Shown piece after piece: positions 1 to 64,000 of a DNA stretch of 64,000 bases. The first letter of the stretch is position 1; each line of letters begins with the position of its first letter. The position numbers and the translations under genes are program-made. Under the pieces are notes generated by a model, which saw only the letters and a list, made by a program, of their open reading frames with translations, was not told the origin of the DNA and made no database searches. Source of the DNA: a virus; the IMG/VR virus record IMGVR_UViG_3300045016_000140, positions 1 to 64,000 of that record, one strand, 5' to 3'.

Positions 1-780
1 GATTTGGCTGGCAACAATGGGTGCCAGGCGATAGTTGCTTCGCCTGATATATTGCCTCAGTTGTTTATAAAGCGTGGCGTTCGTAGGTTTGAGCAGAAGT
101 TTCGGATCATTACTGTTGTTGATTGGCCAAATGGTTTGCAGTTTAGGCAGGATAAGTTCAGGGGTTTGCCAGCGGAGGCGATGGCCGCTGATGGTTTTGA
201 GATCATGATTACCTTGCGCGGCCAGCAGCTTGTGTTGAGTGAGTTGCAGTATTTGTCTGATTTTTTGAAGGCTAATTTTCAGCCGTTATTTGAGTTTCGG
301 GTTGTGCTTGGGATTGGTTTGCCGGGCAGGGGTGATGATTTTATAAGGCATGTGTGCATGGCGATGAAGAGGGTGGCGTTGCCGACGATGGTTAGGACGA
401 CGCATTTGAACACTATCCCGGACGTATCTAACTGGGTTGAGTATAATACAAAGCTGATAAAGAAGATACGGCAGTGGTCGCCAATTCCGATCAAGGTTGG
501 CGGGCATTTTGATTATGGTATTCGCATGAATTGTGTGGCTAATAAGTTTGCCATTCAGGCGCAACATGTGGCGCAATATGTTGCCGTTGTTCAGAGGAAG
601 ATTCAGAAAGAGGGTGCTCAGGCTGTGCTGGCAGCTCCGGTTCCCGCTCCCATTTCTACTCCTGCTCCAGCACCTACTCCTGCCCCAGCCCCAGCCCCTG
701 CTCCAGCACCTACTCCTGCCCCAGCCCCAGCCCCTGCCCCAGCCCCTGCCCCCGTTCGTGAGACCCCTCGTAGGGCATAG
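1..780 (+). CDS. DeoC-like (aldolase-fold) protein with Pro/Ala tail, 5'-partial
   Basis: The frame is open at the window edge, so the N-terminus is missing; the first possible start inside the window is a TTG at position 4. The order of segments recalls class I deoxyribose-phosphate aldolase (DeoC): an early VASPDIL strand, a TVVDWPNG segment like the TVVNFPHG of DeoC, a VRTTH segment where DeoC has its Schiff-base lysine (IKTSTG), and IKVGGHF resembling KASGG. The expected catalytic lysine is arginine here, so aldolase activity is doubtful. The last ~45 residues are a Pro/Ala repeat (PAPAPTPAP) encoded by an imperfect direct duplication at about 658-765. The gene converges on the homing endonuclease two bases downstream. 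Family assignment is by eye and tentative. Confidence 0.5.
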   Translation, partial: DLAGNNGCQAIVASPDILPQLFIKRGVRRFEQKFRIITVVDWPNGLQFRQDKFRGLPAEAMAADGFEIMITLRGQQLVLSELQYLSDFLKANFQPLFEFRVVLGIGLPGRGDDFIRHVCMAMKRVALPTMVRTTHLNTIPDVSNWVEYNTKLIKKIRQWSPIPIKVGGHFDYGIRMNCVANKFAIQAQHVAQYVAVVQRKIQKEGAQAVLAAPVPAPISTPAPAPTPAPAPAPAPAPTPAPAPAPAPAPAPVRETPRRA

Positions 781-782
781 AA

Positions 783-2393
783 TTATATATTAGTTATCCA
801 TCGTATTTTACCTAAATCGTAGATCTTGTGGTATCCTGCTTCTGTGCGTAATTCATGCTCTGTCTTTGATGTTGCTTTCTCGAAATCTTTTTTGCGCATT
901 GTTGATTTATTATATCTAATTGAATTTTTTACCCAATAATAGTCTGGGCGGACTATGCCGTCTTTAGTGAATCCCATCTTTTGATAGACGTTTCCATTGG
1001 AAATTCTGTTGTCGCTGAAAGTTATTAGCTTTCCAGATATGACATTGTTTGTTTTTAGCCAGTTGATTATATATGACCATATGCCATGAATGCGGTATTT
1101 TGTGTTGCACGCCATTCTCGAGATTTCCCAATCGGCCGTGCAATTTTGGCGTATTGGTTTTCGTAGAGACATTGCTGCGATTAAAACATTGTTATAATAA
1201 ATGCCAACGTTATACGAAGAATATGTGATGTTTCCAATATAGTGGTATTGTTTATAGATGGAGTTAGCTTCTCTAGTGCTTATTAGTTTAATTTGGCATT
1301 TTTGCGGCCTGATGTTTATTGCCGCATTAATGTTTAATTTTTGCTTTATCATTGACATGATGATGTCATGCTTCGTTTCCCACTCGTCTGAGAATATATG
1401 TATGTCGGCATCACTATAATTAATGGTATCATTGATGTCGTAGATCGCGGCTTTAAATAGATTGTTTATGGTTATTACGTTATCATTATTGGAGGTTTTT
1501 ATCCCAATTGTGTTTAATTCCTTTGCGAGGTTATGTGATGTGTTGTTCAGATTGTGTAATAAGTTAAGATAGTGCTGTATTTTGTCAATCATTGGGCCGG
1601 AATGTACCCCATTGGGCAATGACAATCGTAATTTTGCTATTTCATAAGCATATATTAGATTTTGTTTCTTGAGCACCATATGATCTAATAAATATGGGGC
1701 GAATTCATTGATTTTATTGGTTAATAAGTTGATTGCATATGTGCGTCTTTTATTGTTAGTGGGTTTATTGCTTAAGTGGGTGTTTACGCCGAAAATTTGT
1801 GACATATATTTTATGGTTGGTAGATTTGTGATGTTTATCGATATGCATGGGCGTTTATTTGGTCTTCGGTTTGGTCCAGTCCTAATGCTTACGTATATTG
1901 ATCCATCGCCGTCTATAAATCCGGCTAACCATGGCCATGTGAATTCATGGTGCCTTGTGTAGTTATCTTCTTGTGCTTTTGGTCCGCGCGCATTGAGTGC
2001 TTTTATTTTGGCGCATATATTATCCCACGCTTGTGACTCTTCAGGGGTGTATGTTGTGTTGTCGCTGTTTTTGATGTTCATTGCGCCCAATAGTAATTGG
2101 GCGTGTGGCTGTTTTGTGTATAGGTAATTGACGATGTTTTTGACGATATATTGTAATTTTTGTTTACTGTAAATGTGGATATGGTAGCTAGTAGATTTGG
2201 CCGCTCCCGATGGTTTTTTGGTCGTTATTTTTTCATTTAGTATTTCACTTATGTAGTTAATGGCATCTAGCGATGTCATACCTATATGTAAATTATATAT
2301 GCGTATGCCGTTTGGCGTTTTGGATATGTGGAAGCTGCCTTCTGCGTCTATTAATCCAGCGAGATACTGCCATTTTTGTGTTTCGCTGCTCAT
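783..2393 (-). CDS. LAGLIDADG homing endonuclease with C-terminal Mom/GNAT-like domain
   Basis: 536 aa. Two LAGLIDADG helices are visible: LAGLIDAEGSF at residues ~12-22 and LAGFIDGDGSI at ~155-165, so this is a single-chain, two-motif enzyme that would make a double-strand break at a long asymmetric site. Residues ~360-536 form an extra domain with YHYIGN, a WEISRMAC segment, SDNRISNGNVYQKMGF and RPDYYWV, ending in GYHKIYDLG. The same series of motifs ends the unrelated endonuclease at 19363-21105, and it resembles the Mom branch of GNAT acyltransferases. The gene stands alone on the minus strand between plus-strand genes, typical of a mobile homing gene. It starts directly after a GGTAAATACAGT promoter-like motif. 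The nuclease call is firm; the role of the C-terminal domain is inferred. Confidence 0.9.
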   Translation of the reverse strand: MSSETQKWQYLAGLIDAEGSFHISKTPNGIRIYNLHIGMTSLDAINYISEILNEKITTKKPSGAAKSTSYHIHIYSKQKLQYIVKNIVNYLYTKQPHAQLLLGAMNIKNSDNTTYTPEESQAWDNICAKIKALNARGPKAQEDNYTRHHEFTWPWLAGFIDGDGSIYVSIRTGPNRRPNKRPCISINITNLPTIKYMSQIFGVNTHLSNKPTNNKRRTYAINLLTNKINEFAPYLLDHMVLKKQNLIYAYEIAKLRLSLPNGVHSGPMIDKIQHYLNLLHNLNNTSHNLAKELNTIGIKTSNNDNVITINNLFKAAIYDINDTINYSDADIHIFSDEWETKHDIIMSMIKQKLNINAAINIRPQKCQIKLISTREANSIYKQYHYIGNITYSSYNVGIYYNNVLIAAMSLRKPIRQNCTADWEISRMACNTKYRIHGIWSYIINWLKTNNVISGKLITFSDNRISNGNVYQKMGFTKDGIVRPDYYWVKNSIRYNKSTMRKKDFEKATSKTEHELRTEAGYHKIYDLGKIRWITNI

Positions 2394-2417
2394 ACTGTAT
2401 TTACCTCAAAATATTTG
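2394..2417 (-). promoter_or_regulatory. Candidate promoter for the LAGLIDADG gene
   Basis: Read on the minus strand, GGTAAATACAGT abuts the ATG at 2393, and a second AT-rich GCAAATATTTT lies just upstream. Both resemble the recurrent YAAATATA motif seen before other genes in this window. The motif is seen directly; promoter activity is inferred. Confidence 0.4.
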
Positions 2418-2462
2418 CGTGCGTGTATTTAAACAATGGTTCATACAACAATAAGGTGAAAA

Positions 2463-3737
2463 ATGCCAGACATTTTCAAGCCAGGTAAGATAACTTTCGT
2501 TCTAGATGGTGGAGCTGGTTCGTCAGGCAAAGGAATAAGGGCCGCCAATATGTGGAAATATCACAGAGCCCCGCTTACTGCTATAGCTATAAATACCTTT
2601 CTTAGTAACGCGGCACACACAATACAACACGCTGATGGTCGTGAATATGTCCATCAATGTCTTTCAAGCGTTACGACGGTTGATGATAAATGGAATTTAC
2701 AATATCTTGGGCCTGGTTGCGGGTTTGCGGTCGACGAGTTTTTGAGGGATGTTGAACAGTCTAATTTGAGCGATGTTTGTAAGAAGAGTCGCATTAAAAT
2801 ACATCCAAATGTATCAATTGTCACCCAGAAGGATATTGATTATGAGAAGGGATTAGTTAATTTCGACGGTGATAAATCCACTGCTCATGATTCTGCGAAT
2901 TTGAGGATTGGTAGCACTCTGCATGGAGTTGGTGCAGCGAGGGCTAGACGCATATTGCGTCGTCCGGATGCTGTAATTGCTAAAAATGTCCCAGAACTGC
3001 AAAGCTACATTCAGGATTGTGGACCGGTGATTATGTCTAGCTTAGATGACGGGTATTCGGCGCTTGGAGAGATTGCTCAAGGATACCAGTTAAGCTTGTA
3101 TAGTAAATTTTACCCGTGCACGACATCTAGGAATTGTTCTGTAATGGCATTTATGGATGACGCTATGTTGCCTTTGAGATTTGCTGGCCCCGTTGTGTTG
3201 AATTTTAGAACTTATCCGATACGTGTCAATGACAATAAATATGTGCGTAAGTCTGATGACAAAATTCTTACGTGGGATGAATATGCGTCAACGCGCGAAG
3301 ATGATAGAAGGATTGTTGTTGGGTACTCTGGCGGGTGTTATCCGGACCAGCAGGAACTTACGTGGGACCAAATTTCTGAGAGTGCTGGTGAGAAGATATT
3401 TGAATGCACTAGTCTTACGAAGCTTCCGCGTAGAGTGTTTTCGTTTTCTCGGCAGAATATGGATGAGGCTATGATATATAATAATACTGGCGATGATATG
3501 TATCTTAGTATTAATTTTATGAATTATGTTGATGCGTCTGTTAAAGGTAAGAGGAATATTATTGATGTATTAACTCCAAAGGTTAGGCGGTGGTTGTGCG
3601 AGAATATATTCTCGCATGGTTTTTATTCATTTTGTGATAATAATCAGATTAATTTCCGTGGTCTATTTATTGGTACTTGGAAGACGATTGATGATAGTGT
3701 ATATGTTGACGCTGAGGTCATACGGCATTTGCTATGA
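2463..3737 (+). CDS. PurA/PurZ-like adenylosuccinate synthetase
   Basis: 424 aa, the usual length for the PurA family, which condenses aspartate with a purine nucleotide using NTP. The N-terminal P-loop is GSSGKG where cellular PurA has GDEGKG, so the catalytic aspartate is serine. NAAHT keeps the PurA catalytic histidine (NAGHT), and the segment around residues 204-225 (IAQGYQL, then FYPCTTSRN) matches the PurA EGAQG...YPxVTSSN signature. From family knowledge, Asp-to-Ser at this site is a mark of phage PurZ, which acts on dGMP to start 2-aminoadenine (Z) synthesis; PurA-like phage proteins with other roles also exist. No DatZ-like or Z-specific polymerase is visible in the window. A Shine-Dalgarno (AAGGTG) precedes the ATG. 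The stop overlaps the next start as ATGA, indicating coupling. Confidence 0.8.
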   Translation: MPDIFKPGKITFVLDGGAGSSGKGIRAANMWKYHRAPLTAIAINTFLSNAAHTIQHADGREYVHQCLSSVTTVDDKWNLQYLGPGCGFAVDEFLRDVEQSNLSDVCKKSRIKIHPNVSIVTQKDIDYEKGLVNFDGDKSTAHDSANLRIGSTLHGVGAARARRILRRPDAVIAKNVPELQSYIQDCGPVIMSSLDDGYSALGEIAQGYQLSLYSKFYPCTTSRNCSVMAFMDDAMLPLRFAGPVVLNFRTYPIRVNDNKYVRKSDDKILTWDEYASTREDDRRIVVGYSGGCYPDQQELTWDQISESAGEKIFECTSLTKLPRRVFSFSRQNMDEAMIYNNTGDDMYLSINFMNYVDASVKGKRNIIDVLTPKVRRWLCENIFSHGFYSFCDNNQINFRGLFIGTWKTIDDSVYVDAEVIRHLL

Positions 3738-4189
3738 AAATAATAGTTGCCACTGGTATAATAGCTGGGAAGCCTACGGCAAATGGGAATATATATTCCC
3801 ATAAATTGCTTATGGATCTGATCTCGAAATATAATAGGACTAATAAATATTCACCCAAAAGCGGTAGTTTGATAAATAGGCAGCATATTCAGCAGGTTGG
3901 TGACATTACCCATACTTGTGGGAGGATATTTATGAATGAATCATCTATGTTGTGCGCTGAGATCAATATATCTGATACCCCTGCTGGTAAGGCAATATTG
4001 GATGCGATATCTTCCGGTAGCGAGGTAGTTGGTAGGCCGATTACGAGTCTTCCGGCGTCTGCCATGAGCCAGAAGACTGGCTCGGAGCCGTTCATAGTGC
4101 CACATATTGACAGAATTATTAGGGTACAGCTAGAAATCAAGGAAAATACCACGGGACTCAAAGAAAAGCCTCCGGAAAATACCACTTAA
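3734..4189 (+). CDS. Small protein, possibly S80 prohead-protease-like fold
   Basis: 151 aa, translationally coupled to the PurZ-like gene by an ATGA overlap. It has an NGNIYSHKLL segment, a central HTCGRIFMNESSMLCAEINI stretch and DTPAGKAILDAISSGSEV. This resembles the prohead protease pattern NGRxYP...G.V...A.I.DTPAGK. No complete catalytic triad could be assigned, the protein is shorter than known head proteases, and its neighbours are not head genes. It could be a degenerate or repurposed relative. The C-terminus is Lys/Glu/Pro/Thr-rich with a short ENTTGLKEKPPENTT repeat. Confidence 0.5.
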   Translation: MKIIVATGIIAGKPTANGNIYSHKLLMDLISKYNRTNKYSPKSGSLINRQHIQQVGDITHTCGRIFMNESSMLCAEINISDTPAGKAILDAISSGSEVVGRPITSLPASAMSQKTGSEPFIVPHIDRIIRVQLEIKENTTGLKEKPPENTT

Positions 4190-4203
4190 GTTAGAGAGTC
4201 AAA

Positions 4204-4395
4204 ATGCTAACTAAAGAAGAAGTTCTAAAGCTGAAACATGAGTGCGCTATGCGTATTCTTGCGGTATATATTAATCGTATTAGTGATAGATATGATGATA
4301 CATGTAGGAATATATATCATAGGTATGTGGTATCCGCTCTCGATGTGGCGGAATTATTTGTCCAGGAATGTATTGATAGGAGTAAAAATGAGTAG
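4204..4395 (+). CDS. Hypothetical small protein
   Basis: 63 aa, family not recognised. Mostly helical in appearance (LTKEEVLKLKHECAMRILAVYINRI), charged, no membrane segment or cysteine cluster. A purine-rich stretch (AGAGAGTCAAA) precedes the ATG. Its end overlaps the next gene (ATGAGTAG), suggesting the two are translated together. Confidence 0.6.
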   Translation: MLTKEEVLKLKHECAMRILAVYINRISDRYDDTCRNIYHRYVVSALDVAELFVQECIDRSKNE

Positions 4396-4756
4396 GAGAG
4401 CTAAACCATATATATTTATATATGATGGTAAGTTAATGGAAACATCATCTTTAGCTGAATTATATACTGGGTGCGATAAAGATGAATGGTTAGATATATG
4501 TCGTGAGACAATTGCTAGGTATTGTTTAATGGAGGCTATAGTGCGTTGTAATGATAATGAGGCAGATGACAATGACCGTAAAATTATGAAATCGTTAAAG
4601 CGTACGGTTTTGAGTTTGAAGAAGATAGATCCGATAACTGGTTCTAATTATGATATTAATGCAATCATAGCCAATAATATGAAAGTAATTATAGATAATA
4701 TGGCCATGGATGCACAGCTCAATGTGGTTAAATCAATCAAAGTATCTAGTATATAA
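4388..4756 (+). CDS. Hypothetical protein
   Basis: 122 aa from the ATG at 4388, not recognised. This start was chosen over an upstream in-frame ATG at 4238 because the longer version would lie mostly inside the preceding gene, and 4388 gives a short overlap. The protein begins MSRRAKPYIFIYDGK and continues with charged helices and a DNEADDNDRK acidic patch. Confidence 0.6.
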   Translation: MSRRAKPYIFIYDGKLMETSSLAELYTGCDKDEWLDICRETIARYCLMEAIVRCNDNEADDNDRKIMKSLKRTVLSLKKIDPITGSNYDINAIIANNMKVIIDNMAMDAQLNVVKSIKVSSI

Positions 4757-4832
4757 TCAAAGATCAAAAAGATCTTGAGGAAAACGGCAGCGTCTTTGTC
4801 GCACCAAAGGCATCTAAATCCTAATTATCTCT

Positions 4833-4846
4833 AGCAAATATATTAT
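4833..4846 (+). promoter_or_regulatory. Candidate late-type promoter motif
   Basis: AGCAAATATATTAT runs directly into the ATG at 4847. It is one of several near-identical motifs (compare 12963, 58622 and, on the minus strand, 8443). No Shine-Dalgarno lies between motif and start. Confidence 0.45.
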
Positions 4847-5035
4847 ATGAAATACATTAAAATACGTAAAATGCGGTCTGTTGACAAAGATGTTCTTGGC
4901 GATGTCACCAAGAGGACTACGCCTGACATTTATATTGGTGGTGGTAATGAGTATAAGCAAGCTGGCGTGGCTGGTGGGTTTAAATTAGTTAAGCCTCGCC
5001 AAGGGCACTCAATGAAGGCAAATTTGCGGAGTTGA
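4847..5035 (+). CDS. Hypothetical small protein
   Basis: 62 aa, not recognised; Gly/Lys/Arg-rich, with an IYIGGGNEYKQAGVAGGF segment. Support comes from the promoter-like motif immediately upstream. Against it, the last 47 bases overlap the 3' end of the convergent gene at 4989-5921, and no ribosome binding site is visible. Confidence 0.4.
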   Translation: MKYIKIRKMRSVDKDVLGDVTKRTTPDIYIGGGNEYKQAGVAGGFKLVKPRQGHSMKANLRS

Positions 5036-5921
5036 GTTGCAAATTTTGTGCAGCCAATAGAATTGCATCTATGCAGTTTTCGTGTGGTAGGTGCGTGAAG
5101 TCATTTAGGAATTCGAATTTGTTATACGACGAGCAGAATACATATTTTGAGCGTATTGTACTTGAGAGGTTTTTAGCGGCCCAGTTGTAGTGAAGAGATT
5201 CGCCTCTGAATCTGCGGACTCGTTCTTCATCCTTGACATCTGGGTTGTGTCCCCAGGGATATAGCTTGCCAGAACGGTCTGTGGCCATGTCGCAGCCGAC
5301 GATGTATATTCTTTCGTGCCCTAGCCATAGTCCTATTTGCATGGATGCGTATACTGTTGAACGTCCGACATATATTCCATCGCGCAAGTTTATACTGAAT
5401 CCCTGGCCAGGGATGCTAGTAAGCACTATGCTGTTTTGTTTGAATTTTTTGATGATATTAGTATTGAATAATATGCCGTCTGTGAATTCATCCCAATATT
5501 TTGCCCAGCGTTCTCTCATTTTATCGTCGCAGAATGTCCAATATTTAGTGGGCCATACTCTATCGTCTGGCTTGTTTATCGACATTAGGTCGATGATTTG
5601 CGAGCTTTTGAGTTTCGGTAGATCTATTTCGCCGTGTGATGGTCCATTGCCGATTATTACGAGTATTCTACCAGCTCCGGTGTTGCGCAACCTATCAATG
5701 GCGGTTGGCGCTGGTGGCGGTGGTTCGTATTGTTCGGCTTTGACTCTGTCAACTATGCTTGGGACTTGTCTGGTGCGTTTTGGTTGTGCGGCGATGACGT
5801 TTCGTATGCTGACTGCCTGCGGCGTTGCCCTGGGTATAGGTTTACAGCGTATTGATTGTACGTCGGCCTTTGTGGCTCGTCTAATGGGTCTAATAGGTAT
5901 GTTCGGTATGTATGGCACCAA
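4989..5921 (-). CDS. DUF115-like protein (Rossmann-type, glycan or pterin-related family)
   Basis: 310 aa. After a basic, Pro-rich N-terminal ~85 residues comes ILVIIGNGPSHGEIDLPKLK, the GNGPSL-type glycine-rich motif of the DUF115/MptE-like family. Then come a DDKMRERW stretch and TVYASMQIGLWLGHERIYIVGCDM, which is typical of phage members of that family. Cellular relatives include flagellin-glycosylation accessory proteins and 6-hydroxymethylpterin pyrophosphokinase-like proteins; the phage role is unknown. The gene overlaps the upstream sigma-like gene by 32 bases on the same strand, so the two are probably co-transcribed. Confidence 0.65.
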   Translation of the reverse strand: MVPYIPNIPIRPIRRATKADVQSIRCKPIPRATPQAVSIRNVIAAQPKRTRQVPSIVDRVKAEQYEPPPPAPTAIDRLRNTGAGRILVIIGNGPSHGEIDLPKLKSSQIIDLMSINKPDDRVWPTKYWTFCDDKMRERWAKYWDEFTDGILFNTNIIKKFKQNSIVLTSIPGQGFSINLRDGIYVGRSTVYASMQIGLWLGHERIYIVGCDMATDRSGKLYPWGHNPDVKDEERVRRFRGESLHYNWAAKNLSSTIRSKYVFCSSYNKFEFLNDFTHLPHENCIDAILLAAQNLQLNSANLPSLSALGEA

Positions 5922-6546
5922 TTCCTGCCTTTATGACTTCTATGCTTCTGGTGTTTGGGAGTGGGGTTTTATTAATTATAGCTTCTGTAAGTTTGGATTT
6001 ATTTCTGGTTTGTCGAATTTCTTTGCTTTTAATTGTATACATGATTCTGGTTACTGCTGTTGTGACCAAATTGAAAACAGGAGCTCTTCCAGGAGTATAT
6101 TTGAGTTTACCGCGCAGTATCTTAGAAAGGGCGTGCATTAGTGCGTCATGAGCTAGTTCTTTGCGTTCTTCATCAGTTCTTGGGTGGAACTTTGTGGCCA
6201 CTCCATAACATATTAGGAATAACATATTTACTAATTTTTGCCAGGTTTCGTTTACTGGATTGTCGGGATAATATCCTTGCGTGGCCAATGATTTTTCAAG
6301 ATTTTTGTCCTCGTCATACATCGTCGATGTTATGGCCGCCTTTATCATATTGTTCCGGACTATACCGCAGTGTGATTCGAAAAATACGGGATTTTTCGTT
6401 GCTATGCAGTGTGACATATAATTTTCAGATGGCTTTGACCATAACACATTGGTTTGGCGTAAAACTTCGAGTTGTGGGGTGTTGGATGCCGTTATCCACA
6501 TACCCCATAACTCTTCTAGCTCTTTTGTGTTGCAGTATCTAGGCAT
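5890..6546 (-). CDS. Sigma-like protein (T4 gp55-type late sigma candidate)
   Basis: 218 aa. Residues ~110-190 look like sigma region 2: an acidic AHDALMHALSKIL helix, a GRAPVFNLVTTAVTRIMYTIKSKEIRQ segment (length split by eye) and a basic tail. The layout matches small late sigma factors that bind the RNA polymerase clamp and melt a one-part promoter. No zinc ribbon is present, unlike the sigma-like proteins at 6582 and 45132. It is divergently arranged with the 6582 gene, with 35 bases between start codons, so their control may be linked. The assignment is by pattern and is uncertain. Confidence 0.5.
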   Translation of the reverse strand: MPRYCNTKELEELWGMWITASNTPQLEVLRQTNVLWSKPSENYMSHCIATKNPVFFESHCGIVRNNMIKAAITSTMYDEDKNLEKSLATQGYYPDNPVNETWQKLVNMLFLICYGVATKFHPRTDEERKELAHDALMHALSKILRGKLKYTPGRAPVFNLVTTAVTRIMYTIKSKEIRQTRNKSKLTEAIINKTPLPNTRSIEVIKAGIGAIHTEHTY

Positions 6547-6581
6547 ATTTTTTCAATACATTGAGCGCAGTTGGAGTTTAT

Positions 6582-7907
6582 ATGGCAAGGGCAATGCAGC
6601 TTCCAGGATTATATTTGAGAGGATCTATATCTGCTCAGACGATGGCTGGATTGTCATGTGAAGAAGTATCCGTCATTAATGGCATTGTCGGACAGGTCGC
6701 TAATTCTTGTGATTTGGCGGCCGACAAAAATGAATTTACTAAGCAACTGTCATTAACCATAGGTGGTGACTATAAGGATTATGAAGCCGCAGAGGCTGAG
6801 TTCTTTATAGCCATATGGCGCGCAACCATATATCTATTACATCACAGGAATTATACATATATATGTTCAGTGTGCGGAGCCACGGAATATGACACTATAT
6901 CTGGCAAACGGCGTGCAATTGACCAGCAGTTTAAAATTTGTCCGGCATGCAATAAGGCGATGTATAATCGAAATATAGTTAGCATAAAAGAAGAATGTGG
7001 TCAATATAGCATATTATTAAACAATAGTGCAATAATTTCAAACCCCAGCAAAAAAGAAATATGTAATATTTTAACGTCTCCGATTAACCCAATTTATGGC
7101 TCAAAGAAGATTGAAGACCCACAGAAAATCTTAAATGATGCATCTCAGCGCAATAAATGGTATACTGTATGGATATGGAATTATTTTAGACAGATTTTGA
7201 ATGAGAACGCGATAATAACTCATGGCTTGCAGCAATGTAGCGTGTCTGGCTTGGCTGATAGAATCGCATATGACGTCATTGTGAACCAGCTAATAAAAGA
7301 AAAATATAAGTTTTATGTTGACATGGCAGCGGTTGATTCTTGCAAGTACGAAATATGTTTAAACATATATTCCACCAAACCGGAATTCTCATATTTTTTG
7401 ATGTCGATGATTAAAGAATATAAAGCATACGGCGTTGACATTATTGTCGATGACACATGCATACAAGTCAAAGGGCATGAGGATATGCCAATCATTGATG
7501 CGGTCATATCCATCGACAGTGAGGTTAATACAATTAGCATTGACGGCCCAACGTCGACTAACATAGATTATAATGATGACAATTGGGGGGATGCGGTTGA
7601 ATCAAATGTCGTCAATTTTGAAGAACACGATGGCATCGAAGATTACGTGTCCAATGAAGTGATGAATTGCGTTAGAAATCATTTGCCAGATGATAAGACA
7701 AAAGCGGTTTTTGACATTTTGAGCCAGAGCGGTAAGAATTGGGTTGAATTTTCTCGTCTATGGGGCGGCACCGTTCCTAGTAAAGCTCATATGGCTAAGT
7801 TTTTGGGCGTATCCATGGACGCAATCGACGTATATAAAGGCATTATTGCTGATCAGTGTATTGCCAATGATATGGTCAATGGCGACGTTAATATCCATGC
7901 CCGATGA
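6582..7907 (+). CDS. Large sigma-like protein with zinc-ribbon insertion
   Basis: 441 aa from the ATG at 6582, preceded by GGAG at a 6-base spacing; a TTG at 6561 is possible but has no such site. An N-terminal helix pair (DYEAAEAEFFIAIWRATIYLL) is followed by two CxxC pairs (CSVC and CPAC, residues ~100-135), then NKWYTVWIWNYFRQIL, recalling sigma region 2.4. The C-terminal ~70 residues (AVFDILSQ..., then SKAHMAKFLGVSMDAIDVYK) look like a region 4 helix-turn-helix. The zinc ribbon sits at the same relative place as in the 45132 protein. Between these lie ~200 residues that I do not recognise, with an acidic DYNDDNWGDAVESN stretch. Confidence 0.5.
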   Translation: MARAMQLPGLYLRGSISAQTMAGLSCEEVSVINGIVGQVANSCDLAADKNEFTKQLSLTIGGDYKDYEAAEAEFFIAIWRATIYLLHHRNYTYICSVCGATEYDTISGKRRAIDQQFKICPACNKAMYNRNIVSIKEECGQYSILLNNSAIISNPSKKEICNILTSPINPIYGSKKIEDPQKILNDASQRNKWYTVWIWNYFRQILNENAIITHGLQQCSVSGLADRIAYDVIVNQLIKEKYKFYVDMAAVDSCKYEICLNIYSTKPEFSYFLMSMIKEYKAYGVDIIVDDTCIQVKGHEDMPIIDAVISIDSEVNTISIDGPTSTNIDYNDDNWGDAVESNVVNFEEHDGIEDYVSNEVMNCVRNHLPDDKTKAVFDILSQSGKNWVEFSRLWGGTVPSKAHMAKFLGVSMDAIDVYKGIIADQCIANDMVNGDVNIHAR

Positions 7908-8442
7908 TTTGACCCATCTTGTTCATTTTATTCTTGCGGAAGAACGTCGGCCCCATTCCGGTTGTTGTTGGCACTCGTGGTGCTGGCGTTAGGGCTTGGT
8001 CGATGAATCTAAGCTGCCCGGCTTCTGATTCGCTTAGCGTCCTTAATATGAAAGTGATGATTTCGCGTGGCGTCGCTTCGTTTGCGCTGTGACCTCCGTC
8101 CGTCGGCATCAGTGAGCCATATTTAGCTTCTCGCAGGTCGTTTAAGCTGTTATGCTCCGTGCTTCCGAGGAATTTGCGCAAATTGCCGAGCACGAACATA
8201 TGCCAGTCAATTTTGACGTATCCCGTGCGGGGGTCTATGTCTGCTATGGCCGGGCCAACTTCTACTGTCCCGTGTAATTGGGGAATTGCTTCTGTGATAT
8301 TCTGCAGGGATGGTGGGTATACTCCTTTGTCGAAGTTCTCTGTGGCTCCGATTTGCTCAACGAAATACTTGATAAGTAATCTTTTGGTGATTTCTTTGTT
8401 GAGGTGGCTGCGAATTTTATTGACTAGCGTTTTGTCCATCAT
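7888..8442 (-). CDS. Hypothetical protein
   Basis: 184 aa, not recognised. It opens with basic helices (LVNKIRSHLNKEITKRLLIKY), has a central ADIDPRTGYVKIDWHMFVLG stretch, and ends in a Pro/Gly/Lys-rich tail. It converges on the sigma-like gene with a 20-base overlap. The start is supported by the AGCAAATATATT motif immediately upstream on the minus strand. Confidence 0.65.
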   Translation of the reverse strand: MMDKTLVNKIRSHLNKEITKRLLIKYFVEQIGATENFDKGVYPPSLQNITEAIPQLHGTVEVGPAIADIDPRTGYVKIDWHMFVLGNLRKFLGSTEHNSLNDLREAKYGSLMPTDGGHSANEATPREIITFILRTLSESEAGQLRFIDQALTPAPRVPTTTGMGPTFFRKNKMNKMGQIIGHGY

Positions 8443-8454
8443 AATATATTTGCT
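8443..8454 (-). promoter_or_regulatory. Candidate late-type promoter motif (minus strand)
   Basis: On the minus strand AGCAAATATATT abuts the ATG at 8442, the same sequence and placement as the motif before the gene at 4847. Confidence 0.45.
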
Positions 8455-8474
8455 GGTGCTGTATTTGATACCAT

Positions 8475-9557
8475 ATGCGACTATGTATATCAGCTGACGC
8501 CCATGTCGGTGTTAATGGGAAATTGAAGGATATTATGTGGGCCATGTCGAAAATTCGCCAGTATAATCATGAGCGCGATATAGATACATGGTTTATGCTT
8601 GGCGATTTGATGCATGATAGGGAGTCGGTCGGCACTAGTGAGCTATATGCTCTGACGCAATTTTTGGATGATACTGACATAAAGTATGGTCAGCAGATGC
8701 ATGTTCTTGTTGGTAACCATGACATGTATTTGAAGAATTCATGGGAAATTAATAGTTTGAGGCCATTGTCGAGGCATATTAAGGTATATGATAGCGTTCA
8801 GAGCGTCAGCATTGATGGGCGTAGAATATGGATTTTGCCTTTCATTTATTATGAAAATGAGTATATGGCTCGTCTGGCAGAGATTGAGTCTAACATATCA
8901 AAGGATGATATATTGTTTACGCATATTGGTGTGCGCGGCGCTAAATTCAACGCATGTTTTTTATTACAATCGTGGTCCACCGTTGATTTTGCTCAAAGCG
9001 CTTTCCAGCGAGTGTTAGCCGGGCACTTCCATTGTCATCAAGAAGTTGGGCGTGTGACGTATCCAGGGAGCATTATACCGTATAAATTCGATGAGGGTGA
9101 TGTTGATCATGGTTTTCTAATTTTAGACACTGATACGCTTAAGTGTGATTTTGTGAGCATTTGGGATGGTGTGAAGCCTGGTGAGTATAGGCCTCCACAA
9201 TATTTGACGTTTGATAGTGATGATTTGTCTGATTTGTCATTGGTTAATGGGAATGTCATTAGGATTCTGACGAGCAAGGAATATATTACGCAAAATAAGC
9301 TTATGGAGATTAGGCAGTCAGTGATTGATGCTGGAGCGGTTGATGTTAGATGGATGCATATTGCAACTAAAGATGATGTGCAGTCTATCGAAATGGCTAA
9401 GATGGCCACGTCGAAAGCTTCCGAGCTATTTGAAAGATATATGAATGCCGACAAGAGCGCTAAGGAATTAAATTCTTCGCTTCTTCTGAAAATGAATTCT
9501 GAGATTGTGGCCGAGGGCGATAGACTGTATGAAGTTCAGGAGGATGTAAGTGTTTGA
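8475..9557 (+). CDS. gp47-like recombination nuclease subunit (SbcD/Mre11 family)
   Basis: 360 aa, close to T4 gp47. Phosphoesterase motifs appear in order: DAHVG (residues 8-12), GDLMHD (~44-49), GNHD (~79-82), FTHIG (~150) and AGHFHCH (~181-187), which provide the two-metal site. With the next gene it forms the Mre11-Rad50-type complex that resects DNA ends for recombination-dependent replication. It overlaps the gp46-like gene by 8 bases. Confidence 0.93.
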   Translation: MRLCISADAHVGVNGKLKDIMWAMSKIRQYNHERDIDTWFMLGDLMHDRESVGTSELYALTQFLDDTDIKYGQQMHVLVGNHDMYLKNSWEINSLRPLSRHIKVYDSVQSVSIDGRRIWILPFIYYENEYMARLAEIESNISKDDILFTHIGVRGAKFNACFLLQSWSTVDFAQSAFQRVLAGHFHCHQEVGRVTYPGSIIPYKFDEGDVDHGFLILDTDTLKCDFVSIWDGVKPGEYRPPQYLTFDSDDLSDLSLVNGNVIRILTSKEYITQNKLMEIRQSVIDAGAVDVRWMHIATKDDVQSIEMAKMATSKASELFERYMNADKSAKELNSSLLLKMNSEIVAEGDRLYEVQEDVSV

Positions 9558-11328
9558 TTTGAAGTCAGTTAAGTTTAGAAATTTTCTATCGTATGGTGAT
9601 TATGATACTGAACTCGCTCTCGATAACGCTGGGCAATGCCTTATCATAGGGGAGGTGATTGATGGCCCAGGGGATGCCGCCGAGACGAGCAATGGGTCTG
9701 GGAAGTCGTCTATGTTTCAAGCCATATTATGGTGCTTGTTTGGCCGCACAATGCATGCTGATAGGCAGGCTGGCGATGATGTGGTTAACTGGTTCACCAA
9801 GAAAGATTGTATAGTTGAATTGGAATTTAAGAATGGCGACAAGCTTACGAGGACTAGGAAAGTTGATGGGCATAGCGATCTTCTGTTAATTAAAGATGGT
9901 CATGACGTGTCGCTCGGTACGAATACGATGCAGCAGAAAGTTCTGAATAAGGAGCTTGGTCTAGATTGGGACATATTCTGTGGTTCAGTATTCTTTTCCC
10001 AATTTGGTAAGCCATGGATGGAGATGTCTGATCAGAAGCGCAAGGAGGCGATGGAACGTGAATTTCATCTGGATAGGATTATGTTGTATGCTGACGTGGC
10101 TAAGGCTAAAAAGCAGAAAATAGAAAATGAGCATGTTTTGGCTAGGGGTCAAATTAATGCCAGCCAGATATCCATCGATGATTTGCAAAAGCAGATCGAT
10201 AAGCTACAAGTTCTATTTAATGGTTTCGAAAACAATAAGATTGAAAAGATAAATGCCGCCGTTGAGATATTAAATGGATTGAAATCCACGGGCATTAAGA
10301 TATACGACATTGATGCCTTGAAAACCAAATGGGATGTGGTTAAAAAGATAATGTCAATGGTGGAGTCTAAGCGCTCTGAATTGTATGCCATGAAGTTGAA
10401 AGTTGGCGAAGTTAATGGTAAAATTAATCATTTTACAGCGCTGATAAATGATTGGGTCAAGAAGGATGGCAAAATATGCCTGTCGTGTGGCCAGCAGATT
10501 AATAAACAATATGTTGAATCGAAAATCCAGAATCCGAAGGCCATGATTGATGCTTTAAACATTGAGCTTGCTAAGTATGAGAGTGACATGTCGGCCATTG
10601 AAAATTCAATAAGTGAGGTTGATAGGGCTCTCGATGGTAAAATTCCGTCGGTGACGTCAGAACAGGCGGAAAAGCATAACAAGGAATGCAATGCGAGACT
10701 CGAGCAGATTAAGAATCAGGAATCTGTTATCGCTAAGATTAAGGCCGAGGTGAATGAGTATGGGAAGCTAATAGATGAGTTAAACGTCAAATTATCTAGC
10801 AATCAGCAGAAGCATGCCCAGTTGCTTGATAGAATTCGTAAGTTGGACACCATATTAGAACACATTAATTACATTTATAGTGCATATAGCGATAGGCGTA
10901 AAATTAAGAGTTATATGCTCCAGGAGTATATTCCATATTTTAACGATAGGTTATCATATTATATGGATAGATTCGAGCTTGATTTGAGGATTGAGTTTAC
11001 GAATGCTTTGACTGCACAGTCTAATTTGTGGGGGTATAATTGGTTTAGTGGTGGTGAGCGCAAAAGGTTTGACGTCGCAATGATGTTTGCCATGTTTGAC
11101 GTTCATTCGGTTATGTATGGGCGGCAATGCAACATAATTGTTCTGGACGAGGTTGACGGGCACATAGACCCGCGCGCTTCTAAGCTATTTGCCAACATCA
11201 TAAGAGATGATTTTTCGGGTAAGGTTGATTCTGTGTTCGTGATTAGTCAGAGGCGTGACATGCGTGGAGCGTTTCCAGCCGAACTTAAGGTGCGTAGAGA
11301 TGGTCGACAGTCGCACATTGTTTACTGA
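9550..11328 (+). CDS. gp46-like recombination ATPase subunit (SbcC/Rad50 family)
   Basis: 592 aa. Walker A is SNGSGKSS (residues ~49-56). Long coiled-coil arms flank a zinc hook CLSCG near residue 314. The ABC signature FSGGERKRFD (~500) and Walker B IIVLDEVDGH (~530) follow. It starts at a GTG with a strong GGAGG site inside the end of the gp47-like gene, so translation is coupled. It supplies ATP-driven clamp function to the nuclease subunit. Confidence 0.93.
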   Translation: MFDLKSVKFRNFLSYGDYDTELALDNAGQCLIIGEVIDGPGDAAETSNGSGKSSMFQAILWCLFGRTMHADRQAGDDVVNWFTKKDCIVELEFKNGDKLTRTRKVDGHSDLLLIKDGHDVSLGTNTMQQKVLNKELGLDWDIFCGSVFFSQFGKPWMEMSDQKRKEAMEREFHLDRIMLYADVAKAKKQKIENEHVLARGQINASQISIDDLQKQIDKLQVLFNGFENNKIEKINAAVEILNGLKSTGIKIYDIDALKTKWDVVKKIMSMVESKRSELYAMKLKVGEVNGKINHFTALINDWVKKDGKICLSCGQQINKQYVESKIQNPKAMIDALNIELAKYESDMSAIENSISEVDRALDGKIPSVTSEQAEKHNKECNARLEQIKNQESVIAKIKAEVNEYGKLIDELNVKLSSNQQKHAQLLDRIRKLDTILEHINYIYSAYSDRRKIKSYMLQEYIPYFNDRLSYYMDRFELDLRIEFTNALTAQSNLWGYNWFSGGERKRFDVAMMFAMFDVHSVMYGRQCNIIVLDEVDGHIDPRASKLFANIIRDDFSGKVDSVFVISQRRDMRGAFPAELKVRRDGRQSHIVY

Positions 11329-12952
11329 TAAAATATCGCATGACGAAATCATGAAGTATTTTCCGATGCCCAAGCCGCGTCGAGGGCAGCTTGAATCCAT
11401 AAAATTTGCCATAGATGCGTTTAACGGCGGTAAGAAGTATGTGGTTCTGGAGATGCCGACGGGTAGCGGCAAGAGTGTAATTGGCATAACCATAGCTAAA
11501 TATTATCAGTCCGCGTATTATCTCACGGTTAATAAATATTTGCAGGATCAATTATCGGTTGAATTCGGCCATGGTGGGAAATATGGGCAGCATTTGGTTG
11601 ATCTGAAAGGCAGAAATGCTTATGAATGCACATATTATAGGTTGAATGCCAATCAGCAGAAAGATAAGGACAAGGCAGAGATCTGGCGTACGCAATATTA
11701 TAATTGTGCGGAAGGACTCTGCCGTAAACATGGTAAGTCAAAATATGAGTCGTGCATTAGCGAGTCATTATGCCCATATTTTGTGAAGGTTGATCAGGCT
11801 ATGCTTTCGCCCATTTGCTCCATGAATTTTGCCGCATTTCTGCATCAGATACATTTTACTGATAGGTTTGGCCAGCGGGAGTTGCTGATTATCGATGAAT
11901 GTCATGCAGCCGAGTCTCAGCTTATGAATTTCATTACTTTAACCATAACGGATTTGGAGCTTGGTGATTTGAAAATTCCGGAGTATGATGAGCCGGAAGA
12001 TTATGCTAAGTGGTTATGTGACAATTGTGTGATTGCCATATTGAGCAAGCGTGCGGCTGAAGCGACATCTAACCAAGACATAAAGCGTGTTGATTCATTA
12101 AATGCAACCATTAGCAAAATGAGATGGTTCATTAAAGAGATGAATGACAGCAACCATGATAAATGGGTGTGTGAGTGTGGCAAAATCACCGGGACTCAGT
12201 ATAATAAAGTGGTGTTTAAACCGGTGTATGTTAAACGCCAGGCTTTCGATTATTTATTGTCAATGGGTGCTAGGGTATTGATGATGTCGGCCACCGTGCT
12301 CAATGCTAAAGTATTGACTTCATCGCTTGGCATTGGACGCGAAGAGTATGCAGCCAAGAGATTGCCCAGTTATTTCCCGATTGATAATCGCCCAATATAT
12401 TATAGACCCGCCGCCAAGATAACTGGCGGGCAAGACAACCAAAATATTTGGGGACCTAAATTGATTTCGGCCGTTGATGACATACTCGAGACGCACAAAG
12501 ATGTGCGTGGCATCATACATACGCATAATTTTGCGATAGCTAGGCTAATATTAGCCAGTTCAAACTATAAGAATAGGCTATTATTCCAAGAGGATTTCAT
12601 CAATAAGTCCGCGATGGTTGATGAGCATAGACGCAGGACTAACTCGGTAATAATTGCTCCCGCGATGCATGAGGGTATATCTTTAGATGATGATCTGAGT
12701 AGATTTCAGATAGTGTGTAAGGTACCTTTCCCGAATTTCTATGAAGATAAACAATTGGCCGCCAGGAAGGAGCTTGACGGCCCATATTATAATTGGGTAG
12801 TGGCCTTGAAGCTCGTTCAATCTGTTGGGCGGAGCATTAGAAGCGACACTGATTGGGCTAAGACATATATTCTTGATGGATCGTTCATGTGGTGGTATAA
12901 GTACAATTCAGCCATATTGCCAGCTTGGTTCAAAGATGCCATTATATGGTGA
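11300..12952 (+). CDS. XPD/DinG-like superfamily 2 helicase
   Basis: 550 aa from the ATG at 11300; a longer form from 11255 is open but extends further into the gp46-like gene. Walker A is MPTGSGKS, motif II is DECH, and QSVGRSIRSDTDW is motif VI. Between motifs I and II is a set of cysteines (YECTYY, NCAEGLC, SCISESLC) placed as in XPD/DinG helicases, which bind a 4Fe-4S cluster there. A second pair (CECG) lies near residue 292. It probably acts in replication or recombination beside gp46/gp47. The overlap with the upstream gene suggests one operon from 8475. Confidence 0.85.
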   Translation: MVDSRTLFTDKISHDEIMKYFPMPKPRRGQLESIKFAIDAFNGGKKYVVLEMPTGSGKSVIGITIAKYYQSAYYLTVNKYLQDQLSVEFGHGGKYGQHLVDLKGRNAYECTYYRLNANQQKDKDKAEIWRTQYYNCAEGLCRKHGKSKYESCISESLCPYFVKVDQAMLSPICSMNFAAFLHQIHFTDRFGQRELLIIDECHAAESQLMNFITLTITDLELGDLKIPEYDEPEDYAKWLCDNCVIAILSKRAAEATSNQDIKRVDSLNATISKMRWFIKEMNDSNHDKWVCECGKITGTQYNKVVFKPVYVKRQAFDYLLSMGARVLMMSATVLNAKVLTSSLGIGREEYAAKRLPSYFPIDNRPIYYRPAAKITGGQDNQNIWGPKLISAVDDILETHKDVRGIIHTHNFAIARLILASSNYKNRLLFQEDFINKSAMVDEHRRRTNSVIIAPAMHEGISLDDDLSRFQIVCKVPFPNFYEDKQLAARKELDGPYYNWVVALKLVQSVGRSIRSDTDWAKTYILDGSFMWWYKYNSAILPAWFKDAIIW

Positions 12953-12962
12953 TCGAGCATAG

Positions 12963-12976
12963 CTCAAATATACAAT
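12963..12976 (+). promoter_or_regulatory. Candidate late-type promoter motif
   Basis: CTCAAATATACAAT runs into the ATG at 12977 with no ribosome binding site between, matching the motif at 4833 and 58622. Confidence 0.45.
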
Positions 12977-14905
12977 ATGGGTAAACAATATATATCAAAT
13001 CTTGGCATTGTATATCATGATGTCATTTTTGAAGATGAGAAGATAGTTAAACCCGGTCGTATACGCACATGGGATTTAAACTATAAGCAAAGAGCGAATA
13101 CGATTGCCAGAAGCATAAAACGTAATTATGAGCAAGCCAAGAGACATGCCATTCCACAAGTATTCTTGAGATTTTTGCAACGCAAGCTTAATAAGCCATA
13201 TATCGATATGAAGAGGCTAGTTGGCTTAGAGCCGCTTAAGACGATAAAGGTTGGCGATAAAGATGTCAGCGTATCACTGATATCATTAAATGATTTATTG
13301 AATATTGAGAATTATGGCGAAGAGTGGGATAAAATATTCTATTATATTAAGAGCATAAAGAGACCTGACAGTGTGCACAATATATATCCTGACATTAAAG
13401 ACCCGAGTCTTGATGCGACAACACATGGGTATGCGCTCACTAGACCGGTGTACATCTATCATGTCCGCAGCATGCTGGAGGACATTAAAAAATATGCACT
13501 AGCGGCCGGACACGCAGAAAATGTACATTTGAAAGATGATGAAAAGCTTAAAGCGCGACAAATTAGTGATTTTATGAAGAGCGCCGCTAAATATATGGTT
13601 GGCGAGGTAAGGTATAATATCTGTAATAAATTAGAGTCTGGGCTTAGGGCGATCATTATCGATTATTTATTCAATGGCAATACAGAAATTGATGAACAGA
13701 TAGTGAAAGAATTTCTCATGTCAATGGAGATAAAATATCAAGATGGTGATTTAGCAAAATATGCATACTCTATTAATCATAGGAGGCAGGAAGCTGCCGA
13801 TAGGTCAGTCGCTGCAGCTCGCGCTAAAGTAGCGAATGCCATAGATAATAAATTCGGTTTAAATGAATTACACGACGCCTTGCTTGATATTGAGCAGGAG
13901 CATGGTATCAATGCGGCCATCAGCACAATGTCGAGAAAATTAAGTATGTCGCGTGCCAAGCTAATTGACATGCTACATGATGTCTTTGTGAACGTTAAGG
14001 GTGGGAAAATCCATTTAATTAGCAATGATCCAGACGAATTGACGATCGCTAAGTTAGCGACTGCCCGGAAAGCCATGATCAAATCATACTCTACTGGTAA
14101 ATTGCGTACTGATAAGAAAACTACGCTGCACGTTGGACTTGAGATTGTTCCCGGCAATAAACCGCTAGAATCGAAGAAAGAGGCATTCCTGAAGTGTGTT
14201 GAGATTTCAGGTAAACCCAAATTAATGGATCCGAAAATTCGTCCAATTGTTGATAAGGCCTTTGATGGGACCATTGATGCGAATCATCCTAGGCAGCAGA
14301 ACATTAACAAATGCAAAGAAATGTACACTAAAGGCTCATTTAATGCAGAAGTAGAAACATATATTGAGACAATTAAGAATAAGAAATTCCAAGATAACCG
14401 AATATATGGAGATCCGACGCTAAATAAATACACACAATATGTGCGACAAGAAAAAGGAGAAGAGGAAGTTAGCGGCATAATGGTGGTTGATAGAACGGTT
14501 GCAGTTATCGGCATATTTGAGAAAGATCAATATGTGTGTATTGATACGCATGACGGGAAGTTCATACTGGCAACGGCTGAATATTGGCGCAATAATGGCA
14601 TCAATATTGTCTCGGGTGATTTAGTGGACATTATGGAGGCGGTGGAAGTACAGCCATCCGAACAAATCGCATGTAAATTTAGGAAGTCAAATTATTTAAT
14701 GAGCGATGATGAAATGAAGTTTTCTCTATCGTATGTTGTGCTGCATGAGTGGGTGGATACATGGAATGCGGTTGTTAAAAAGACCGTTGAAGAGATAAAT
14801 AATGTGGCGAATGCTTCCATACATATTCCTTTGATCGCTGCCCAGGGTGCGCCTAGCACATCTACCACGCCTATGCCCGGAGAATTTACGGGCGAGTCTG
14901 AATGA
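12977..14905 (+). CDS. Large hypothetical protein
   Basis: 642 aa, not recognised. The first ~110 residues are strongly basic with an arginine/lysine-rich helix (QRANTIARSIKRNYEQAKRH). The middle is helical and alanine-rich (DRSVAAARAKVANAID), with an MSRKLSMSRAKLIDML segment. Residues ~490-580 look like a small beta domain (GIMVVDRTVAVIGIF, DTHDGKFILA). The C-terminus is a disordered Ser/Thr/Pro tail. No signal peptide, membrane segment or cysteine cluster. Its place after replication genes and the promoter-like motif just upstream suggest separate expression. Confidence 0.7.
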   Translation: MGKQYISNLGIVYHDVIFEDEKIVKPGRIRTWDLNYKQRANTIARSIKRNYEQAKRHAIPQVFLRFLQRKLNKPYIDMKRLVGLEPLKTIKVGDKDVSVSLISLNDLLNIENYGEEWDKIFYYIKSIKRPDSVHNIYPDIKDPSLDATTHGYALTRPVYIYHVRSMLEDIKKYALAAGHAENVHLKDDEKLKARQISDFMKSAAKYMVGEVRYNICNKLESGLRAIIIDYLFNGNTEIDEQIVKEFLMSMEIKYQDGDLAKYAYSINHRRQEAADRSVAAARAKVANAIDNKFGLNELHDALLDIEQEHGINAAISTMSRKLSMSRAKLIDMLHDVFVNVKGGKIHLISNDPDELTIAKLATARKAMIKSYSTGKLRTDKKTTLHVGLEIVPGNKPLESKKEAFLKCVEISGKPKLMDPKIRPIVDKAFDGTIDANHPRQQNINKCKEMYTKGSFNAEVETYIETIKNKKFQDNRIYGDPTLNKYTQYVRQEKGEEEVSGIMVVDRTVAVIGIFEKDQYVCIDTHDGKFILATAEYWRNNGINIVSGDLVDIMEAVEVQPSEQIACKFRKSNYLMSDDEMKFSLSYVVLHEWVDTWNAVVKKTVEEINNVANASIHIPLIAAQGAPSTSTTPMPGEFTGESE

Positions 14906-14930
14906 ACGTATTTTAAAGTTAGAGGTACAA

Positions 14931-15371
14931 ATGTTAAACGAGCAAGGCATGACTCCGGTCAATGAGTGGCTCTCATTAGTTGATAGCACACAACATCAAA
15001 CCATTAAAGATCAAGTATTACAATTAGACACTACTGGCAATGGCATTGGTTTTATCATATATATAGCAATGTGTGATGATTATAATGCCGACGACGGGGC
15101 AGTGTGCGGATCGTCGGCCGAGCTTGTTTCTAAGCCGATTGTTAAGCTCAAAGGGTTGTGGCACGTTATAATTGACGAAACGTTTTCGGACATATCTGCG
15201 GCCATGTTTAGGGCGTTTAGTACACTGCTTAACGAGCACGCAAAGCACGCAAATGACGCAAATGACGCAAATGACGCAAATGACGCAAATGACGCAAATG
15301 CAAATGCAAACACAAATCACGGACCAGGTTATGGACCAGGCTATCCAGACGACCCCGAACAAGGAGATTAA
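14931..15371 (+). CDS. Hypothetical protein with Asn-Asp-Ala repeat tail
   Basis: 146 aa from the ATG at 14931, which has AGAGGT at a suitable distance; the longer reading from 14847 would run inside the previous gene. The N-terminal ~100 residues are a compact unknown domain (GFIIYIAMCDDYN). The tail is an NDA repeat followed by Gly/Pro/Tyr (NHGPGYGPGYPDD). The 9-bp DNA repeat encoding the tail is also open in the frame of the next gene. Confidence 0.6.
   Translation: MLNEQGMTPVNEWLSLVDSTQHQTIKDQVLQLDTTGNGIGFIIYIAMCDDYNADDGAVCGSSAELVSKPIVKLKGLWHVIIDETFSDISAAMFRAFSTLLNEHAKHANDANDANDANDANDANANANTNHGPGYGPGYPDDPEQGD
15247..15306 (+). repeat. 9-bp tandem repeat (ACGCAAATG unit)
   Basis: About six copies of the unit ACGCAAATG, then two shortened copies. 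It encodes Asn-Asp-Ala repeats of the upstream gene and, in another frame, Met-Thr-Gln repeats that place a series of ATG codons ahead of the overlapping downstream gene. Repeat length is likely to change by slippage without breaking either frame. Confidence 0.85.
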
Positions 15372-15840
15372 GATAGTAGGCCACGATGGCGCGATAATTA
15401 GCAATTATACCATATTAAACGATCTAGGAAATTTTGTAAAAGTTAAAAACCTCACAACCGGTAAAATTTTAGTGATTCACCGCAAAAGAATCATTAAAGA
15501 TGCATCTCAAGTGTGCATTAAAGCTCAAAAACATAAGAAGCCAAAAGCCCAACAAAATACGATAGACGTCAGAACGCTTGCCTCGCATGGCGAATTATGG
15601 GTAAAGAAGAAGCTTGAATTTGATTATGACGTTGAAGTAAATGGATATTGCCTAATATTTGAGCAACAAAATACATATATATTTTTTAACACATATAATG
15701 GCACATTTGGACGCAAAAATAATGCCCCACCATTTGACGACATCAAACACGGAATAAAAAAGGGATATAGCTTAAATAATGATGTTGCTGGGTTGCGATC
15801 TAAACTTACGTTAAAAGGATATAAATTATTCACGCTCTAA
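15331..15840 (+). CDS. Hypothetical protein
   Basis: 169 aa from the ATG at 15331, not recognised. The frame is open back to 15172 and offers many ATGs in the 9-bp repeat (for example 15298 and 15304), so the true start is unsure. The protein has an N-terminal beta-rich part (IVGHDGAIISNYTILNDLG), a basic middle (CIKAQKHKKPKAQQ) and a hydrophobic C-terminal half. It overlaps the preceding gene in a different frame. Confidence 0.6.
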   Translation: MDQAIQTTPNKEIKIVGHDGAIISNYTILNDLGNFVKVKNLTTGKILVIHRKRIIKDASQVCIKAQKHKKPKAQQNTIDVRTLASHGELWVKKKLEFDYDVEVNGYCLIFEQQNTYIFFNTYNGTFGRKNNAPPFDDIKHGIKKGYSLNNDVAGLRSKLTLKGYKLFTL

Positions 15841-15864
15841 TAACAGCCTTTGTAAGTTAACATT

Positions 15865-16248
15865 GTGCAAAATGGATACTATATAGGGTGGAAAGTAAAA
15901 GATAAAGAGTACAATATTTGGTATTATCGCGTCGGCATCGCATATCATATAGGGCCAGTAGAAGACAAATTAATTGCTCAGTATGGTTTAAATCCTAGAT
16001 ACGACCTGATCAAACACGGATTACATAGCAAGGAAACGTTCGAATGGGGTGAAGGATGCAATAGGAATTCCGCTATGCAATTAGCTATAGCTATATGTGC
16101 GTCAATCTTTAAAGATGACGCTAGAGCTCTAAAAATATATAAGCATGTCTATGAAGATATTATCATACGCATGCCAGGAGAATGGACATATAAACATAAA
16201 GAATTATATGATAAGATTATAGACGTTGAAAACAAATATAGGGTGTGA
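15865..16248 (+). CDS. DUF6166-like protein
   Basis: 127 aa with a GTG start. The FEWGEGCNRNSAMQLAIAI segment (residues ~51-69) matches the DUF6166 pattern FEWGYGGSGPAQLALAIL, and the N-terminal YYIGWKV...YYRVG also fits. The biochemical function of this family is unknown. Its stop overlaps the next start (GTGTGA), indicating coupling. Confidence 0.6.
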   Translation: MQNGYYIGWKVKDKEYNIWYYRVGIAYHIGPVEDKLIAQYGLNPRYDLIKHGLHSKETFEWGEGCNRNSAMQLAIAICASIFKDDARALKIYKHVYEDIIIRMPGEWTYKHKELYDKIIDVENKYRV

Positions 16249-16445
16249 GACTTGCCAAATTATATCGTAAACAGCCAATGGCTTTATCTACAAGAGTGTG
16301 GCAGCCGGAAGGACACTCTTTAGGTAAGCCAAAGAAACGATGGTATAATAAGGCTGCTCGTGATTCTAAACCATATAGATGGCCAGCCGTTTCATTCCAC
16401 GGGCAGTCTGAAGGTTGGAAAGAGCATCAATTAGTTAGACAATAA
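16245..16445 (+). CDS. Hypothetical small basic protein
   Basis: 66 aa, not recognised; rich in Lys, Arg, Trp (KPKKRWYNKAARDSKPYRW). GTG start overlapping the DUF6166 stop by 4 bases. The small size leaves some doubt. Confidence 0.45.
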   Translation: MRLAKLYRKQPMALSTRVWQPEGHSLGKPKKRWYNKAARDSKPYRWPAVSFHGQSEGWKEHQLVRQ

Positions 16446-16534
16446 ATCACTTCTAGCTTACTATGGCTATACCATATATATTGTGCATTATTTTAAGTCA
16501 AATTTATTATTAGAATTCACAACAGGAGCCAGCA

Positions 16535-19345
16535 ATGGCAGTGTATCTAAGCCCAGGCGTTTACACTCGTGAAATTGACCAGAGCGTTCTACCAAGTGCG
16601 CTTGGTGCGCTCAGGCCAGCACTCATCGGCACCGCCAAAAAAGGTCCGATGAATACTCCAACATTAATCACCAATGCCCAGCAATTCATTGATACATTTG
16701 GTGAGCCAATAACCACCAGCTATCTCGGATATGCTGTATTACAATATCTTGAGGAAGGCACATCTTGCTGGGTGATGCGAATCGGTGTGGAGTATAAAGA
16801 TAGCTGGCCAGCCGGACTAATCAGCGACACAATCGACACCAGCGGCGGGAGAAGCCAAGGCTGGGGCCGAATACCAGTATTCCGCGGCATAGATTACGGC
16901 ACAATATACTTTCGACAAGTCACCACAGCTAACCCAGTCGTACTGCACACTTCCACAGTTTCCGACATAACTTATACCGAAGCAACAGCACCATCATCCG
17001 GTCCCTCATGCATTGCGACCTTGATATTTAGTTCAACGGCGTATACCGGATGTGCCGACGCAGTGTATACGCTTACAATCACTGGCTTGCCTACGTATGC
17101 TCCATTGGAAGGATCGACATATACGGTGACGGACCAGGATGGCGATGTCATTAAGACTGGCACGATCCATGTAACGGGCGGCACCGGCACGATCCCAGAT
17201 GACAGTGTGCCAATCGACATTGGTAGCGGACTTGTTTTCCAGATTAGAGTTAGCAATGGCGTGTCACTAGGAATAGGCGACACATTCACCTTTAGCGCTA
17301 GACCAGACAATAGAACCATGTCGGTGCTGGTTGAAGGCGTCGCTGGCAGTTATGTAATTGCGGCAGGAACGTACACCACTGCCGCGTCGCTGGTCTTAGC
17401 GATGATAACCGCCACCGGTTCTGGCGCTGACATTACTCCCGTAGTTCTGACGAACAGCAGCGGCACGAGCGTTCCAGCTATTAGGACCTCGGCCGCCGGA
17501 AGATGGTTGCAGCTCACTGGCACATGTGCCTTCGCTACAGAGATGGGTGTCTCACAATATACATACGATTTCCCACGAAGTTACATGATTGCCACCAATC
17601 CAGCCCCATATTCAATGACCACAAGTAACAATGAAATAGTGATGGACGTCATCAGCAATACTTCAACGCGGACATTTGATTTCTATGTCGCCACTGGCTC
17701 ACATGTAACCGTCGCATCGCTGGTTGCTCAATTCAATGCCAACAACACATACAGCGGTGCAACATACTTTAACGCCGTCGAACTTACCATTCCTGGTGGG
17801 ACTACCAGGATGGTGGTCACAACGGACGTGACCAATTACATGTCGCAACTCAAGATGCAGGCGACGTTCGTTTATGTCAAATGCCTTCGATTTACTGACG
17901 AAGTCGGCATTGATTACCCATTTACAAGTTTCTATCGTGCCTTCACGGATACTCGTCGCGTTTTACCAGAGGCAGGGCACACAACTCCGAGCACGCCGTA
18001 CTCGTGCGAGCTTAACCCATTGAGCGCTCAATGTGCGGTTGACACAGCATACTTTGCGAACATAGTTGGATGGGTTGTTGCCAAGTATGCTGGCACATGG
18101 TCGAGCAATTATTCCATCACCCTTGAGCCATATGTTGAAGGCACTGGCGATGTAGCCGGAAGATATAAGATAACAGTCTACGATAATTATAACCAGCCAG
18201 TTGATGTAGTTAGCGATGTAACATTCATTTCTACCGACACAAGATATATCGGCAACGTTGTGAACGCAGGAAGTACGATTGGCGGTGTAAACGGCAACTC
18301 ATATTACCAATGGGAGATGAGGCCAGCCGCGCTTATCGACACTTCCGACCCACGATATCCAGGCGCACTCTATGACAAAGCGTTCACCGGCGGAGCTAAC
18401 GGCATACCGAGCATCTCGACGTATAGCTCAGAACTTGACAATGCCGTGATTGGTAACCCGGCTACTGGTTCAGGATTATATGCCCTGCAGAATCCTGAAG
18501 CGTATGACTTTAACCTCTTGATAATTCCGGGATTCACGAGCGGTGCAGTCATCGGCCAGGCTCTGCAGTTCTGTGAAAACCGTGGTGACGTGCTCTTCCT
18601 AGTTGACTCACCATATGGCTTGAAGCCACAACAGGTAATTGAATGGCACAATGGCATGCTAGTTAGCGATCTAGCAGCAGCCATCAATAGTTCATATGGC
18701 GCATTATATTGGAGCTGGCTCAAGATATCTGACCAGTTCAACGGTGGAACAATATGGGTCCCGCCATCGGGTGCAGTTGGTGCGGTTTTTGCCCGTACGG
18801 CCAGGGTTGCTGAGCAATGGTTTGCTCCGGCTGGTGTGAATAGAGGTAGATTGCTTACGGCCATCGACATCGAGTACAACCCATCGCTTGGCGAGCGCGA
18901 TAACCTCTATGGGTCAGGAAACGCCGTTAACCCGATCACTAAGTTCACCCGTGATGGCATAATGATCTGGGGTCAGAGGACGCTGCAACGGACATCGTCT
19001 GCTCTTGATCGTGTGAACGTTAGAATGTTGCTGATCTATATTAAGGTTAACTTGCAGCGCGTCTTGCGAGCCTTTGTGTTTGAGCCTAACGACAGCATCA
19101 CGCGAGCACAAATTACGGCAGTGATCAAACCATTCCTGGCGGATATTGCGGCAAGGCGAGGGTTGACATGGTATCAAGTGATTTGCGATGTCACAAATAA
19201 CACGCCCGAACGGATCGATCGAAACGAGTTATGGATTACCGTTCTCCTCCAGCCCACGCGGGCGGCAGAATTCTTGGTCCTCAACCTTGTGGTGCTCAGG
19301 ACTGGCGCAAGCGTGGGTACTTCCGAGACTGTTGCGACTGTGTAA
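16535..19345 (+). CDS. Tail sheath protein (gp18-like)
   Basis: 936 aa, longer than T4 gp18 (659 aa). The N-terminus (MAVYLSPGVYTREIDQS, then ALIGTAKKGPMNTP) and the C-terminus (ITRAQITAVIKPFLADIAARRGL, length split by eye) are diagnostic of contractile sheath subunits. A large central insertion (~residues 100-480) with beta-rich, Gly/Thr-rich sequence probably forms surface domains. Codon use leans to C-ending codons, unlike neighbours, as expected for a very highly expressed gene. AGGAG precedes the ATG, and a strong terminator follows 34 bases after the stop. Confidence 0.95.
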   Translation: MAVYLSPGVYTREIDQSVLPSALGALRPALIGTAKKGPMNTPTLITNAQQFIDTFGEPITTSYLGYAVLQYLEEGTSCWVMRIGVEYKDSWPAGLISDTIDTSGGRSQGWGRIPVFRGIDYGTIYFRQVTTANPVVLHTSTVSDITYTEATAPSSGPSCIATLIFSSTAYTGCADAVYTLTITGLPTYAPLEGSTYTVTDQDGDVIKTGTIHVTGGTGTIPDDSVPIDIGSGLVFQIRVSNGVSLGIGDTFTFSARPDNRTMSVLVEGVAGSYVIAAGTYTTAASLVLAMITATGSGADITPVVLTNSSGTSVPAIRTSAAGRWLQLTGTCAFATEMGVSQYTYDFPRSYMIATNPAPYSMTTSNNEIVMDVISNTSTRTFDFYVATGSHVTVASLVAQFNANNTYSGATYFNAVELTIPGGTTRMVVTTDVTNYMSQLKMQATFVYVKCLRFTDEVGIDYPFTSFYRAFTDTRRVLPEAGHTTPSTPYSCELNPLSAQCAVDTAYFANIVGWVVAKYAGTWSSNYSITLEPYVEGTGDVAGRYKITVYDNYNQPVDVVSDVTFISTDTRYIGNVVNAGSTIGGVNGNSYYQWEMRPAALIDTSDPRYPGALYDKAFTGGANGIPSISTYSSELDNAVIGNPATGSGLYALQNPEAYDFNLLIIPGFTSGAVIGQALQFCENRGDVLFLVDSPYGLKPQQVIEWHNGMLVSDLAAAINSSYGALYWSWLKISDQFNGGTIWVPPSGAVGAVFARTARVAEQWFAPAGVNRGRLLTAIDIEYNPSLGERDNLYGSGNAVNPITKFTRDGIMIWGQRTLQRTSSALDRVNVRMLLIYIKVNLQRVLRAFVFEPNDSITRAQITAVIKPFLADIAARRGLTWYQVICDVTNNTPERIDRNELWITVLLQPTRAAEFLVLNLVVLRTGASVGTSETVATV

Positions 19346-19362
19346 AGACGTATTTAAATGAT

Positions 19363-21105
19363 ATGAATGAAACTTCAAACGCCCCACTAATTGATTTTAG
19401 TGGGGCGTTTTCATATCCGAAAACAACATGGGTGAATATCAAATGCGTGAAATGCGACATTGTGCAGTATCGTAAGATAACATCTGTCCGTAGCAATCTT
19501 AAAAGGAATAGTAATCAATATATATGTCATAAGTGTGCCATCACAGATCCAGAATATGTTCAAAATAATTTGATCAAACATCCTAAGACTGGTAGCAAAT
19601 GGGATTCTAAGATAGATGTTGTCTGTTCTGGGTGTCAGAAGAAGTATAAGATTACTTATCGTGGGTATATGCAAGCTGGCGGGAATGGGAAAGTCAGGTG
19701 TAGGTCTTGTGCAAATTCCGAGGCGCATGCTTCTGGGAAGTTTAATATATATGACGAGGATTTCAAGAATAAGTTGAAGGAGAATAGTGAAAAGTTCTGG
19801 GACGAGAATAGGGGTAGGTGGCGGCAGAAGATGGGGCATATGTTTGACAGCGAAGAATATAAGAGATTAATGAGTGAATATGGTAAGAAGCCGTGGTCTG
19901 ACCCAATATATCGTGAGAAGATGTTGCAGTTATGCGATAACCCGGAACATAGAGCTATGATTAGTGAACGATTTAAAAAGATGTGGGCAGACACTAAATT
20001 TCGCGATAGGATGATGAAACTATATGGCACTAGTGAATGGCGTAAGACAGTAAGTGATGCCGGAAAAATTCCTTGGAGCAACCCAGAATTTAGGGCTATG
20101 AAGATTAGAACTGCTTCTGATGACGGGAAGAGAGCTTGGCTTGTCCCAGGTTTTCGTGAGAAGATGGCCATTGTTCGATCTCAGCAGCCTAGATGTTCTA
20201 GTTTGCAGCTGACGTTATATTCTATTTTGGATGATTTAGGCGTTAAACATTATAGGGAGTATATGGATAAGCCAGCGGATAAGGAATGTATTATTGGGCC
20301 GTGGACGTTCGATAGTGTGGTCATTCGGCCTGGGCAGAAAGATTTATTAATTGATGTGAATGATGAGTATTGGCATGGTAGTCCTAAGGTTATAGCCAAA
20401 GATGCGGCTAAGGCTTCTTATGTCGCCAATAATTTATCTCATAAGTATGAGCTAAAGTATTTGTGGGGTAACGATTTTATTCAGAAGGATAAGGTTGTTG
20501 AAACCATTAAATATTGGCTTGGCATCACTAAGATGCAGGCTATTGATTTTGATTTCAAGACAGTGGCGATTAAGCCATCGCCGTCTAAGGATTATAAGCC
20601 GTTGCTGGCTAAGTATCATTATCTTCCGAATGCTGGTAGAGGTGGGATTGTATATGGTGGATATATCGGGGAGGTTTTAGTGTCTGCTTGCGTGTTTTCA
20701 CCTCTTATTCGTCAAAATATTCATGATAAGCTTGGGTGTGCATATTCTGAGGCTTGCGAATTATCTAGGTTATGTGTTCATCCGATGTACCAGAAGCATA
20801 ATTTTGCCTCTTGGTTTGTGAGTAGGTGCATTAAGTCATTGCCCAAGAAGTATAGAGTTGTTGTATCGTATTGTGATACTACTTTTAATCATAACGGAGC
20901 TGTATATAAGGCTTGTAATTTTGAATATGCTGGTGAGATTAAGCCTGATTATTGGTATGTCGACGCTGATGGTTGGACTATGCATAAGCGGACTTTATAT
21001 GGCCGGGCTGTGAAGTTGAGGATATCTGAGGCTGATTTTGCCAAGAAGTATGGCTATATTAAGGTATATGGTGGTAAGAAGTTGAGGTTTATTTATCGGA
21101 GATGA
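19363..21105 (+). CDS. Vsr-like (EDxHD-type) homing endonuclease with zinc fingers and Mom/GNAT-like domain
   Basis: 580 aa from the ATG at 19363. Modules in order: two zinc-binding units (CVKCD...CHKC, CSGCQ...CRSC, residues ~25-115); three to four ~35-residue repeats of the form SDPIYREKM/SNPEFRAMK, resembling DNA-binding repeats of phage homing enzymes (~150-275); a Vsr-like nuclease domain (~278-390) with LLIDVNDEYWHGSP, the EDxHD-type active site; and a C-terminal domain (~395-580) with YHYLPN, CELSRLCVHP, NGAVYKACNF and KPDYWYV. That last domain shares its motif order with the C-terminus of the LAGLIDADG protein at 783-2393. The gene lies immediately behind the sheath, and its first codons contain the sheath terminator. 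Endonuclease call firm; acyltransferase-like domain inferred. Confidence 0.82.
   Translation: MNETSNAPLIDFSGAFSYPKTTWVNIKCVKCDIVQYRKITSVRSNLKRNSNQYICHKCAITDPEYVQNNLIKHPKTGSKWDSKIDVVCSGCQKKYKITYRGYMQAGGNGKVRCRSCANSEAHASGKFNIYDEDFKNKLKENSEKFWDENRGRWRQKMGHMFDSEEYKRLMSEYGKKPWSDPIYREKMLQLCDNPEHRAMISERFKKMWADTKFRDRMMKLYGTSEWRKTVSDAGKIPWSNPEFRAMKIRTASDDGKRAWLVPGFREKMAIVRSQQPRCSSLQLTLYSILDDLGVKHYREYMDKPADKECIIGPWTFDSVVIRPGQKDLLIDVNDEYWHGSPKVIAKDAAKASYVANNLSHKYELKYLWGNDFIQKDKVVETIKYWLGITKMQAIDFDFKTVAIKPSPSKDYKPLLAKYHYLPNAGRGGIVYGGYIGEVLVSACVFSPLIRQNIHDKLGCAYSEACELSRLCVHPMYQKHNFASWFVSRCIKSLPKKYRVVVSYCDTTFNHNGAVYKACNFEYAGEIKPDYWYVDADGWTMHKRTLYGRAVKLRISEADFAKKYGYIKVYGGKKLRFIYRR
19380..19411 (+). terminator. 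Rho-independent terminator of the tail sheath gene
   Basis: A perfect 10-bp GC-rich stem, CGCCCCACTA (19380-19389) with TAGTGGGGCG (19398-19407), an 8-base loop and four T's. It lies 34 bases after the sheath stop and within codons ~6-16 of the downstream endonuclease. Confidence 0.88.
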
Positions 21106-21154
21106 CCTGGTTCGCTAGTTTGTAATTCAAAATAGATGGTCTGTGGAGCGTAGT

Positions 21155-21595
21155 ATGAATGATGCCCTGGTTGCTAATGCCATTTTTGGATCGGTTGACA
21201 ATCTGCGGCTGCTTCTGGTCAAGAGGTTGGAAATTGCTCGAGCAAAGGTGAAGCTACTTCCTCAGCAGTTAGAAGATCGTTGTCAGATGGGCACACAGGG
21301 CTTACCTTCGTGGTCAGAACTTCAGGCGCGACCTGAATTGCTCGACAGTGAAATGCTTTCACGCTTGCTGGCTGGGTTGCATTGCGGGTTGGACGAGTTG
21401 CTCGGCGGCGAAATTTCGGCTTATCTGGCTTTTAACATAGTGGGATCTGGGGCATTGCCTAGGCCACTTTTCATTCTTATGCAATTGATTGAAGAGCTCG
21501 ATGCTCGGGCCGTCCCGCGATCACGATTGCGTCAATGGTGGGATTGTCAGGTGGCTAATGTTCATCGATGGCTGGGTAGACCTCGATGGAGGTAA
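21155..21595 (+). CDS. Hypothetical protein with atypical composition
   Basis: 146 aa from the ATG at 21155, with GGAG 6 bases upstream; a GTG at 21143 overlaps that site. Not recognised. Mainly helical, Leu/Arg-rich (LRLLLVKRLEIARAKVKLLP), with DELLGGEISAYLAF and a basic Trp-containing C-terminus. It is noticeably richer in G and C than its neighbours, which suggests recent acquisition. Confidence 0.6.
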   Translation: MNDALVANAIFGSVDNLRLLLVKRLEIARAKVKLLPQQLEDRCQMGTQGLPSWSELQARPELLDSEMLSRLLAGLHCGLDELLGGEISAYLAFNIVGSGALPRPLFILMQLIEELDARAVPRSRLRQWWDCQVANVHRWLGRPRWR

Positions 21596-21599
21596 TTAT

Positions 21600-21773
21600 T
21601 GGTCGTCTGATTCGTCAGCCTGTGGTCTAGCCTGCGATATTAGTTTTGGACACCTTTGGCTAGAAATAGAATCAACCATAATTAAAAGTCTAGAATATGC
21701 ATATTATTACGCTCGATCGAGATATTTTGGATGCCCTTGGCCAGAAGCAGAACTAATTATAGCTCAAAACTAA
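21600..21773 (+). pseudogene. Remnant of a WPEAE-repeat gene
   Basis: No start of its own. The frame reads EYAYYYAR...CPWPEAELIIAQN and then stops, which is one degenerate unit plus of the 26-residue repeat carried by the intact locus at 22500-23207. The first ~50 bases resemble the 3' end of the minus-strand gene at 23257. It appears to be a decayed duplicate of the neighbouring locus. Confidence 0.6.
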
Positions 21774-21798
21774 AGGTAAGGTTAATCAAACCTAATGT

Positions 21799-22320
21799 AT
21801 GAGACTCACCTCCCTATACCTCGAAGCCATAAACTATACATCGCACAAACCACAACTAGATTCACTAGCCAAACAATTTGGCAAAACCCCACAAGAAATA
21901 ATTGTATTAGTAGAACCCATCACGGATGTTGTAAGATATGTAGAATGGATACTTAGACAACTCAAAACGCACATAATTAGACTCCCAGAAGACACAGATA
22001 GGATTAAACAACTATTAATAGATTTTGATCATTATAAATCTATAGGTTCAGCCAACATTAATAAAGATATAGGATCCTATAAAACCATCCATGACCTAGA
22101 AACCGTAATCGATAAACTCAAAGGTGTAGATCTTAAAGGTCGGGCAGAAACACGCCAAGAGTATCGAGCGGGAACACAATGGGTCAACGAAAGCCAAAAC
22201 TACAAAATTCTCAAAATCACAACACCCGAGGCTGCCGCCCACTACGCCACAAATACTAAATGGTGTACAAGCAAACTAGAGACAGCAAAAAATACCTTGA
22301 GAGAGGACCACTCTACATAA
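21799..22320 (+). CDS. WCT/GPLY-domain repeat protein, N-terminal part (frameshifted)
   Basis: 173 aa as read, function unknown. The sequence ends TKWCTSKLETAKNTL and then runs out of frame. A -1 shift at the A AAA AAT heptamer (22287-22293) would give TAKKYLERGPLYIIF, exactly the motif order seen in the intact relative at 53627 (WCT, then GPLYLI). The joined product of 21799-23207 would be about 469 aa: a ~200-residue N-terminal domain followed by 26-residue repeats. Either programmed slippage, a natural one-base loss from the A run, or a sequencing error explains this. Confidence 0.6.
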   Translation: MRLTSLYLEAINYTSHKPQLDSLAKQFGKTPQEIIVLVEPITDVVRYVEWILRQLKTHIIRLPEDTDRIKQLLIDFDHYKSIGSANINKDIGSYKTIHDLETVIDKLKGVDLKGRAETRQEYRAGTQWVNESQNYKILKITTPEAAAHYATNTKWCTSKLETAKNTLREDHST

Positions 22321-23207
22321 TCTTTAAAAAATTAGACGGAAAACTTGAGAAACTTTACCAATACACACATAATTATTCACGATTTATGGATATACTAGAT
22401 AGGTCAATACGGCCAGATGAAGAAATACAGCAATTAATCAAACCACCGCTAAGCTCCGAACCAGTAATTCTAGTTGGATTTTGTGTGCTTATAGATTCTC
22501 GTTGGCTCGAGGCAGAATCAATCATAGCTAAAGACCCAATATCGGCATACTATTATGCTCTAGATATCTTAGAACGTCCCTGGCCAGAAGCAGAACCAAT
22601 CATAGCTAAAAACCCAAAATGCGCACACCATTACGCTATGTATGTCTTGAAACGTTCCTGGCCAGAAGCAGAACCATACATAGCTCAGAATCCATTCTGG
22701 GCATACCATTATATTTCGGATGTCTTGAAACGTCCTTGGCCCGAAGCAGAACCAACCATAGCTCAAAATCCAGAATGTGCATACCATTATGCTCAGAATA
22801 TCTTGAAAGAGCGTTTCTCTGAAGCAGAATCAACTATAGCTCAAGACGCATACTTTGCATACCATTATGCCAAAGATATCTTGAAAGGACGTTTCCACGA
22901 AGCAGAACCATATATAGCCAAGGATCCGGAATGGGCGTACTGGTATGTCCGAGATGTCTTGAAACGTCCCTGGCCAGAAGCAGAACCATACATAGCTAAA
23001 GACCCAGAATGGGCATACTATTATGCTCAAGATGTCTTGAAACGTCCCTGGCCAGAAGCAGAACCATACATAGCTAAAGACCCAGAATGGGCATACTATT
23101 ATGCTCAAGATGTCTTGAAACGTCCCTGGCCAGAAGCAGAACCAACCATAGCTAAAGATCTAAAATGTTGGACTCAATATAAACAACGTTTTAATATCGA
23201 AAATTAA
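22260..23207 (+). CDS. WCT/GPLY-domain repeat protein, C-terminal WPEAE repeats
   Basis: Second part of the frameshifted locus. The real coding part begins near 22293 with YLERGPLYIIFKK. Residues from ~80 on consist of about nine 26-residue repeats, consensus WPEAEPYIAKDPEWAYYYAQ then DVLKRP. Each unit probably forms a two-helix hairpin, giving a solenoid for protein binding. Two units (22965-23042 and 23043-23120) are identical at DNA level. The ATG at 22260 lies inside the upstream frame and is probably not a real start. Confidence 0.55.
   Translation: MVYKQTRDSKKYLERGPLYIIFKKLDGKLEKLYQYTHNYSRFMDILDRSIRPDEEIQQLIKPPLSSEPVILVGFCVLIDSRWLEAESIIAKDPISAYYYALDILERPWPEAEPIIAKNPKCAHHYAMYVLKRSWPEAEPYIAQNPFWAYHYISDVLKRPWPEAEPTIAQNPECAYHYAQNILKERFSEAESTIAQDAYFAYHYAKDILKGRFHEAEPYIAKDPEWAYWYVRDVLKRPWPEAEPYIAKDPEWAYYYAQDVLKRPWPEAEPYIAKDPEWAYYYAQDVLKRPWPEAEPTIAKDLKCWTQYKQRFNIEN
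22500..23160 (+). repeat. 78-bp coding tandem repeats
   Basis: About eight to nine units of 78 bp (26 codons). Units at 22965-23042 and 23043-23120 are identical over all 78 bases; others have diverged. A single degenerate copy persists at ~21690-21770. Confidence 0.85.
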
Positions 23208-23263
23208 TCAAACCTAAATATATGAAACTCACCCCCTTATGCCTTGAAGCCATAAACTATTGA
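23205..23263 (+). pseudogene. Truncated duplicate of the repeat-gene 5' end
   Basis: About 57 bases nearly match 21782-21837, including the leader TTAATCAAACCTAA, the start codon and 13 codons (KLTPLCLEAINY against RLTSLYLEAINY). A TGA then follows at once. It is a broken second copy of the start of the 21799 gene. Confidence 0.7.
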
Positions 23264-23439
23264 TTGTCTAGCTCGCCAGCTTGTGATATCAATTTTTGTA
23301 TACTTTTTATGGAGTCTGGATATGTTATCCAGCCTACGATTATTTCGGCGTCATGTTTTGATAGGGTTGGGCCAACTATATTTCCATCGAATGTAATTAC
23401 ATACTCGTCACCATCCCAATGTACCGCTTCTATTTTCAT
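23257..23439 (-). CDS. Hypothetical small protein coupled to RmlB
   Basis: 60 aa, not recognised. It starts one base after the stop of the RmlB gene, so translational coupling is likely. The sequence (MKIEAVHWDGDEYVITFDGNI, shortened) looks like a small beta-strand domain followed by a helix. A decayed copy of its 3' end may be present at 21600-21650. Confidence 0.55.
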   Translation of the reverse strand: MKIEAVHWDGDEYVITFDGNIVGPTLSKHDAEIIVGWITYPDSIKSIQKLISQAGELDNQ

Positions 23440-23440
23440 G

Positions 23441-24451
23441 TTAACCTTGAGGTTTGTAGTCGCGGTATTCGCCGCTCTTTATGCGCTGCCACCATGGTTG
23501 GTTGTCGACATACCATTTGATAGTTCGTGCGAGGGCATTTGGCCATTGGGATCTAGTTGGGCTCCATTTGAGTTCGCGTTCGATTTTACTGATGTCCGAG
23601 GCGTATCTCAGGTCATGTCCTGGCCTATCGGGCACCATTTGAACCATGCTTTCATCTTTGCCCATGATGTTTAGGATTTCGTGAACGAGTTGTAAGTTTG
23701 AGCGTTCATTATTTCCACCAATGTTGTATGTTTCACCGGCTTTGCCGTGCTCCATTACTGCCAAAATGGCTTCGGCGTGGTCATCAACATATATCCAATC
23801 TCTCACGTTTTTGCCATCGCCATATAGCGGTATCTTTTTGCCTTCAATTAGGTTGGTTACGAATAATGGTATTGCTTTCTCGGGGAATTGATATGGCCCG
23901 AAGTTGTTTGCGCATCTGGTTACGCAGATGTTCATTCCATATGTGTTGTGGTACGCCCTGGCGAGCATATCTCCGGCAGCTTTGGTGACAGCATATGGGT
24001 TGCGGGGGTTAAGCGGAGTTTGCTCGTTGAATTTGACGAATGAATTATCTAGGTCAAGAGAGCCATAGACTTCATCACTGCTTACGTATACGAATCTGCA
24101 AGAATTGTCTTTTACGGATCTCCAAGCGTCGAGCAGGCATTGTGTGCCGAGCACGTTGGTTTCGACGAATGGTCTAGAGTCTACTATGGATCTGTCGACG
24201 TGACTTTCGGCGGCCAGATGTATGATGGCGTCACATTCTCCGACTATTGATTTAACCAGATTATATTCGTTGATGTTGCCATATACGAATTTGTATTTGG
24301 GGACTTTGACTAGGTTGGCTAGGTTTTCGGCGTTCCCGGAATATGTTAGGGCATCCAGGTTGATTATCTTATGTTGTGGTCGATTTCTAATTATAAATTT
24401 TATTAGGTTTGAGCCTATGAAGCCACAACCGCCTGTTATTAGTATTTTCAT
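23441..24451 (-). CDS. rmlB: dTDP-glucose 4,6-dehydratase (RmlB)
   Basis: 336 aa, standard length. The NAD-binding motif is GGCGFIGSN (residues 7-15). The SDR catalytic tyrosine and lysine are in NPYAVTKAAGD, and the DEVYG segment carries the acid residues used in dehydration. The enzyme converts dTDP-glucose to dTDP-4-keto-6-deoxyglucose, the precursor of rhamnose and other deoxysugars. No RmlA, C or D homologue is present in the window, so the phage probably taps host dTDP-sugars. A small coupled gene follows. Confidence 0.93.
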   Translation of the reverse strand: MKILITGGCGFIGSNLIKFIIRNRPQHKIINLDALTYSGNAENLANLVKVPKYKFVYGNINEYNLVKSIVGECDAIIHLAAESHVDRSIVDSRPFVETNVLGTQCLLDAWRSVKDNSCRFVYVSSDEVYGSLDLDNSFVKFNEQTPLNPRNPYAVTKAAGDMLARAYHNTYGMNICVTRCANNFGPYQFPEKAIPLFVTNLIEGKKIPLYGDGKNVRDWIYVDDHAEAILAVMEHGKAGETYNIGGNNERSNLQLVHEILNIMGKDESMVQMVPDRPGHDLRYASDISKIERELKWSPTRSQWPNALARTIKWYVDNQPWWQRIKSGEYRDYKPQG

Positions 24452-24466
24452 ATAATTATGTACTTG

Positions 24467-25063
24467 TTAGGTGTTTAAGTTGCTTATGGTTTCTAGTGTT
24501 TTAGGATTTATTCCTTGATTTTTTAATGTGTTGGCTATGTTTTTGTCGTTTATTGGCAACGCTTTTTGCCATATTTTAACATATAATTGCATTATCTGGG
24601 CTATTTCTTGCTTTTGGATGTCGAGCGTCACGTCTTCCCAGGTAGAGTTTGTGAAGTTACGGCCTCCAGTTATCCCTAGGGCTTCGCCTGGGCCATATAG
24701 CGCTATGAAGCATTTGAGGTGCATGTTTGCGGTATATTTCCATTGATAGTTTGGCCATTTTTCGGCGTGGTTTATCAATCGGATTAGTTGTTTTGTATAG
24801 TTGATCTCGCATGATTGGCAGTTTCTTTTATTGCATGACGCATAGTCATTGATTCCGACCAGAATTTGGACTTCTGTGGTTTTCGGTATGGCTTCTAATA
24901 TCTTACCTATATCGTTGGTATATTTTTGGCCCCATTCGTTTGTGTAGCGTCCGTCCGGGAGTATTCCGGCGTATACTCCATATGTGGCTATATATATTTT
25001 AGCCGGTTTTTGCTGGATGAGGGCGTGGATGCGGTCTGTGTGGTCTTTGAGCGTTAGGTACAT
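24467..25063 (-). CDS. Phospholipase D-like protein with one HKD motif
   Basis: 198 aa. The segment HLKCFIAL (residues ~115-122) followed by GITGGRNFTNSTWED matches a single HxK...G(S)xN motif of the PLD superfamily; the usual aspartate of HxKxxxxD is leucine. Single-HKD proteins work as dimers and include nucleases such as Nuc. A pair of cysteines (CNKRNCQSC) lies near residue 80. It could be a nuclease or a phosphodiesterase; the substrate is unknown. Confidence 0.6.
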   Translation of the reverse strand: MYLTLKDHTDRIHALIQQKPAKIYIATYGVYAGILPDGRYTNEWGQKYTNDIGKILEAIPKTTEVQILVGINDYASCNKRNCQSCEINYTKQLIRLINHAEKWPNYQWKYTANMHLKCFIALYGPGEALGITGGRNFTNSTWEDVTLDIQKQEIAQIMQLYVKIWQKALPINDKNIANTLKNQGINPKTLETISNLNT

Positions 25064-25101
25064 GGCTGTTTGTGCAAATACTTTGAGGCTTGGAAAATCC
25101 C

Positions 25102-25112
25102 AGCAAATATAG
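25102..25112 (+). promoter_or_regulatory. Candidate late-type promoter before the tail tube genes
   Basis: AGCAAATATAG, 29 bases ahead of the first tube gene, with an AAAGGAGC ribosome binding site between. Same core as the other YAAATATA motifs. Confidence 0.45.
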
Positions 25113-25141
25113 AGTAGTTGTAAGCTTTAAAGGAGCAATCT

Positions 25142-25732
25142 ATGCCAGGCTTTTCAATCAATGGCATCAATGATGCTAATTATGCTAGTGGCGAATCGAC
25201 TATGACGAATAAGGTTGAGCCACGGCGTACACATAGGTGGTATTTTGAAACTATTGGTCTGTCTCCTGGTAATGTTGTGTCTTTACGTGGTGTGTCTGCA
25301 TGGGATAAGAGCATTCAGGTTGTATTGAAATCAGCTGCCAGGCCTTCATTTACGCTTGAAGAGACTGTGATGCATCACAATCAGGAGCAAGTGTATTTTG
25401 CCGGTAAGCAGTCATGGGATGCCATTACGCTTACGTGGTATGATATTGAGCAGCCGCCCGATGTCAGCAAGGCTATGTGGTATTGGATTAATAGCATTAC
25501 CAATATTAATGCTGTTCAGGTGCATTTGCCATCGCTTTATAAGATTGACGCTCGATTAGCTATGGTCACTGGTGAAGGCGCGGTCAACGAGCGATGGAAT
25601 TTGTATGGTTCCTGGCCTCAGACATCGAACTGGCAGGCTTTGGACTACACGAATAATGAGATTCAGACGATTGAGGTTAAGCTGCGGTATGATCGTGCTG
25701 AACGCGATCAGACCGTTGGCGTTTCCAAGTAA
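25142..25732 (+). CDS. Tail tube protein (gp19-like), paralogue 1
   Basis: 196 aa. MPGFSINGINDANY, a HRWYFETIGL strand, the TRPSF-type KSAARPSFTLEE segment and the C-terminal EIQTIEVKLRYDRAE are typical of T4-type tube subunits. Strong AAAGGAG site. Being the most regular of the three tandem paralogues and having the best ribosome binding site, it is the probable major tube protein. Confidence 0.88.
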   Translation: MPGFSINGINDANYASGESTMTNKVEPRRTHRWYFETIGLSPGNVVSLRGVSAWDKSIQVVLKSAARPSFTLEETVMHHNQEQVYFAGKQSWDAITLTWYDIEQPPDVSKAMWYWINSITNINAVQVHLPSLYKIDARLAMVTGEGAVNERWNLYGSWPQTSNWQALDYTNNEIQTIEVKLRYDRAERDQTVGVSK

Positions 25733-25734
25733 AT

Positions 25735-26442
25735 ATGCCCGGTTTTAGCATAACTAATGACGAGATAGATAAAGGTCCGTCTAACCGTACGGAAATTGTT
25801 AGATCGCACCGATGGCGCATCACTATATTTGGGTTGTCAACTGAATCTCTCGTTAACGATATGTTTAGCTTCTTTGTGCAATCAGTGACTAGACCATCAT
25901 TTGAGTTAGATAAAATTGTAGTGCATCAACAGCAGCAAGAAATATATCTTCCTGGCAAGGTCAGATGGAGCCCTATAACAATAAAATATTATGAGCCCAT
26001 GTATAATGCTGGCCTAGCTAATGTTAACCAAACTTCTAGTGGATGCCCTTTGACTGGTACGTTGAGTACTTGGTTTGACAAGATAGTGAATGGTTATAAT
26101 TATATTTTACAGCGGAACAAAAAGAGCATAGACATAGTTGGTGGTGGGTATAAGAAACATGTTAGAGTTGATTTGCTAGATGGCGAGGGTGACAGTTATT
26201 ATTATTATAAGTTATTTGGCGCATGGCCCATTAAGATTGAGCCGTCAGAATTAAATTATACGAGCAGTGAATTATCAAGCGTTGTTGTCACTTTATCATA
26301 TGATTGGGCCATTGAATGGTCGATTAAGCCTGAAAATCCTAGGTCAACGTGGTCAATACATGAAACTGTAAAAAATAAGGAAGTTGAGGATTTGATTGAA
26401 GTTGAGCATCAGCGGAATATAGCTAATTTTACTGCTTTTTGA
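25735..26442 (+). CDS. Tail tube-like protein, paralogue 2
   Basis: 235 aa, starting two bases after the first tube gene. It repeats the plan: MPGFSITNDE, RSHRWRITIFGL, SVTRPSFELDKIVVHQQQQE and SSVVVTLSYDWAIEW. It has a ~40-residue longer middle and C-terminal tail than paralogue 1. It could be a minor tube, tube-initiator or tail-terminus adaptor protein. Its A+T-rich codons, unlike the sheath, suit a lower copy number. Confidence 0.8.
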   Translation: MPGFSITNDEIDKGPSNRTEIVRSHRWRITIFGLSTESLVNDMFSFFVQSVTRPSFELDKIVVHQQQQEIYLPGKVRWSPITIKYYEPMYNAGLANVNQTSSGCPLTGTLSTWFDKIVNGYNYILQRNKKSIDIVGGGYKKHVRVDLLDGEGDSYYYYKLFGAWPIKIEPSELNYTSSELSSVVVTLSYDWAIEWSIKPENPRSTWSIHETVKNKEVEDLIEVEHQRNIANFTAF

Positions 26443-26449
26443 GGTGTTT

Positions 26450-27142
26450 ATGCCAGGGTTTCATATAGGTACTGATAGGGATATACCTCACGGCCCAGCC
26501 AATTTTGGCGATGGCATGCGCGATTGGCGATTGATGCCGCCTTTGACCGAAGGATATGACGCCATATATACATATACATGGGATGTGTCACAAATACCAT
26601 TTGATGTCAGTACGGCCAGTAATCAACAAACAATGAATATGGATATGTTGCGTAAGGTTTATCTTAGAGATTGTACATTGCCAGAGTATACCATTGACGA
26701 GGAAATTTATCAATCACCAAGTACTAAATATAAGTATGCTAAGGGTATAACATGGTCAGATGTGAAGATAACATATTATGATACGTTTGGATTATATTTA
26801 TATTTGGATAATTTAAAAAGTAAAGTTTGGACTCCGGCATATGGCGTCAAACCAGCGGTTGAATATAAATTTGAATCCGTCATTAATGTCTATATAGCGG
26901 ATGCAATTGAAGCTTTTAGGTGGACGTTAGTAAATAGCTGGGTAAAGTCTATATCGTGGGCTGATTTAACATATGTTAGCAGCGACATGCATATGGTAAC
27001 CATAACATTGGCATATGATTGGGCCATATTAACTGGCGATAATGGTATACCATCCGCAACACCAGCAACGGCATTAACGCCGGTGGTGGTTCCGCCAATG
27101 GCAATTCCGCCGCGAACCAGGCAGGTTCCTACGATGTTTTAG
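26450..27142 (+). CDS. Tail tube-like protein, paralogue 3
   Basis: 230 aa from the ATG at 26450, chosen because GAGG precedes it; a GTG at 26444 lies in that site. It again opens MPGFHIG, has an RDCTLPEYTIDEEIYQSPS segment equivalent to the TRPSF region, and ends HMVTITLAYDWAI before a Pro/Thr/Ala tail. It is the most divergent of the three. Likely an adaptor at one end of the tube. Confidence 0.72.
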   Translation: MPGFHIGTDRDIPHGPANFGDGMRDWRLMPPLTEGYDAIYTYTWDVSQIPFDVSTASNQQTMNMDMLRKVYLRDCTLPEYTIDEEIYQSPSTKYKYAKGITWSDVKITYYDTFGLYLYLDNLKSKVWTPAYGVKPAVEYKFESVINVYIADAIEAFRWTLVNSWVKSISWADLTYVSSDMHMVTITLAYDWAILTGDNGIPSATPATALTPVVVPPMAIPPRTRQVPTMF

Positions 27143-27199
27143 AATTGGTGTGGTAAATAATTTCGACACATTGTGCACGTTAATGGTAAAGGTAAACCA

Positions 27200-28117
27200 A
27201 TGGCCAATGAAAAAGAAATCCCTGTCGACCCACTGGCTCCAGTGAATGCTCCCAAAATCGCATTGCCGCCTGGCGCGTTGACGCCGCAGCAGATATTTGA
27301 TAAAATTCAAACTAGCAAGGAGGAATTAATTCCGTGGGAGGAAGTAACCCTACCAAGTTTGGGGTTGTATTATGGAGGCGCATTGCCGGACGGTAAGGTT
27401 TACGTTCGAGCCATGTCAATGCAAGATGATAAAGTATTTGCTACCCAGCGATTGGCACAATCTGGGCAGACTATAGATTATATTCTTAGGCATTGTGTTA
27501 AATTGCCGGATGGATTTGATACGGCCAATATGATAATTGGTGACCGGCATTTCCTTCTATTTTATCTGAGAGGAATTACATACGGTAATGAATACGAGTT
27601 TGCCGTAAAGTGTCCCGATGCTGATTGTGGGGCTTCGTCAGTTCACAAGTATGATTTGAATAATTTGGCGCAGAAAATACGCAGGGCGAAGCGTGAATTG
27701 GGTCCTGAGCCATTTAGGGTGCTTATGCCGTTTATGTCGGAGCAGTTTAAACAAGAGGTGTGGGTTAGCGTTCGGTTTTTCCGCGGTGGCGATATAACGG
27801 CTGCGATGAACAAGCAGAGGAATGTACGTCGCGTTGGTGGGCGTGTGGGCGTTAATGAGTTGGTGGCTGAGAATATTGCCATGGCGATTGTCGACTTCAT
27901 GGGCGAGAAAAAGGACGCCGCTTCTATTCGCAATATGGTTGATAATTTGCATGGCATTGATAGCGCTACTTTGAGGCAGTTTTTTAACGATTATGCTCCT
28001 GGCATTGACACAATAATCGATCTCGAGTGCCCAACTTGCGGCAATCAGTTTAGGGTTGATTTACCAATCACTGAAAACTTTTTTCGATCAAGTGGAGCCC
28101 GAAGAGCTGGAGAATAG
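27200..28117 (+). CDS. Baseplate hub protein, gp26-like (T4 baseplate family)
   Basis: 305 aa from the ATG at 27200. The WEEVTLPSLGLYYGGALPDG opening, DDKVFATQRL, GDRHFLLFYLRGITYGNEYE and CPDADCG are the signature of the T4 gp26/baseplate family. A second CPTCG near the C-terminus could complete a zinc site with the first pair. In T4 this protein assembles the central hub. The 3' end overlaps the next gene by 62 bases in another frame. Confidence 0.85.
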   Translation: MANEKEIPVDPLAPVNAPKIALPPGALTPQQIFDKIQTSKEELIPWEEVTLPSLGLYYGGALPDGKVYVRAMSMQDDKVFATQRLAQSGQTIDYILRHCVKLPDGFDTANMIIGDRHFLLFYLRGITYGNEYEFAVKCPDADCGASSVHKYDLNNLAQKIRRAKRELGPEPFRVLMPFMSEQFKQEVWVSVRFFRGGDITAAMNKQRNVRRVGGRVGVNELVAENIAMAIVDFMGEKKDAASIRNMVDNLHGIDSATLRQFFNDYAPGIDTIIDLECPTCGNQFRVDLPITENFFRSSGARRAGE

Positions 28118-28379
28118 ATGGAAAGCTCTGATGGAAGAATGCTTCCAGCTTCACACATTTTGCAAGTTCAGTTATTCTGAAATATTATTTATGATGCCGC
28201 ACGAAGAACGAAGATGGTGGTTAGAAAGATACCAGAAACATTTTGAGGAAGAGGAAAAGAAAGCTAAGGGCTCTCACACTCCTGGGTTGCCACCCATGCC
28301 ACGTATGCCTTCGACGCCCTCAATGCCTTCGGTGCCTTCAATGCCAAGCGCGCCCAAGCCACCCATCTTACGTAGATAG
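28056..28379 (+). CDS. gp51-like hub assembly protein (candidate)
   Basis: 107 aa from a TTG at 28056; a GTG at 28092 or an ATG at 28131 are alternatives. I favour the long form because FFDQVEPEELENRWKALMEE reads as a genuine amphipathic helix. The core FSYSEILFMMPHEERRWWLE (residues ~39-58) and its place directly after the gp26-like gene resemble the small T4 hub-assembly factor. The C-terminus is a Met-Pro-Ser repeat (MPSTPSMPSVPSMPS). Confidence 0.6.
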   Translation: MIYQSLKTFFDQVEPEELENRWKALMEECFQLHTFCKFSYSEILFMMPHEERRWWLERYQKHFEEEEKKAKGSHTPGLPPMPRMPSTPSMPSVPSMPSAPKPPILRR

Positions 28380-28393
28380 GTCAAAAATATTGT

Positions 28394-29173
28394 ATGGCTT
28401 ACAGTAGAATAAGTGCGCGTCGAGGCTCAGTGGTTGATCTCGATATGACGTTTTACAGGGGCGGTGTGGCCGCCGATCCTGTTTTATATAGAGTAGAGAT
28501 ATTTCGTGGCTCTGTCGAGGCTGCGAACATTGTGGCTGCCTTTCCGATAGCTGAATATGGCACGTCATCGTATCCAGCGCCAGTCACGCAGTTGCACTCT
28601 GGCTCTGGCCATTGGACGGGGCATTATAGATTATCTTGGACTGTCCCAGACACCATTGTCGTGCCAGATATTTATTTTGACGTATGGTATTTCTTTAGCA
28701 CAGACCCGCGCGTTGGGACCGAGGGCTTTGAACCATATCTTAGCCAGCTGCTAGAGTCTATACAGAGATTCTGGATATATCCAGATCAATGGTATGCTGA
28801 TGGTGGGCTTGATACGATTAAATTTGGATTTGAGCCCATGGACGTTAAGTTTAGGAAGCCGGAGGTTAGACCGCTTGAAGTTGGTTTGATGCCATTGCCG
28901 CTATATGATTATAATTATAATCTGGTAGCTCCAATAATTCCTTATCTTACAGCCACTATCACCATTACGACTGAGGCTAAGGAGACTATTGTAGATGCCG
29001 CTGCGTGTACGATTAAGCTTCGCCAAGGTGCGTATAGGGCTAATCCATATGTGATAAGTTACAATCTTACAACTAGCAATTTTTATATTGGAACATATGA
29101 GTATAGAATTACTCTGAATATGCCGGATGGCACTACCAGAGTGAGCCCAACATATTATTTGACGATATCGTGA
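28394..29173 (+). CDS. Putative virion structural protein (beta-rich)
   Basis: 259 aa, not assigned to a family. The N-terminus (RISARRGSVVDLDMTFYRGG) and the C-terminal ~80 residues, with alternating strands (TATITITTEAKETIVDAAAC, YEYRITLNMPDG), look like two immunoglobulin-like domains flanking a Pro-rich linker. The location in the tail module suggests a decoration, neck or fibre-attachment protein. The variant motif TCAAAAATATTGT directly abuts the ATG. Confidence 0.65.
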   Translation: MAYSRISARRGSVVDLDMTFYRGGVAADPVLYRVEIFRGSVEAANIVAAFPIAEYGTSSYPAPVTQLHSGSGHWTGHYRLSWTVPDTIVVPDIYFDVWYFFSTDPRVGTEGFEPYLSQLLESIQRFWIYPDQWYADGGLDTIKFGFEPMDVKFRKPEVRPLEVGLMPLPLYDYNYNLVAPIIPYLTATITITTEAKETIVDAAACTIKLRQGAYRANPYVISYNLTTSNFYIGTYEYRITLNMPDGTTRVSPTYYLTIS

Positions 29174-29199
29174 TTTCTTGACAAGTATTGTAATTTCAG

Positions 29200-30198
29200 A
29201 TGAAGCAGGTACCTCGCGAAAATATTATACAATGGATTGTCACCAATTTCCCAGATCACAAGATCAGGAAGAATGGTGAAGAGTATCGCATAAACAATCC
29301 ATTTGATGGTGATACTGGATATCATCTAGAGATAAGCGTTGATAAGGCTGTCTGCCATGATTGGCGCGGAGATGAATGGGCGCATGGCGGCAAGCCAACA
29401 TTTATTAGATTAGTTCAACTATATAAGAAATGCTCATATGCTCAGGCAATGGAGGAAGTTGTTGGTCATGTAAATTATATTAGTGAATATAAGCGCGGCA
29501 TGCTAGAAGATAAGGTAGAGCCTGAAAAATCTGGCATAGAGCTTCCAGAAAATTGTAAACCAATCATTGAATCTAATGGCCAGATTGTTAAATATATTGT
29601 CGGGTGGTTAAAATCGAGAGGTGTCGATGTTGACATGATTAAGAAATATGATATTAGGCATGCTGGGTATGATGTAATTTGGCCATATTATGAGTATGAT
29701 ATGCTGGTGTACTGGCAGGCTAGGCATAGCATTAATAAGATGTTCAGGTTTCCACCAGAGTCCACCGGAGTATCGAAAGGTATGTTTATATATGGTTTTG
29801 ATTATGTTGAGCCAAGTGATTATATAATTATTACTGAGGCAATATTTGGTGCACATACTCTGGGAGGGCAGGCCGTGGCCACTGGCGGGGCTGATATGAC
29901 TACTCGTCAGGTCTTGAAGATTAGAGCTTTAAACCCCGTCAATGGCATTATATTAGCTCCAGATAGCGATGAGGCTGGTTTGAAGAGCATTATTAGGAAT
30001 TTTGGGCTTTTGAGCCCATATTTTCAGAAGATTCATTTTGCTCTACCGCCACCTATTGAGTTTAATGATGCGTATGTGAAGGATTGGAATGAGCTTGGTC
30101 AAGCTATAGGGTTTAATAATGTGCGGAAGAGATTTGAGGATTGTATTAAACCTATTACGATGAAAGCCTTAGATGGTTTTGCCATGGGTATCTTCTAG
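29200..30198 (+). CDS. DNA primase (DnaG/Toprim type)
   Basis: 332 aa. The N-terminal ~90 residues (YHLEISVDKAVCHDWRGDEW, then FIRLVQLYKKCSYAQAMEEV) match the zinc-domain region of DnaG-type primases, although the full set of zinc ligands is not evident. The Toprim domain follows: IIITEAIFGAHTLGG with the conserved Glu (residue ~208) and LAPDSDEAG with the DxD pair. It makes RNA primers for lagging-strand synthesis. It stands alone among tail genes, an unusual place for a replication gene. Confidence 0.85.
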   Translation: MKQVPRENIIQWIVTNFPDHKIRKNGEEYRINNPFDGDTGYHLEISVDKAVCHDWRGDEWAHGGKPTFIRLVQLYKKCSYAQAMEEVVGHVNYISEYKRGMLEDKVEPEKSGIELPENCKPIIESNGQIVKYIVGWLKSRGVDVDMIKKYDIRHAGYDVIWPYYEYDMLVYWQARHSINKMFRFPPESTGVSKGMFIYGFDYVEPSDYIIITEAIFGAHTLGGQAVATGGADMTTRQVLKIRALNPVNGIILAPDSDEAGLKSIIRNFGLLSPYFQKIHFALPPPIEFNDAYVKDWNELGQAIGFNNVRKRFEDCIKPITMKALDGFAMGIF

Positions 30199-30489
30199 CG
30201 GTATGTCGTATGTGCTTATTATCTTTACTCTGTCTAGCCTGAGTGATTTGTAGCCTTTCATTGCTCCTGGGCAGTTATTTCGTATCCATTGTGTTTTGCC
30301 CGACAATGGTAGTTTCTCTAGTTCCCTACTGCCTAGTTTGATGATTTTGCTGTCGCTTGGGGCTATGTCTTTTAGGTGTAGGCAGCATAGTAGGTTTTCA
30401 CGTTCTGCCAATGGATATATTAGCATGTGTTCTATTCGGTGGCCTGTTGTGTATGCGCACCAGAGTAGTTTGTGCATGTGCTGCCCCAT
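30169..30489 (-). CDS. Hypothetical protein
   Basis: 106 aa, not recognised. Convergent with the primase, overlapping its end by 30 bases. It reads as a plausible soluble protein (HLKDIAPSDSKIIKLGSREL) with several cysteines near the N-terminus (LLCCLHL). An overlapping plus-strand frame (30296-30520) looks less protein-like. Confidence 0.55.
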   Translation of the reverse strand: MGQHMHKLLWCAYTTGHRIEHMLIYPLAERENLLCCLHLKDIAPSDSKIIKLGSRELEKLPLSGKTQWIRNNCPGAMKGYKSLRLDRVKIISTYDIPLEDTHGKTI

Positions 30490-30505
30490 GAATTATTATA
30501 TTATG

Positions 30506-30560
30506 TTTGAGGGTGTTTGAGGGTGTTTGAGGGTGTTTGAGGGTGTTTGAGGGTGTTTGG
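30506..30560 (+). repeat. 10-bp G-rich tandem repeat
   Basis: Five in-register copies of GGGTGTTTGA (30511-30560, last copy ending GG) preceded by a half copy. The unit is one helical turn, so the GGG runs lie on one DNA face. Four or more G3 tracts with 7-base loops could form a G-quadruplex. It lies between the minus-strand gene and the hub gene, about 60 bases ahead of the latter. Confidence 0.9.
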
Positions 30561-30619
30561 TAGCGTTTGTTTAAGGAGAATGCTGGAGTAATGTAAATAA
30601 AATATAGAGTGGGTGTTTT

Positions 30620-32113
30620 ATGGCTGTTTTAGATAGTACGGTATGGGACATTGATTTATATATTGGCAATTCGGCTATCAATTTTGGCAATAGTTCATCG
30701 AACAGCGGCAATCCAGATAATGTCGAGAAATTTGAATGGGCGAGCTATTTAAATTCTGGGTATACAATTAGGGCAACTGTGCTATCTCCCAATTGGCAGA
30801 CTTTTGCCACTTTAATGGATGATTTTTACAAGTCAGTTAGGCAGACTGAGAGCCCTGTGGTTGTTAGGTTTAGAATCGGCTGGCGCAGTAGTGGGTCTGA
30901 TTTTGACTTAAAACACACCCCATGGCGCACTGCTATATTGACAGACATTAATAGCTATGGTAGTGCTCATTATGGTGCACCATTTGAATTTGTAGCAATT
31001 GATCCAATATCGTACTTCATTAATCGTGGCATGAAGGATGCTGGGAAAGTTTATAGGGGCAAAATTGGTGGTGACGATGGCGTGATACGCAAGGTATTGG
31101 ATGAATATATACCATCGCACTTAAATATCGTCACTGATGAGTCTGTGAAGCGTAGCGATATTGCCAATGGGCGTTCTATACAAATCAATAAAACAGTTGG
31201 CGACACCAATGATCCACCATCCGTTTATGGCATGATGCATCAGAATGCTAAGTCTTTTATAATGTCGCTTCTTGAATGGTCGGCGTCATTCACTCCGAAT
31301 CAAACGTCATGGATTGTGTCATGTGGTGAAGACAATGATGGATTAAATATTTCGATCACTGAAAGCTATACCCCTGTCGACAAGTTACTAAGGCGTAAAT
31401 CTGGACCTAATATCAAGCCTTCTGTGCCCATTTTTCAATTTGGTGGGGCTGTCAATAAAACCGCTTCTAATGTACGTAAGTGGAAGTTTGAAGGCAATGC
31501 GATGACCGCTACTCTGTATACAGTTTTGACCACCAGCGGGATATCGTCAGTGTCTGGGCAATATTATGATGATGATACGTTAAGCGTACGCAATTATAAT
31601 CCACAGACTGGCGAGGAATTTTACTCTGGGGATGTAATTGTTAATGACCGTATGACGCCAAATAAGATTAATCCGAGCACTGACATTAAGAGAGCGTTTG
31701 ATCGCCCATTATATGAGGATTATGGTTGGACGCATATTCCATCGTTAGTCGAACCTAGCGCTGGCGATCTTGGACCATATAAGAATTATATTTCTGGTAA
31801 GGCCAGACAAATATATTTTAACATGCTGCGGTTTATTAGCCGGATGGATATTCAGGCGCAAGGCGAACCGACCTTGTATGATTCTTATGATCTTGGTAGG
31901 ATGTTTATTACATTGCAATTTCCGGCGGATCAGCCAGCGAGTGATTGGCGGTCTCCGTTTGACGGCAATTGGATTCTAGATGGCTGGCATCACAGACTTG
32001 GGCCTCATGGTTGGACGACAGATGTTAGTATGTATAGAATTGATTGGAATGCGTTCGCCTATCCTGGATATGATGGGTATGGTAATATTACTAGGCAACT
32101 AGAGCTGATGTAA
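30620..32113 (+). CDS. Baseplate hub protein (gp27-like)
   Basis: 497 aa. Sequence features (WDIDLYIGNSAINF, SGYTIRATVLSPNWQTFATL, PWRTAILTDINSYG) and the C-terminal IQAQGEPTLYDSYDLGRMFI (cut at 20 residues) resemble hub proteins that join the tail tube to the spike (gp27/protein D type). Its position just before the tape measure and near gp53- and gp5-like genes agrees. An AT-rich GTAAATAAAATATAG lies upstream; a clear ribosome binding site is lacking (GTGGGTG only). Confidence 0.78.
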   Translation: MAVLDSTVWDIDLYIGNSAINFGNSSSNSGNPDNVEKFEWASYLNSGYTIRATVLSPNWQTFATLMDDFYKSVRQTESPVVVRFRIGWRSSGSDFDLKHTPWRTAILTDINSYGSAHYGAPFEFVAIDPISYFINRGMKDAGKVYRGKIGGDDGVIRKVLDEYIPSHLNIVTDESVKRSDIANGRSIQINKTVGDTNDPPSVYGMMHQNAKSFIMSLLEWSASFTPNQTSWIVSCGEDNDGLNISITESYTPVDKLLRRKSGPNIKPSVPIFQFGGAVNKTASNVRKWKFEGNAMTATLYTVLTTSGISSVSGQYYDDDTLSVRNYNPQTGEEFYSGDVIVNDRMTPNKINPSTDIKRAFDRPLYEDYGWTHIPSLVEPSAGDLGPYKNYISGKARQIYFNMLRFISRMDIQAQGEPTLYDSYDLGRMFITLQFPADQPASDWRSPFDGNWILDGWHHRLGPHGWTTDVSMYRIDWNAFAYPGYDGYGNITRQLELM

Positions 32114-32123
32114 GGTAAGCAAA

Positions 32124-34778
32124 ATGGCCGAAACGCCAGCATATGACATAAATAAAGATGCATTGTCTGATGCCATACAGATGACAGCGCAATTACATAC
32201 TGGCTATTCACAAATAGTTGGATCTCTAGGGCAAGCTTATGAAATTCAAGATCAACTATTAAACAGCGCCGTGAACCTTAAGAGTCAAGTCCAAGACCTT
32301 TATAATACTGTAGACGTGGTACGCAGATCATGGGGTGATTTTCAGACCGATTTCGCGCGAATTAATTATGATGCGACAAAGTTGAATAAAGATCAAATTA
32401 TAGCCAATCAGAAACAGATAGAACAATTAAATCAAATGCTTAATGATGCCGAATTGAAAGAGCATTTGCATTATAAAGAAGTCGATGCTTTAAGGACGCA
32501 ACTTGTAGAACGCATGAAGATTAACAAAGCGGCTGTTGAAGCCAATTCGCTGATGAGCCGATTTGGCGTCATTATGAAGAACATCGGGCTTGAAAAAGTG
32601 CATGATAGCATTAAAGGATTTACCACATTAAAGGGAGTGATGGCGTATCTGGTTCTGCAAATAAAAGGTTTAATTGATATGGCCGATAGATATAGATATA
32701 TTAACAATCAGATGTATGGCAATACTGTTGCCATGGCCAGGACAGTCGCCAGGGTGCAGATGCAAGCTGGCGTGCTCGCCGATGAGGCACGGGCGGCGTA
32801 TGAGGCCTTGCGTGATGTTGCCATAGATCCAACAATTATTGAGGCATCTGCCAGGGCATTGGCTGAATTCGCGGCCGAGACGGGTATAGCTGCTGAGGTT
32901 GGCGCATTATTTGCCAAGAGAGTTGAAGCGATGGGAATGTCGTCCCAGGTCGCTCAGATGCAATTTAATTATATTAGGGCTTCGATGCAGAAGTTTGGTT
33001 TGACAGCCCATGATTCTGCGGCCATAATGGGATACATGAACAAGAACATCTTCTTATTAACCAATATAATGGGTAAAGCTGGCGTCGCTAAGTTTGGCAA
33101 AGAATTCGCGTTGTTGTCTGGTTTTGTTAAGGTGACCGGTGGCGATATAGCTGAATTTGTCAGTCTAATGGAGGAAATGACTGAGAATGCCGAGAAGTTT
33201 ATAGTTGGCATTGGCAGTGCGTTCATGCTTGGAGACCCAGCCGAGAGAATGGCTGTGCTGATGGATAGGTCCGGGGCCATGGTGGACCAGTTAGCGGGGA
33301 TACCAGCCGTTTTTAGGCCCGGAATATTTAGGGATATGTTTGGCGTCAGTATTAATCAGGCTGAGCAGTTTAAAAAAGTGGCCGAGTTTGTACGCACGAA
33401 ATATGGCAAGAGTGTTCAAGAAGTAATGAGGGATTTGCGAGTTGGCGGTAAAAGCGCCGCCGAGGCGATGGCACAATTAAATAAGGAATTTCAGATTGCG
33501 GAATTGGTCACAAGACGCACTGCCTCTGGTGGTTATGATTATAAAGTTGCGCTTGATACGATAAACATGGCTGCTCGCGAATTGGTTGGTAGAGTGATAG
33601 AGCCGCTTGTGAGGCTATTAGATAAACTAGCACAGATGTGGCTGATGCTTAATGAACCTACGAAAAAAGCCATTGGCGTCATTGGTCTTGCGGTTGTTGC
33701 GTTTATAACATTAACGTTCATTGTGATTAGGGTAATGAGAACGATTGCGTTGTTTCAATCGGTTTTTGGCATAGCCTCAAGAGCAATGGCTGCTGACGCC
33801 GCTGTTACTAGCGCTGGCGTTGCCACCGGTGCTCAGACAATGGGTAGGGCTATATCGTGGGATATAATTGCGAAGATAGCCGCCTTGGCAGTGGTTGTTA
33901 TGGCCATTGCAACTGCCATATGGATGCTGGCTAAGGTTCCAAGAGATGCATTAATTGACATTGGTTTATCGATTGGAATTGTAGCAATTGGATTGGCTGT
34001 GATTGGGTCGGCAGCGACGGGGGCCGCTGTGCCATTATTGGTGTTAGCGCTAGTGGTGGTTGCCATTGGTGCTGCCATATGGTTGGCGGCCACTGGCATT
34101 TCTAGTATGGCTATGTCGTTGGCTGAATTGAATGGCGTTGATGTATGGGGTTTGGGTTTTGCGCTTGGTGCGCTCGCTGCCGCTATGGTTGGACTGGCGA
34201 CGGTTACTCCATTCTTATGGATCAGTTCATGGTATATGGGCGGGGTCGCGCGGTCAATCAAGACGATGTTAATGGCGGCGCAAAGCAACGCCGCAGGAAT
34301 AAATGTGCTGAAGACTTTCGCCGAATCTATTACAATGATTATGAAAGGCGAGAACTTCCTATATACAAATAGGTTGAAAGAATTAGCCGTCGCCTTATCT
34401 GATTCATTTGGGATGCTTAGTAATAATCTCAAGACATACGCTTTTGACATTGAAAATGTAGCGTCTAGAATAAACAGAGCAATAAGTAGTGCGACTGAAA
34501 AGCTTAAAGAATTTAATGCGAATCAGCCGAAAGCAGTAGCTTCCGAAATAAAGGTTGGCTTTGATGTTAGTACATTGGATGTTCAGAAAGGGCAGATACA
34601 TAGTATGGATAATTTAAGTAATGCCATCAATAAATTATTAGACAAGATTAATAGTATTGATATAGCCGGTAGCAAAAATACGGTTGGCAGCATTCTCGGT
34701 GAATTGAAGAAATATTTACCGACCATGGCCGAACAGAAGGATACTCCCCTTGGGAAGCCACAGGGTAATTGGGCTTAA
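32124..34778 (+). CDS. Tail tape measure protein
   Basis: 884 aa. A long helical N-terminal half with coiled-coil heptads (residues ~20-160) is followed by several hydrophobic stretches (about 510-545 and 595-690, e.g. AIGLAVIGSAATGAAVPLLV) and a helical tail. This is the normal plan for tape measures, whose length sets tail length and whose hydrophobic parts may enter the host membrane. Ala/Gly-rich composition and place between hub and baseplate genes fit. Confidence 0.85.
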   Translation: MAETPAYDINKDALSDAIQMTAQLHTGYSQIVGSLGQAYEIQDQLLNSAVNLKSQVQDLYNTVDVVRRSWGDFQTDFARINYDATKLNKDQIIANQKQIEQLNQMLNDAELKEHLHYKEVDALRTQLVERMKINKAAVEANSLMSRFGVIMKNIGLEKVHDSIKGFTTLKGVMAYLVLQIKGLIDMADRYRYINNQMYGNTVAMARTVARVQMQAGVLADEARAAYEALRDVAIDPTIIEASARALAEFAAETGIAAEVGALFAKRVEAMGMSSQVAQMQFNYIRASMQKFGLTAHDSAAIMGYMNKNIFLLTNIMGKAGVAKFGKEFALLSGFVKVTGGDIAEFVSLMEEMTENAEKFIVGIGSAFMLGDPAERMAVLMDRSGAMVDQLAGIPAVFRPGIFRDMFGVSINQAEQFKKVAEFVRTKYGKSVQEVMRDLRVGGKSAAEAMAQLNKEFQIAELVTRRTASGGYDYKVALDTINMAARELVGRVIEPLVRLLDKLAQMWLMLNEPTKKAIGVIGLAVVAFITLTFIVIRVMRTIALFQSVFGIASRAMAADAAVTSAGVATGAQTMGRAISWDIIAKIAALAVVVMAIATAIWMLAKVPRDALIDIGLSIGIVAIGLAVIGSAATGAAVPLLVLALVVVAIGAAIWLAATGISSMAMSLAELNGVDVWGLGFALGALAAAMVGLATVTPFLWISSWYMGGVARSIKTMLMAAQSNAAGINVLKTFAESITMIMKGENFLYTNRLKELAVALSDSFGMLSNNLKTYAFDIENVASRINRAISSATEKLKEFNANQPKAVASEIKVGFDVSTLDVQKGQIHSMDNLSNAINKLLDKINSIDIAGSKNTVGSILGELKKYLPTMAEQKDTPLGKPQGNWA

Positions 34779-34790
34779 TAGGAGTATGTT

Positions 34791-35744
34791 ATGCCGTTAA
34801 CTGAAGTTGATCAGCGAATGTTACAAAGAGCAAGATTAACGCTTGATATGAACATCGCGAACATTACATCAAAAATTGTGAAAAGAAATGATCCAGTCGT
34901 CAAAGCTCCGACTACGGCCCCGGCCCCGGCTCAAACTCAACCCAGCTCATTTTGGAGAGCATTGACTGCAATCCCCGATATAGGTACAGTCTCTGCGATC
35001 ACTGCGGCTGGTGTGGTCATTAAAAAATTGACAAATCCGACAGACGCCAAAAAAGAAACTGCCGACATTACTGAATATGAACACAGCACCACCAGCAAGA
35101 CAGTGCGCATACCGTTTCAATATCCAGTGATTATTGTTAGTGACAATAAAGAAGGTGACTGGAAAGAATTTCAAACTCGTCAAGCGGAACCAATCGCGAT
35201 ATATATGGGTGGTAAAGCGAGAACCATAGAATTAAAATGGTCATATATAATTAATAATGAAACGTGGCCAGATAATTTTGTGAATGTGCAGACTTGGGAT
35301 GCTAGAACAATATCGACGATTGTGAAATTGCTTAGAGGACAATTTTATACTTCTGCTCTAAGTGGATTAATCGTACGATTTTGGGCTTATGACATAATTG
35401 GACCAAATACAGGTATGTCGTATACATTTAGAATGGATTCTTTAAAGATAAGTCATAGCGACACCATGGTGTGTTCAGATATGAGCATAGAAGATCAAAA
35501 AATACAAATTATGGTAGCGGGATCGCCAGGCGAAGCACAAGTGCCAATTAAGACTTTTTATACATACCCATTGAGAACAGATATAGCGGCTACGCTTAAA
35601 TTTTATGTTAATTCAATGCCCAAGGATGAAAATGTGTTTGGTGAAAGCTACAAACCTGGTGCCGGTGAGAAACTTAGTAGTGAATCTGCCATAAAAGTTA
35701 TCGAGCTCGGCATGCCGGTTCCCAATGAAATAGAGTGGTTTTAA
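34791..35744 (+). CDS. Baseplate/tail-tube junction protein (gp48/gp54 position)
   Basis: 317 aa, family not certain. A flexible N-terminus with a Pro/Ala stretch (APTTAPAPAQTQPSS) and a short hydrophobic segment precede a beta-rich domain (RIPFQYPVIIVSDN, MSYTFRMDSLKISHSDTMVC). Order in the operon (tape measure, this gene, gp53-like, gp5-like) points to the baseplate protein that initiates the tube. Its TAA overlaps the next ATG. Confidence 0.6.
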   Translation: MPLTEVDQRMLQRARLTLDMNIANITSKIVKRNDPVVKAPTTAPAPAQTQPSSFWRALTAIPDIGTVSAITAAGVVIKKLTNPTDAKKETADITEYEHSTTSKTVRIPFQYPVIIVSDNKEGDWKEFQTRQAEPIAIYMGGKARTIELKWSYIINNETWPDNFVNVQTWDARTISTIVKLLRGQFYTSALSGLIVRFWAYDIIGPNTGMSYTFRMDSLKISHSDTMVCSDMSIEDQKIQIMVAGSPGEAQVPIKTFYTYPLRTDIAATLKFYVNSMPKDENVFGESYKPGAGEKLSSESAIKVIELGMPVPNEIEWF

Positions 35745-36037
35745 TGGCAATAGATGTAACATCGCGATTTAAATACACGCCCTATATAAAATTTGGCGGC
35801 CAGACCACATATGGACTTTGGGTAAAACCACGATTCATGACCGCCGCAAGATATACAACATATAAAGTATATAGTGGAATGGGTGGAAGATTAGATTTAA
35901 TATCAGACGATGTATATGACACCCCAGATTTATATTGGGTAATAGCGATGTTCAATAATGTACGAACGCTCAATTGGCCGCCGGTTGGCGTAACTATAAA
36001 GATACCACTAAAGGAGGATATACTTTACGAGTTCTGA
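35744..36037 (+). CDS. Baseplate wedge protein, gp53-like / LysM-like
   Basis: 97 aa from the ATG at 35744 (TAATG overlap). The pattern RLDLISDDVYDTPDLYWVIA (one residue shortened), then FNNVRTLNWPPVGVTIKIP, matches the gp53/LysM-like family: disordered-to-strand DLIS, Y-gap-P-L-WW-IA, and a final G..I.IP. In T4, gp53 ties wedges together around the hub. Confidence 0.78.
   Translation: MAIDVTSRFKYTPYIKFGGQTTYGLWVKPRFMTAARYTTYKVYSGMGGRLDLISDDVYDTPDLYWVIAMFNNVRTLNWPPVGVTIKIPLKEDILYEF
36011..36017 (+). promoter_or_regulatory. Strong Shine-Dalgarno with no standard start codon after it
   Basis: AAGGAGG lies inside the end of the gp53-like gene, 9 bases before an ACG codon in the reading frame of the spike protein. 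The frame is closed upstream by TAA at 36009, and no ATG, GTG or TTG occurs until 36111. Confidence 0.6.
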
Positions 36038-38252
36038 CCCAGCCCTCAACAATATCTGGAATTCATTCGTAGAGAACCGAAACCAAAGGATAACCAATCG
36101 GTTCCCGGGTATGTATCGCGCAATTGTGGTGGAGACTAATGATCCACTACAAATGCACCGTGTGCGGTTCAAATGTCCAGAACTGCATGATTATAATACT
36201 AAAACGGAAGATTGTCCATGGGCCGTTCCCGCCAATGATCTTGGCACCAAAAGATGTGGAAGATGGTCATACCCATGCATAGGCGACTGGGTGTGGATAC
36301 AATTTGAGAAAAATCATCCATATGGTCCGGTTTGGACTGGATTTGCTGACCCAACAAGGCGTAAATTCTATACACTGCCATCCATAAGCGGCCCGACGCC
36401 ACGACCAGTGGATGCGCAAGGTACGCCATTGGATGAATCACCGGATGATTATGATGTAGACTATCTTCCGGCCGACGGGCGGCCGATGTCTCACGGTTGG
36501 CAGGATAGATATGGCAATCTTGATATGCATAATTCAGTTGGGTTCTTCCCGATTGAGCATGCGGCTTCACCGCCAAGGAATCTAGATACTGACAATATAG
36601 GCGGTAACTCTAACGCTAGATTTGTGCAGCAAGAGAATGCTCCAGTTGCAAATAACCCGGATTCTAAATATATGTTGAGGATGACCAAGTACGGCCATAT
36701 GGTATTGCAGTCCGACTCCGGGTATTTGTGGCAGAATGAATTCAAAGGTGATTTTGAGCAGGATGAAACGTTTGAGATAAATAGATGGAAATATTATCAA
36801 AGATTAATTCATGAGGATAAACCGTCTGGACATGATGAACGAAGATTGATGTTGTTAACTAGATATGGTCACAAATTTGAATTAAGGGATGTTGGGTGGA
36901 ATATATCTCGCAGTGGTGAATTTGGTCCCTCTGTCTCGCTGTCCAGCGGTGCCAAAGATCAACGGTGGATAAAGTTAAGGTCTAAGGGTGGGCATTTAAT
37001 TGAACTATGTGACATTGGATCTGATCCGATGAATGATGAATATGTTCAAAGAAGCCTAATGGATGAGTTAGATGGAACTAAGATATATATGCGATTATCA
37101 GATAGAGCAATATTGACGGAAGATGAGTATAATAATACTCCGGCCAATAATCGTGAGATGATTGTTGTTGGGGATAAAGAGGAAAAGTTTGAATCTGACG
37201 CCAGGTTTATTAGGATGGTGACCAGGTCGGGCATTAAAATGGCGATAGATGACAGAGGCAGCGACAGCACAAAAGCGCAAGATAAGAATTTGGAGAATGA
37301 TAAGATTGGCACTGGTGTGCTCATTAAAGGCAGGGCCACACCGGCTGGTAGAATACTTGATTCAGATGGCGTCCATACTGAGAATTCATATCCTAATAAA
37401 TCTGGCGATCCGGTTGGATATTATTGGCAAATAAATGAACATTCCGATTATAATTGCACTGATTGGGGAAGTCCGCTTGGGCAAGTTATTGAAATGAACG
37501 ACAATGATGAGGTACTAACAATTTGCACTGGGCTTGTTGATTTGCCATCTAAGTGGGAGGGTCTGGAAGATAATGAATTTTTGCTATATACTGCCAATGC
37601 AATGGAACCAATGGCCAATACCCATCATTTAGTGTTGAATCATCGCAATGAATTCATAAGATTAAAGTCTAGGGCTGGCCATGGCGCAGCTCCATATGCC
37701 ACCGATAAAACGCCAGTTGATGGTGAATTCCAGGGTTTGGAAATTCATGACAGTGCGGCGTCACCATGGGTTGAATTAGTTGATTATCAGCACCGTGGGC
37801 TATGGTTTAGCGGGCAATATGGCATCGGTGTGTTAAGGGCGAAGGCCGACAAGGATATAATTATATGGTATGATGATACCAATGACAAGATAGTGATTAG
37901 GAATAATACTGACAATGGACGCGTCCAGATATATTGTGCTGGGAATGTCGATATAGTTAGCGATAAGGATGTCAATATATCTGCGGCTAACGATGTGAAT
38001 ATCCAGGCTGGTGGTAGTGTTAGATTGAAGGCTAGCGCCTTGTCGGGTGATCCGGGTTTGGCTACGTTAAATGCGTTGTCTTTCGACACTAATCGTGATG
38101 TTATGGGTATGTCTATTCTTGGGTTTTTCCCGCAGATAAATAATGGTGATGGCGGTCCTCCTGGTTGGGCATGCGGTAATGGTGAGGATATGGAGAATGT
38201 GGATGTTGAATCAGTTCCAGACGTCGTTGAGCCTGATGATAGAGCTACATAA
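36027..38252 (+). CDS. Central spike / hub protein, gp5-like without lysozyme domain
   Basis: 741 aa if it starts at the ACG at 36027, 713 aa from the ATG at 36111. The reading WNSFVENRNQRITNRFPG upstream of the ATG is protein-like and continues the OB-fold N-terminus (YRAIVVETNDP...RVRFKCPE). The AAGGAGG at 36011 supports the upstream start. The C-terminal repeats VDIVSDKDVNISAANDVNIQ and GGSVRLKAS are the triple-stranded beta-prism pattern of gp5/VgrG spikes. T4 gp5 has a lysozyme domain after the OB fold; none is visible here. Confidence 0.82.
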   Translation, partial: TSSDPALNNIWNSFVENRNQRITNRFPGMYRAIVVETNDPLQMHRVRFKCPELHDYNTKTEDCPWAVPANDLGTKRCGRWSYPCIGDWVWIQFEKNHPYGPVWTGFADPTRRKFYTLPSISGPTPRPVDAQGTPLDESPDDYDVDYLPADGRPMSHGWQDRYGNLDMHNSVGFFPIEHAASPPRNLDTDNIGGNSNARFVQQENAPVANNPDSKYMLRMTKYGHMVLQSDSGYLWQNEFKGDFEQDETFEINRWKYYQRLIHEDKPSGHDERRLMLLTRYGHKFELRDVGWNISRSGEFGPSVSLSSGAKDQRWIKLRSKGGHLIELCDIGSDPMNDEYVQRSLMDELDGTKIYMRLSDRAILTEDEYNNTPANNREMIVVGDKEEKFESDARFIRMVTRSGIKMAIDDRGSDSTKAQDKNLENDKIGTGVLIKGRATPAGRILDSDGVHTENSYPNKSGDPVGYYWQINEHSDYNCTDWGSPLGQVIEMNDNDEVLTICTGLVDLPSKWEGLEDNEFLLYTANAMEPMANTHHLVLNHRNEFIRLKSRAGHGAAPYATDKTPVDGEFQGLEIHDSAASPWVELVDYQHRGLWFSGQYGIGVLRAKADKDIIIWYDDTNDKIVIRNNTDNGRVQIYCAGNVDIVSDKDVNISAANDVNIQAGGSVRLKASALSGDPGLATLNALSFDTNRDVMGMSILGFFPQINNGDGGPPGWACGNGEDMENVDVESVPDVVEPDDRAT

Positions 38253-38255
38253 TTA

Positions 38256-38266
38256 ACCAAATATAT
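38256..38266 (+). promoter_or_regulatory. Candidate late-type promoter motif
   Basis: ACCAAATATAT, 14 bases before the gene at 38281, with AAGGATA between as ribosome binding site. Confidence 0.4.
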
Positions 38267-38280
38267 TTAAGGATAGACCA

Positions 38281-38910
38281 ATGAGTGAGCCAGAAAACAT
38301 TTATGAAATAATGGCATTGGTGGAATCTGGCGATGCTTGGCAGAATCCATATGATGGCAAAGGCGCTGAAGCGTCTTCGTATTCAAATCAGATAGCATCT
38401 TATTTCAATAATCCACTTGTAATATTTCCAGCCAAGGATGCTTTGATAGCCGACGTTAGAGCGGCGGCAAGTACGGTCGCTAATGTAGAAAATGCGGTAG
38501 CTCAGCAGATTGATAATATAACTCCATTATTCGGGCAATTGGCTGCATATGAAACATATCAGCGGGCCTCTGAGGCGTGTGATATGGCTAATAAGGCATT
38601 TGGATTAGTGTTAAATTTATTGTCCGCTAGGGATGTTGATAGTGTGTTGCAAAATATGCAGGCCTTATTGCAATTGTTTAGGATAGATTCCTCGTTCATC
38701 ACCAAAGTGAACGAAATATGGTCTAAAATAAAAGCCGATACAGTAGAGTTAAATAACATCATCAATACTCAAGAGAATGCTTGGAATGAAATATATAGTT
38801 ATATAATGAATTATGCAGTTGCCAAGATGATATATGTGCAGAAGCATCCGTGCGTTAAGTTGGTCGAAAATATAATAGCGACCGATGACTTGAAGAGGTT
38901 GTTGCCGTGA
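38281..38910 (+). CDS. Hypothetical baseplate-region protein
   Basis: 209 aa, not recognised. Almost wholly helical, Ala/Asn-rich, without membrane segments (AVAQQIDNITPLFGQLAAYE, SILNxx-type helices further on). It overlaps the next gene by 4 bases and sits between spike and gp25-like genes, so it is probably a baseplate or assembly component. Confidence 0.65.
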   Translation: MSEPENIYEIMALVESGDAWQNPYDGKGAEASSYSNQIASYFNNPLVIFPAKDALIADVRAAASTVANVENAVAQQIDNITPLFGQLAAYETYQRASEACDMANKAFGLVLNLLSARDVDSVLQNMQALLQLFRIDSSFITKVNEIWSKIKADTVELNNIINTQENAWNEIYSYIMNYAVAKMIYVQKHPCVKLVENIIATDDLKRLLP

Positions 38911-39593
38911 TAGTGCGTACGCCAACAGGATTATATTCGACGGTGCTTCCGAAGTCAAATTCGGATGATACCAGCGTTGTGTATACCATTAGCAGTATGG
39001 ACCCTCCTCGCTCTACTCTGGCGTTTAACATGGTTCCAGCCGGGGCTCAGACGCTGGTTAATGATATACATGTTGAAGATTTAACGTCAATAGTTGGTGA
39101 ATTATTATTCACCATAGATTATAATAGTAATTCTATTCTAGCGCAGGATAATAGGGCTGTGGCCGGGATGCTAGTCACCCAGGATACTGACAAGAAATTA
39201 CCGGCTCAGAACGTTGAGATAGGCAATAGTTTACAGTACGTTGACTATGACGTTGTTGGCATAGATAATACGATTAATATAGACGCTAATGTTAAATCAA
39301 TTTCCAATGGTCTTTTGAAGGATATTAAAGCGTTGCAGACTCAGAAGTCTAGGCTTGAGACGGACGTAAGCAGTTATCAGAAAATTGTCACGGAAGCTAG
39401 TAGAGTGCTCCTAGCTTTGGATGTTGTTAAAGCGCGTGGTGGGAATGTTACCAGTGAGTATAATACGATAACGCGCAATATGAATTCCGCGATATCGGCT
39501 CGTGACGTTGCTAGTAATAATATTGAAAACATTAATGCACAGATTGCTGAGTTGCAAGATAGCATCAGAGACTTATCTTACTTAATGAGGTAA
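38907..39593 (+). CDS. Hypothetical baseplate-region protein with coiled coil
   Basis: 228 aa, GTG start overlapping the previous stop. The N-terminal ~120 residues are beta-rich (STLAFNMVPAGAQTLVNDIH); residues ~135-225 form a coiled coil (LKDIKALQTQKSRLETDVSS, IENINAQIAELQDSI). The coiled coil suggests oligomerisation in the baseplate. Not assigned to a known family. Confidence 0.65.
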   Translation: MIVRTPTGLYSTVLPKSNSDDTSVVYTISSMDPPRSTLAFNMVPAGAQTLVNDIHVEDLTSIVGELLFTIDYNSNSILAQDNRAVAGMLVTQDTDKKLPAQNVEIGNSLQYVDYDVVGIDNTINIDANVKSISNGLLKDIKALQTQKSRLETDVSSYQKIVTEASRVLLALDVVKARGGNVTSEYNTITRNMNSAISARDVASNNIENINAQIAELQDSIRDLSYLMR

Positions 39594-39594
39594 A

Positions 39595-39996
39595 ATGGCA
39601 ATCATAGCTCCACAATATATAGGATATAATCCACCAATATTCGGCGGGCATCAGAATATATTGTCTAGGCAAGCTGGCGATAGGTTGATTAAAAATGATT
39701 TGCTACAATTATTGTTAACGTCATTCGGTGAAAGGGTTATGCGTCCCAGATGGGGGACGGCATTGCGCACGACCGTGTTTGATAACATTGCCGTTGAGAA
39801 TCTAGATAGTCTGGTCGCAAGTGTTGCTTCTTCAATCAATAGCATTGATGACAGAGTGGCTGCTACGGTAAGCGCGCACATCGTTGAGAATCAGGTAGTG
39901 GTGACGGTTTCCGGGTATTATACCGATTTGCCGGAGAAGAGGTTTGAGATAGAGTTAGGATTCCCGGTTGCCAGCGTGGAGAATAATAATGGCTGA
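39595..39996 (+). CDS. Baseplate wedge protein, gp25-like
   Basis: 133 aa, the usual length of gp25/GpW-type wedge proteins. The core LIKNDLLQLLLTSFGERVMR (cut at 20 residues), then PRWGTALRTTVFDN, is diagnostic (GER.m.P.fGt.l....). It anchors the sheath's first ring to the wedge. Start one base after the previous stop; 8-base overlap with the gp6-like gene. Confidence 0.9.
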   Translation: MAIIAPQYIGYNPPIFGGHQNILSRQAGDRLIKNDLLQLLLTSFGERVMRPRWGTALRTTVFDNIAVENLDSLVASVASSINSIDDRVAATVSAHIVENQVVVTVSGYYTDLPEKRFEIELGFPVASVENNNG

Positions 39997-41917
39997 GACA
40001 GCAACACTATTTCAGTTGCCAGTTGACCCGGAGCAGTTCGGCGTCCTGCTGCCGCCAGCTGAATTGCGTAAGATAGACTTCTCGGCTCTTGAGTTTTCAA
40101 CTGCTCGCCGGGCCGTCATCGAGTATATTAAAACATACTATAAGGATGATTTTAACGATTTTGTGAGCAATAACGGCGTGATAATGTTGGTTGAATTATT
40201 GTCATATCTCACTGCTTTAATGTCGATGCGCGCTGATGTGCTATCCAATGAGGCGTTTCTGCCAACTGCCCAGAGTGAGAATGCGATAGTTAACCATCTG
40301 GCCTTGATTAGCCAGAAGATCCGGCGAGCTACACCCGCTTCGATTGACATGGAATATAGTGTAGTCACGCAGATAGATGCTGACATTAATATTCCGGCTG
40401 GGTTAACATATCAGGTTCGCGGCGAGGATGGTGTTAACATAAAGTATGAAGTATATCGCGCACCTGGTGATTTTACATCTCCCATTACTATACCAGCTGG
40501 TAAAACGGGCGTTATTGCCCATGGGCTTGAAGGCACTACTAAGACGTATACGGTCAAATCTGATGGGTCTGCCAATCAGCGCATTGTCATGGTTGGTAAT
40601 GACATATTGGAAGAACCGATTACTATACTCGTTAAAATTGGCAATATAACATATACATGGGATAGAGTGGATTTTATAGAGACAGCTGGGCCGACCGATA
40701 AATCTTATGAAGCAAGATTCTTTCAGGATGAGCTTGACATAGTGTTTGGTAATGGGACGTATGGTGCAATTCCAGACAATAATTCAACGATTACTGTGCG
40801 ATATCGTACTGGCGGTGGAACGCGTGGTAAGATAGGTTCTGGCGTGATCGATGAAACCAGACCAATCATTCCAGCATACCCATATACTGCTCCAGTGCAA
40901 GTGCGTGCGCGTAATATAAGCGCTAGCATTGGCGGAACGGATAAGGAAACTCTCGAGGAAGCCAAGGTGCGTGCTCCGCGAGATTTTGCCACCAGGGATT
41001 CCGCCGTTACTGCACTAGATTATGCACATATTATAAGTTCATTTTCCCATCCAGTATTTGGATCGGTCAGCAAGTCGCTAGCTACCATCAGGACGTCTTT
41101 GAACACCAATAGGGTGGAATTGTACGTGCTGGCCTCCGGCACTGACGATGTGCCGGTTGCACCGACCGCTGGATTGAAGAAAGCCATTGAGACATATCTT
41201 GGTGGATTGAATGTTATGACCGACCAAGTCGTGGCCTATGACGGTCTATTAAAACCAATTGATGTAAAGATGACGGTCGTTATCGCCAGGAACGCGGATG
41301 CTTCGAGTGTGAAAGTTAAAGTAGCTAATGCTATAGATTCATTTTTCAATATATCTAAATGGGATATGGGCACACCATTATATGTTTCTCAATTGTATGA
41401 GTTGATACAGGCGATAGATGGCATAGTCTATTTGAACATTGATTTACCTAAAGACAATGTTGTGCAGGTCGATGCAGTTGTTAGTCGTTATAGTGTGTCT
41501 GGCAATATTATTGACATCACCCCTTATAATGCCACCGTCGGTGAGCAGATAATTCTTGTCATTCAGGGTATAGATGGGGGTGGGGGTGGCAGCGGGAGTG
41601 GTAGCGGTAGTGGTAGTGGTAGTGGTAGTGGTAGTGGTAGTGGGACTAGTGGTGGGCCATATACTCTGTTAGTTAATGTTGTTACGCCGAGCGACATAGC
41701 GTCCGACGTGGTTAGAGCGTGGAGTACCGACCCAGTGTTGCGGTCGATACCAATTACTGGTTATGTGATGTACGCCAGAGTGGAATCGAGTGTTAGCCTA
41801 ACTATTTCCTCGAATAGCAATGCTATGGTTTTCTTGCCATATAAGGTTGGCAAGAATGAATTGATCATACCTGGTAATATTCAGCAGCAGTATTATTATG
41901 AGAAACAGCAGCGTTAA
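39989..41917 (+). CDS. Baseplate wedge protein, gp6-like (baseplate J family)
   Basis: 642 aa from the ATG at 39989 (GGAG 7 bases upstream). The N-terminal helices (FNDFVSNNGVIMLVELLSYL), NEAFLPTAQSENAIVNHLAL and the VRYRTGGGTRGKIGSGVI and AKVRAPRDFATRDSAVTALD segments define the gpJ/gp6 family that builds the iris-like ring of the baseplate. Residues ~530-555 are a pure Gly-Ser linker, GGGGG(SG)n, encoded by a GGTAGT repeat, and a ~90-residue extra C-terminal domain follows. The 3' end overlaps the convergent methyltransferase by 53 bases. Confidence 0.9.
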   Translation: MAETATLFQLPVDPEQFGVLLPPAELRKIDFSALEFSTARRAVIEYIKTYYKDDFNDFVSNNGVIMLVELLSYLTALMSMRADVLSNEAFLPTAQSENAIVNHLALISQKIRRATPASIDMEYSVVTQIDADINIPAGLTYQVRGEDGVNIKYEVYRAPGDFTSPITIPAGKTGVIAHGLEGTTKTYTVKSDGSANQRIVMVGNDILEEPITILVKIGNITYTWDRVDFIETAGPTDKSYEARFFQDELDIVFGNGTYGAIPDNNSTITVRYRTGGGTRGKIGSGVIDETRPIIPAYPYTAPVQVRARNISASIGGTDKETLEEAKVRAPRDFATRDSAVTALDYAHIISSFSHPVFGSVSKSLATIRTSLNTNRVELYVLASGTDDVPVAPTAGLKKAIETYLGGLNVMTDQVVAYDGLLKPIDVKMTVVIARNADASSVKVKVANAIDSFFNISKWDMGTPLYVSQLYELIQAIDGIVYLNIDLPKDNVVQVDAVVSRYSVSGNIIDITPYNATVGEQIILVIQGIDGGGGGSGSGSGSGSGSGSGSGSGTSGGPYTLLVNVVTPSDIASDVVRAWSTDPVLRSIPITGYVMYARVESSVSLTISSNSNAMVFLPYKVGKNELIIPGNIQQQYYYEKQQR

Positions 41918-42659
41918 TCCTATTATGTATAATGCTATACCGCATGTTACTGATTTCGCAACCCACACTGTTTCTGCCGATTGATTTGGCCGCTAGTAAG
42001 ACGTTCCCACTGCCAGAGAATGGGTCGAAGACTAAACCGTCTGGCGGGCACATTGCGTTTATCCATATTTTTAGCAAATTAATCGGTATTTGTGTGCTGA
42101 CGCCTTTGATTCTTTCTTTATGTGTTCCGGCAATCCTGGGCATTATGAATACATCGTCTGGGCATTTACCGCGATTGTCGGCTCTCTTATCATTGTACTT
42201 TAGTTGTCTGAATGATTTTACGGCTACGGATGGAGCGTCGAAATAATATTTATGTTTATTTTTAGTATATCTTAATATGTGCATTTTGGATTTGGTGAAT
42301 TTCTTGCGCGTGTCTAGTTTGCCACTTTGCCCAAATCCGTAATGCCATATTATCCAATTTTGGCGGTGTAATTTACTAGACCTACATATCATGTCGATAT
42401 CTGATACATATTTGTCGTCCATACATATCAATAGATTACCGGATTGCTTGAGCATTGATACGGCCATGGTTATCCACTCTTCTGTCCATGTCAGATATTT
42501 AATCGGCGGCAGATTATCATTTATATCTAGGTAGACATGGTTGATGTTGAATGGCGGATCTGCGATTATCAGGTCCGGGGACAGCCCATAGACTGGCATG
42601 AATTGTAGAGCGTCAGCGTGGTGGCAGGTTATTTGGGGAGTTTGATTTGTTTGGTTCAT
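41865..42659 (-). CDS. DNA methyltransferase, beta class (N4-cytosine or N6-adenine)
   Basis: 264 aa. The catalytic DPPF (residues ~34-37, in IIADPPFNIN) comes first and the AdoMet-binding FDPFSGSGNV (~218-227) last, which is the beta-class order. The target-recognition region (~95-190) is Lys/Tyr-rich. No restriction endonuclease is adjacent, so it is probably an orphan enzyme protecting phage DNA or adjusting gene control. It follows a small gene with an ATGA overlap. Confidence 0.9.
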   Translation of the reverse strand: MNQTNQTPQITCHHADALQFMPVYGLSPDLIIADPPFNINHVYLDINDNLPPIKYLTWTEEWITMAVSMLKQSGNLLICMDDKYVSDIDMICRSSKLHRQNWIIWHYGFGQSGKLDTRKKFTKSKMHILRYTKNKHKYYFDAPSVAVKSFRQLKYNDKRADNRGKCPDDVFIMPRIAGTHKERIKGVSTQIPINLLKIWINAMCPPDGLVFDPFSGSGNVLLAAKSIGRNSVGCEISNMRYSIIHNRINAAVSHNNTAAEYYQV

Positions 42660-42904
42660 GCTGTTAATTCATCACTTATCATGAGTTTGCGTTTCAGATA
42701 TCTTGCCAATTCACATCCAGCTGCCGCACAGTTATATGTTGTACCCTTGTGGAATATTAGTGGTGATTCTAGGGTTTTATCGAATATTATCATTACGGCT
42801 ATAGCCACATCATTGTCTGAGTTTAATTGTTTTTGTATTGGATCATATTTTTGGACGGCTTCTGGGATTTTTGGTTTCTGTTCAGTATTTTCAGCTGTAG
42901 CCAT
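42656..42904 (-). CDS. Hypothetical small protein coupled to the methyltransferase
   Basis: 82 aa from the ATG at 42904 (minus-strand GGAG 6 bases upstream); a longer form from 42928 is possible. Not recognised. A charged N-terminus is followed by NDVAIAVMIIFDKTLESPLI and a CAAAGCELARYLKRK helix. Its stop overlaps the methyltransferase start (ATGA). Its start codon shares the palindrome CATG with the start of the divergent plus-strand gene. Confidence 0.65.
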   Translation of the reverse strand: MATAENTEQKPKIPEAVQKYDPIQKQLNSDNDVAIAVMIIFDKTLESPLIFHKGTTYNCAAAGCELARYLKRKLMISDELTA

Positions 42905-43538
42905 GTCTAGCTCCGGCATAAGTACCATTGCTCATGCTCGTAGTGATTGTGAGGCCAGAATTTATAAATATTTCAAGTATTGCCAGGCTGCATTTGGCGC
43001 TGCCGGAATGAAGATATCTTTTCCAATAGGTACTGACCCCAAAAAAACATATAAATGGCGATATTTGGAACATTTTGTTAAGAAAATAGATGAATGGGGA
43101 GTAAGTGATATAGCCGTTAAATCGATTATATTCTCAATAGTTAAATACTGTAAAGACAATAGGATATTATATAGCAAAGGCATGGCCATCTTATCGATGG
43201 ATAATATATTAGATATAGGTTATAGAGATATGCAAATGAACCATGAAATATTTAGACAAGCTTGCGCCGTACTTAAGATGAACCAGAGATTTGTGAATGA
43301 ACATGGAGGTATAGATAATATAAATATAATTAAATGGTATCAATCCGGTGGGGTGTCAAAATTATATATAATATTTTCAAAAAGATGCTTGAAGGCATTA
43401 CGCGGCGTGTCGGAAGCACATAGATTAATGGTCCCGTCATATGATGAACTATGGCGCATTAGACAGAAATATGTTATGATTAAAGAGATCCGAGAGGCAG
43501 CCAAAAGATATCTGGGTGACGACTGTAATGTTAGCTAG
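42903..43538 (+). CDS. Hypothetical helical protein upstream of UvsW-like helicase
   Basis: 211 aa from the ATG at 42903. No clear ribosome binding site, and the frame stays open further upstream to 42618, but that would lie antisense to the small minus-strand gene. Not recognised; helical, Lys/Ile-rich (KWRYLEHFVKKIDEWGVSDI), with a basic C-terminus. It overlaps the helicase gene by 11 bases, so it may be a helicase partner or loader; that is inference only. Confidence 0.6.
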   Translation: MSSSGISTIAHARSDCEARIYKYFKYCQAAFGAAGMKISFPIGTDPKKTYKWRYLEHFVKKIDEWGVSDIAVKSIIFSIVKYCKDNRILYSKGMAILSMDNILDIGYRDMQMNHEIFRQACAVLKMNQRFVNEHGGIDNINIIKWYQSGGVSKLYIIFSKRCLKALRGVSEAHRLMVPSYDELWRIRQKYVMIKEIREAAKRYLGDDCNVS

Positions 43539-45105
43539 AATAGTTAATAATAAAATAATCAAGCTTGAGCAGATCTCACAGGCTGAGGAGAATTTGATCA
43601 TTAAGGCATTCTCAGTCAGGAATCCGAAGGCTATGTATATTGATATGCACGGTGGGTCATTTGATGGATGGTATAGGAAGTATAATAGTTATAGAAAGGT
43701 TATGAGTAGAGCTTTGCTAGGTGAATTGCGCGAGGTGTGCGCTGTATATCGATTGCCATTGACTGTCGTCGATGATAGGCCGCCCGCCGAATATCCAGCG
43801 CCTGACCCAAATAGCATCACCAAGGATTTGCTGTCCGGCATCCAGCTTTATGACCATCAGATGAGAGCAATTAAGGCTGCGTGCAGAGCGGAAGTTGGAT
43901 TAATAGATATTAAAGTAGGAGGAGGTAAGACCGACGTTGCAGCTGGGATAGCCAAGATAATGAATTGCCCGACAGTCATAATCTGCGATCAGACTATAGT
44001 AATTGAACAGATCAAAGCTAGACTTGAATTGCGCAAAGTCGCTGAGGAAGTTGGGCTGTTCTGTGCCGGAAAGCGGCCAAATAATCAACTAATAGTTGTT
44101 GGGTTAATACAGTCACTGGATTATCCAGTTCAACCTCCTGCCAAGGTCGAGGATGATACGCCAGAGTCCTATGCCAAGAAGATAAAGGCGTTTGAGACTA
44201 GGCGTAAGAATGCCAGGGTATTGCAAGAGTTGGTTAAAAAATGTGATCTGTTAATGGTTGATGAGGCCGATAAGGCGTCTGGCCCACAATTTTCGAAATT
44301 GTTCAGGCATTGGTTTAACGGTAGGCGTCGATATGGTTTCTCTGGCACATGTTTTGATCCGGCTAAGCCTGTCCAGAATCTAGTTTTGAAGGAGAGGCTT
44401 GGTTCAGTGATCGCTAAGGCTAGTCGGGCTGAGCTTGAGGCGATTAACCAGATTATACCAGTTAGGTATAATATGGTTGTAGTTGGCGATCCTGGCATGA
44501 AGTATGATAGAACAGTATATGATATTGCCAAGAAAGAGCAGATAATTGATAACAAGGAATTTCATCTTAAAGTTGCCGGAATAGCTAAACATGCTTCCAG
44601 AAATGAGGGGGATGGTGTGCTGATATTAGTAGAGGATATAACGCTAGGGACCGCTTTACAGGAAATTATACCGGGCTCGGTTTTTATATATGGCAATACA
44701 AATAGTGAAAATAGGTGGAATGCCATACACGCTTTTGAGAGGCGTGAGATTAAAGTCTTGATAGGTGGAAAGATAATCAAGCGTGGTCTTGATTTAAAGG
44801 GTGGATGCGAGAGCCTAATTATTGCCACTGGCGGCAAAATGTGGTCTGACTTTGACCAGAAAGTCGGCAGGGCCATCCGTAAGAATAAGAGGGGCTTTTC
44901 GTATGTTTATGATTTCTTCATGATGGGTAATAAATATCTATATGAACATTCTAAAAGTAGATTGAAGAACATAGTCGCAATGGGCTATAGAGCAAATGTG
45001 GTATGGGGTGATAAAATTATTACAGCTAGGCAGTTTATTAAGTCAAAATATCGTATGCCAAGCCAGAAGCAATTAGATGCAAAATTACACATATCCAATA
45101 GCTAG
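43528..45105 (+). CDS. UvsW-like superfamily 2 helicase
   Basis: 525 aa from the ATG at 43528. Motif I VGGGKTD (in IDIKVGGGKTDVAAGIAKIM), motif II DEADK, motif III FSGT, and motif VI QKVGRAIRKNKRG. The N-terminal ~110 residues (AMYIDMHGGSFDGWYRKYNS) resemble the UvsW N-terminal domain, and LYDHQMRAIKAA is the Q-like motif. T4 UvsW unwinds branched DNA and R-loops to switch replication from origin- to recombination-dependent mode. Confidence 0.87.
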   Translation: MLARIVNNKIIKLEQISQAEENLIIKAFSVRNPKAMYIDMHGGSFDGWYRKYNSYRKVMSRALLGELREVCAVYRLPLTVVDDRPPAEYPAPDPNSITKDLLSGIQLYDHQMRAIKAACRAEVGLIDIKVGGGKTDVAAGIAKIMNCPTVIICDQTIVIEQIKARLELRKVAEEVGLFCAGKRPNNQLIVVGLIQSLDYPVQPPAKVEDDTPESYAKKIKAFETRRKNARVLQELVKKCDLLMVDEADKASGPQFSKLFRHWFNGRRRYGFSGTCFDPAKPVQNLVLKERLGSVIAKASRAELEAINQIIPVRYNMVVVGDPGMKYDRTVYDIAKKEQIIDNKEFHLKVAGIAKHASRNEGDGVLILVEDITLGTALQEIIPGSVFIYGNTNSENRWNAIHAFERREIKVLIGGKIIKRGLDLKGGCESLIIATGGKMWSDFDQKVGRAIRKNKRGFSYVYDFFMMGNKYLYEHSKSRLKNIVAMGYRANVVWGDKIITARQFIKSKYRMPSQKQLDAKLHISNS

Positions 45106-45115
45106 TAAATATAAT
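45104..45115 (+). promoter_or_regulatory. Candidate late-type promoter motif
   Basis: AGTAAATATAAT, 16 bases before the sigma-like gene at 45132, overlapping the stop of the helicase gene. Confidence 0.4.
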
Positions 45116-45131
45116 AACAAAATGGAAGCCC

Positions 45132-46010
45132 ATGATACCCAAAATACCAGAAGTAGTATATGTCAAATCAAATAGCGATAGAAAATTATATTTTGACAAC
45201 AATGTGGTCGAAGATTTATTACTAAAATACGTATGGGGTGGATGTACTGAAGTAGCATTACGCGACCAAATCATGTCTCATGCCAATGAACTTATTAAGC
45301 AAGTCATCAGAGCTCACAATTTGCACAGGATATACCCAGGTAGTGAAGAGTCAGCCTTCGGAGATTTGGCCCAGACCGCCTGGATACAGATTGAGCGCAC
45401 ATTATATAAGTATAGGGCTAGACCGCATTGCGCGAATTGCTATAGCGCTCAAAGCCCGAATAGATCATGCCTATATAATTTAAAGGACGGCGAATATGGT
45501 ATTATTAGTCCAATCAATATCATTAAGTTGAAGTTACGATGTCCCAAATGCCATAAGGTGCCTGATAGGATACTATATAGAGGTATATCAAAGATATTTA
45601 ATCTATGGTCTCAGATATCTCGTACTGTGATTCTTGCATATATTAAGAAGGAAAGTAGGGATAAGAAGAATAGTGAAACATATCGTGGGTATTTGGATTA
45701 TCGCCACAAGCCTAATAGTGTATGTTTTAGAAGATTTATGGAAGAGGCCGAGGAGCTATTCAAATATAACTCTGGTTATGTTAAGATCTTGGAGGCCCTT
45801 AAGAAGCTTTCAGAGTCTGATGACAGGCCATATGATGGTTTGATTAGTAAGCTTGTGACGATTTCTGGAATGCCTAGATCGCAGATAGTTAGCTTCTTAA
45901 AAATGGTGAGGTTGCAAGGCGATGTGTTCACAGATTCCCCGATCAACGAACGTCCGAGATACAGGGTCAGGAACCCGGACCCAGACCCGGTCGAAGAAAA
46001 TATTGAATGA
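45132..46010 (+). CDS. Sigma-like protein with zinc-ribbon insertion
   Basis: 292 aa. FGDLAQTAWIQIERTLYKY (~residues 77-95) matches sigma region 2.1-2.2. Two cysteine pairs follow (CANC and CPKC, plus an isolated Cys), then KIFNLWSQISRTVILAYIKK with the aromatic/basic pattern of region 2.3-2.4. The C-terminal ILEALKKL, then GLISKLVTISGMPRSQIVSF, resembles a region 4 helix-turn-helix. The best supported of three sigma-like genes in the window; likely directs late transcription. GGAAG precedes the ATG. Confidence 0.65.
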   Translation: MIPKIPEVVYVKSNSDRKLYFDNNVVEDLLLKYVWGGCTEVALRDQIMSHANELIKQVIRAHNLHRIYPGSEESAFGDLAQTAWIQIERTLYKYRARPHCANCYSAQSPNRSCLYNLKDGEYGIISPINIIKLKLRCPKCHKVPDRILYRGISKIFNLWSQISRTVILAYIKKESRDKKNSETYRGYLDYRHKPNSVCFRRFMEEAEELFKYNSGYVKILEALKKLSESDDRPYDGLISKLVTISGMPRSQIVSFLKMVRLQGDVFTDSPINERPRYRVRNPDPDPVEENIE

Positions 46011-46662
46011 AGCGCTCCCAAAGAGCACTCATGAGCGACTGCATAGGACGGTCAGGCCAAAGAAACCAATATCTGATAGAAATTTGATCCCAGTAGTCAA
46101 GCGCAAATCAGATACTAATCCGAGGCAAACAAGTCGTGGGGACGCTAATTATAAAGGCGATAAGCATGAGAGATTGCGCAAGAAATTGGCTAAGATAGCG
46201 CGTCGCAAGATTGCTGACAAGATTACTGAATCGGTAGAGTATCTGCGTAAAGCCATTGAACTTAAAGATCAGGATGTTGTGGCAGGATTCTGGGAGTGCA
46301 AGCATCCCATCACTGTTTTGAGAATATTGGATAAGCTTCCATCTAGGTGGGATAATGTCCGTAGGTCGCTGAAGAAAATGCGTATCGTGAGTCTTGGGGA
46401 GTCTAAGAAGATTGGCCCGTACGCTGCCATGATTAGTGATGATGCGGCCGTGAAGGTAGTGAAAGAACGGGCTATGCGAGATGCCTCTATTGTCTCCAAG
46501 TATTTTCCAGTGGTATGGATTGAGTCAGTCAGCAATGATGTGTCGAAGCTTGCAATGTTTAATATTATAGTTTCGGATACGTATAGTGATGCTTTTTGCA
46601 ATGCTTTAAATGAAGATAGGGTTGTTACATTTAGTCGAGACTCGCAGGCAAAGATATTTTAA
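46003..46662 (+). CDS. Hypothetical protein following the sigma-like gene
   Basis: 219 aa from a TTG at 46003 that overlaps the previous stop; the frame is open further upstream (to 45922) but within the sigma-like gene. Not recognised. The first ~75 residues are very basic (RLHRTVRPKKPISDRN, HERLRKKLAKIARRKIAD); the rest is a mixed domain (YAAMISDDAAVKVVKERAMR). A DNA- or RNA polymerase-binding partner of the sigma-like protein is possible but unproven. Confidence 0.6.
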   Translation: MNEALPKSTHERLHRTVRPKKPISDRNLIPVVKRKSDTNPRQTSRGDANYKGDKHERLRKKLAKIARRKIADKITESVEYLRKAIELKDQDVVAGFWECKHPITVLRILDKLPSRWDNVRRSLKKMRIVSLGESKKIGPYAAMISDDAAVKVVKERAMRDASIVSKYFPVVWIESVSNDVSKLAMFNIIVSDTYSDAFCNALNEDRVVTFSRDSQAKIF

Positions 46663-46674
46663 CGGAGATAGCAA

Positions 46675-47577
46675 ATGGACTTAGAACTACGATCGGTGGA
46701 TGCGGATGCTTTTGGCAATGTTCCTGAGGTTCCAGCAGAGCCTGATGCCGGAATGGTGAATTTTGATGCTGATTTATCGGCTGACTTGCCTGACGCAGTA
46801 GCGATTGCTCAGGATGAGAGTGGGGAAGATGAAGGACCTATTCTAGCCATGACGTCCAATTTATTGTCATTGTTTGTGTCTACTTTATGCGGGAAGCTTG
46901 AACCCGAGATTGATAAGGATTCCGTCATTGCCAATGTGGTTTCTAAGATTTGTGATTTATGCTCGTGCGATAAGCCGATGACTGTTGCCGCATGCAGTGA
47001 GAGTCTTGTGCAGGCTATTGATAATGCAATTGCTGAAGTTGTCGCTGAAGCTGCCGCTAAAGATGCCGCTGAAGATGCCGCTGAAGCTAAAGATGCCGCT
47101 GAAGAAGATGCCGCTGCCGCTGAAGCTGGTGCGGGCAATTCCACCGTCGCATCGATATCACCTCAGGGGGCTTCAGATATTCTGCCATCCGAGCCAGAGT
47201 CTATGATTGAATCAACTAAGTCGGAGGTAGAGGACCTAGGCCTTTCTCCTAAGACTGACCGACGCATACGCCCGGTAATTGATGAACAAATAGCTGCTCC
47301 GACGCTTTGTTCTGAGACCACAAAATTACTAGAGGTTATTGTTCCAGGAAATAAGATTAAGGTAGCTGGAACTAAGAATAAAGATATGGTTATGTTGGAA
47401 GGTGCGGATGACGCTGAATCTGTGGCGGAATCGATTAATGTTGTGATCGGATCCAAGAGCTGGCTTGGTAACCATGGATATACTATAATTCAAGGATATG
47501 ATGTAGCGAATGCGGTGAATATAGGCGGTAGAAAATATTTACTATTTAGCACTCCGGAAGATATTGAGCATGCATGA
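46675..47577 (+). CDS. Acidic hypothetical protein with Ala/Asp/Glu repeat
   Basis: 300 aa, not recognised. Residues 1-50 and ~120-170 are acidic and low-complexity, the latter an (E/K)DAAEA repeat (KDAAEDAAEAKDAAEEDAAA). A small domain with CDLCSCDKP lies near residue 100. The final ~90 residues (LLEVIVPGNKIKVAG, INVVIGSKSWLGNHGY) look like a folded domain. GGAGATAGCAA precedes the start. Confidence 0.65.
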   Translation: MDLELRSVDADAFGNVPEVPAEPDAGMVNFDADLSADLPDAVAIAQDESGEDEGPILAMTSNLLSLFVSTLCGKLEPEIDKDSVIANVVSKICDLCSCDKPMTVAACSESLVQAIDNAIAEVVAEAAAKDAAEDAAEAKDAAEEDAAAAEAGAGNSTVASISPQGASDILPSEPESMIESTKSEVEDLGLSPKTDRRIRPVIDEQIAAPTLCSETTKLLEVIVPGNKIKVAGTKNKDMVMLEGADDAESVAESINVVIGSKSWLGNHGYTIIQGYDVANAVNIGGRKYLLFSTPEDIEHA

Positions 47578-47642
47578 AGCTGCGATTGTATTTAAATGCG
47601 GGAGGCTATCGAATCATCTAGCCAATCGCAAGGAGTAACAAA

Positions 47643-47708
47643 GTGTATCTGAAGGTTCCATCCATACCGGGACCACTCATTTCGAGACTTAACTATACTT
47701 TATGGTGA
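47643..47708 (+). CDS. 21-residue leader-like ORF before the TPP cassette
   Basis: GTG start with a strong AAGGAG 7 bases upstream, encoding MYLKVPSIPGPLISRLNYTL followed by Trp and stop. Its end overlaps the ATG of the next gene by 7 bases. The next gene has no ribosome binding site of its own, so this ORF may serve to deliver ribosomes (coupling) or act as a leader peptide. Coding function not shown. Confidence 0.4.
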   Translation: MYLKVPSIPGPLISRLNYTLW

Positions 47709-48229
47709 CATATTTCTCAGAATTAAAACGATCAATGGAATGCTTAGCTGAGGATAAGCAGACGGTCTTTATTGGCTGCAATACCAAAAACTCTTATCGA
47801 GCAAATGGTACGTTAAAGGACGTGCCGGATTGCCAGATTATTGAGACGCCTGTCGCTGAAAATTTAATGATGGGATTGGCAATAGGGATGAGCTTAGAAG
47901 GCCATAAACCCATCGTCTTTTTTGAAAGATTTGATTTTATTTTAAATGCCTTTGATGCCATCATTAATCACCTGGATAAGCTCGCGGACATATCCGACGG
48001 GCAGTTTGTGCCTAAAGTGATCGTTAGAGTGTGCGTTGGTAGAAGGACGACGCCGTTGTTTTCAGGTTGTACGCATACCCAGGATTTTACGGAGCAAGTT
48101 AAGGAATTGGTGCATTTCCCGGTCATAAAATTATTGGATAAAAATGAAATATTTGATGCTTATATGCGGGCTTATCATTCTACACAGAGTTATATGATTA
48201 TTGAAGAAAATGATCTATATCGTACGTGA
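47702..48229 (+). CDS. TPP-dependent enzyme, transketolase-like pyrimidine-binding subunit (E1 beta-like)
   Basis: 175 aa, one domain only. ETPVAENLMMGLAIGMSLEG carries the catalytic glutamate region of the Transket_pyr domain (E that activates TPP), and HKPIVFFERFDFILNAFDAI matches the following helix pair of E1 beta/transketolase. The C-terminal swivel domain of full E1 beta is absent. Its partner is the PP-binding subunit at 49297-49932, separated by a radical SAM gene. Together they should make a heteromeric thiamine pyrophosphate enzyme acting on a 2-keto acid or ketose; the substrate is unknown. Confidence 0.8.
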   Translation: MVTYFSELKRSMECLAEDKQTVFIGCNTKNSYRANGTLKDVPDCQIIETPVAENLMMGLAIGMSLEGHKPIVFFERFDFILNAFDAIINHLDKLADISDGQFVPKVIVRVCVGRRTTPLFSGCTHTQDFTEQVKELVHFPVIKLLDKNEIFDAYMRAYHSTQSYMIIEENDLYRT

Positions 48230-48254
48230 TGTTAAATATATCAAATATAACAAT

Positions 48255-49304
48255 ATGACGTCAAACATATATAGTAATTTTAAGCTGGCTTGGTTTAATG
48301 ACAAATTGATTTCCTTGAGGGATGGTACGGTTACTGCGCCTATATATGTTAGAATTAAACCAATCAATCGTTGTAACCATAATTGTTTCTTTTGCGTTTA
48401 TCGCTCGGAATTATCCAATATGCATAATGAGATGAATGATCTTGATCGGCTTTCTAGGGAAAAGCTACTTGAGATATTGGATGATTTTAGAATAATGGGT
48501 GTAAAAGCGGTAACTTATTCTGGAGGCGGTGAGCCGTTGATTCATCGCGATATAGTTGAGGTTCTTGATAAAACTAAAGCAAATGGGATTGATCTATCCA
48601 TCATAACGAATGGCCAATTATTGAGCGGAGATCGGGCTGCGGCATTAACTGATGCTAAATGGGTTCGTATCTCAATGGATTACTATGACGCTGGATCTTT
48701 CATTCAATCAGGACGTGGTACAGCTCGTACTTTTGACGCCATAATTAAAAACATTGACGATTTTGCGAGACGCAGAAAGTCAGGTTGCAATATATCTGTT
48801 AATTTTATTATAACCAAAAATAATTATCATCAGATCGAATATGCCACCATCTTGTTGAAGAACCTCGGCGTAGATAATGTACGATTCTCGCCAGTTTGGT
48901 TTGACGATTTTCTAGCGTATCACGAACCAATTCGCGAGCAAGTTTTAGCAAATTTGCAGGCCGCCAAGAAACATGAGTGCGATACTTTTAAGATATACCA
49001 TAGTTATCGGATCGAGAAAGACCAGATGAGTAGGACTTATCATAAATGTTTTATCCAGCAGATCATCCCAGCCATCGGAGCCGATTATAATGTCTATAAT
49101 TGTCACAACAAATCCTATTCTTTTGATGCCATTATAGGCAATATCCGTAATCAATCTTTTCGACAGATGTGGTTCAGCGAAGAGACCAAGAAGCATTTTA
49201 TGGAGTTTGACGCAATGAAATGTTGTAATTGTCAGTGCGCTAATGATGCCAAGAATAAATTCTTGCATGACATAATTAGCGCTTACGGAGACAACTATGT
49301 TTAA
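48255..49304 (+). CDS. Radical SAM protein with SPASM-like C-terminal cluster site
   Basis: 349 aa from the ATG at 48255; in-frame ATG/TTG starts at 48201-48213 are alternatives. RINRCNHNCFFC-type site: CNHNCFFC gives the CxxxCxxC 4Fe-4S ligands, YSGGGEPL is the AdoMet-contacting GGE motif, and IITNGQLL and VRISMDYYD follow the TIM-barrel order. C-terminal cysteines (YHKCF, YNCHN, CCNCQC) resemble a SPASM auxiliary-cluster region. Members act on peptides, sugars or nucleotides; here the partners are TPP enzyme subunits and a GT9-like protein, suggesting carbohydrate or nucleotide chemistry. It overlaps the next gene by 8 bases. Confidence 0.88.
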   Translation: MTSNIYSNFKLAWFNDKLISLRDGTVTAPIYVRIKPINRCNHNCFFCVYRSELSNMHNEMNDLDRLSREKLLEILDDFRIMGVKAVTYSGGGEPLIHRDIVEVLDKTKANGIDLSIITNGQLLSGDRAAALTDAKWVRISMDYYDAGSFIQSGRGTARTFDAIIKNIDDFARRRKSGCNISVNFIITKNNYHQIEYATILLKNLGVDNVRFSPVWFDDFLAYHEPIREQVLANLQAAKKHECDTFKIYHSYRIEKDQMSRTYHKCFIQQIIPAIGADYNVYNCHNKSYSFDAIIGNIRNQSFRQMWFSEETKKHFMEFDAMKCCNCQCANDAKNKFLHDIISAYGDNYV

Positions 49305-49932
49305 TTACACCGCCGATGAATTGAAGAATTTTGAGAAAGATGTAATTGAAATATTTCGGGAAGGCATCTTACCTTTTGCGATTCATTTCTCAGATGGCAA
49401 CGAGGACCAGTTGATTGAGATCTTTAGGGAAATCAACGACGATGATTACGTCTTTTCGACCCACCGTTCCCATTACCATTATCTTCTAAAGGGCGGTCGG
49501 CGCGAAGATTTAATTGACAAGATCAAAAATTGTAAGAGTATGTATGTTTTTGACAGACGGATTAAGTTTATTACGTCATCCATTGTGGCTGGAACGTGTT
49601 GCATTGCCGCGGGTGTCGCTTTTAGCCTCAAGCTTAATGGCAGTCCGAATAAGGTATGGTGCTTTGTTGGAGACGGGGCGGAAGATGAAGGCCATTTCTA
49701 TGAAGCGGTGAGGTATGTGGAGAATATGCAATTACCATGTATTTTCATCATCGAGGATAATGATAGGAGCGTTGGCTCATCAAAAGAGTTACGTGGCAGT
49801 GCGTATTCTGTGCCTTGGCCTAAATGTGTCAGGCGATATCATTACGTTGCCACCATGCCCCATGGCGGCCCGGGTCTTAAGGAAGTAATTGCGTTTAACA
49901 AGGAAGTGGTAGATCGCTATGGAGTTCACTGA
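49297..49932 (+). CDS. TPP-dependent enzyme, PP-binding subunit (E1 alpha-like)
   Basis: 211 aa. STHRSHYHYLLKGGRREDLI resembles the E1 alpha entry loop. GDGAEDEGHFYEAVRYVENM holds the GDG...N-type TPP/Mg site (GDGAEDEG, then EN and IIEDNDRSVG), as in pyruvate, acetoin and branched-chain dehydrogenase E1 alpha. It is shorter than cellular E1 alpha (~320-400 aa). No E2 or E3 gene is nearby, so a non-oxidative carboligase or decarboxylase role is as likely as a dehydrogenase. Confidence 0.83.
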   Translation: MFNYTADELKNFEKDVIEIFREGILPFAIHFSDGNEDQLIEIFREINDDDYVFSTHRSHYHYLLKGGRREDLIDKIKNCKSMYVFDRRIKFITSSIVAGTCCIAAGVAFSLKLNGSPNKVWCFVGDGAEDEGHFYEAVRYVENMQLPCIFIIEDNDRSVGSSKELRGSAYSVPWPKCVRRYHYVATMPHGGPGLKEVIAFNKEVVDRYGVH

Positions 49933-50650
49933 TAAAATTTACGCTCCAATTTGGGGAACTCATCTAGGCGATTGCATTATGACCTTGAATTATATTTCTA
50001 ATGAGAGCGAAGCCATAGGCAAATGTGTCCGACTATCCGATCATTACGTTAAATTCAACGCTGCTCGCGATATCGTTAAGCGGCGTGTTTGCCATAATTA
50101 CTATGAAATTGAGAAGATAATACAAAATGGCAAATTCCATATTGTTAAAGACGATCCAAATCATTGGTGTGACCGGAGCGAAAAGTCGTGGCATAAGTAT
50201 CGGCATAGGCCGTTCCTATTGAACAAACACCAGTTCGTCAAGAATAATTCTAGGCAAATTGGGTACCAATTTAGAGCAAGATCCAGAGCCAGTGTCAAGA
50301 ATTTTCCGAGCGTGGAGATAGAAAATCTGGTTCTAAAATCATTTGTTGACGCTGGTTTTACCCCGGTTATGTTGGGTGCTCCGATGACGCTCGATCAATG
50401 TTCACAAGCGATGTCGAAAGTGGAGATTTTCGTTGGCGTAATGAGTGGGATGGCATGGATTGCTGCGACGACGAGAACGCCAGCCATTATTGTTAGAAAT
50501 TCAATGCCATCATTTGCTATTTCACACATTATGGGATATCAATCATTCATCTTTTGTCAGGATTACGTTGAAGTGATTGATGCCATAAATAAATATGGCC
50601 AGAATCGTGATTATTATGATCAAAATTGTCATAAAATTGAGAAGGTGTAG
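49919..50650 (+). CDS. Glycosyltransferase family 9-like protein
   Basis: 243 aa, overlapping the previous gene by 14 bases. The N-terminal PIWGTHLGDCIMTLNYIS resembles the GxGDxxxTLP motif of ADP-heptose-type GT9 enzymes. The C-terminal VEIFVGVMSGMAWIAATTRT, then PAIIVRN, matches the GT9 nucleotide-sugar site (FVGvDSGpmHlAaalgtP). The aspartate and histidine of DSG..H are replaced (MSG, W), so catalysis may differ or be lost. Fourth member of the TPP-radical SAM cassette. Confidence 0.65.
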   Translation: MEFTDKIYAPIWGTHLGDCIMTLNYISNESEAIGKCVRLSDHYVKFNAARDIVKRRVCHNYYEIEKIIQNGKFHIVKDDPNHWCDRSEKSWHKYRHRPFLLNKHQFVKNNSRQIGYQFRARSRASVKNFPSVEIENLVLKSFVDAGFTPVMLGAPMTLDQCSQAMSKVEIFVGVMSGMAWIAATTRTPAIIVRNSMPSFAISHIMGYQSFIFCQDYVEVIDAINKYGQNRDYYDQNCHKIEKV

Positions 50651-50691
50651 TTGTGAAATTCTAATATTGCATTATGAGAACGTAGAATAAT

Positions 50692-50976
50692 GTGCCAGCC
50701 CGCATGTATTTTTATGGTATGAAAACAATCACTTTTAACGAAACAGTTGCGCTCCCGTTCTTTCGCAAATCCATAAAATACGCCGCTCAGGCTGGCTGGG
50801 GATTGGATCTTATTCGCCAGGCGTTTATTAAGTGCGGATGTGATAAATCTATAAATGGTTCGCCGCTCTCAAATAGCCATATTTCAAATTTTTTGCGTAA
50901 GAAACTGAATGTGCGCATGGTTAAAGCTTACGTAAAAAAGAATTATAAGGGCAAAAATTGGCGGTCATTTGTATAA
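50692..50976 (+). CDS. Hypothetical small protein
   Basis: 94 aa from a GTG at 50692; ATGs at 50704 and 50719 are alternatives, none with a good ribosome binding site. Not recognised. Basic C-terminal half with an HISNFLRKKLNVRMVKAYVK segment that could be a helix-turn-helix-like DNA binder. Placed after the metabolic cassette. Confidence 0.55.
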   Translation: MPARMYFYGMKTITFNETVALPFFRKSIKYAAQAGWGLDLIRQAFIKCGCDKSINGSPLSNSHISNFLRKKLNVRMVKAYVKKNYKGKNWRSFV

Positions 50977-50986
50977 TTATAATATC

Positions 50987-51166
50987 TTAAATATCATATA
51001 TAATATTGGCCAGGGTGCCAGGTGTGCTTGTCAGGGTTAGGTTTTGAGTAGCAGCACCTGGCGTCTCCGTATATTGTAGGAATACAGTGACCACGTCTCC
51101 GTTGGATAAGTTGATGGTTGACGTAGCTTTGTGACTGCGCCGTATGCTAACGTTATTGTCTGATTG
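50987..51166 (-). pseudogene. Start-less 3' fragment of a beta-rich structural gene
   Basis: A 59-codon minus-strand frame directly downstream of the terminase, closed upstream by TAG and containing no usable start. It reads STINLSNGDVVTVFLQYTET, then NLTLTSTPGTLANI, a pattern typical of the C-terminal jelly-roll of phage fibre or receptor proteins. Probably the remains of a deleted gene. This accounts for the longest gene-free gap (50977-51184). Confidence 0.45.
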
Positions 51167-51184
51167 CTATATTTTATTTGAATA

Positions 51185-53110
51185 TTATCTAGGTGCTTTA
51201 ATGGTGTGTTTCCGGATTTTGGAGATGGGTATAGTTTGGTTTGAGGATATTAATTGTTTAGAGAACTTCGCTAATTCAGCTTCTACCGTTTCTTGTTTAT
51301 CCATTTGGAAATCCATGATGTTTGATGACAATGGCGGGAGAACATTCGGATCATTGCTTGAAATTGATAAGGCCTTTAGCTGTTCTTCTTTGGCCGGGCC
51401 AATATCGGCACTGATTCCCGGTAACATATTCATTGTTTTTGTGTTTGCCGGTATAAGCGCCATCGGGTCATTATCAGAGAAATCAGAGGCGGCCACGAAA
51501 GCCAGCCCGGCTGCTATTACGAGATCGTCGAAATTGCCCCTGCCTGGCTGTGCGCCAGTCTTATTGGTGTCATATCCAGTGGCAGTTCTTTGCCTAATAT
51601 ATAATTGTAATTGTTTCCATAGTCTATCGCTTCTAACTTTGTACCCGGCCTCTTCGTCTTCGGCTATATAAGTTATCAGTGCTTTGTTAATAGTTGGCTT
51701 TGACGCCTCGCTAGTATAGAAGCCAGTTTGTGCGCCGATTTTCTTTCGCCATAAATTCGGGTACATTAGGCTGTTTTCGATGTCTTGAATAACTCCTTCA
51801 CCGTAACTATTGCGTTCGACGCAGACGATGGCGTTGTTATAATATCTCCCGAGATAGTCAATTATATACGCTAACATTTTTAATTGTACTCTACCCATAT
51901 ATTCTGCCACTTGAGCCATTCCATCTATATCCCATATTGATATTGCCGAGTAATCGTTGTTCTTGCCGGTTGATACATCGACCCCTATTGTATATTTATG
52001 GCCTTTGTTGCCTCCCACCAATTTGCCATTCTGTAATTTTGGAGGTGTTCCTTTTATTGGTTCTTGCCATACCCATAATCCTTCGGTATCATCGATGCCT
52101 CGCATGTCTAATTCTATCTTATCGCCAGTTATTGGATGGTTATAAGTTATGGGTTGTGTTGAAGTTCTGGGGGTGTCTACCTCTTTGACGTGTTTACCAG
52201 CTGTCTTGATGGCTAGGGAGCTTAAGACCGTACCACCCGATCCTATGAATTCTCCCAATAGTTCTTGTTTGAATAGGTGGCTTTCACCTTTGGATGCTAG
52301 GGCTTTATATTCATTTTCTAGCCATGGCGACCAGTATGGCCCATATTTTTCTAGCTCTTCTTTTGCCATGCATTCTCGTATGTCATCTCTTGGGGCAATT
52401 CTAATTGTTTTCCCGGTCATTTTGTCTTTCCATGATAATATCCAATCCATATCCCACCAATTTATCTCTATTGGGCTAAATACTCCTAATCCTTCCTTGG
52501 CATTTACCCATTCCCCCCAATACCAGTTGCCAACGCCGCATGGTGTTGATATGACTATTACGCGCCCGCCGTGAGTTATTGTGCTCCAGCCGGATGCCCA
52601 TACGTGGTCCATGTCTGGGATGAATGCGGCTTCGTCTATTATATTAAGAGATGAGGCATTTGCTCTCAATGTGTTCTTGGAAGTTGTCAATGAACGTATT
52701 ATGGAGCCATTATTAAATCCAATTTCATGTTCATTTACTTTAGACAATTGCCATATATCGTGCATCCATGGCGGTAGGTAATCATATATAAACTTTATAT
52801 GCTTAGCCAGGAATTCCTTGGCGTCTAGGTCTCGCTTGGACATTATCAATATGGTCTTATCGCTGAACATCATCGCTGTCCATAGGGCATAAGCCCCGGA
52901 GAGAGTGCTAATCCCCAGCTGTCTACATTTTTTGAACAACACGAACCTATTCTGGGTGAACATGTCCAGAGAATGTTTCTGATAGCTGAATAGTTTAAAT
53001 GGCAATATCCCGGCATTTGAATGCTTAACCTTGCAGCATGACTGTATGAAATATGCCGGTGATTGCTTACATTTTGTTACAAATGCATATAGTTGTGTTT
53101 TGTCAATCAT
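51185..53110 (-). CDS. terL: Terminase large subunit (gp17-like)
   Basis: 641 aa. The ATPase domain has Walker A KKCRQLGIST (residues ~59-68), Walker B LNIIDEAAF (~155-163) and motif III VISTP. The RNase H-like nuclease domain begins at TIGVDVSTGKNNDYSAISIW (~374), followed by CVERNSYGEG and DDLVIAAGLA, giving the acidic triad. It packages DNA through the portal encoded at 58636. It lies on the minus strand, opposite to the portal, unlike T4. A GGAG site precedes the start. Confidence 0.95.
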   Translation of the reverse strand: MIDKTQLYAFVTKCKQSPAYFIQSCCKVKHSNAGILPFKLFSYQKHSLDMFTQNRFVLFKKCRQLGISTLSGAYALWTAMMFSDKTILIMSKRDLDAKEFLAKHIKFIYDYLPPWMHDIWQLSKVNEHEIGFNNGSIIRSLTTSKNTLRANASSLNIIDEAAFIPDMDHVWASGWSTITHGGRVIVISTPCGVGNWYWGEWVNAKEGLGVFSPIEINWWDMDWILSWKDKMTGKTIRIAPRDDIRECMAKEELEKYGPYWSPWLENEYKALASKGESHLFKQELLGEFIGSGGTVLSSLAIKTAGKHVKEVDTPRTSTQPITYNHPITGDKIELDMRGIDDTEGLWVWQEPIKGTPPKLQNGKLVGGNKGHKYTIGVDVSTGKNNDYSAISIWDIDGMAQVAEYMGRVQLKMLAYIIDYLGRYYNNAIVCVERNSYGEGVIQDIENSLMYPNLWRKKIGAQTGFYTSEASKPTINKALITYIAEDEEAGYKVRSDRLWKQLQLYIRQRTATGYDTNKTGAQPGRGNFDDLVIAAGLAFVAASDFSDNDPMALIPANTKTMNMLPGISADIGPAKEEQLKALSISSNDPNVLPPLSSNIMDFQMDKQETVEAELAKFSKQLISSNQTIPISKIRKHTIKAPR

Positions 53111-53119
53111 ATTTTCTCC

Positions 53120-53130
53120 GGTAAATATAT
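53120..53130 (+). promoter_or_regulatory. Candidate late-type promoter motif
   Basis: GGTAAATATAT, 15 bases before the gene at 53146, with TAGGAGG between as ribosome binding site. It lies in the divergent gap between terminase and that gene. Confidence 0.4.
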
Positions 53131-53145
53131 TTTATAGGAGGATAT

Positions 53146-53577
53146 ATGGCTGACACTACCAAGAATGAAGAATTAAAGACCATGCTGGACGAGTTGGATA
53201 AGCCGGAGACCATCTCCGATGTAGAACAACCCACTCCATTACCCACAGTATCTACCCCGCCTACATCTACAGATATAGAGGCGATGGTCAGCAATTTTAA
53301 TGACATTAAAAGTAAAATATTGAAGCAAATGGATGGCGATAGGGCCATGATTATGGAAAATATAAACTTTATAGCTGCAAAAGCGCAGGGAGATGATGCC
53401 AAGCAATGCCATATAGAGGGATTATGCTCATTATTAGCCACATTGGCTGGCACGAACGCTGATGGCGTAAAACTAATGGATTCTATGGCCAAAATGGTCT
53501 CGGCTTACAAGACGGTAGCTCCATCAATCGGTAAAGATAGCGTCAATTTGAGGGATTTGCTTAATTCTGAGATTTAG
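53146..53577 (+). CDS. Hypothetical helical protein, possible small terminase
   Basis: 143 aa. A charged, Pro/Thr-rich N-terminal ~45 residues precedes a helical core (FNDIKSKILKQMDGDRAMIM, LCSLLATLAGTNADGVKLMD). Size, helical content and place beside the large terminase (divergent) make a gp16-like small terminase conceivable. No helix-turn-helix or other diagnostic motif is seen. Strong AGGAGG site. Confidence 0.5.
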   Translation: MADTTKNEELKTMLDELDKPETISDVEQPTPLPTVSTPPTSTDIEAMVSNFNDIKSKILKQMDGDRAMIMENINFIAAKAQGDDAKQCHIEGLCSLLATLAGTNADGVKLMDSMAKMVSAYKTVAPSIGKDSVNLRDLLNSEI

Positions 53578-53626
53578 TGAATAATTATTAATTCAAATTT
53601 ATTAATAAGGAGCCAAAGGAGCAGCC

Positions 53627-54775
53627 ATGGAATTCGTGGAAGCCATTAACAACATTCTAGAGGCATTTGAATCATTTCAGCCCGACGATGTTAAGAAGTA
53701 TAAGTTAATAGAGTTAATAGGGTCGGCGGATCGTCCTGGTGTGTTGCTTGGTCCGCGTAGTGTATGGGTTTTAAAGGATAAATTATCTGATCTAAATGCA
53801 GCCGCCGCGTGGTTTAAGGCATTTGAAGATATATGGGATCCAACTCCAGGAAAGTCCTATGCCAGGTTCTGGGCGAACACTATGGCGCGCGGGTTTAGTC
53901 TTGGCCATGATCTAGCGGCCATAGCGCGCGATCCGACGGCTGCGGAAGATTGTATTGCTATTAGAGAAGCGCTGGTTAAATTCGCGTCATTATCACGTAC
54001 GGCTAGATGGCCAGCTGATAAGCGCGACATAATGATGTATATTGGACAGCCAGCACAATTAATAAGGGACGTCGCACAAATTGAAACTGCTGAAATTCCA
54101 TTGAGTAAGCGGCAGGAACGACTGGCGGCCGAGAAATCTGGCATTGAGCAAGCCAGTCAGTTTATAAACAGTGGTTTTAAGATAGTTCTTGAACATCCAA
54201 TAATCGTTGGCAAAAGCGCATCGGCTATAATTCCGCCATATAAGGCTGGCGATCGTAATAAGGAGAATACCATATATTGGATTATTGAATTATCTGAGCC
54301 CGAGGCTTTGGCGTATTGGACTAGGGCAGAGACTAGTGGTGATACCACATGGTGCACAAAACATCTATATGATGAAGTGCATGATAAAGAAAGTTTCGAG
54401 AAATATAAACAATATCTTAACTATACATACCCAGCTTGGCATCCAAAGTCTGGCCAGACACGCCGTCTTGTAGCTTTTACAGCTGGCGACGAGTCGCTTG
54501 GATATCCACTTGTTGCTGCTCATTACTTGTCTACTGGTTCAGGCCCATTGTATCTGATATGCAGGAAAAATCTCGTCAATAATCCAGATGTTGCCAGTGG
54601 GTATCGGCTGCTACTCATCGCCAATCGGGAATATAAAAGCAAGGATAATTATCAGATGCGTCGTGTGAGTTGTACGTTTGATATGGCTCTGGCTGATTGG
54701 CGTAGATCTCATGGGCCAAGCAGCATTATTGGTAGTTTGCGAGAAATGTGCCATGATTATGAAGGTAGACTATAA
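53627..54775 (+). CDS. WCT/GPLY-domain protein, intact relative of the 21799 locus
   Basis: 382 aa, function unknown. Residues ~205-310 contain TIYWIIELSEPEALAYW, DTTWCTKHL and GSGPLYLICRK, in the same order as YKILKITTPEAAAHYA, TKWCTS and RGPLYIIFKK of the frameshifted protein at 21799. The conserved Trp-Cys-Thr triplet and GPLY suggest an enzyme or binding site. It lacks the WPEAE repeats. The start is preceded by AAGGAGC. Ten bases separate it from the poly-Ser fibre gene. Confidence 0.6.
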   Translation: MEFVEAINNILEAFESFQPDDVKKYKLIELIGSADRPGVLLGPRSVWVLKDKLSDLNAAAAWFKAFEDIWDPTPGKSYARFWANTMARGFSLGHDLAAIARDPTAAEDCIAIREALVKFASLSRTARWPADKRDIMMYIGQPAQLIRDVAQIETAEIPLSKRQERLAAEKSGIEQASQFINSGFKIVLEHPIIVGKSASAIIPPYKAGDRNKENTIYWIIELSEPEALAYWTRAETSGDTTWCTKHLYDEVHDKESFEKYKQYLNYTYPAWHPKSGQTRRLVAFTAGDESLGYPLVAAHYLSTGSGPLYLICRKNLVNNPDVASGYRLLLIANREYKSKDNYQMRRVSCTFDMALADWRRSHGPSSIIGSLREMCHDYEGRL

Positions 54776-54784
54776 GGTGAGCCA

Positions 54785-57343
54785 GTGGCTAATATTTTGC
54801 TTGAGAGAAAATTGTCGGTGCAGCCCGGAGACCTTATAGTTGTTCCCGGTCTCGAGCCAACGTCGGTATTAACATCTCCTGTTCTGGATCAACAATTAGC
54901 TTTGGCAGGATTGCAGGGAAAATGTACTGTGCCGTTGGCTATGGCGTTGCAGGCTGTGCCTGGTTCTAGGGTTGAATTCTTTGAAAATACTGGTAGGTTT
55001 AATAAATTCTTTGTGTTACCGCCGGTGGATTGTGCTGGCGGGCATAGTATTGATTGGTATGGAGTGTTAAGAGATGTCGCGGTGACCGGCGTACTACCGA
55101 TTTGGGAGAGTTCATCCTCATCCTATTCCAGTTCATTCTCGTCCTCCAGTTCGTCATTATCTTCCAATTCATCCTCGTTCTCGTCTAGTTCATCCTCCAG
55201 TTCATCATCTAGTTCATCCTTTAGCTCATCCTTATCTTCCAGTTCCTCGTCATCGAGCTCCAGTAGCAAATCAAGTAGTAGTAGCAGTTCTAGTTCCAAG
55301 TCTAGTAGCTCTAGTAGTTCTAGTAGCTCTAGTAGCTCTAGTAGCTCTAGTAGCTCTAGTAGCTCTAGTAGTTCTAGTAGTCGATCCAGTGCTTCTAGCT
55401 CCAGTTCTAGCAAATCAAGCTCTAGTTCTAGTAGCTCTAGTAGCTCTAGTAGTTCTAGTAGCTCTAGTAGCTCTAGTAGTCGATCTAGTGTTTCTAGCTC
55501 CAGTTCTAGCGGTTCTAGTGTTTCTAGCTCCAGTTCTAGCAAATCAAGCTCTAGTTCCAGTAGCTCTAGTAAATCTAGTAGTTCCAGTAGTTCCAGTAGT
55601 TCCAGTAAATCTAGTTCGAGTTCAAGCAGCTTGAGTTCTAGTAGCTCTAGTAGCTCTAGTATCTCTAGTAGCTCTAGTAAATCAAGCAGTTCTAGTAGTT
55701 CTAGTAAATCAAGTTCGAGTTCAAGCTCTAAATCGAGCAGTTCCAGTAGCTCTAGCAAATCTAGCAGTTCAAGCAGTTTGAGTTCCAGTAGCTCTAGTAA
55801 ATCAAGCAGTTCCAGTAGCTCTAGCAAATCTAGCAGTTCAAGCAGCTCGAGTGCATCCGGTGGAGGTGGATGGACTGACATTTCGCCGCCCGTAGGCGCT
55901 GTGGTCATCTATGTGTCGTCAAGCCTGGGCGATGATGGTGACACTGGTGGCATCGCCGATCCTGTGGCAACGATTGCTAAGGCGCTGACATTAGTCCGTG
56001 ATGGCTACCCGGACCAGATTCTATTGAAGTGTGGGGACACATGGTCTGAGACCCTGGAAGATTGGGACCTCAGCGGGCAGGATGCCACACACAGGTTCGT
56101 GGTGGCGACCTATGGATCAGGGGATAGGCCGATCTTGGAATGTGGGACCAATGCTGCCGTGACTCGTGGGGCTAATGTTCACGACGTGGCGTTTGTCGGC
56201 CTAGATTTCTATGCAGATACACGCGATCGCACGGTGCCGGGCTACAGCAATAATGGGGCCGACGGAGGCATCTATTGGCTTGGTAGCGCAACGAGGTTGT
56301 TGTTCGAGGACTGTGTAATCAGATGGTTCAAGGGCAACGCTATACAGGGCTACCCGACTACCTCCGATGTGGTCGCGGGCATCAGCTTCCGCCGTTGCAT
56401 GTTCCTGGACATGTGGTGTTCCGATGCCCACTCGCAGGGTTTGTACATGGGTTATCCCGGTGATGGGACTAGTGGCGGTCCAACGGACATCCTCATCGAG
56501 GAATGTCTATTTGATGGCTGTGGTTGGGCGTCCGACGCGTCGTTGCGATCGGCTTTCAATCATTCAATTTATTTAAACAATGCTTGCGGTCTTGACGACG
56601 CGATTGTCCGCAAGAATATTATCCTGCGTTCGTCTAGCCATGCCATGCAAGTCCGGGCCGGTGGAAGCACGACTGACAACTTATGTGTAAGCAATGCTAT
56701 CGGCATTCAAGTCGGAATTGGCGACGATCCTAATCCCGGAGGGGTTACGGGAACCATAACGGACAATGTGATCTTGGACGGGGAGGACATTGGTGCTACC
56801 CCGTTGGCATTTGGAATCGTCGGAGGCAACATCAGCACTCTATCTGCCACTGGCAATATCATCGCTCATGATCTATCCGCCGACCCTTACGGCCGGGGGT
56901 TTGATTTGGGCGATTCAATCGGTACAGTCTCAGATAACATAGTGTATGACTGGCGCAACCCAGTGCAGCACTACGGAGTCCCGGATGACATCGAGTACAG
57001 CAGCAATGAGTTCCAGGAAGTTGCCGCTGGCGAGGCTTTGGTATGGTTGGACAGCACCCAGGGCGGTGCGACGTTCGTTGGGAATAACTACTACTCGCCG
57101 TCGCTGCAGTGGTACGTCAACGGCAGTGTTCTAGATCAGAGCGATTGGGAGTTGATCGATACTACGGGGACGTTCGTGGAGCGTGCATATGTGAATCCGG
57201 ATATAAGTCTGGCTGATGTTTTGGGTGTGGCGGATACTGCTGCCGCTGCTGCGCTGTTGCGTTCACGTGGTCGGGGTGAATGGGATACGGATCAGACCGC
57301 TGTAGCGATTAATGCGGTGATCCGGGCTGGGTTCGTATATTGA
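54785..57343 (+). CDS. Poly-serine-linked beta-helix fibre or tail spike
   Basis: 852 aa, GTG start with AAGGTGA. Three parts: an N-terminal ~108-residue domain (QPGDLIVVPGLEPTSVL), probably for virion attachment; a ~250-residue segment that is nearly all serine with scattered Lys, Leu, Phe, Arg (residues ~110-358); and a C-terminal right-handed beta-helix domain (~359-800) of the pectate-lyase-like type (GGIYWLGSATRLLFEDCVIR, DILIEECLFDGCGW, VRKNIILRSSSHAMQVR). The C-terminal DNA is richer in G+C with different codon use, implying separate origin. Likely polysaccharide-binding or -degrading receptor protein. Confidence 0.75.
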   Translation: MANILLERKLSVQPGDLIVVPGLEPTSVLTSPVLDQQLALAGLQGKCTVPLAMALQAVPGSRVEFFENTGRFNKFFVLPPVDCAGGHSIDWYGVLRDVAVTGVLPIWESSSSSYSSSFSSSSSSLSSNSSSFSSSSSSSSSSSSSFSSSLSSSSSSSSSSSKSSSSSSSSSKSSSSSSSSSSSSSSSSSSSSSSSSSSSRSSASSSSSSKSSSSSSSSSSSSSSSSSSSSSSRSSVSSSSSSGSSVSSSSSSKSSSSSSSSSKSSSSSSSSSSSKSSSSSSSLSSSSSSSSSISSSSSKSSSSSSSSKSSSSSSSKSSSSSSSSKSSSSSSLSSSSSSKSSSSSSSSKSSSSSSSSASGGGGWTDISPPVGAVVIYVSSSLGDDGDTGGIADPVATIAKALTLVRDGYPDQILLKCGDTWSETLEDWDLSGQDATHRFVVATYGSGDRPILECGTNAAVTRGANVHDVAFVGLDFYADTRDRTVPGYSNNGADGGIYWLGSATRLLFEDCVIRWFKGNAIQGYPTTSDVVAGISFRRCMFLDMWCSDAHSQGLYMGYPGDGTSGGPTDILIEECLFDGCGWASDASLRSAFNHSIYLNNACGLDDAIVRKNIILRSSSHAMQVRAGGSTTDNLCVSNAIGIQVGIGDDPNPGGVTGTITDNVILDGEDIGATPLAFGIVGGNISTLSATGNIIAHDLSADPYGRGFDLGDSIGTVSDNIVYDWRNPVQHYGVPDDIEYSSNEFQEVAAGEALVWLDSTQGGATFVGNNYYSPSLQWYVNGSVLDQSDWELIDTTGTFVERAYVNPDISLADVLGVADTAAAAALLRSRGRGEWDTDQTAVAINAVIRAGFVY
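55108..55858 (+). repeat. Serine-codon satellite encoding poly-Ser linker
   Basis: About 750 bases of serine codons. The first ~150 bases favour TCATCC/TCGTCC and AGTTCA patterns; the rest is built on the hexamer/12-mer AGTAGCTCTAGT with interspersed AAA (Lys) and CGA (Arg) codons. The antisense frame is also open but reads as a Leu/Glu repeat and is an artefact. Confidence 0.9.
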
Positions 57344-57370
57344 TCAGGCCAGTCGATGGAGTAATTCATA

Positions 57371-57496
57371 ATGCAGATTAATGTCTATGATAGTGCAACG
57401 TTGCGTGAAGCATTAATCCGCATTGTGAAGTATTTGACGAGTTTTTTGATCGTTAATCACCAACTAGCTATTAATCTTTTGCAATCTGGCAGATAG
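57371..57496 (+). CDS. Hypothetical 41-residue protein
   Basis: GGAG lies 9 bases before the ATG. The product (VYDSATLREALIRIVKYLTS, then FLIVNHQLAINLL) is a plausible amphipathic or membrane-associated helix. The last 26 bases overlap the convergent deformylase gene. Function unknown; too short for confidence. Confidence 0.4.
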   Translation: MQINVYDSATLREALIRIVKYLTSFLIVNHQLAINLLQSGR

Positions 57497-57902
57497 CTGA
57501 AAAGTGATCCATCTCATGCTGGATTATTCTGGCCTCTAGGCCTTCTGTTCGTATATTGTGTTTTATCCAGTTTTCGTCGTAATAGTTTACCGATATTGCT
57601 CTTGACCGTGAGACGCTGCCCGTCAATCCCGGGTATGATAAGCATCCTTCAATTCCGAGTACGTGTTGTGGGCTTGCCCAGACTATTTCAGGGTTAATTA
57701 TAAAATATCCGTATTTACGGTGTGTCCAGATGTATGCTACTTGTTCATTAATTCCTATTTGCGGGGCGGCTAGCCCCACGCCATTTGGCGTGCGTGCTAG
57801 GGCTTCTTTGATTCCATATATCCACGATATATCTGATTCTGGTTTGACCAGCATACTTGGTGTTTTGGGGAGTTGTGGCCCCATTAGTATTATTGGTGCC
57901 AT
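57471..57902 (-). CDS. def: Peptide deformylase
   Basis: 143 aa. All three family motifs are present: GVGLAAPQIG (residues ~42-51), EGCLSYPG (~84-91) and QHEMDH (~127-132), supplying the Cys and two His metal ligands and the catalytic Glu. It removes the formyl group from nascent proteins. Phage deformylases are often shortened, as here, and lack the C-terminal helix of bacterial enzymes. Minus strand, seven bases after the gene at 57910. Confidence 0.92.
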   Translation of the reverse strand: MAPIILMGPQLPKTPSMLVKPESDISWIYGIKEALARTPNGVGLAAPQIGINEQVAYIWTHRKYGYFIINPEIVWASPQHVLGIEGCLSYPGLTGSVSRSRAISVNYYDENWIKHNIRTEGLEARIIQHEMDHFSAICQIAKD

Positions 57903-57909
57903 GTTTGCC

Positions 57910-58572
57910 CTAATTTATTGGCTGGCCATACTTTCTTAGAAATACTTTGAGCTTGAATTTATCTGATGTACTTAAGCCTTTCCACAATACGATATTGTTG
58001 ATGAGTTTAGACATCCATGCTTTTACGATGTCGTTGGCTGACATGCTTGCTTTTTGGCGTGGCATGTTTTTAATTGTGTCTATTATGTCCATAAAGGTTT
58101 GGCTTGTGAGTCGTTGCTTGTCGAATTTAAAGAATGGTTGGATAATTTCGTCGGCATTGGCTATGTATTTTCTATGATTTGCGCCTATGCCAGCGAGCAC
58201 TACATGTATTATACCAGATAATATTACTATCGATACTAGTTCCATGCTATATAGTGATTTGTATTGTTGAAATGCGTTGTGCATATAAATGTTTTGCGCG
58301 GACAGTAATGCATTGATATCAATTGGTGGGTCTATGGTTATTTGTGAACCTATTATGATGCTCATTGGGTCTGCACCATGGAATGTATCGTTATAGTCAT
58401 CATATATGTTTCGAATCTGTGGGTCAGCAAGCTTGGCTGCGATTGCATTGATTTTATCGTTAGATAATTGTATTTCATGCGCCAAGTCAGTGCCAGTTAA
58501 TGTTATGCTATGTAGCCGATAATATGAATTTGGTGCGATAAACACATCATATTCGAAAGATAATTTGTACAT
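57910..58572 (-). CDS. Hypothetical protein
   Basis: 220 aa from the ATG at 58572; the frame stays open to 58698, but that would overlap the start of the divergent portal gene. The start chosen is directly preceded by GCAAAAATATAAT on the minus strand, matching the recurrent promoter-like motif. Not recognised; a possible single hydrophobic segment (ELVSIVILSGIIHVVLAGIG, residues ~115-135) suggests membrane association. A basic C-terminus follows. Confidence 0.6.
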   Translation of the reverse strand: MYKLSFEYDVFIAPNSYYRLHSITLTGTDLAHEIQLSNDKINAIAAKLADPQIRNIYDDYNDTFHGADPMSIIIGSQITIDPPIDINALLSAQNIYMHNAFQQYKSLYSMELVSIVILSGIIHVVLAGIGANHRKYIANADEIIQPFFKFDKQRLTSQTFMDIIDTIKNMPRQKASMSANDIVKAWMSKLINNIVLWKGLSTSDKFKLKVFLRKYGQPIN

Positions 58573-58586
58573 ATTATATTTTTGCC
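58573..58586 (-). promoter_or_regulatory. Candidate promoter motif (minus strand)
   Basis: Minus-strand GGCAAAAATATAAT abuts the ATG at 58572; a variant of YAAATATA with one extra A. Confidence 0.35.
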
Positions 58587-58621
58587 ATTGTCTAGACGGG
58601 ACAAAGATTATTGTCTTTCCA

Positions 58622-58635
58622 AGTAAATATACTAT
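58622..58635 (+). promoter_or_regulatory. Candidate late-type promoter of the portal gene
   Basis: AGTAAATATACTAT runs into the ATG at 58636. Nearly the same as the motif before 12977; no Shine-Dalgarno between. Confidence 0.5.
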
Positions 58636-60492
58636 ATGAGCTGGGCACTGTTTGATAGAATTCGTGCGTTCGCCAGGCAGGCTGGAGTATATCAGCAAGA
58701 GCGGTTACTGCAAGATCAGACGTCTCTTGAGAGAATGATTGCAAGCGGGCAGTTCTTAAATTTCTCTCAGCAACAATCGTTATTAGACCAGACGAATTTA
58801 CAGATCAATCGCCTAGAGCGGTATAAAGATTACGATCAGATGAGTGAAGTGGGTGAGATTGCTTTATGTCTCGATTTATATGCAGATGAGTCTTCGCTGG
58901 TTGATCCGGAATATAAGCATACAATCATAATCAAGGCAAAGTCTAGGATTATAAAGCGTGAGCTAGAGGATTTGTTCTTCGGCCGATTGCTTATAGACAA
59001 TAATATTCGGGCGATGGTCAGATATCTTTGTAAATACGGTGATGCCCCATTTGAGATTGTACCAAACCATAAGCGAACTGGTGTGGCTTCGCTGAAGTTT
59101 ATGAATGTTTATAACTTTACGCGCATAGAGACCAAGTTCGGCGATCTAGTGGGTTTCTTTTTCCAAGATGAGGTTATGACCGAGCCCACATTTTTACATC
59201 CATGGCAGACGATGCATATGCGGTTATTGAGTTATGAAGATATTTTTGCGCCATATGGAATGTCAATACTTGAAGGTGGCCGCAAGGCCTTTAAGCAGCT
59301 GAGGCTTATGGAAGATGCCGCATTAATTTATCGCATTACGCGCGCCCCGCAGAAGAGAGTGTTTACAATACCCATTGGCCTCATACCCACCAAAGAGGTC
59401 CCGGAGTATCTTCAGACCATTGCTCGTCAGTTTAAGAACATGAGGTTTTATGACCAGAGGACTGGCACCTTCAACGAGAGATTCTCACCATTGATTCAGG
59501 AGGATGATTACTTTTTACCGCAGCGTCCCGATGGTAGTGGTCCGAAGATTGATACATTGCCTGGCGCTGAGAACTTAGACCAGATTGCTGACATTGAATA
59601 TTTTAAGAAGAAGATGATTGCGCCAATGAAGATACCCTTCAATAGAGTTGGGATTGGCGAAGGTGGGGATGATAGCAAGTCGGTGGCCTCGCAAAATTCA
59701 GAATTTGCTAAGGCTGTACAATGGGTGCAGCGAGAGGTGGCGATGGGTTTGACTAAGGTTGCCATCTGCCATCTTGCCATGGCTGGGTTCACTGCCGAAC
59801 AGCTGAAAGAGTTTAGTGTTTTCATGACGGCCACGAATGCTATTGATGAATTATATAGGATGGAAACCTGGAATGGTCGGACTAGGGTTATGGCGGATTT
59901 AAAGGATTTGGGATGGTTCCCGCCAGAGTGGATTGTTAGTAGATTTACCGATCTTAGCCCCGACGAGATTCAGGAGTTAGAATTAGAAACTAAAGAAGGA
60001 GAAGGGGAAGAGGGAGAGGAGATGGGCAAGGGCATGCCGGGGCTTCCCCCAATAAGCGGGCTATTGGAGCCTGATAAAATGGATAAGGTCGAGGGTGATA
60101 AAGAGGGTGGGGATAATATGGATAATGAGGATGGTAAGGGTGGTGAGGGTGGTGGGGGTGATAAGAATGCGCCGAAGCTGGAGATCGCAGATAGTGTCAT
60201 ACCAGGGTATGATCATAATCTCGAGAAACGTGTGATTGTGGAGTCTAAAGGTCTAAATAAATCTGGCAAACTTAATCGCACTCGTGATGAAATATCAGAT
60301 AACATTCCGTATAAATATTTCAGCGTGAATAATGAGTTAGCTGGCTTGCCAATTGGTGAGGGTAAAGAAAGACCATCGTTAATCGACGAAAAAGTAGAAC
60401 AGGAAGTCAAGGAGGAATATAAGAGATTAATGATAAATGATGGAAATGAGGTAGTGGATGATACAATTACATCTAGCGATACTCCATCTTAA
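58636..60492 (+). CDS. Portal protein (gp20-like)
   Basis: 618 aa. RLERYKDYDQMSEVGEIALC (cut at 20), then LDLYADES, the VRYLCKYGDAPFEIVPN segment and IADIEYFKKKMIAPMKIPFN (residues ~318-337) with SVASQNSEFAKAVQWVQREV are diagnostic of T4-type portals. The C-terminal ~110 residues are acidic and Gly-rich (MDNEDGKGGEGGGGDKN). It forms the dodecameric vertex that docks terminase. Probably leaderless or with a very short leader, given the abutting promoter motif. Confidence 0.95.
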   Translation: MSWALFDRIRAFARQAGVYQQERLLQDQTSLERMIASGQFLNFSQQQSLLDQTNLQINRLERYKDYDQMSEVGEIALCLDLYADESSLVDPEYKHTIIIKAKSRIIKRELEDLFFGRLLIDNNIRAMVRYLCKYGDAPFEIVPNHKRTGVASLKFMNVYNFTRIETKFGDLVGFFFQDEVMTEPTFLHPWQTMHMRLLSYEDIFAPYGMSILEGGRKAFKQLRLMEDAALIYRITRAPQKRVFTIPIGLIPTKEVPEYLQTIARQFKNMRFYDQRTGTFNERFSPLIQEDDYFLPQRPDGSGPKIDTLPGAENLDQIADIEYFKKKMIAPMKIPFNRVGIGEGGDDSKSVASQNSEFAKAVQWVQREVAMGLTKVAICHLAMAGFTAEQLKEFSVFMTATNAIDELYRMETWNGRTRVMADLKDLGWFPPEWIVSRFTDLSPDEIQELELETKEGEGEEGEEMGKGMPGLPPISGLLEPDKMDKVEGDKEGGDNMDNEDGKGGEGGGGDKNAPKLEIADSVIPGYDHNLEKRVIVESKGLNKSGKLNRTRDEISDNIPYKYFSVNNELAGLPIGEGKERPSLIDEKVEQEVKEEYKRLMINDGNEVVDDTITSSDTPS

Positions 60493-60500
60493 CGATCTAC

Positions 60501-60513
60501 AGCAAATATATAG
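60501..60513 (+). promoter_or_regulatory. Candidate late-type promoter motif
   Basis: AGCAAATATATAG, 38 bases before the gene at 60551, which has its own TAGGAGC ribosome binding site. Confidence 0.45.
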
Positions 60514-60550
60514 TTAGTGAAAGGTTTTATCTTAACCCTAGGAGCGTGTC

Positions 60551-63500
60551 ATGCGGAATCAAGGGAATGAAGGTCGTCCCGCCACATTTGGTTCTGTGGC
60601 CATGGACAGCCGGAAACTCTTGTCGCTGATTAATTCCTCAGCGCAGAGTCAAGTCAAAATCTTCGAAGAGGCCGTTCAGAAGCTTGGGCAAAGCCAGAAT
60701 GCCGATTGGCGTCTAGTTGCCCTACAGACGAATAAGGTCATATTCGAAGATGTTAAAACTAGTCAATATTACACCGCCGATCATATTCGTGAGAAAGGCG
60801 GTCGCATAAATATTACGAACATTAATAGTATTACCATTACTGACACTGAGAAGGCCCCCATATTTGAAGCAGTATGCCAGCAACTGGTTAATGCCATTGA
60901 AACTGGTGACCCATCACAGATTGAGAAAGTTTATGATAAGATGGCCGCCAACCGCTTTCGTGGCCAAGCGGTTCCGGCGAGTGGATATGTTAGGACTAAG
61001 GATGGGGTAGTGCGCAAAGTCCAGATTAATGAGGGTGTGGTACACCCCAACATATCTGAGCTCGCGCTTAGGATAGTCGAACACATCGTCGATAGAGTGA
61101 ATATCGCCGAAGGTAAGATTGAGGGTTCATTCAGGACTTCCGATATTAACCTGGATATTCCGGAGCTTCTGGTTCGCCGGGCCATAGCCGGAAATATGCG
61201 TAAAGTAGCCCAGAATGCATATATTAATGAGAATTTCCAGAAAATTATTAAGGGTATAGCAGGGTATATTTCGGCTGATAAGCTTGAGAAGGCAGTGGAG
61301 TGCGCAACTGGATTATTGACTGAATCGCAAGAATTCTGCCTGCTTGATCGCGGCCAGATTGGGACATTAATTGGGGATACCTTGGCTGCATGTGGGGTGT
61401 TTAATGAAGCGCTTGCTAATGATGTGGCTACTCTCGTATACAAGACGAATTTGAAAGTCAATCATGCTCTAATCATAGAGGCCTGGAAAAAGACTGCACA
61501 GAAGGCCGCTAATTCGATTATGCTGGAGAATGTCGCAATCCTGGAGGAGTCAAAAGATTTCGAATCTGATTATGACGAGTTCCTCGATGCCATATTTGAG
61601 GGTGCCGAAGATAATCGCAGGCAAGCCGCTTTGAATGGATTGAAGAATTTGCAGAATGAGGTCGCTGACGATCCAAAACTTGCCGAGGAAGTTAACCTTC
61701 TGATTCAAAAACTTGGTGGTAAGAACTCTGATAGTAACGACTTGATGGAAGCCGAGGATTTGTTATCGAAGGTTGCGGCAGATGTTAATACATCCAATAC
61801 GCTGAACGAGTTTGACCAGATGCCTGGTTCTGAGGCTGCGCAAGAGCCGGTTGTTCCGGCTGCTCCATCTCCGGCGGCTCCGGCTTCGATTAGTACCGGT
61901 GCTCCGGGCGGCAGTGTGACCAATATTACTATTAACACTGCTGCTGGCGCTGGCACGGCTGCCGCTCCAGTTGCTCCAGTTGCTCCAGTTGCTCCACCCG
62001 CTCCAGCTGCCCCACCCGCTCCAGTCCTTCCACCCCCTCCTGGAGGTGAGGAGGAGCCGCTTGACCTTGACAAATTATTGAGTGGCGAGGAAGAGTCTGA
62101 GGAAGGCGAGAAAGAGGAAGGCGAGAAAGAAGGGGAAAAGAAAGAGGAGATTCCAGAGTCTAAGGAAAAGATTGGTGAGCCGATGACCGAGGACGTCGAG
62201 AAAGCTCGAGCTTTCTTTGATGCCATCGGCATTGACAAAGATGGATCATTTACGTTTAAAGGTGAGCCAGTCGTAGCTGGATCAATCACTGAAGCCGAAG
62301 ATGATGAACGGGTTGATTCGTCTGAATACCATATTCCAGAGGGATTGGAAGAGTTAGATATTAATCACGAATATGGGCCAGTTTCGGAAGCATCCGTATC
62401 GCCTCAGCAGGTTGCGAGTGCCGCCAAAAACATGAAACAGATAGCTGGCAAATTTGGACGGCGCAATAAACCAACTTTAGCTGATGCCACATTAGCTGCT
62501 AGTGAAGAAATTGAGAAAATCGCCGGGCATGAGACACCTGAACAGAAATCTGCCAAGAAAGACGAGATTATTTCTCAAATTGCTAAAGCCGACGCGGGCA
62601 TCAAGGAAGATCAGCGGAAGACAATCTTTCATCGTAAGATGCGCGGTTTGAAGCGTTCATCGATTTTGGCGCTTTTGAAAGAGGGTAAGTTCAGCTGGCT
62701 CGGCAAATCAGGTGATGGTGTTCTTGGTGAGTTCAAGGGCGTTAGGTTTGTGTTCGATCATGCCGAGCCAGCTGTTTTACTAAGCGAAGACGGCAGCATT
62801 GAGCTAGATATCCCTGCCGAATTAGTTGATGGCGCAAAATATTTCTCTGAAATCTCGGATGATGAAGCCGAAGCTGACGGATTTATTGAATGGCTAGATA
62901 AGAATGTTACGCAATTAGCTCCGATATCCAATGATGAGGCAAAAGCAATCGATGAAGCTGTTGCTGAGTTGACGGTGAATCCTGGTGACGAGGTGCGGAT
63001 CAAAGTTGGGTCAGGTGATGAAACAGCTAGCGTGAAGCCAGTGGTTGAACCTGTAGCTGGGACAGGGTTGGATGCATCACCAAAGCCACCGCCTCCGCCC
63101 GCCACCCCAGCTGAGCAAGAGCCAGCGATAGTTGATGCCAGCCCGCTGCCTGATGATGAAGTTAGTGCGGCCGATATGCCAGCATCTGAACCTGGTGAGA
63201 TAGATCGAGATATCCCGCCTTGGGAGGGTAGTGAGGCTGCCGAGGCCGAGGAGACCGAGGAGGCCGGAGAGGAAGCGGCTGAGGAAGAGGAAGCTGCCGA
63301 GGCCGAGGAGGAAGAGGCCGAGGAGGGAGAAGCCGAGGAGGAAGCTGCTGAGGCCGAGGAGGAGGAGGCTGCCGAGGCTGAGGAGGAAGCTGCCGAGGCT
63401 GAGGAGGAGGCTACCGAGAAAGAGGTAGAGGAATCCAAGGCTGAAGAAATCAAACCGATTATTGAAAAAGAAGAGAAATGCGTGGATATTTGCAAGATCT

Positions 63501-63784
63501 GCGATTGTGACCCATGCAAATGTTGCAAGAAATGCGAATGCCATCCATGCAAATGCTGTGGGAAATGCAAATGTTATCCGTGTGAATGTCCGCAAGAGGG
63601 CAAACTTCCGGCAGCTTTAAAGAAGTACCAATTCAAGAAGGGCAAGGTTGGGAGCGCAGCTGAGAAACCAGCTGAGAAACCAGCTGAGAAACCAGCTGAG
63701 AAACCAACTGAGAAACCAGCTGAGAAACCAGCCAAGAAACCAGCTGGGAAACCAGCCAAGAAACCAGCTGAGAAACCAGCCTAG
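60551..63784 (+). CDS. Large head-region protein with Cys-rich repeat and Lys-Pro-Ala tail
   Basis: 1077 aa, not recognised. Residues ~1-420 are helical (SAQSQVKIFEEAVQKLGQSQ). Then come a Pro/Ala linker (~430-495), acidic Glu/Lys runs, a folded-looking region (~530-800), a second Pro region, and a long Glu/Ala acidic stretch (~895-960). Residues 981-1013 are three copies of CxxCxCxPCxC, and the last ~35 residues repeat AEKP/AKKP. Position directly after the portal corresponds to T4 prohead core/protease genes, so an internal head or scaffold protein is likely. Charge segregation (acidic middle, basic tail) would suit packing near DNA. Confidence 0.7.
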   Translation: MRNQGNEGRPATFGSVAMDSRKLLSLINSSAQSQVKIFEEAVQKLGQSQNADWRLVALQTNKVIFEDVKTSQYYTADHIREKGGRINITNINSITITDTEKAPIFEAVCQQLVNAIETGDPSQIEKVYDKMAANRFRGQAVPASGYVRTKDGVVRKVQINEGVVHPNISELALRIVEHIVDRVNIAEGKIEGSFRTSDINLDIPELLVRRAIAGNMRKVAQNAYINENFQKIIKGIAGYISADKLEKAVECATGLLTESQEFCLLDRGQIGTLIGDTLAACGVFNEALANDVATLVYKTNLKVNHALIIEAWKKTAQKAANSIMLENVAILEESKDFESDYDEFLDAIFEGAEDNRRQAALNGLKNLQNEVADDPKLAEEVNLLIQKLGGKNSDSNDLMEAEDLLSKVAADVNTSNTLNEFDQMPGSEAAQEPVVPAAPSPAAPASISTGAPGGSVTNITINTAAGAGTAAAPVAPVAPVAPPAPAAPPAPVLPPPPGGEEEPLDLDKLLSGEEESEEGEKEEGEKEGEKKEEIPESKEKIGEPMTEDVEKARAFFDAIGIDKDGSFTFKGEPVVAGSITEAEDDERVDSSEYHIPEGLEELDINHEYGPVSEASVSPQQVASAAKNMKQIAGKFGRRNKPTLADATLAASEEIEKIAGHETPEQKSAKKDEIISQIAKADAGIKEDQRKTIFHRKMRGLKRSSILALLKEGKFSWLGKSGDGVLGEFKGVRFVFDHAEPAVLLSEDGSIELDIPAELVDGAKYFSEISDDEAEADGFIEWLDKNVTQLAPISNDEAKAIDEAVAELTVNPGDEVRIKVGSGDETASVKPVVEPVAGTGLDASPKPPPPPATPAEQEPAIVDASPLPDDEVSAADMPASEPGEIDRDIPPWEGSEAAEAEETEEAGEEAAEEEEAAEAEEEEAEEGEAEEEAAEAEEEEAAEAEEEAAEAEEEATEKEVEESKAEEIKPIIEKEEKCVDICKICDCDPCKCCKKCECHPCKCCGKCKCYPCECPQEGKLPAALKKYQFKKGKVGSAAEKPAEKPAEKPAEKPTEKPAEKPAKKPAGKPAKKPAEKPA
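63491..63589 (+). repeat. Triple 33-bp repeat encoding CxxCxCxPCxC
   Basis: Three consecutive 11-codon units: CKICDCDPCKC, CKKCECHPCKC and CGKCKCYPCEC. Every cysteine and the proline are in register. With one Cys upstream this gives 16 cysteines in 37 residues, a metallothionein-like or disulphide-rich density. Confidence 0.95.
63657..63781 (+). repeat. 12-bp tandem repeat (GCTGAGAAACCA unit)
   Basis: About ten copies encoding Ala-Glu-Lys-Pro or Ala-Lys-Lys-Pro at the extreme C-terminus of the head-region protein. The first copies are identical; later ones vary at one or two bases. Confidence 0.9.
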
Positions 63785-63816
63785 AAGACAGCTAAGATTA
63801 AAAATCCAGCAACTTA

Positions 63817-63884
63817 TGGCTTCCAGTGATACGCCTGTATTGTGTCGGTATATTGATCCTGGAGATTTTTGATCGTGGAAGCCA
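63817..63884. other. Inverted repeat over the start of the next gene
   Basis: TGGCTTCCA (63817-63825) and TGGAAGCCA (63876-63884) are perfect inverted 9-mers with a 50-base gap. The right arm covers the GTG start at 63875, so pairing could mask that start. Confidence 0.4.
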
Positions 63885-64000
63885 GTGACACTGACAAAAT
63901 CATGACTTCTTCGCTCTTCGACAATATCGCTCGCGACATGAAAATTGTGCGCATTGGCGCAACCGACGCATGCGCCCGCACTGACGCATGGCAAGACTTG
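63875..64000 (+). CDS. Unknown protein, 3'-partial
   Basis: 42 codons to the window end from a GTG at 63875 (GGAG 10 bases upstream); an ATG at 63901 is an alternative. It reads TSSLFDNIARDMKIVRIGAT and on, without a recognisable motif. By T4-like order, a prohead protease, scaffold or capsid gene is expected here. Confidence 0.5.
   Translation, partial: MEASDTDKIMTSSLFDNIARDMKIVRIGATDACARTDAWQDL

Follow-up and report, generated by a model that had tools for sequence, protein, structure and literature searches.

A phage gene cassette encoding a minimal split E1-type TPP enzyme and a radical SAM protein whose place is taken by a zinc alcohol dehydrogenase in related loci

Four closely packed genes in a T4-like phage

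The DNA analyzed here (the window) spans bases 1 to 64,000 of a viral record that is 74,669 bases long and possibly a fragment. Its source is a T4-like myovirus, in which the sheath, the gp19 tube, the baseplate, the portal and a T4-type terminase are recognizable. The plus strand carries a group of four genes, the first of which (positions 47702 to 48229) codes for an E1-beta-like, pyrimidine-binding (PYR) subunit of 175 residues devoid of Transketolase_C, with a match to Pfam Transket_pyr at 2.1e-7, above the cut-off. The next gene (48255 to 49304) codes for a radical SAM protein whose C-terminal domain is Twitch-like (Pfam Radical_SAM, 1.9e-19; SPASM, 1.2e-4), the third (49297 to 49932) for an E1-alpha-like, pyrophosphate-binding (PP) subunit of 211 residues (Pfam E1_dh, 1.7e-18), and the last (49919 to 50650) for a 243-residue protein that is weakly GT9-like and a possible glycosyltransferase. 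The genes are tightly spaced, with overlaps of 8 nt between the radical SAM and alpha genes and of 14 nt between the alpha gene and the fourth one. The beta gene starts at the ATG at 47702. For the radical SAM gene, the ATG at 48255 is the start that fits the homologues, within a longer ORF that begins at 48201.

A sequence-only reading of this region had proposed the same arrangement, and its assignments of the beta and alpha genes, as well as the close packing of the four genes, were borne out. In contrast, the start that it gave for the cassette, 47643, is out of frame and lies 59 bases upstream of the beta ATG. Its GT9-like label for the fourth gene applies only weakly, as the match to PF01075 (E = 0.0024, 17.7 bits) falls below the gathering cut-off of 22. 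We found no homologue of the fourth protein in viral contigs, and its membership in a conserved core is therefore not supported. In most viral loci, beta is closely preceded by a gene of one particular family. We considered whether the members of this family are relatives of the fourth protein, and no link emerged (hhalign probability, 1.9%; iterated HMM, E = 1.5).

Alpha and beta probably form a reduced E1-type TPP enzyme

Alpha matched the E1-alpha subunit of pyruvate dehydrogenase (PDH) in the PDB at 2.5e-12, and beta matched the E1-beta subunits of 2-oxoacid dehydrogenases at 6e-9. The GDG...EDN TPP-Mg motif of alpha is kept across the viral relatives, its Asn being replaced in one cyanophage, S-SM2. 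The catalytic Glu of beta (E53 of ETPVAENL) and its active-site His (H125 of THTQ) are invariant in the alignment of viral relatives and align with those of PDH E1-beta. Thus, the catalytic residues of the TPP subunits, whose loss would have spoken against the sequence-only reading, are present. The pair shares with the E1 components of the pyruvate and branched-chain dehydrogenases the PP and PYR domains, the TPP motif and the catalytic Glu and His, but it differs from them by the lack of Transketolase_C in beta, by a truncated alpha and by the lack of an E2 in the record. Both chains are short in every relative seen, with no Transketolase_C and with an alpha of about 205 residues rather than about 360. 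The pair does not qualify as a transketolase, since its best matches are to PDH E1 and it has no PF02780.

Profile searches of the 74,669-base record detected neither the E2 catalytic domain, PF00198, nor Transketolase_C, PF02780; across 14 genomes used as positive controls, the same searches found the former in 10 and the latter in all 14. A host-encoded E2 is conceivable. A classical PDH complex was rejected on these grounds, in agreement with the earlier view that the TPP enzyme is unlikely to belong to such a complex. The accompanying statement that E2 and E3 genes are missing stands for E2, the domain that was searched.

Both halves in the window match a single fused protein, phrog_34187 (1.8e-67 and 6.3e-49), a family of unknown function and 405 residues, and the fused form also corresponds to the cyanophage "transketolase central region-containing protein." We found alpha-beta fused homologues in 10 viral loci and in 9 loci of cellular genomes. 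An AlphaFold2 model of one fused homologue, made from an alignment without the cyanophage rows, had a mean pLDDT of 89. Its similarity to transketolase extends over the two domains (query TM-score of up to 0.67), and that to PDH E1-beta lies in the second domain.

The radical SAM protein carries a Twitch-like domain

The CxxxCxxC motif of the radical SAM protein (C58, C62 and C65, numbered from 48201) is invariant in 20 diverse relatives, and with the PF04055 core it places the protein in the radical SAM superfamily. Four C-terminal cysteines, C283, C301, C342 and C346 in the same numbering, are also invariant in these 20 proteins. SPASM domains are defined by a seven-Cys motif and two auxiliary clusters, and Twitch domains by four Cys residues that ligate one auxiliary cluster (PMC6231123). 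The earlier radical SAM/SPASM label was thus right as to the superfamily and in that both Pfam matches exceed their cut-offs, the SPASM match just barely, but the seven-Cys motif is not there. The pattern of cysteines is consistent with a one-cluster Twitch domain, an assignment made by sequence alone.

An AlphaFold2 model of the protein (mean pLDDT, 83) has DesII and BlsE as its closest folds, and BlsE is also among its best profile matches. Both enzymes act on nucleotide-linked sugars, which we counted in favor of a role in sugar modification, but they share only 13 to 19% identity with the phage protein and mainly catalyze deamination and decarboxylation. The butirosin radical SAM dehydrogenase BtrN, which performs a two-electron alcohol oxidation, has an auxiliary cluster of the Twitch type, ligated by four Cys residues (PMC9012708). 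Its overall similarity of fold to the phage protein is modest, at rank 47 in the fold search with our model.

In one related locus (L008:5157-7280), an apparent intein lies inside the CxxxCxxC motif of the radical SAM protein, such that the third Cys is the residue after the insertion. It has a weak match to the PI-MtuI intein.

The cassette recurs in viral and cellular genomes

We found 70 viral loci with alpha and 80 with beta, the latter out of at least 285 beta matches. The complete viral gene sets follow the order beta-radical SAM-alpha in 91 cases and alpha-beta-radical SAM in 21, and 10 have the fused chain; five further loci with complete sets lack a typical radical SAM protein, and in one of these (L136) the contig end cuts through a radical SAM gene. 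Many viral loci are near-copies of one another or the same contig fetched twice. When clustered at 98% alpha identity, the four categories amount to 36, 8, 8 and 5 clusters, respectively, so that the 112 complete split sets of viruses correspond to 36 + 8 clusters. The three core genes, beta, radical SAM and alpha, are real, and a chance grouping is excluded because they recur together in many viral contigs. The core of the gene set that the sequence-only reading had suggested looking for in other phages is present in well over 100 viral loci, and the outcome that would have counted against that reading, genes not conserved together, did not materialize.

The core was also found in 25 loci of cellular genome records, mostly of DPANN archaea, the other carriers being Desulfobacterales and other Deltaproteobacteria, Verrucomicrobia, Prochlorococcus and Patescibacteria. 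These records are largely metagenome bins, and their taxon labels are uncertain. One such "cellular" locus, on a contig of an Aminicenantes MAG (L089), looks like a prophage: its fused enzyme, accompanied by an SDR, adjoins terminase-like genes.

The divergence of the three proteins is correlated. Pairwise identities gave r values of 0.64 for alpha and beta, 0.55 for alpha and the radical SAM protein and 0.66 for beta and the radical SAM protein, and none of 2,000 permutations reached values as high.

A zinc alcohol dehydrogenase replaces the radical SAM protein

Four viral loci without a radical SAM gene (L114, L116, L119 and L170) carry a Zn-alcohol dehydrogenase (Zn-ADH; Pfam ADH_N, 7.8e-15 to 3.8e-16). 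In the first three, it lies between beta and alpha, i.e., in the slot that the radical SAM gene occupies elsewhere. A Zn-ADH is also present in all fused viral loci, and the phrog_34187/cyanophage proteins differ from the enzyme in the window by having this partner rather than a radical SAM protein. Among 46 non-redundant rows, the partner of the TPP enzyme is the radical SAM protein only in 28 and the Zn-ADH only in 18, with no row that has both or neither. Some of the radical SAM partners in cells are more distantly related members of the superfamily.

When mapped onto the alpha tree, the partner label changes four times, as compared with a mean of 14.4 for shuffled labels; the 5 to 95% range over 200 bootstrap trees is also four, but the well-supported branches alone force one change, and four is therefore a best estimate rather than a proven minimum. 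The fused or split state changes once on the same tree. Such mutual exclusion and repeated switching is the pattern that would be expected of two non-homologous enzymes serving one reaction. The equivalence of NeoA and BtrN would provide a precedent for a Zn-ADH/radical SAM swap.

Because the partner that alternates with it is an alcohol dehydrogenase, the radical SAM protein most likely oxidizes an alcohol by radical chemistry, like BtrN; the replacement suggests this indirectly. We consider its equivalence to a dehydrogenase to be probable, at somewhat better than even odds. A radical SAM family thereby receives a testable assignment of function from comparative genomics alone. The earlier proposal that the genes serve one pathway is strongly supported by their joint conservation, their correlated divergence and the constant presence of a radical SAM or Zn-dehydrogenase partner, and alpha, beta and this partner very probably cooperate.

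An SDR gene adjoins 9 of the 10 viral fused loci; none was found in the 113 radical SAM-carrying viral loci.

Sugar and glycan genes surround related cassettes

Genes for a Zn-ADH, epimerases, a carbohydrate kinase, nucleotidyltransferases, a phosphoheptose isomerase and glycosyltransferases surround the fused enzyme of cyanophages S-SM2 and P-TIM68. Pfam families in 98 selected cellular neighbors include Epimerase (13), PfkB (10), CTP_transf_like (9), adh_short (7), GT9 (6), ADH_zinc_N (6) and SIS (4), and those in 82 viral neighbors include FkbM methyltransferases and the GT2, GT10 and GT11 families. These sets were hand-picked near the core with no matched background, and they represent context rather than an enrichment test. 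The sugar and glycan neighborhoods in cells and other phages support the glycan role that had been raised for the cassette, and a glycan or sugar is quite likely the substrate class. As for the glycan genes reported elsewhere in the window, an RmlB-like/GDP-mannose dehydratase SDR was confirmed at 23444 to 24451 (GDP_Man_Dehyd, 8e-82) on the minus strand, opposite to most window genes, but the DUF115-like gene was not.

Two archaeal loci have other types of neighbors. On a Pacearchaeota contig (L101:11218-16332), genes for phosphonopyruvate decarboxylase-like, cytidylyltransferase and CDP-alcohol transferase proteins, as judged from the protein starts, lie beside the cassette, resembling a phosphonate pathway. 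In a Nanoarchaeota locus (L093:7581-8839), the cassette is flanked by a separate transketolase N-terminal half (Transketolase_N, 1.4e-26) and then a short second gene.

A possible route to a modified surface sugar

We propose that the cassette is a compact sugar-modification module that combines the oxidation of a hydroxyl with TPP-dependent carbon-carbon chemistry in the making of a surface glycan, and we give this reading a probability of roughly 45%. The radical SAM protein, with one predicted auxiliary cluster, would first oxidize a hydroxyl of a sugar or nucleotide-sugar to a ketone, a role that an NAD-dependent Zn-alcohol dehydrogenase would take in related loci. Alpha and beta would act together as one minimal two-domain E1-type TPP enzyme (PP + PYR), independently of E2 and E3, to make a carbon-carbon bond; the simplest reaction would be the addition of a two-carbon unit from pyruvate onto the ketone. 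In some loci, an SDR might then reduce the product, and glycosyltransferases would place the sugar on a glycan of the host surface or the virion. The sequences show the genes, their motifs (the TPP cofactor site among them), their conservation and the mutual exclusion of the two partners; all of the reactions and the substrate are inferred.

The combination of a ketone-making dehydrogenase, a TPP enzyme and, in the viral fused loci, an SDR fits this two-carbon branching scheme, for which there are parallels in known pathways. The lack of an SDR in the radical SAM-carrying viral loci speaks against it. In the avilamycin, paulomycin and kosinostatin pathways, E1 alpha/beta-like pairs are reported to add a pyruvate-derived unit to a ketosugar, and in that of paulomycin a ketoreductase, the aldo-keto reductase Pau7, acts after branching (PMC4753412, PMC4802897). 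AviB1/AviB2 (avilamycin) and Pau11/Pau12 and Plm8/Plm9 (paulomycin) are reported as PDH E1 alpha/beta homologues that install a two-carbon branch on 4-ketosugars, and by that description they resemble the window pair as E1-type alpha and beta subunits in a sugar pathway. In contrast to them, the subunits described here are reduced (175 residues for beta, about 205 for alpha) or fused, and they have a constant radical SAM or Zn-ADH partner. YerE performs a TPP-dependent two-carbon branching for the O-antigen sugar yersiniose (cited in PMC4753412), but it is a single TPP-dependent flavoprotein and not, like the window pair, an E1-type enzyme divided over two chains.

For the TPP step, carboligation, as opposed to decarboxylation or ketol transfer, has in our estimate slightly less than an even chance. 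More tentatively, the cassettes might represent a hitherto undescribed group of TPP carboligases, E1-type and reduced to two domains, that occur in phages, DPANN archaea and some bacteria and make branched or extended surface sugars, with an obligatory oxidizing partner that has switched several times between radical SAM protein and Zn/NAD alcohol dehydrogenase. We found no description of such a module in openly licensed PMC papers. Such a module would bring to the carbon-carbon chemistry of sugars a compact TPP enzyme with naturally fused forms, which phages carry, probably to change the surface glycans on which infection depends.

Other explanations for the cassette

The dehydrogenase might instead act on a sugar acid, oxidizing its alpha-hydroxyl to give an alpha-keto acid, and the TPP enzyme would then decarboxylate this product to an aldehyde, yielding a shortened sugar. 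Alpha-keto acids are substrates of the E1 relatives, a two-domain TPP enzyme without E2 and E3 could be a simple decarboxylase, the SDR could reduce the aldehyde, and BlsE, which the radical SAM protein resembles in fold, decarboxylates a sugar acid. However, no dedicated sugar-acid gene, such as one for UDP-glucose dehydrogenase, is prominent among the neighbor families listed above, and we regard this route as unlikely.

Less likely still is a transketolase-like chain extension to a heptose or higher sugar, followed by activation by GmhA/HldE/GmhB-like enzymes. The PfkB, SIS and nucleotidyltransferase neighbors could equally mean a heptose-type pathway, and SIS, PfkB, CTP_transf_like and Epimerase genes do accompany the cassette in Prochlorococcus, CPR and DPANN loci; the fused-homologue model is also closest to transketolase by fold. 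By sequence, however, the enzyme is nearer to PDH E1, ketol transfer needs no constant dehydrogenase partner, and heptose genes are missing from most viral loci.

The idea that the cassette makes a group attached to virion DNA draws on a PurZ-like gene in the window, which renders some base modification plausible. Yet no related locus supports hypermodification by the cassette: its homologues sit in sugar and glycan islands of cells and phages, and these enzymes are also encoded in cellular genomes that have no obvious phage DNA-modification genes. We therefore judge this proposal of the sequence-only reading to be very improbable. The E1-like sequence might also evoke an auxiliary metabolic gene set that tops up host pyruvate metabolism, a possibility that the lack of both E2 and Transketolase_C in the record and of large C-terminal parts of both subunits in all homologues makes the most remote of all.

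A PurZ-like gene distant from the cassette

The PurZ-like adenylosuccinate synthetase is encoded at 2463 to 3737 on the plus strand, 45 kb from the cassette, and nothing links the two. It matches NCBIfam PurZ at 5.4e-46, below the curated cut-off, and phrog_1211, and its PDB matches are adenylosuccinate synthetases and PurZ. The nearest phage record is that of Flavobacterium phage MaF61, with 33% identity. The gene may serve to make 2-aminoadenine or another modified base, by a route separate from the cassette. It is adjoined by a gene for a LAGLIDADG endonuclease, at 786 to 2393 on the minus strand.

Follow-up and report, generated by a model that had tools for sequence, protein, structure and literature searches.

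The DNA analysed here, which we call the window, is a stretch of 64,000 nucleotides corresponding to positions 1 to 64,000 of a 74,669-base IMG/VR virus record (IMGVR_UViG_3300045016_000140). Toward its end lies an ORF for a protein of 1077 residues whose C-terminal part carries a tandem array of cysteine-rich units (Table 1). The product of the gene immediately upstream matches Portal_T4 (PF07230, E = 5e-66), in agreement with the initial annotation, which had placed the array gene beside the portal. Downstream, and on past the end of the window, follow an ASCH-domain ORF, a Peptidase_S77 prohead protease of the T4 gp21 type (E = 9.5e-26), a coiled-coil scaffold-like protein and a Gp23 major capsid protein (E = 6e-76). 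The order Portal_T4, Peptidase_S77, Gp23 around the array gene is that of a T4-like head cluster and supports the location of the protein in the head region. The ASCH-domain ORF, which separates the array gene from the prohead protease (positions 3869-4927 of locus L002, 63869-64927 of the record), occupies this junction in this genome only and is without a counterpart in related loci, where the order is portal, array-gene family, protease, scaffold and major capsid protein. In T4, the head genes are arranged as 20-(67, 68)-21-22-23. Because the order of the neighbours equals that of T4, with the array gene between portal and prohead protease, we assigned the gene to the place of gp67/gp68. 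The T4 core is made of gp22, gp67, gp68 and gp21 together with internal proteins (PMC9958956, PMC9026906), and gp21 cleaves after L/I-x-E (PMC9026906). A conserved L-x-E is found ahead of the mature start in the capsid protein of the window phage.

Table 1. Position of the array, its carrier gene and selected neighbours in the window
Feature	Position	Strand	Remarks
Terminase large subunit	51185..53110	-	
T4-type portal (gp20) gene	58636..60492	+	directly upstream of array gene
ORF of 1077-residue putative prohead-core protein	60551..63784	+	T4 gp67/gp68 position
Conserved N-terminal domain	60551..61828	+	residues 1-426; defines family
Second conserved domain, alpha/beta	62597..63043	+	residues ~683-831
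Acidic Glu/Ala stretch	63230..63478	+	residues 894-975; net charge -41; directly 5' of array
I-I-E972, last L/I-x-E (T4 gp21-type) candidate cleavage site	63458..63466	+	motif: PMC9026906
C977-V-D-I leader	63479..63490	+	sixteenth Cys; just 5' of unit 1
Three tandem C-x2-C-x-C-x-P-C-x-C units	63491..63589	+	residues 981-1013
Unit 1	63491-63523	+	CKICDCDPCKC
Unit 2	63524-63556	+	CKKCECHPCKC
Unit 3	63557-63589	+	CGKCKCYPCEC
LPAALKKYQFKK element	63605..63640	+	directly 3' of array
Basic Lys-Pro-Ala repeat tail and stop	63641..63784	+	net charge +10

Other genes of the locus were noted as well. A phage peptide deformylase (PHROG 2890, PF01327; 57471-57902, minus strand) lies between the portal region and an ORF of 852 residues (54785-57343). 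The latter possesses a poly-Ser linker of more than 200 residues, interrupted by K, R, A or L each 6-12 residues and followed by an apparent beta-helix domain; it is a putative tail fibre or spike and gave no PHROG or Pfam match. Gp23-type capsid genes of the window's phage group were also found in two MAGs labelled Candidatus Lokiarchaeota (L146, L147), which are probably mis-binned phage contigs.

The array is built of 11-residue units joined head to tail. Direct reading confirmed the three exact CxxCxCxPCxC units at the annotated coordinates and the count of 16 cysteines within 37 residues (977-1013); the remaining 1040 residues hold 4 cysteines only. When the 1077-residue protein was shuffled 20,000 times, the unit was never recovered, and the densest 37-residue stretch contained 7 cysteines. 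At the DNA level, the three units are 64-79% identical. The six fixed positions of the unit (five Cys and one Pro) display synonymous codon changes at five and amino-acid changes at none, and the amino acid differs among the units at all five free positions. This synonymous drift, together with the limited DNA identity, indicates that the cysteines and the proline have been kept by selection rather than by recent DNA duplication, and that the array is old relative to codon drift. Random low complexity and a slippage repeat were ruled out by the shuffles and the codon pattern.

AF2 predicted the N-terminal domain of the carrier protein with a mean pLDDT of 87 and the core of domain 2 with confidence. 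A Foldseek comparison of both domains with solved and viral structures returned no match at E < 0.001, and in a second structure comparison the best Z values (5.4 and 4.3) were at background. The flanks of the array are, as annotated earlier, an acidic Glu/Ala stretch and a Lys-Pro-Ala tail, and their net charges are consistent with this description. Four residues ahead of the first cysteine stands IIE972, a candidate for a gp21-type cut that may be a chance occurrence given the 29 L/I-x-E tripeptides in the protein. The LPAALKKYQFKK element is common to array-less relatives, in which it reads LPPALEKHKFK, LPAHLEKHKFK or CPEHLKAHQFKK. Because the array directly precedes an element kept in relatives, it looks inserted ahead of a conserved tail.

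A tblastn search of 50,697 phage records with the 1077-residue protein gave no match, a search for related loci with the full protein gave none, and the protein had no Pfam match and no significant PHROG match. The family was reached via the portal instead. Nearly all of the 80 loci found in this way possess a family protein directly after the portal, and residues 1-426 and 683-831 are conserved across this portal-derived family. Further scans brought the set to 91 family proteins and 79 scaffolds, from 219 loci. The family, which the N-terminal domain defines, thus counts some 90 proteins from uncultured phages. Within its clade (n = 7, support 99), the window protein is alone in having the array, and the scaffold protein of two other members (L003 and L004) carries a CPK-C-x-C-K-P-C-E-C unit between coiled coil and tail. 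Among distant family members, L063 has two units in its C-terminal part, one of them at the extreme C-terminus, and L065 has a unit in the C-terminal part of the core protein. A variant without the third cysteine occurs in L041, L050, L056, L061, L069 and L211, and other distant members carry ordinary zinc ribbons. A Cys cluster is absent from 53 of the 78 complete family members, and one clade of 45 has none. The initial annotation had held that its reading would be refuted if close relatives lacked the cysteines or showed the region to be a random low-complexity expansion. The former applies to the core proteins of the closest relatives; the latter does not, since the scaffolds of L003 and L004 and more distant core proteins carry the unit or a near variant. 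Cumulatively, these distributions indicate that: 1) the array is a gained-and-lost module and not random low complexity, as the unit is present in scaffolds of relatives and in distant core proteins; and 2) about two thirds of the family can do without the module, which is not essential to fold or assembly generally, as most complete members are without a Cys cluster.

Further cysteine-rich or acidic sequences were encountered in the family. A core-protein homologue (L144, also L061) contains three tandem zinc-ribbon copies in residues 505-573 (CPKCGAMMEGDMCECGY), and this triplet appears, from its sequence, to be a second kind of metal-module amplification in the core-protein family. A close relative (L085) encodes another acidic protein upstream of the head genes (670-1917) with CAIPGCPHECACKQCCCCESHCEC; its DPHAAALGRK repeat is present too in the core-protein tails of L076 and L152.

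We surveyed 1,574 distinct genes of these loci (91 core, 79 scaffold and 1,404 others) for cysteine motifs. The spacing C-x2-C-x4-C-x-C was confined to 9 core and 2 scaffold proteins, with no occurrence among the 1,404 others; some Cys cluster was present in 27 of the core and 11 of the scaffold proteins. Cys clusters in the core protein were not significantly associated with Cys clusters in the scaffold (Fisher p = 0.09). An unrooted quick tree required at least six state changes for the C-x2-C-x4-C-x-C type and at least six for any Cys cluster.

IMG/VR was scanned by a degenerate DNA search for CxxC[KE]CxPC[KE]C, a pattern that constrains what is found. It returned 61 stretches, compared with 1 for a reversed-motif control. 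The unit was in frame within an ORF in 51 of them, and these carriers formed 18 protein groups without BLAST relation, many beside head genes. Of the 29 distinct units, 22 have Asp at position 7, which the pattern left free. In L277, from a different T4-like phage, a 203-residue carrier lies between Portal_T4 and Peptidase_S77, followed by Gp23. Elsewhere the carrier adjoins Peptidase_S77 (L251), is a head-maturation-protease protein directly after the portal (L268), or lies beside the major head protein (L234) or the terminase (L223). The carrier in L269 is related to a virion structural protein of Paride that is without the unit, and it shares with the window an EGKLPxALKxYQFxKK element after the unit. 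Carriers were also found upstream of TerL and portal (L227 group), near an endolysin (L224) and after a tail-fibre protein (L236/L244); several of these non-family carriers are not core proteins or are without known context. A Gly-Lys form of the unit, CxxCGKxPCxC, was commoner than the third-Cys form, with at least 120 stretches. Among the matches listed, it was in frame in 105 of 107 loci, and its carriers fell into 28 groups without links between them, of which one is large and was put together by single linkage; one carrier is a head-maturation protease (L333). The 11-residue CxxC[GK/EC]xPCEC unit is frequent in phage proteins and missing from both Pfam and NCBIfam. The earlier statement that it matches no known family stands as far as Pfam and NCBIfam are concerned, but the unit is not unique, since it recurs in phage head proteins; an oddity of one phage was ruled out by the family members and the IMG/VR carriers. 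A two-unit DNA pattern matched IMG/VR twice in all, and both matches were rejected: one (L083) is not in a Cys-rich reading frame, and the other (L084) lies in a prophage-type tail protein of 917 residues (9669-12422) whose very long Cys array (CDCCDCEPCECCDCCDCEPCDCC...) is unrelated.

These distributions bear on whether the array could be a mobile, nearly neutral low-complexity insertion without a function of its own. Its absence from the closest relatives, its patchiness on the tree and its low-complexity flanks would all be expected of such an insertion. However, the codons have drifted synonymously while Cys and Pro stayed fixed, the motif is strongly favoured over its reverse in IMG/VR, and among the surveyed genes it is confined to core and scaffold. 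We therefore regard a neutral insertion as highly improbable.

In an alignment of both forms (A5), Cys 1, 4, 9 and 11 are invariant and Pro 8 is nearly so, and all five residues are present in each window unit. As the Gly-Lys form replaces the third cysteine, the obligatory set is four cysteines, which corresponds to a tetrathiolate site of zinc type. Four thiolates so spaced, in a reducing cytoplasm, provide what a Zn(II) knuckle requires. From the four obligatory cysteines and their zinc-type spacing, we infer that the unit is very probably a metal-binding (zinc) knuckle, in support of the metal binding proposed earlier. The cysteines could instead form a redox device, with disulphides that arise after release from the cell, lock the tail or the head interior, and are reduced on entry. 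Such a device would fit the high cysteine density and the oxidising conditions that capsids face outside the cell, but the strict spacing, invariant proline and four-Cys core are as in metal knuckles, and both the building of the core and most of its clearance take place in the reducing cytoplasm. Cross-linking by disulphides and redox sensing are less likely than metal binding, and we consider a redox device distinctly unlikely.

If the unit is a metal knuckle, the array would consist of three small autonomous knuckles fused together, in which Cys 1, 4, 9 and 11 and Pro 8 are obligatory and Cys 6 is optional, and each of which would, in the reducing cytoplasm of the host, fold around Zn(II) or a comparable thiophilic ion. 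Five cysteines per unit plus C977 may then form a shared metallothionein-like cluster; the presence of the fifth cysteine in all three units and their direct fusion make bridging thiolates and a multi-metal cluster possible. The array would be a graft in the C-terminal tail, flexible and charged, of a prohead-core protein, ahead of the LPxxLxxHxFKK element, and the metal would give this otherwise disordered tail a fold or a staple, within or between chains, during core assembly. A metal-dependent fold or staple is proposed because the unit has been inserted into flexible, charged tails of the proteins from which the prohead core is assembled, and its recurrence in head proteins of unrelated phages suggests a plug-in metal staple. 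The role of the array in assembly is less certain than metal binding; that fused metal knuckles serve as a metal-dependent fold or staple in the prohead core is, in our estimate, slightly better than an even bet. As most relatives do without the module, it would tune assembly and not enable it. At maturation, the gp21-type protease would probably release the array or destroy it along with the core; with IIE972 so close to the first cysteine, the protease could separate the array and the basic tail from the body.

We ask whether the knuckle might act by docking, that is, by binding protein or nucleic acid such as the portal, the protease or DNA. The unit recurs in charged linkers of head and packaging proteins, and several unrelated carriers share adjacent short elements, such as LPxALKxYQFxKK in the window and L269, which speaks for docking. 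Between the cysteines, however, the window units differ so widely (K/K/G, I/K/K, D/E/K, D/H/Y and K/K/E) that no common contact surface is visible, and docking seems to us rather unlikely. A metallothionein role was considered too, in which a metal buffer or cargo is packaged in the head and delivered with the DNA, supplying Zn or soaking up Cu, Cd or Hg. The cysteine density and the tripling of the unit exceed what a structural knuckle has, and internal head proteins of T4 are packaged and injected (PMC9958956). Against this, most carriers have a single unit, too little for buffering, the array is absent from most relatives, and T4 gp22, gp67 and gp68 are degraded to peptides that mostly exit the prohead (PMC9958956, PMC9026906). 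We rate this role as unlikely, and retain the fold or staple in the core as the preferred reading.

A broader proposal is put forward tentatively: C-x2-C-[x-C or G-K]-x-P-C-x-C might be an uncatalogued, phage-wide zinc mini-domain that has been grafted repeatedly into linkers of core, scaffold and head-protease proteins, making assembly or core clearance zinc-dependent in many phages, and that the window phage amplified into a metallothionein-like cluster. A metal-dependent staple, if true, would be a simple, testable answer for many uncultured T4-like phages. Should the unit bind zinc, the assembly of phage heads would become sensitive to zinc limitation, and a common short motif would become annotatable in many unnamed phage proteins, for which a profile of the 11-residue unit would serve.

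We compared the protein and its unit with known families and systems. In gene order, acidic charged tail and candidate L/I-x-E sites, the window protein resembles T4 gp67/gp68 and the scaffold gp22. It differs from gp67/gp68 in its length of 1077 residues, its two conserved domains and its Cys array, and no PHROG or Pfam family was detectably related to it in sequence. A Pfam search with the 59-residue array segment returned no family at E up to 10, and neither unit form nor the Cys regions of the carriers gave a Pfam or NCBIfam match above cut-off. No solved structure of the unit was found by phmmer or by a 30-unit profile, short profiles being insensitive. The open-access literature contained nothing relevant on phage metallothioneins or on zinc in proheads; the Ab31 paper mentions a metallothionein, but this gene is bacterial.

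Profile searches gave no match for the array, and its placement in a metallothionein family was rejected on that ground. With bacterial metallothioneins (SmtA/BmtA, PF02069), the array would share thiolate metal clusters, which are predicted for it, and SmtA contains a CxCxPCxC stretch. The array differs from PF02069 in lacking a profile match, in having H998 as its sole possible His ligand and in not being a small free protein. The GATA-type finger that SmtA is described as having (PMC10612145) is likewise not apparent in it. The tail of L063 reached 8.5 bits against the plant family PF01439 (E = 5), where the cut-off is 23 bits. The C-terminal part of plant type 1/2 metallothioneins ends in a CxCxPCxC-like sequence; the window array differs from these proteins in lacking both a match to PF01439 and a plan of two domains separated by a long spacer.

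Zinc ribbons and CCHC knuckles are, like the predicted unit, small four-ligand Zn sites in linkers, and family members carry ribbons similarly placed. The unit, with 11 residues and the spacing C-x2-C-x4-C-x-C, differs from both the two-knuckle ribbon and CX2CX4HX4C: the window units read C-x2-C-x-C-x-P-C-x-C and do not have the CCHC pattern, and none of the Pfam zinc ribbons matched the unit above cut-off. In the Rad50 zinc hook, a CxxC on each of two chains shares a Zn that staples two proteins. This is a comparison of working principle only, as the motif differs from the window unit. None of the libraries and open-access papers searched describes the motif, its recurrent presence in core and scaffold proteins, or the triple array. 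A small cysteine metal site is of a known kind; in the profile comparisons above the unit fell into no family, and it would work like a zinc knuckle, tripled like a metallothionein.
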